This document shows, piece by piece, positions 1 to 12,299 of a stretch of 12,299 bases of DNA. Location: contig NZ_NCSM01000016.1 in NCBI RefSeq assembly GCF_002224125.1, positions 1-12,299 of the forward strand. The letters run 5' to 3'. Position 1 is the first letter of the stretch. Every line of letters begins with the position of its first letter. The translations under genes and the position numbers were made by a program. This DNA is from Streptomyces sp. NBS 14/10. Lineage in GTDB: Bacteria > Actinomycetota > Actinomycetes > Streptomycetales > Streptomycetaceae. Under the pieces are notes generated by a model. It searched no databases, was not told the origin of the DNA, and saw only the letters and a program-made list of their open reading frames with translations.

Positions 1-3000
1 GAGATCGCCGAGGACCTGGTGAGGCTGCTGGGGGAGATCACACCGATCGGCACGGGGGTCGCGTTCTACTCGGCCATGACCGGCCACCGGGTGGAGACCG
101 CCACGCTGGACGCGGCGTACTGGGTGGAGAACCTGCGCCGTCAGGTCCGGTTCGCCACCGCGATCGAGGCCGTGCTGGCCGACGGATACCGCGTGCTCGT
201 CGAGGCCGGTCCGCACCCGGTGTTGAGCGTGGGTATTCAGGAGACCGCTCAGGCGGGCGAGGTCGCGGTGGCCACCGTGCCGACCCTGCAGCGGGATCAG
301 GGCGGTCCGGCGCAGCTGGCCCGGGCCCTGGCCCATGCCTTCGCGGCCGGGCTGCCGGTGGACTGGAGGGCCTGGTACGGCGTGGACACCACGGCCGACA
401 CCCAGGCCCCGGCCGTCCTCGATCTGCCCACCTACCCCTTCCAGCGCCGGCACTACTGGATCGACCCCGCCACCCTCGGCGGCTCCGGAGACGCCCAGAG
501 CCTCGGCCTCGCCTCCGCCGACCACCCGCTGCTCGGCGCCGCCGTCCGGGTCGCCGAGAGCGGGGAGGCGGTGCTCACGGGCCTGATCTCCACCGCCGGA
601 CACTCCTGGCTGGCCGACCACGCCGTGGCCGGGGCGGTGTTCCTGCCCGGCACGGCGTTCGTCGACCTCGCCGTACGCGCCGGGGACGAGGTCGGCTGCG
701 ACCGCGTCGAGGAACTGGTCCTGGAAGCCCCCCTGATCCTCCCCGAGGAGGGGGCGCTGCAACTCCAGCTCGTCGTCTCGGCACCAGGCCAGGACGGCAG
801 CCGCGCCTTCACCGTCCACGCGCGCGCCCACGGCGATAGCGGTGGCGCTGCCGACCGGCCGTGGACCCGGCATGCGAGCGGCACCCTCACCACGGGCGCC
901 CGGCCCGACGACTTCGACTTCACCCAGTGGCCGCCGGCCGACGCCGAGCCGCTGTCCCTGGACGGTCTCTACACCGGACTGGCCGAGGCGGGCTACGGCT
1001 ACGGCCCCGCGTTCCGCGGTCTGAAGGCCGCCTGGCGCCGCGGGGACGAAGTGTTCGCCGAGGCCGCTCTGCCCGAGGAACTTCGGGAGGAGGCCGGGCG
1101 TTTCGGGCTGCACCCCGCCCTGCTGGACGCCGCGCTGCAAGCCGGTGGCATCGGCCAGGGCGGTACGCCCGACGGGCAGATGCTGCTCCCGTTCACCTGG
1201 AGCGGTGTGTCGCTGTACGCCACCGGGGCCGCCGCGCTGCGCGTCCGTATGGTGCCGAACGCGACGGCCGACGGCGTGTCGTTGAGCGTCGCGGACCCCT
1301 CGGGCCGCCAGGTCGCGTCCGCCGAGGCGGTGGTCTCCCGCCCGGTCTCCCTGGAGCAGCTGCGCCGCAGCGACGACGCCGGGCTCGACTCGCTGTACCG
1401 CGTCGAGTGGATCTCCGCCGAGCCCAAGCCCGGAGTGCTCGCCGAAAGCGCCTGGGAGGTGCTGGGCGACGACGGCCTCGGCATCGCCGACGCGCTGGAA
1501 CGGGCCGGACATTCCGTCCGTACCGCGCCGGACCTCGCGGAGGTGGCGCGCGCCGTCGACGACGGCACACCGCCCGCCGAGCTGGTGGTGCTGCCCTGTG
1601 CGCCCCTCGCCGGCGCGGTGACCGAAGCCGACCCCGGGCTCGCCGCCGCGGTCCACGACGAGACCGCGCGCCTTCTCGGGGTTGTCCAACACTGGCTCGC
1701 GGACGAGCGGTTCGCCGACTCCCGGCTGGCGGTGGTGACCCGCGGCGCCCAGTCGACCGGCGGTGACGAGGGGGTCACCGACCTGGTGCACTCTGCCCTG
1801 TGGGGCCTGGTGCGCTCCGCGCAGCTGGAGAACATCGACCGGCTCCTGCTGGTCGACCTGGAAGCCGTCGACCTTGAAGCCGCCGACGAGAGCGACCCCA
1901 CCGACCTGCTGCCCAGCGCCCTCGCCGTCGCGCTCGGATCGGGCGAGCCGCAGGTGGCGGTGCGCCACGGCGCGGTGGTCGTCCCGCGGCTGGCCCGTAT
2001 CGGCCAGGACACCGACCCCACCCCGCCGGACCTGCCGGACCTGCCCGGCCACGCCCTGGACACCGAGGGCACCGTGCTGATCACCGGTGGCACCGGCACG
2101 ATCGGCGGCGTGCTCGCCCGCCACCTGATCACCACCCATGGCGTACGCCATCTGCTGCTGACGAGCCGTCGGGGTGGCGACGCGCCCGGCGCGGCGGCGC
2201 TCCGCGACGAACTGGCCGCGCTGGGCGCCGAGGTCACGGTCGCCGCCTGCGACGCCGCCGACCGTGACGCGCTGGCGGCGCTGCTGGCGGGCATCCCCGC
2301 CGAACACCCGCTGACCGGTGTCGTGCACGCCGCCGGTGTGACCGACGACGGCACCATCCCGTCCCTCACGGCCGAGCAGCTGCACAAGGTGCTGCGGCCC
2401 AAGGTGGACGCGGCGGTCAATCTGCACCAGCTGACCCGCGCGGCGGACCTCGCCACCTTCGTCCTGTTCTCCTCGACGGGCGGCGTGGCCGGTGTCGCGG
2501 GCCAGGGCAACTACGCGTCGTCGAACGCCTTCCTCGACGCGCTCGCCCAGGACCGCCGGGCCGCCGGGCTCCCCGGCCAGGCGCTGTCCTGGGGCCACTG
2601 GGAGCAGAGCAGCGGCATCACCGGCGCCCTCGCCGAGCGCGATATCGCCAGGATGGAGCGTTCCGGTATCCGGGCGATGTCCTCCGACCAGGGCCTGGCC
2701 CTGTTCGACGCGGCCGTGCGGCGGCCCGAGAGCCTGCTGGTGCCCGTCCGCCTCGACGCGGCGGCGCTACGGGACCTCGCGGGCGCCAACGTCCTGCCCC
2801 GTATCCTCAGCGGCCTGGTACGGGGGGCACCGGTCCGCCGCACCGCCGCGGGGCACCCCATACACGGGGACGCCTGGGACACCTCGTCGATGGCGGAGCG
2901 CCTGGCGGGCCTCTCGGCGGTCGAGCAGAGCCGTACGCTGCTGGAGCTGGTACGCCGCAACGTGGCGGCAGTGCTCGGGATCGGCGACGTACTCGGGGTC

Positions 3001-3402
3001 GATCCGGCGCGGCCGTTCAAGGAGATCGGGTTCGACTCGCTGACCGCGGTAGAGCTGCGCAACCGGCTCAGCCAGGCCACCGATATCAAGCTGCCCTCCA
3101 CGCTCATCTTCGACATCCCCACCCCGGCACTGCTCGCCGAGCATCTGCGGGATCAGCTGGTGTCCGAGGGGCTGAGCGGGTCGGAGGCGCTGATTCAGGA
3201 ACTGGACCGGCTGGAGGACCACGTCGATCTGCTCGCCGACACCGAGGAGCGGGACGCGGTGACGGCCCGGCTCGAAGCGCTGCTGGCGCGCTGCCGCCAG
3301 CAGCCCGCGGCGGCGGAGGGCAACGGCGTCGCGGAACGGCTCCAGGCGGCCTCGGCCGATGAAGTGCTGCAATTCATTGACTCCCAGCTGGGAAGGGCCT
3401 GA
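1..3402 (+). CDS. Modular type I PKS, 3' part: (AT)-DH-KR-ACP-docking
   Basis: The 5' end is missing: the frame is open from base 1 and already encodes AT sequence, so the GTG at 19 is not the start. In-window length is 1133 residues. Residues 1-90 are the AT C-terminus (YWVENLRRQVRF, GPHPVL). A post-AT linker ends in LPTYPFQRRHYW near 142. DH spans about 165-440, with catalytic His207 in HAVAGAVFLP, YGPAF, and Asp376 in LLDAALQ. The KR has a structural half (about 460-680) and a catalytic half (about 690-900) with the NADPH motif GGTGTIGG (696-703), Lys801, Ser825 and Tyr838. Asp783 in VTDD and no Trp eight residues before Tyr838 indicate a B-type KR. The ACP has phosphopantetheine Ser1013 in GFDSL. 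The tail (about 1060-1133) is helical and ends in DEVLQFIDSQLGRA, a class 1 C-terminal docking element. Expected output is an alpha,beta-unsaturated thioester, probably trans, passed to the next protein. AT specificity motifs lie outside the window, so the extender unit is unknown. Confidence 0.97.
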   Translation, partial: EIAEDLVRLLGEITPIGTGVAFYSAMTGHRVETATLDAAYWVENLRRQVRFATAIEAVLADGYRVLVEAGPHPVLSVGIQETAQAGEVAVATVPTLQRDQGGPAQLARALAHAFAAGLPVDWRAWYGVDTTADTQAPAVLDLPTYPFQRRHYWIDPATLGGSGDAQSLGLASADHPLLGAAVRVAESGEAVLTGLISTAGHSWLADHAVAGAVFLPGTAFVDLAVRAGDEVGCDRVEELVLEAPLILPEEGALQLQLVVSAPGQDGSRAFTVHARAHGDSGGAADRPWTRHASGTLTTGARPDDFDFTQWPPADAEPLSLDGLYTGLAEAGYGYGPAFRGLKAAWRRGDEVFAEAALPEELREEAGRFGLHPALLDAALQAGGIGQGGTPDGQMLLPFTWSGVSLYATGAAALRVRMVPNATADGVSLSVADPSGRQVASAEAVVSRPVSLEQLRRSDDAGLDSLYRVEWISAEPKPGVLAESAWEVLGDDGLGIADALERAGHSVRTAPDLAEVARAVDDGTPPAELVVLPCAPLAGAVTEADPGLAAAVHDETARLLGVVQHWLADERFADSRLAVVTRGAQSTGGDEGVTDLVHSALWGLVRSAQLENIDRLLLVDLEAVDLEAADESDPTDLLPSALAVALGSGEPQVAVRHGAVVVPRLARIGQDTDPTPPDLPDLPGHALDTEGTVLITGGTGTIGGVLARHLITTHGVRHLLLTSRRGGDAPGAAALRDELAALGAEVTVAACDAADRDALAALLAGIPAEHPLTGVVHAAGVTDDGTIPSLTAEQLHKVLRPKVDAAVNLHQLTRAADLATFVLFSSTGGVAGVAGQGNYASSNAFLDALAQDRRAAGLPGQALSWGHWEQSSGITGALAERDIARMERSGIRAMSSDQGLALFDAAVRRPESLLVPVRLDAAALRDLAGANVLPRILSGLVRGAPVRRTAAGHPIHGDAWDTSSMAERLAGLSAVEQSRTLLELVRRNVAAVLGIGDVLGVDPARPFKEIGFDSLTAVELRNRLSQATDIKLPSTLIFDIPTPALLAEHLRDQLVSEGLSGSEALIQELDRLEDHVDLLADTEERDAVTARLEALLARCRQQPAAAEGNGVAERLQAASADEVLQFIDSQLGRA
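3391..3397 (+). promoter_or_regulatory. Ribosome binding site for the second PKS gene
   Basis: GGAAGGG lies 12 bases before the ATG at 3410 and inside the last codons of the upstream gene. The spacing is a little long, but it supports ATG 3410 over an in-frame ATG at 3359. The 3359 start would add 17 residues unlike a docking domain and overlap the upstream gene. The protein from 3410 begins MANQEQLVDYLKRV, a recognisable PKS N-terminal docking helix. The 7-base gap between genes suggests co-transcription and possibly translational coupling. Confidence 0.6.
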
Positions 3403-3409
3403 AACCGCC

Positions 3410-6400
3410 ATGGCGAACCAGGAACAGCTGGTCGACTACCTCAAGCGAGTGGCGACCGATCTGCATGACACTCAGCAGCGCCTCCGCGAGGTGGAGGCCC
3501 GGGACCGCCAGCCGGTCGCGATCGTCGGGATGGCCTGCCGGTTCCCCGGGGGGACGGACACCCCGGAGGCCCTGTGGGACCTGGTGTCCGAGGGGCGCGA
3601 TGTGGTCTCCCCGATGCCGGACGACCGGGGCTGGGACCCCGGTCTGTTCAACGACTCGGGCGAGACCGGCACCAGCTATGTGCGCGAGGGTGGATTCGTC
3701 CAGGACATCGCGGACTTCGACGCCGACTTCTTCGACATCTCGCCGCGCGAGGCCCTGGCGATGGACCCGCAGCAGCGGCTGCTGCTGGAGACCGCGTGGG
3801 AGGCCGTCGAGCGCGCCCGTATCGATGTGACGTCGCTGCGCGGCAGCAAGACCGGTGTGTTCGTCGGCGGCAGCACCGTGTACTACGCGGGCAGCGGCGC
3901 CGACGCGCCGCAGGACGTGGCCGGGTACATGGCCACCGGGCTGGCCGCGAGTTCGATGTCGGGCCGTATCTCGTACACCCTCGGCCTGGAGGGCCCCGCC
4001 TTCACGGTGGACACCGCCTGCTCCTCGTCCGGGGTGGCGCTGCATCTGGCGGTGCAGTCGCTGCGCAAGGGCGAGTCGTCGCTGGCGCTGGCCGGCGGGG
4101 TGTGTGTGATGGCGACGCCCGGCACGTTCCTGGAGTTCAGCAAGTTGAAGGGGCTCGCCGGCGACGGCCGGTGCAAGGCGTACGCGGCGGCGGCCGACGG
4201 CTTCGGCCCCGGCGAGGGCGTGGGTGTGCTGCTGGTGGAGCGGCTGGCGGACGCCGAACGCCTCGGACATCCGGTGCTGGCCGTGATCCGCGGCTCCGCG
4301 ATCAACCAGGACGGCGCCTCCAACGGTCTGACCGCGCCCCACGGCCCCGCCCAGGAGCGCGTCATCCGCGCCGCGCTGGCCGACGCCCAGCTGTCCGCCC
4401 GGGACATCGACGTGGTGGAGGGGCATGGCACCGGCACCTCGCTGGGCGACCCCATCGAGGCGCAGGCGCTGATCGCCGCCTACGGCAGGAGGCGCGCCGA
4501 GGGCAGCCCGCTGTGGCTGGGCTCGGTCAAGTCCAACATCGGGCACACCCAGGCCGCCGCCGGCATGGCGGGGGTGATCAAGATGGTGTACGCGCTCCAG
4601 CACGGCGTTCTGCCGCGCACCCTGCACGTGGACGAGCCCACCACCCAGGTGGACTGGTCCGAGGGCACCGTGAAGGTGCTGACCGAGGCGCTGCCGTGGC
4701 CCGAGACCGGCGGACCGCGCCGGGCCGGCGTGTCGTCGTTCGGCATGAGCGGCACCAACACGCACGTCATCCTCGAACAGGCCCCGCCGGCCGACGAGCC
4801 CGCCCCCACCGCCGAGTTGCCGGTCGTCCCCTGGCTGGTGTCCGGGCGTGGCGAGGCGGCGCTGCGCGCCCAGGCCGCCCGGCTGCGGGACTTCCTCACC
4901 GAGCGGCCGGAGGCGAGCCCGACGAGCGTCGGTTTCGCCCTCGCCCATGCGCGCGCCGCGCAGTCGCACCGCGCCGCCGTGGTCGCCGCCGACCGCGACG
5001 CGCTTCTGGCCGGGCTGGCCTCGCTGGCCGAGGGCACCCCCTCAGGACAGGTGGTCACAGGCGTGCCGAGCCCCGGCGCGACGGTGTTCGTCTTCCCCGG
5101 CCAGGGCTCGCAGTGGGTCGGCATGGCCCTCGCCCTGGCCGACGCCTCCCCGGTGTTCGCCGAACACTTCCGCCGCTGCTCGGCCGCGGTGGAGCGGCAC
5201 ACCGACTACACCGTGGAGTCGGTGCTGCGGGCCGAGCCGGGCGCGCCCTCCCTGGAGCGGGTCGACGTCGTCCAGCCCGTGCTGTGGGTGGTCATGGTGG
5301 CCCTGGCCGAGCTGTGGCGTTCGTACGGTGTGGAGCCCGCGGCCGTGGTGGGCCACTCCCAGGGCGAGATCGCGGCGGCCTGCGTGGCGGGCGTGCTGTC
5401 CGTGGAGGACGCGGCCCGCGTCGTGGTGCTGCGCTCCCAGGCGCTGCCCGAACTGTCCGGCCGCGGCGGTATGGCCTCCGTACCGCAGCCCGTACAGCAG
5501 GTCGAGAAACACCTGGAGCGCTGGGACGGCCGGCTGAGCGTGGCCGCCGTCAACGGCCCCTCCTCGACCGTGGCGTCCGGCGACGCCGACGCCCTGGAGG
5601 AAATGCTGGCGGGCTACGAGGCCGACGGGGTGCGCGCCCGGCGTGTCCCGGTGGACTACGCCTCGCACTGCGCCCATGTCGACGCGCTGAACGACCGGCT
5701 GGCCGAGGCGTTCGCGGACATCGAGCCGAAGGCGGGCTCCGTCCCGCTGTACTCGACCGTCACCGGGCGGCGCATCGACGGCACCGCCATGGACGCCACG
5801 TACTGGTTCACCAACCTCCGTCAGCAGGTGAAGTTCCAGCAGGCCACCGAGGCGCTGCTGGAGGACGGGCACAGCGCGTTCATCGAATGCAGCCCGCATC
5901 CGGTCCTCGCCATCGGCACCCAGGAGACCATCGACGAGGCGGGCGTGGGCGCCACGGCGCTCGGCACCCTGCGCCGGGACGAGGGCGGCTGGGACCGCTT
6001 CCTCCTCGCGCTGGCCCAGGCCCATGTCCACGGTGTCGCGGTGGACTGGGGCCGGGTGTTCCCGGAGGGGACCGGCCCCGTCGACCTGCCGACCTACGCC
6101 TTCCAGCGCCGCCGTTACTGGCTGGACGCGAGTGGCAGCGGAGCCGGGGACCCCACCCGGCTCGGCCTCGCCCCGGCCGACCACCCGCTGCTGGGCGCCG
6201 TCACCGTACTCGCCGAGGGCGACGAGGTGGTGCTGACCGGCCGGCTCGGCCTGGACACCCATCCATGGCTGGCCGACCACGCGGTGGCCGGTGCGGTGCT
6301 GGTGCCCGGCGCCGTGTTCGTGGAGCTGGCCGTGCGGGCCGGGGACGAGGTGGGCTGCGACCGCGTCGAGGAAATGGTGCTGGCCAGCCCGCTGGTGCTC

Positions 6401-9400
6401 GCCGACGAGGGCGGCACCGACCTGCAACTCGTGGTGGGCGGGCCCGATGAGGACGGCCGCCGTCCCTTGAGCGCGTACGCCCGCCCGGCCGGGACCGACC
6501 AGCCGTGGGTGCGCCACGTCAGCGGCACACTGGCGCCCGGCGGCGGGGCCGCCGAGCCGTTCGACCTCGCCCAGTGGCCGCCGGAGGGCGCTCAGCCCGT
6601 GTCCGTGGACGGCTGCTACGACCAGCTCGCCGAGGGCGGCTACCGCTACGGCCCCGCCTTCCGCGGCCTGCGCGCCGTCTACCGGCGCGATACGGAGGTG
6701 TTCGCCGAGGTCGTCCTGGCGGAGGAACAGCGCGGGCTCGCCGCCGCGTTCGGCATCCACCCCGCCCTGCTGGACGCCGCGCTGCACGCCAGCGGGCTGA
6801 CCGCGGTCCGCGGCGACACCGAGGGCCGGATGGCGCTGCCGTTCGCCTGGAACGGCGTGTCGCTGGCCGCCTCCGGCGCCGAGCTGCTGCGCGTCAGGCT
6901 CGCGCCGGTCGGCGACGACGGCATGTCCGTCCACGCCACCGACGCCTCGGGACACCCGGTGATCTCGATCGAGGCCCTGGTGACCCGGCCGTTCACGGCC
7001 GGGCAACTTCCGAGTGGCGGCGAGGACACGCGCGACGGCCTCTTCCGCGTGTCGTACGACCCTCTGACCGACGCCGAGCCGGGCACAGGCACCGACGACT
7101 GGGCCGCGGTCGCCACCGGCACCTCGCTCAGCCGCTACGGGGTGCGCCGCTACGCCGACTTCGACGCGCTCGCCGCCGCGATGGACGGCGGTCTGCCCGT
7201 CCCGCCGGTCATCGTGCTGCCCTGCGATCCGGCGCCGCACGACCCGGACCTCGCCGAGGCGGTGCGCCGCCGGCTGGGCGAGGTGCTGCACACCGTGCAG
7301 CGCTGGCTGGCCGACGACCGGTTCACCGGCGCCCGGCTGGCGGTGGTCACCCGCGGCGCGGTCGCGGCCACCGACGGCGAGGACGTCACCGACCTCGTAC
7401 ACGCCCCCGTATGGGGTCTGATCCGCTCCGCGCAGTCCGAACACCCCGACCGGCTGGTCCTGGTCGACACCGACGTACACGAACTGCCGCAGGCCGTCGC
7501 CGCCGCGGTGGCCGCGGGCGAGAAGCAGATCGTCGTCCGGGACGGGACCGTACGCGCGTCCCGCCTGGTCCCCGCGGCGTCCGGCGGCGCCCTGACCCTC
7601 CCGGACGCCCCCCACTGGCGGCTGGACATCACCGGCCCCGCCACCCTGGACAACCTGGACCTGGTGGCGGCGGACGAACCCCAGCAGCTCGCCCCCGGCC
7701 ACATCCGCGTCCAGGTCCGCGCCGCGGGCGTCAACTTCCGGGATGTGCTGATCGCGCTCGGCATGTACCCGGGCGAGGCGGTGTTCCGGGGCAGCGAGGG
7801 CGCGGGCGTGGTGCTCGACGTGGCTGAGGACGTCACCTCGGTGGCCGTCGGCGACCGGGTGATGGGCATGTTCCAGGGGGCCTTCGCGGCCACCGCCGTG
7901 GCCGACGCCCGCTCCGTCGTGCCCATCCCGCCGGGCTGGACCGACGAGCAGGCGGCGGCCGTGCCCATCGCGTTCGTCACCGCCTGGTACGGGCTGGTGG
8001 ACCTCGCCGGCCTCAAGGCGGGCGAGTCGGTCCTCATCCACGCGGCAGCAGGCGGCGTCGGCATGGCCGCCGTACAGATCGCCCGCCACCTGGGCGCGGA
8101 GGTGTACGCCACCGCCAGCCCCGGCAAACACGCCGTACTGGAGGCGATGGGCATCGACGAGGCCCACCGCGCCTCCTCCCGCGACCTGGACTTCGAGGAC
8201 GCCTTCCGCACCGCCACCGGCGGCCGCGGCGTCGACGTCGTCCTCAACAGCCTCACCGGCGCGGCCACCGATGCCTCGCTGCGCCTGCTGACCGGGGACG
8301 GCCGGTTCGTGGAGCTGGGCCTGACCGACGTCCGCGGCCCCGAGCAACTGGCCGAGACCAGCCCCGGTGCCCACTACCGCGTCCTCGACCTGGGGGCGCC
8401 GGGAGAGGACGGCATCGGCCGCATGCTGACCGAAATCCTTGGCCAGTTCGAACGCGACGAGCTGGCCCACCCCCCGGTGCGCGCCTACGACATCCGCCGG
8501 GCGCGCGACGCGTTCCGCCTCATCAGCCGGGCCGCCCACGTCGGGAAGATCGTGCTGACCCTGCCGCGCACCCTCGACCCGGACGGTACGGTCCTGGTCA
8601 CCGGCGGCACCGGCACCCTGGGCGGCCTGGTCGCCCGCCACCTGGTCACCCGGCACGGCGTACGGCGGCTGCTGCTGACCAGCCGCCGCGGCCCGCAGGC
8701 CCCCGGCGCCACCGAGCTGCGCGACGAACTGGCCGCGCTGGGCGCCACCGCGACCATCGAAGCCTGCGACGTCGGCGACCGCGCGCAGCTCGCCGAGGCG
8801 CTGGCCGGTGTCCCCGACGCCCATCCGCTGACCGGTGTGGTGCACTGCGCCGGAGTCCTCGACGACGGCATGGTCGACGCGCTGACCACCGAGCAACTGG
8901 CCCGGGTCCTGCGGCCGAAGGCCGACGCCGCACTGCATCTGCACGAGCTCACCAAGGACGCCGACCTGGCGCTGTTCGTCCTGTTCTCCTCCGTCGTCGG
9001 GGTGTACGGCAACCCCTCGCAGGCCAACTACGCGGCCGCCAGTACCTTCCTGGACGCCCTGGCCCAGCACCGCCAGGCCAACGGGCTGCCCTGCCAGTCG
9101 CTGGCCTGGGGCATGTGGGAGGAGACCAGCACGCTCACCGGTGAGCTGGACGACGGCACCCTCCAGCGCATCCGGCAGGCCGGTATGGAGCCGCTGCCCA
9201 CCGAGCGGGCCCTGGCGCTGTTCGACCGCTCGCACGCCGCGGGTGACGCGCTGCTGGTCCCGATCCGGCAGTCCGGACAGGGCCCCGGCGGCGGCCCGGC
9301 CGCCGGCCGCACCAGGGCGCGGCGGGTGGCCGACAGCGGCGCGGCGAGTACGTCGGGGCCGTCGCTGGCCGAACGGCTCACCGCGCTGCCGGAGGCCGAT

Positions 9401-9892
9401 CGCGAGGGCTATGTGCTGGAGGCGGTGTGCGCGCATATGGCGGCCGTCCTCGGCCACGGTTCGGCCGACGAGATCGCCCACGACCGTACGTTCAAGGAGC
9501 TGGGCTTCGACTCGCTGACCGCCGTCGAGCTGCGCAACCGGCTCTCGGCCGCGACCGGACTGCGGCTGCCCGCCACGCTCGTCTTCGACTTCGCCAACCC
9601 GCTGGCGCTCGCCCAGCATCTGCGCGAGCAGATCGCCCCGCCCACCGACCCCTTCGAGAGCCGGGTCCGCCAGGTGCTGGCCGCCATCCCGCTGCGGCGG
9701 CTGGAGCAGTCCGGGCTGCTGGAGGCCCTGCTGCGGTTGGGTGAGGGAGGGGACACGGACGCGGAGGCGGACGACACGGTGTCCGAGCCGGCCCCGGCCG
9801 AAGACGACACCGAGAGCACTGAGAGTGCCGATATCGCCTCGATGGACCTCGACGAACTGGTGGACATGGCCCTGCGCAACGGCGAGTCCTGA
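3410..9892 (+). CDS. Single-module type I PKS, KS-AT(methylmalonyl)-DH-ER-KR-ACP
   Basis: A complete 2160-residue module. Residues 1-32 form an N-terminal docking coiled coil (LVDYLKRVATDLHDTQQRL). KS (35-460) has Cys204 in DTACSSS, His339 in HGTGT and His379 in NIGH, all intact. AT (about 560-860) has GQGSQ, Ser650 in GHSQG, RVDVVQ (617-622) and YASH (750-753), the signatures of methylmalonyl-CoA specificity. DH has His957 in HAVAGAVLVP and Asp1122 in LLDAALH. ER (about 1415-1722) has the NADPH loop GGVG (1548-1551) and Tyr1453 in LGMY, a residue linked to 2S methyl configuration. KR has LDD 1817-1819, Lys1837, Ser1861 and Tyr1874, with Ser1878 where Asn is usual. ACP has Ser2035 in GFDSL. 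The C-terminus (about 2080-2160) has an acidic linker and ends in DLDELVDMALRNGES, a docking helix. Expected chemistry is one elongation with methylmalonyl-CoA and full reduction to a saturated alpha-methyl acyl chain. It probably receives the chain from the upstream protein and passes it to the downstream one. I noticed no in-frame TTA codon. Confidence 0.98.
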   Translation: MANQEQLVDYLKRVATDLHDTQQRLREVEARDRQPVAIVGMACRFPGGTDTPEALWDLVSEGRDVVSPMPDDRGWDPGLFNDSGETGTSYVREGGFVQDIADFDADFFDISPREALAMDPQQRLLLETAWEAVERARIDVTSLRGSKTGVFVGGSTVYYAGSGADAPQDVAGYMATGLAASSMSGRISYTLGLEGPAFTVDTACSSSGVALHLAVQSLRKGESSLALAGGVCVMATPGTFLEFSKLKGLAGDGRCKAYAAAADGFGPGEGVGVLLVERLADAERLGHPVLAVIRGSAINQDGASNGLTAPHGPAQERVIRAALADAQLSARDIDVVEGHGTGTSLGDPIEAQALIAAYGRRRAEGSPLWLGSVKSNIGHTQAAAGMAGVIKMVYALQHGVLPRTLHVDEPTTQVDWSEGTVKVLTEALPWPETGGPRRAGVSSFGMSGTNTHVILEQAPPADEPAPTAELPVVPWLVSGRGEAALRAQAARLRDFLTERPEASPTSVGFALAHARAAQSHRAAVVAADRDALLAGLASLAEGTPSGQVVTGVPSPGATVFVFPGQGSQWVGMALALADASPVFAEHFRRCSAAVERHTDYTVESVLRAEPGAPSLERVDVVQPVLWVVMVALAELWRSYGVEPAAVVGHSQGEIAAACVAGVLSVEDAARVVVLRSQALPELSGRGGMASVPQPVQQVEKHLERWDGRLSVAAVNGPSSTVASGDADALEEMLAGYEADGVRARRVPVDYASHCAHVDALNDRLAEAFADIEPKAGSVPLYSTVTGRRIDGTAMDATYWFTNLRQQVKFQQATEALLEDGHSAFIECSPHPVLAIGTQETIDEAGVGATALGTLRRDEGGWDRFLLALAQAHVHGVAVDWGRVFPEGTGPVDLPTYAFQRRRYWLDASGSGAGDPTRLGLAPADHPLLGAVTVLAEGDEVVLTGRLGLDTHPWLADHAVAGAVLVPGAVFVELAVRAGDEVGCDRVEEMVLASPLVLADEGGTDLQLVVGGPDEDGRRPLSAYARPAGTDQPWVRHVSGTLAPGGGAAEPFDLAQWPPEGAQPVSVDGCYDQLAEGGYRYGPAFRGLRAVYRRDTEVFAEVVLAEEQRGLAAAFGIHPALLDAALHASGLTAVRGDTEGRMALPFAWNGVSLAASGAELLRVRLAPVGDDGMSVHATDASGHPVISIEALVTRPFTAGQLPSGGEDTRDGLFRVSYDPLTDAEPGTGTDDWAAVATGTSLSRYGVRRYADFDALAAAMDGGLPVPPVIVLPCDPAPHDPDLAEAVRRRLGEVLHTVQRWLADDRFTGARLAVVTRGAVAATDGEDVTDLVHAPVWGLIRSAQSEHPDRLVLVDTDVHELPQAVAAAVAAGEKQIVVRDGTVRASRLVPAASGGALTLPDAPHWRLDITGPATLDNLDLVAADEPQQLAPGHIRVQVRAAGVNFRDVLIALGMYPGEAVFRGSEGAGVVLDVAEDVTSVAVGDRVMGMFQGAFAATAVADARSVVPIPPGWTDEQAAAVPIAFVTAWYGLVDLAGLKAGESVLIHAAAGGVGMAAVQIARHLGAEVYATASPGKHAVLEAMGIDEAHRASSRDLDFEDAFRTATGGRGVDVVLNSLTGAATDASLRLLTGDGRFVELGLTDVRGPEQLAETSPGAHYRVLDLGAPGEDGIGRMLTEILGQFERDELAHPPVRAYDIRRARDAFRLISRAAHVGKIVLTLPRTLDPDGTVLVTGGTGTLGGLVARHLVTRHGVRRLLLTSRRGPQAPGATELRDELAALGATATIEACDVGDRAQLAEALAGVPDAHPLTGVVHCAGVLDDGMVDALTTEQLARVLRPKADAALHLHELTKDADLALFVLFSSVVGVYGNPSQANYAAASTFLDALAQHRQANGLPCQSLAWGMWEETSTLTGELDDGTLQRIRQAGMEPLPTERALALFDRSHAAGDALLVPIRQSGQGPGGGPAAGRTRARRVADSGAASTSGPSLAERLTALPEADREGYVLEAVCAHMAAVLGHGSADEIAHDRTFKELGFDSLTAVELRNRLSAATGLRLPATLVFDFANPLALAQHLREQIAPPTDPFESRVRQVLAAIPLRRLEQSGLLEALLRLGEGGDTDAEADDTVSEPAPAEDDTESTESADIASMDLDELVDMALRNGES

Positions 9893-9943
9893 CATGCGCC
9901 GCCCGCTGTGCCATCCCTTGTGCCGTCCCCTCGGAGGAATGTC
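9893..9943 (+). other. Short intergenic spacer between second and third PKS genes
   Basis: This 51-base spacer contains no open frame worth calling, no convincing inverted repeat followed by a T tract, and no clear promoter elements. Its only recognisable signal is the ribosome binding site near its 3' end. It is longer than the 7-base gap before the second gene but short enough that read-through transcription from the upstream PKS genes is the simplest model. Confidence 0.6.
9933..9938 (+). promoter_or_regulatory. Ribosome binding site for the third PKS gene
   Basis: GGAGGA sits five bases upstream of the ATG at 9944, a near-ideal Shine-Dalgarno match and spacing. It fixes the start of the third PKS gene. 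The translated N-terminus from that ATG is a heptad-like docking helix, which agrees. The strong site suggests that the third protein, despite its damaged catalytic motifs, is still translated. Confidence 0.8.
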
Positions 9944-12299
9944 ATGACCGTGGCCGACGACAAGATCGTCGAAGCCCTGCGCGCCTCGCTCCAGGAGGCC
10001 GAGCGGCTGCGCAAGGAGAACCAGCAGCTGCGCGCGGCCCCCCGGGAACCGATCGCGATCGTCGGGATGGCCTGCCGCTACCCCGGTGGTGTCGAGTCCC
10101 CGGACGACCTGTGGACCCTGCTGGCCGAGGAACGCGACGCCGTCTGCCCCTTCCCCGACGACCGAGGGTGGGACCTGGACGGCATGTGCGGTCCTGACGC
10201 CCACCCGGCGGCGCGCAGCGCGGTGGCCGAGGGCGGATTCCTCCCCGGCGCAGCCGCGTTCGACCCGGCGCCCTTCGGGATCTCGGCGGGCGAGGCGTCG
10301 GTGATGGATCCCCAGCAGCGGCTGCTGCTGGAGACCTCGTGGGAGGCGTTCGAACGGGCCGGCATCGACCCGCGGTCGGTCGCCGGCCGGCGCTACGGCG
10401 TGTTCATGGGCACCACCGGCCAGGACTACACCCCACATCTGAGGGACGTCCCCGACGAACTGCTCGGCCATATCGCCTCCGGCGGTTCGAGCGCCGTGCT
10501 CTCCGGCCGTATCGCCCTGACCTTCGGCCTCGAAGGGCCCACGGCCACCTTGGACACCGCGTGTTCCGGCTCCCTGGTGGCGCTGCACCTGGCCTGTCAG
10601 GCGCTGCGCGGCGGTGAGTGTTCCCTGGCGCTGGCCGGCGGTGTCACCGTGATGTCCAGCCCGGACACCTTCATCGGATCGGCCCGGGGGATCGGGCTGC
10701 CCGTCGCCAGGCGCTGCCGCTCGTTCGCCGACGGGGCCGACGGGATCGCCTTCGCCGAGGGGGCGGGGGTGCTGCTGCTGGAGCGGCTGTCCGTCGCCCG
10801 CGCCCAGGGGCACCCCGTGTTCGCCGTCGTCCGTGGCAGCGCGATCGGCCAGGAAGGCGCCACCAACGGCGCGAGCGCGTCGAACGGGCCCGCTCAACGG
10901 CGGCTGATCAGAAAGACGTTGGACGCCTCGGGGCTTGCGCCGCACGAGGTCGACGCGGTCGACGGCCAGGGCACCGGCGGCCTGCTCAGCGACGCGGTCG
11001 AGGCACAGGCCCTGGCGGCCGTCTATGGCGAGGGTCGCCCCGCCGACCGGCCGCTGCTGCTGGGGGCGGTGAAGTCCAACCTCGGCCATACGCAGGGGGC
11101 CAGCGGTATCGCCGGAGTGATCAAGATGGTCCAGGCCATGCGCTACGGCATGGTGCCGCGCACCCTGCACACCGAGGCGCCCTCCCCGCATATCCCCTGG
11201 GACGAGGGCCGGATCCGGCTGGTCACCGACGCCACGCCCTGGCCCGGGACGGACCGGCCACGCAGGGCCGGGGTGTCCGCGTTCGGCTTCGGCGGTACGG
11301 ACGCCCATGTGATCCTGGAACAGGCACCGGCCGACGACCCCCCGGCGCCGGAGGCGGCGGCAGGGCAGGCGGGAGGCGTGACGCTCTGGCCGGTCTCCGG
11401 CTGCGACCCCGCCGCGCTGCGTGCCCAGGCGGCCCGGCTGCTTGACCATATCGAGCGGCGCCCCGGGCTCCGCCCGGCCGATCTCGGCCTGTCGCTGGCG
11501 ACATCCCGCGCCGCGCTGCGCCACCGCGCGGTGGTCGTCGGCGAGAGCCGCCGGGACCTGCTGGACGGCCTGCGGGCGCTGGCCGACGCGACATCCGCGC
11601 CCCATGTCGTACACGGCGAACCGGTCCGCCGCCACCGCCTCGTCGTCCTGCTCACCGGCCACGCCCTCGCCCCCGGCACCGGAAAGCAGCTGTACGACGC
11701 CTTCCCGGCGTTCGCCGCCGCCTTCGACACGGTCTGCGCGGCGCTCGACGCCCACCTGGGGTTCCCGGCCCGTGACGCGATGCTCACCGAGGCCGACACC
11801 GACGCCGGCCCCGCCCCGGCCGCAGGTCTCGAATCGGCCAGGGCCTTCGCGGTCCAGGTGGCGCTGTTCCGCCTGCTGGAGTCGTGGGGGGTGCGGCCCG
11901 GGACCGTACGCGGCTACGGGGTCGGCCGGCTCGCCGAGGAACACCTCAGCGGGAAGCAGTCACTGCCCGAGGCCTGCGCGGCGCTGACCGGTCCGTACGA
12001 CGGGCCGGCACAGGCGCCGGGGGGTGTCGCCGAGCAGGTCCGTGCCTCGGCCAAGGACGGCACGGTCCACCTCGAACTGGGCGGCCATGAGGTGGCCGAA
12101 CTCCTCGACGGCACGGGGCCGCACGCCGTGGCCGCGCTGCGGCCCGGGGTGGCCGAGGCGACCGCCGTGGCCACCGCCCTCGCCCATTTGTACGCCCGTG
12201 GCACCGCGGTGAACTGGGCCGCGGTGTTCGCCGGAACCGACGCGCGGCGCGTCGACCTGCCCACGTACGCCTTTCAGCGCGGACGGTACTGGCAGGCCG
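9944..12299 (+). CDS. Type I PKS, 5' part, with defective KS and collapsed AT
   Basis: The 3' end is missing; 785 codons are in the window with no stop. Residues 1-33 (IVEALRASLQEAERLRKEN) are a class 1-like N-terminal docking coiled coil. KS spans 36-460, with Cys207 in DTACSGS, Lys377 and His382 in KSNLGH. HGTGT reads QGTGG (Gln342 for His) and the following GDPIEA reads SDAVEA. A KS-AT linker follows (about 461-565). The AT-like region starts near 566: GQG is GHA, and the nucleophile motif GHSxG is GYGVG (657-661, Gly659 for Ser). About 130 residues after it are missing relative to the AT of the upstream gene. The post-AT linker DLPTYAFQRGRYW (771-783) is intact. What remains (VALFRLLESWGVRP) resembles malonyl-type ATs. 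Condensation and extender loading by this module look impossible by the usual route. A DH-like or other processing domain normally follows such a linker but is not visible. Inferred role: chain transfer or tailoring without elongation. Confidence 0.95.
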   Translation, partial: MTVADDKIVEALRASLQEAERLRKENQQLRAAPREPIAIVGMACRYPGGVESPDDLWTLLAEERDAVCPFPDDRGWDLDGMCGPDAHPAARSAVAEGGFLPGAAAFDPAPFGISAGEASVMDPQQRLLLETSWEAFERAGIDPRSVAGRRYGVFMGTTGQDYTPHLRDVPDELLGHIASGGSSAVLSGRIALTFGLEGPTATLDTACSGSLVALHLACQALRGGECSLALAGGVTVMSSPDTFIGSARGIGLPVARRCRSFADGADGIAFAEGAGVLLLERLSVARAQGHPVFAVVRGSAIGQEGATNGASASNGPAQRRLIRKTLDASGLAPHEVDAVDGQGTGGLLSDAVEAQALAAVYGEGRPADRPLLLGAVKSNLGHTQGASGIAGVIKMVQAMRYGMVPRTLHTEAPSPHIPWDEGRIRLVTDATPWPGTDRPRRAGVSAFGFGGTDAHVILEQAPADDPPAPEAAAGQAGGVTLWPVSGCDPAALRAQAARLLDHIERRPGLRPADLGLSLATSRAALRHRAVVVGESRRDLLDGLRALADATSAPHVVHGEPVRRHRLVVLLTGHALAPGTGKQLYDAFPAFAAAFDTVCAALDAHLGFPARDAMLTEADTDAGPAPAAGLESARAFAVQVALFRLLESWGVRPGTVRGYGVGRLAEEHLSGKQSLPEACAALTGPYDGPAQAPGGVAEQVRASAKDGTVHLELGGHEVAELLDGTGPHAVAALRPGVAEATAVATALAHLYARGTAVNWAAVFAGTDARRVDLPTYAFQRGRYWQA
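10049..11323 (+). other. Ketosynthase domain lacking the HGTGT histidine
   Basis: This segment encodes the KS fold from PIAIVGMACRYPGG to HVILEQ. The acylation site Cys (codon 10562-10564), Lys (11072-11074) and second His (11087-11089) are present. The first catalytic His is replaced by Gln, codon CAG at 10967-10969. Other usually conserved positions also drift: INQDG is IGQEG, RCKAF is RCRSF and GTNAH is GTDAH. In thiolase-fold KS enzymes the first His supports decarboxylation of the extender, while acyl transfer to Cys can occur without it. The domain is therefore expected to accept a chain but not elongate it. This is distinct from loading-module KSQ domains, where the Cys itself is replaced by Gln. 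Confidence 0.88.
11639..12226 (+). other. Acyltransferase remnant with in-frame internal loss
   Basis: Compared with the intact AT encoded at about 5087-6000, spacing from the first glycine motif to the nucleophile elbow is conserved (87 against 86 residues). Spacing from the elbow to the LPTYAF linker is 113 against 243 residues. The loss therefore falls after the elbow, near LTGPYDG (about 11983-12003). It removes the small subdomain with the YASH/HAFH motif and its catalytic His. The nucleophile codon at 11918-11920 is GGG (Gly), not Ser. The C-terminal AT strand (VHLELGGHEV) is still recognisable. No frameshift or stop is seen, so this is a maintained remnant rather than a simple pseudogene. 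Confidence 0.88.

Follow-up and report, generated by a model that had tools for sequence, protein, structure and literature searches.

The window analysed here, 12,299 bases long, is bases 1-12299 of contig C36 (247,882 bases) of a 12.1 Mb genome, and carries PKS genes on its plus strand. The end part of a preceding PKS protein (AT end, DH, KR and ACP; 1..3402), whose KS lies off the contig, is followed by a KS-AT-DH-ER-KR-ACP protein (protein 2; 3410..9892) and by a gene that begins with the ATG at 9944 and stays open to the end of the window (9944..12299), its residues 1-785 being encoded up to 12298. This last gene, which codes for a ketosynthase (KS) joined to an acyltransferase remnant (AT0), is here called the KSX gene, and the named relatives among the close matches of its product are Streptomyces. 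The initial annotation had noted a strong ribosome-binding site, a docking helix, an unbroken frame and G/C-rich third positions, and all of these are present: the Shine-Dalgarno-like GGAGGAA (9933..9939) lies four bases 5′ of the ATG, and the third-position GC is 0.909 over the docking and KS parts and 0.911 over AT0. The minus strand opposite the PKS genes also holds an open frame of 2300 aa (5042-11944); its GC pattern, with 0.93 at first positions, shows that it only mirrors the coding strand.

The KSX protein starts with an N-terminal docking helix (residues 5-31; 9956..10036), followed by the KS domain (residues 35-460; 10046..11323); Pfam places the KS at 35-284 and 294-410 and a KS C-terminal extension at 413-532. 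A KS-AT linker (residues 461-561; 11324..11626) leads to AT0 and the post-AT linker (residues 562-785; 11627..12298). A fold prediction from 101 alignment rows gave a mean pLDDT of 92.2 and was used in place of a version from 18 close rows, whose mean was 37.3. In the KS, the acyl-accepting Cys207 of the DTACS motif (10562..10564) and His382 of KSNLGH (11087..11089) are each kept in all 18 aligned members, while the His of the HGTGT motif is replaced by Gln342 (DGQGTGG; 10967..10969), a Gln shared by 17 of the 18, with His in P0013. This HGTGT His is described as required for decarboxylative condensation, and its loss as a mark of non-elongating KSs (PMC4661987). The initial annotation had called the KS condensation-defective, and we agree that it is unlikely to condense. 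Its AT, likewise judged dead, carries GYGVG (11912..11926) in place of the nucleophile motif GHSxG, and lacks the Arg and YASH segments seen in two active ATs from elsewhere in the cluster. Only positions 13-112 of the 319 in the Pfam AT model are matched, at 23.3 bits against a cut-off of 32.7, and an alignment with a DEBS KS-AT chain passes over about 105 residues of that chain where the AT core meets the post-AT linker.

The window ends at 12299 because of the assembly, not because the gene does: a run of 42 Ns (12300-12341) follows directly, and this is a scaffold gap. The database protein P0001, which differs from KSX at 2 of 785 residues, continues with AFDPIRVPSDGR, 12 residues, and ends at 797 aa, so the last 12 codons and the stop of the KSX gene would fall within the N run. 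Seventeen further relatives, with 67-90% identity to KSX over the aligned parts, consist of a KS and a dead AT; two lack the N-terminus, every one ends shortly past the post-AT linker, in some cases after a low-complexity tail, and neither ACP nor KR appears in their Pfam lists. Their number is a lower bound, since they come from the best 120 of 2426 matches in a protein search in which 7989 candidates were scored. The length of P0001 and the ACP-less relatives together indicate that the gene codes for a stand-alone KS-AT0 protein and no module, lacking both the working AT and the in-cis ACP of an elongation module. The initial annotation had proposed instead a complete non-elongating module, in which an ACP of its own beyond 12299 would hold the chain for cyclisation or tailoring. 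The gene does run into a gap, so that this assembly taken by itself does not reveal its end, and one polypeptide of the mupirocin system is described as holding both a KS0 and its ACP (PMC7619045). P0001 nevertheless stops only 12 residues on, the 17 relatives end without an ACP, and the first gene beyond the N run is no remainder of a module: it is a P450 on the minus strand. We therefore reject an in-cis ACP and regard the complete module as extremely unlikely; the ACP that serves KSX is likely to be encoded by a gene of its own, some 4 kb downstream.

That gene belongs to a set that, judged from its sequence matches, is a polyether cluster. Beyond the P450, the plus strand carries a MonB-like epoxide hydrolase gene (ORF 13493-14689), 75% identical to a copy in S. 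sparsogenes that itself matches MonBI and MonBII at 8.1e-70, and a flavoprotein (14785-16224) resembling the MonCI epoxidase (PDB match to MonCI at 1.7e-190; matches to Lsd18/LasC at about 1e-139). These are followed by a discrete ACP of 113 aa (ACPX; 16289-16630), an alpha/beta hydrolase that would be the thioesterase (16704-17576) and a KS-AT-KR-ACP module (17578-22608), with sugar genes and a glycosyltransferase further along the contig. The Ser of GLSSL/GLTSL is present in all 12 aligned ACPX sequences. The S. sparsogenes and NRRL F-5123 loci have the same arrangement. Two adjacent genes at 88141-89763 are presumably SARP-like regulators. Two adjacent SARP-like regulator genes, nanR1 and nanR2, have been described for nanchangmycin (PMC10972967). 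The clusters of nanchangmycin, endusamycin and lenoremycin are described as sharing a MonCI/Lsd18-like epoxidase, an epoxide hydrolase, a NanE-like thioesterase, sugar genes and 11 PKS ORFs (PMC11348059), and by this gene content the cluster analysed here is likely to be of the same class.

The view that the gene is retained under selection held, although one of the arguments offered for it did not. As the initial annotation had suggested, we compared dN/dS across homologous clusters. Among the KSX gene and its counterparts in S. sparsogenes and NRRL F-5123, NG86 dN/dS lay at 0.30-0.34 in the KS and at 0.42-0.63 in AT0; the same comparison gave 0.20-0.25 for the KS and 0.29-0.30 for the AT of the downstream module, 0.24-0.32 for MonCI and 0.58-0.64 for the thioesterase. 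Because NG86 is prone to give too low a dS when third-position GC is this high, these values are probably upper ones. We also built a codon-blind null, in which each observed change was relocated to a randomly chosen site with the same base, in 200 shuffles. The amino-acid identity to the S. sparsogenes protein was 0.785, against 0.682 in the null (s.d. 0.0105, maximum 0.705 in 200), and that to the NRRL F-5123 protein was 0.712, against 0.555 (maximum 0.588). The excess was about 8-11 s.d. for the KS and 6-7 s.d. for AT0, which taken alone also lay above all 200 shuffles in both pairs. Across the full protein, the shuffles averaged no more than 2.4 and 2.6 stops, and some had none at all, so the absence of stops, on which the initial annotation had relied, is weak evidence at this GC; a pseudogene is rejected on amino-acid conservation. 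These results support purifying selection on both the KS and AT0.

They also bear on whether KSX might be a vestige or a purely structural protein, one that decays or only bridges others while the chain gets to ACPX by another way. The dN/dS of AT0 is indeed above that of the active AT of the same cluster (0.42-0.63 against 0.29-0.30). It is, however, not above that of the thioesterase gene, and the KS ratio of 0.30-0.34, the Cys kept in 18 of 18 members and the identity above the null in both parts make a vestigial or structural role very unlikely.

We consider it highly probable that the gene codes for the stand-alone KSX of a nanchangmycin-type polyether PKS, which would take the chain from protein 2 onto Cys207 and pass it to ACPX without adding carbon. 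The docking helix would bind the C-terminus of protein 2, the last elongation protein; once complete, the acyl chain would move from the ACP of protein 2 to Cys207, and the KS would hand it on to the discrete ACPX. There the ether rings would be made by the MonCI-like epoxidase and the MonB-like epoxide hydrolase, and the MonCII/NanE-like thioesterase would free the product. No extender would be loaded and no carbon added, since neither a functional, full-length AT nor the HGTGT His is left; the earlier proposal that this gene adds no carbon is thus most likely right. The role fits because KSX has a Cys for acyl capture and no means of loading an extender, because a conserved ACPX lies nearby, and because the docking helix and the C-terminus of protein 2 form an odd pair; the assignment draws on gene neighbourhood and anatomy. 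The initial annotation had also suspected an off-pathway reaction; a transfer from KSX to ACPX would instead be the usual way in which a polyether pathway closes. On this reading the unusual KS-AT gene is not a module that is broken or skipped, but is likely to be the gate at which chain assembly gives way to ring formation.

Hand-off by a KSX is a known kind of step, and here it would be carried out by an enzyme that lacks the residues for chain lengthening. In monensin biosynthesis, MonKSX is described as transferring the chain to a discrete ACPX with no carbon added (PMC3943991). The same source describes a stand-alone KS-type transferase without an ACP, a PKS with no terminal TE domain, and a MonCI-type epoxidase, MonB-type epoxide hydrolase and separate thioesterase, a set that the present cluster resembles. 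The clade of KSX, set here against published descriptions of MonKSX, has Gln for the HGTGT His. MonCI is reported to bind MonACPX (PMC10560226). According to PMC4147253, MonCII and NanE release the products, whereas MonAIX and MonAX are type II thioesterases; MonAIX is on this account ruled out as the monensin KSX. NanA11 is not mentioned in the literature searched. A further parallel is the non-elongating KS0 of mupirocin MmpE, described as passing the chain from an upstream ACP to another ACP, the site of epoxidation, with an essential KS Cys (PMC7619045). The step proposed for KSX is similar, from ACP to ACP for epoxidation and with the Cys needed; however, MmpE belongs to a trans-AT system and its ACP and an oxidoreductase share the polypeptide of the KS (PMC7619045). 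KSX shares with trans-AT KS0s the loss of the HGTGT His and the kept Cys, but it does not stand in a line free of in-cis ATs, the modules of its cluster carrying GHSxG ATs in cis.

The proposed docking partner is the C-terminus of protein 2, SMDLDELVDMALRNGES (9839..9889). The KSX docking helix is of a sequence type unlike the seven other PKS N-termini listed on the contig, and this C-terminus is equally odd among the nine seen there, from which we infer that the two pair. The N12-N13 interface of the nanchangmycin PKS is of a mixed class, H1a-T1b (PMC9492657), which counts against a docking pair judged by sequence type only. The contig holds a KSQ loading module and 12 extension modules, of which one is truncated at the contig start, on 11 PKS ORFs with KSX and ACPX included; the KSs were counted by a profile search, the short-motif mapping of domains being crude and missing some DH, KR and ACP. 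DH, ER and KR are present in protein 2; the truncated module that precedes it has DH and KR. This pattern suits what we take to be the 2-methyl, 4-methyl-4-ene acid end of nanchangmycin-type structures, and with such an end protein 2 would be the last extension. For endusamycin, which has a nanchangmycin-like cluster, 14 condensations, 15 modules and 11 PKS ORFs are described (PMC11348059), and our count fits this plan provided that two more modules lie off the contig.

The count also concerns the alternative in which KSX still elongates, with ACPX loaded by another AT and the KS condensing once to add one ketide. Such activity would be in keeping with the conserved Cys207 and His382, and with the full Cys-His-His set in 12 of 12 other stand-alone KSX proteins described below. 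Against this, the His that condensation is described as requiring (PMC4661987) is Gln in 17 of 18 members, and the modules on the contig fit a nanchangmycin-like plan without an extension by KSX, although this comparison uses a cut contig and no product. We judge elongation by KSX to be most unlikely.

The gene neighbourhood was also compared across genomes. At a threshold of E<=1e-90, a search with MonCI found matches in 205 of 392 genomes; among the matches listed, most had 43-52% identity. We read the surroundings in our own genome and in those 19 of the 204 others that scored best. A stand-alone KS protein of the KSX kind, with no ACP, was found in 13 of these 20 MonCI neighbourhoods, 12 of them with a discrete ACPX-like ACP downstream; the exception, G073, is cut by the contig end before the AT part. 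In three (G038, G306 and G309) the KS-AT0 is no separate protein but follows the last ACP within a PKS polypeptide, and in four (G081, G032, G051 and G159) no such KS was recognised in the 14-40 kb read; both groups count against our interpretation. On one contig of G306 (C223), an ORF on the minus strand (joined positions 21169-29334) encodes the last PKS protein, whose end carries ACP-KS-AT0 and then a MonB-like domain in one polypeptide.

The 12 stand-alone proteins beside MonCI in other genomes (KS-AT0 or KS-AT0-KR0), ten of which we label nigericin-type, resemble KSX in having no in-cis ACP, a kept KS Cys, MonB/MonCI neighbours and, on contigs that extend far enough, ACPX downstream. In 11 of the 11 whose AT part could be read, the AT Ser is substituted and the YASH segment absent, so the AT loss is common to both types. 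They differ in the HGTGT His, kept in 12 of 12 against Gln in 17 of 18 members of the clade of KSX, and in a KS that lies on another branch. The nigericin-type proteins are also longer, at about 1290-1400 aa (two ORFs more so, probably by upstream starts), and a scan of one of them showed a KR match but no ACP.

In the tree, the KSs of the KSX clade are monophyletic (SH-aLRT 100), with P0013, which carries His at HGTGT, as the first branch. The clade joins the fused KS-AT0 of the three genomes (93 and 95 in two trees), two of the fused rows being flagged as long branches. An AU test gave p 0.166 for the KSX clade and the nigericin-type KSX as one clade, and 0.391 with the fused ones, values by which such a grouping is neither rejected nor established. 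We would give even odds to a joint account in which the KS of the KSX clade is a one-way transacylase, with the condensation His lost, the AT a scaffold and KR and ACP gone, while the KS-AT0-KR0 clusters with intact Cys-His-His would show either an earlier stage on that path or a separate case, reached by convergence, of a terminal module recruited for chain transfer. A condensation residue lost and an acyl-binding Cys kept within the family support the idea of KSX proteins as pure transacylases. With its distinct docking pair, KSX would also offer a natural means of delivering completed polyketide chains to a carrier that stands alone.

Searches with the AT part gave a match in one of 392 genomes of the genus, our own. 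At the level of the family, 88 of 297 genomes matched at E<=1e-50, with only our own and G433 above 203 bits; the remaining matches look like ordinary ATs. A contig search returned six loci, two of which were used as family members and four set aside (two from actinomycetes at 39-41%, two short matches at 31-35%). P0073 (769 aa, HGTGT kept, AT GYAAG) and P0095 (HGSGT, KSNIGN, GHAGG) resemble KSX and were left out of every count. In the third KS motif, KPN replaces KSN in the KSX of G298 and of G073, as well as in an otherwise normal elongating KS of our contig (at 71896, minus strand). The KSs of P0095, P0121, P0124, P0127 and P0149 have Asn or Tyr for the other catalytic His (KSNIGH), and the AT of P0149 keeps GHSIG.
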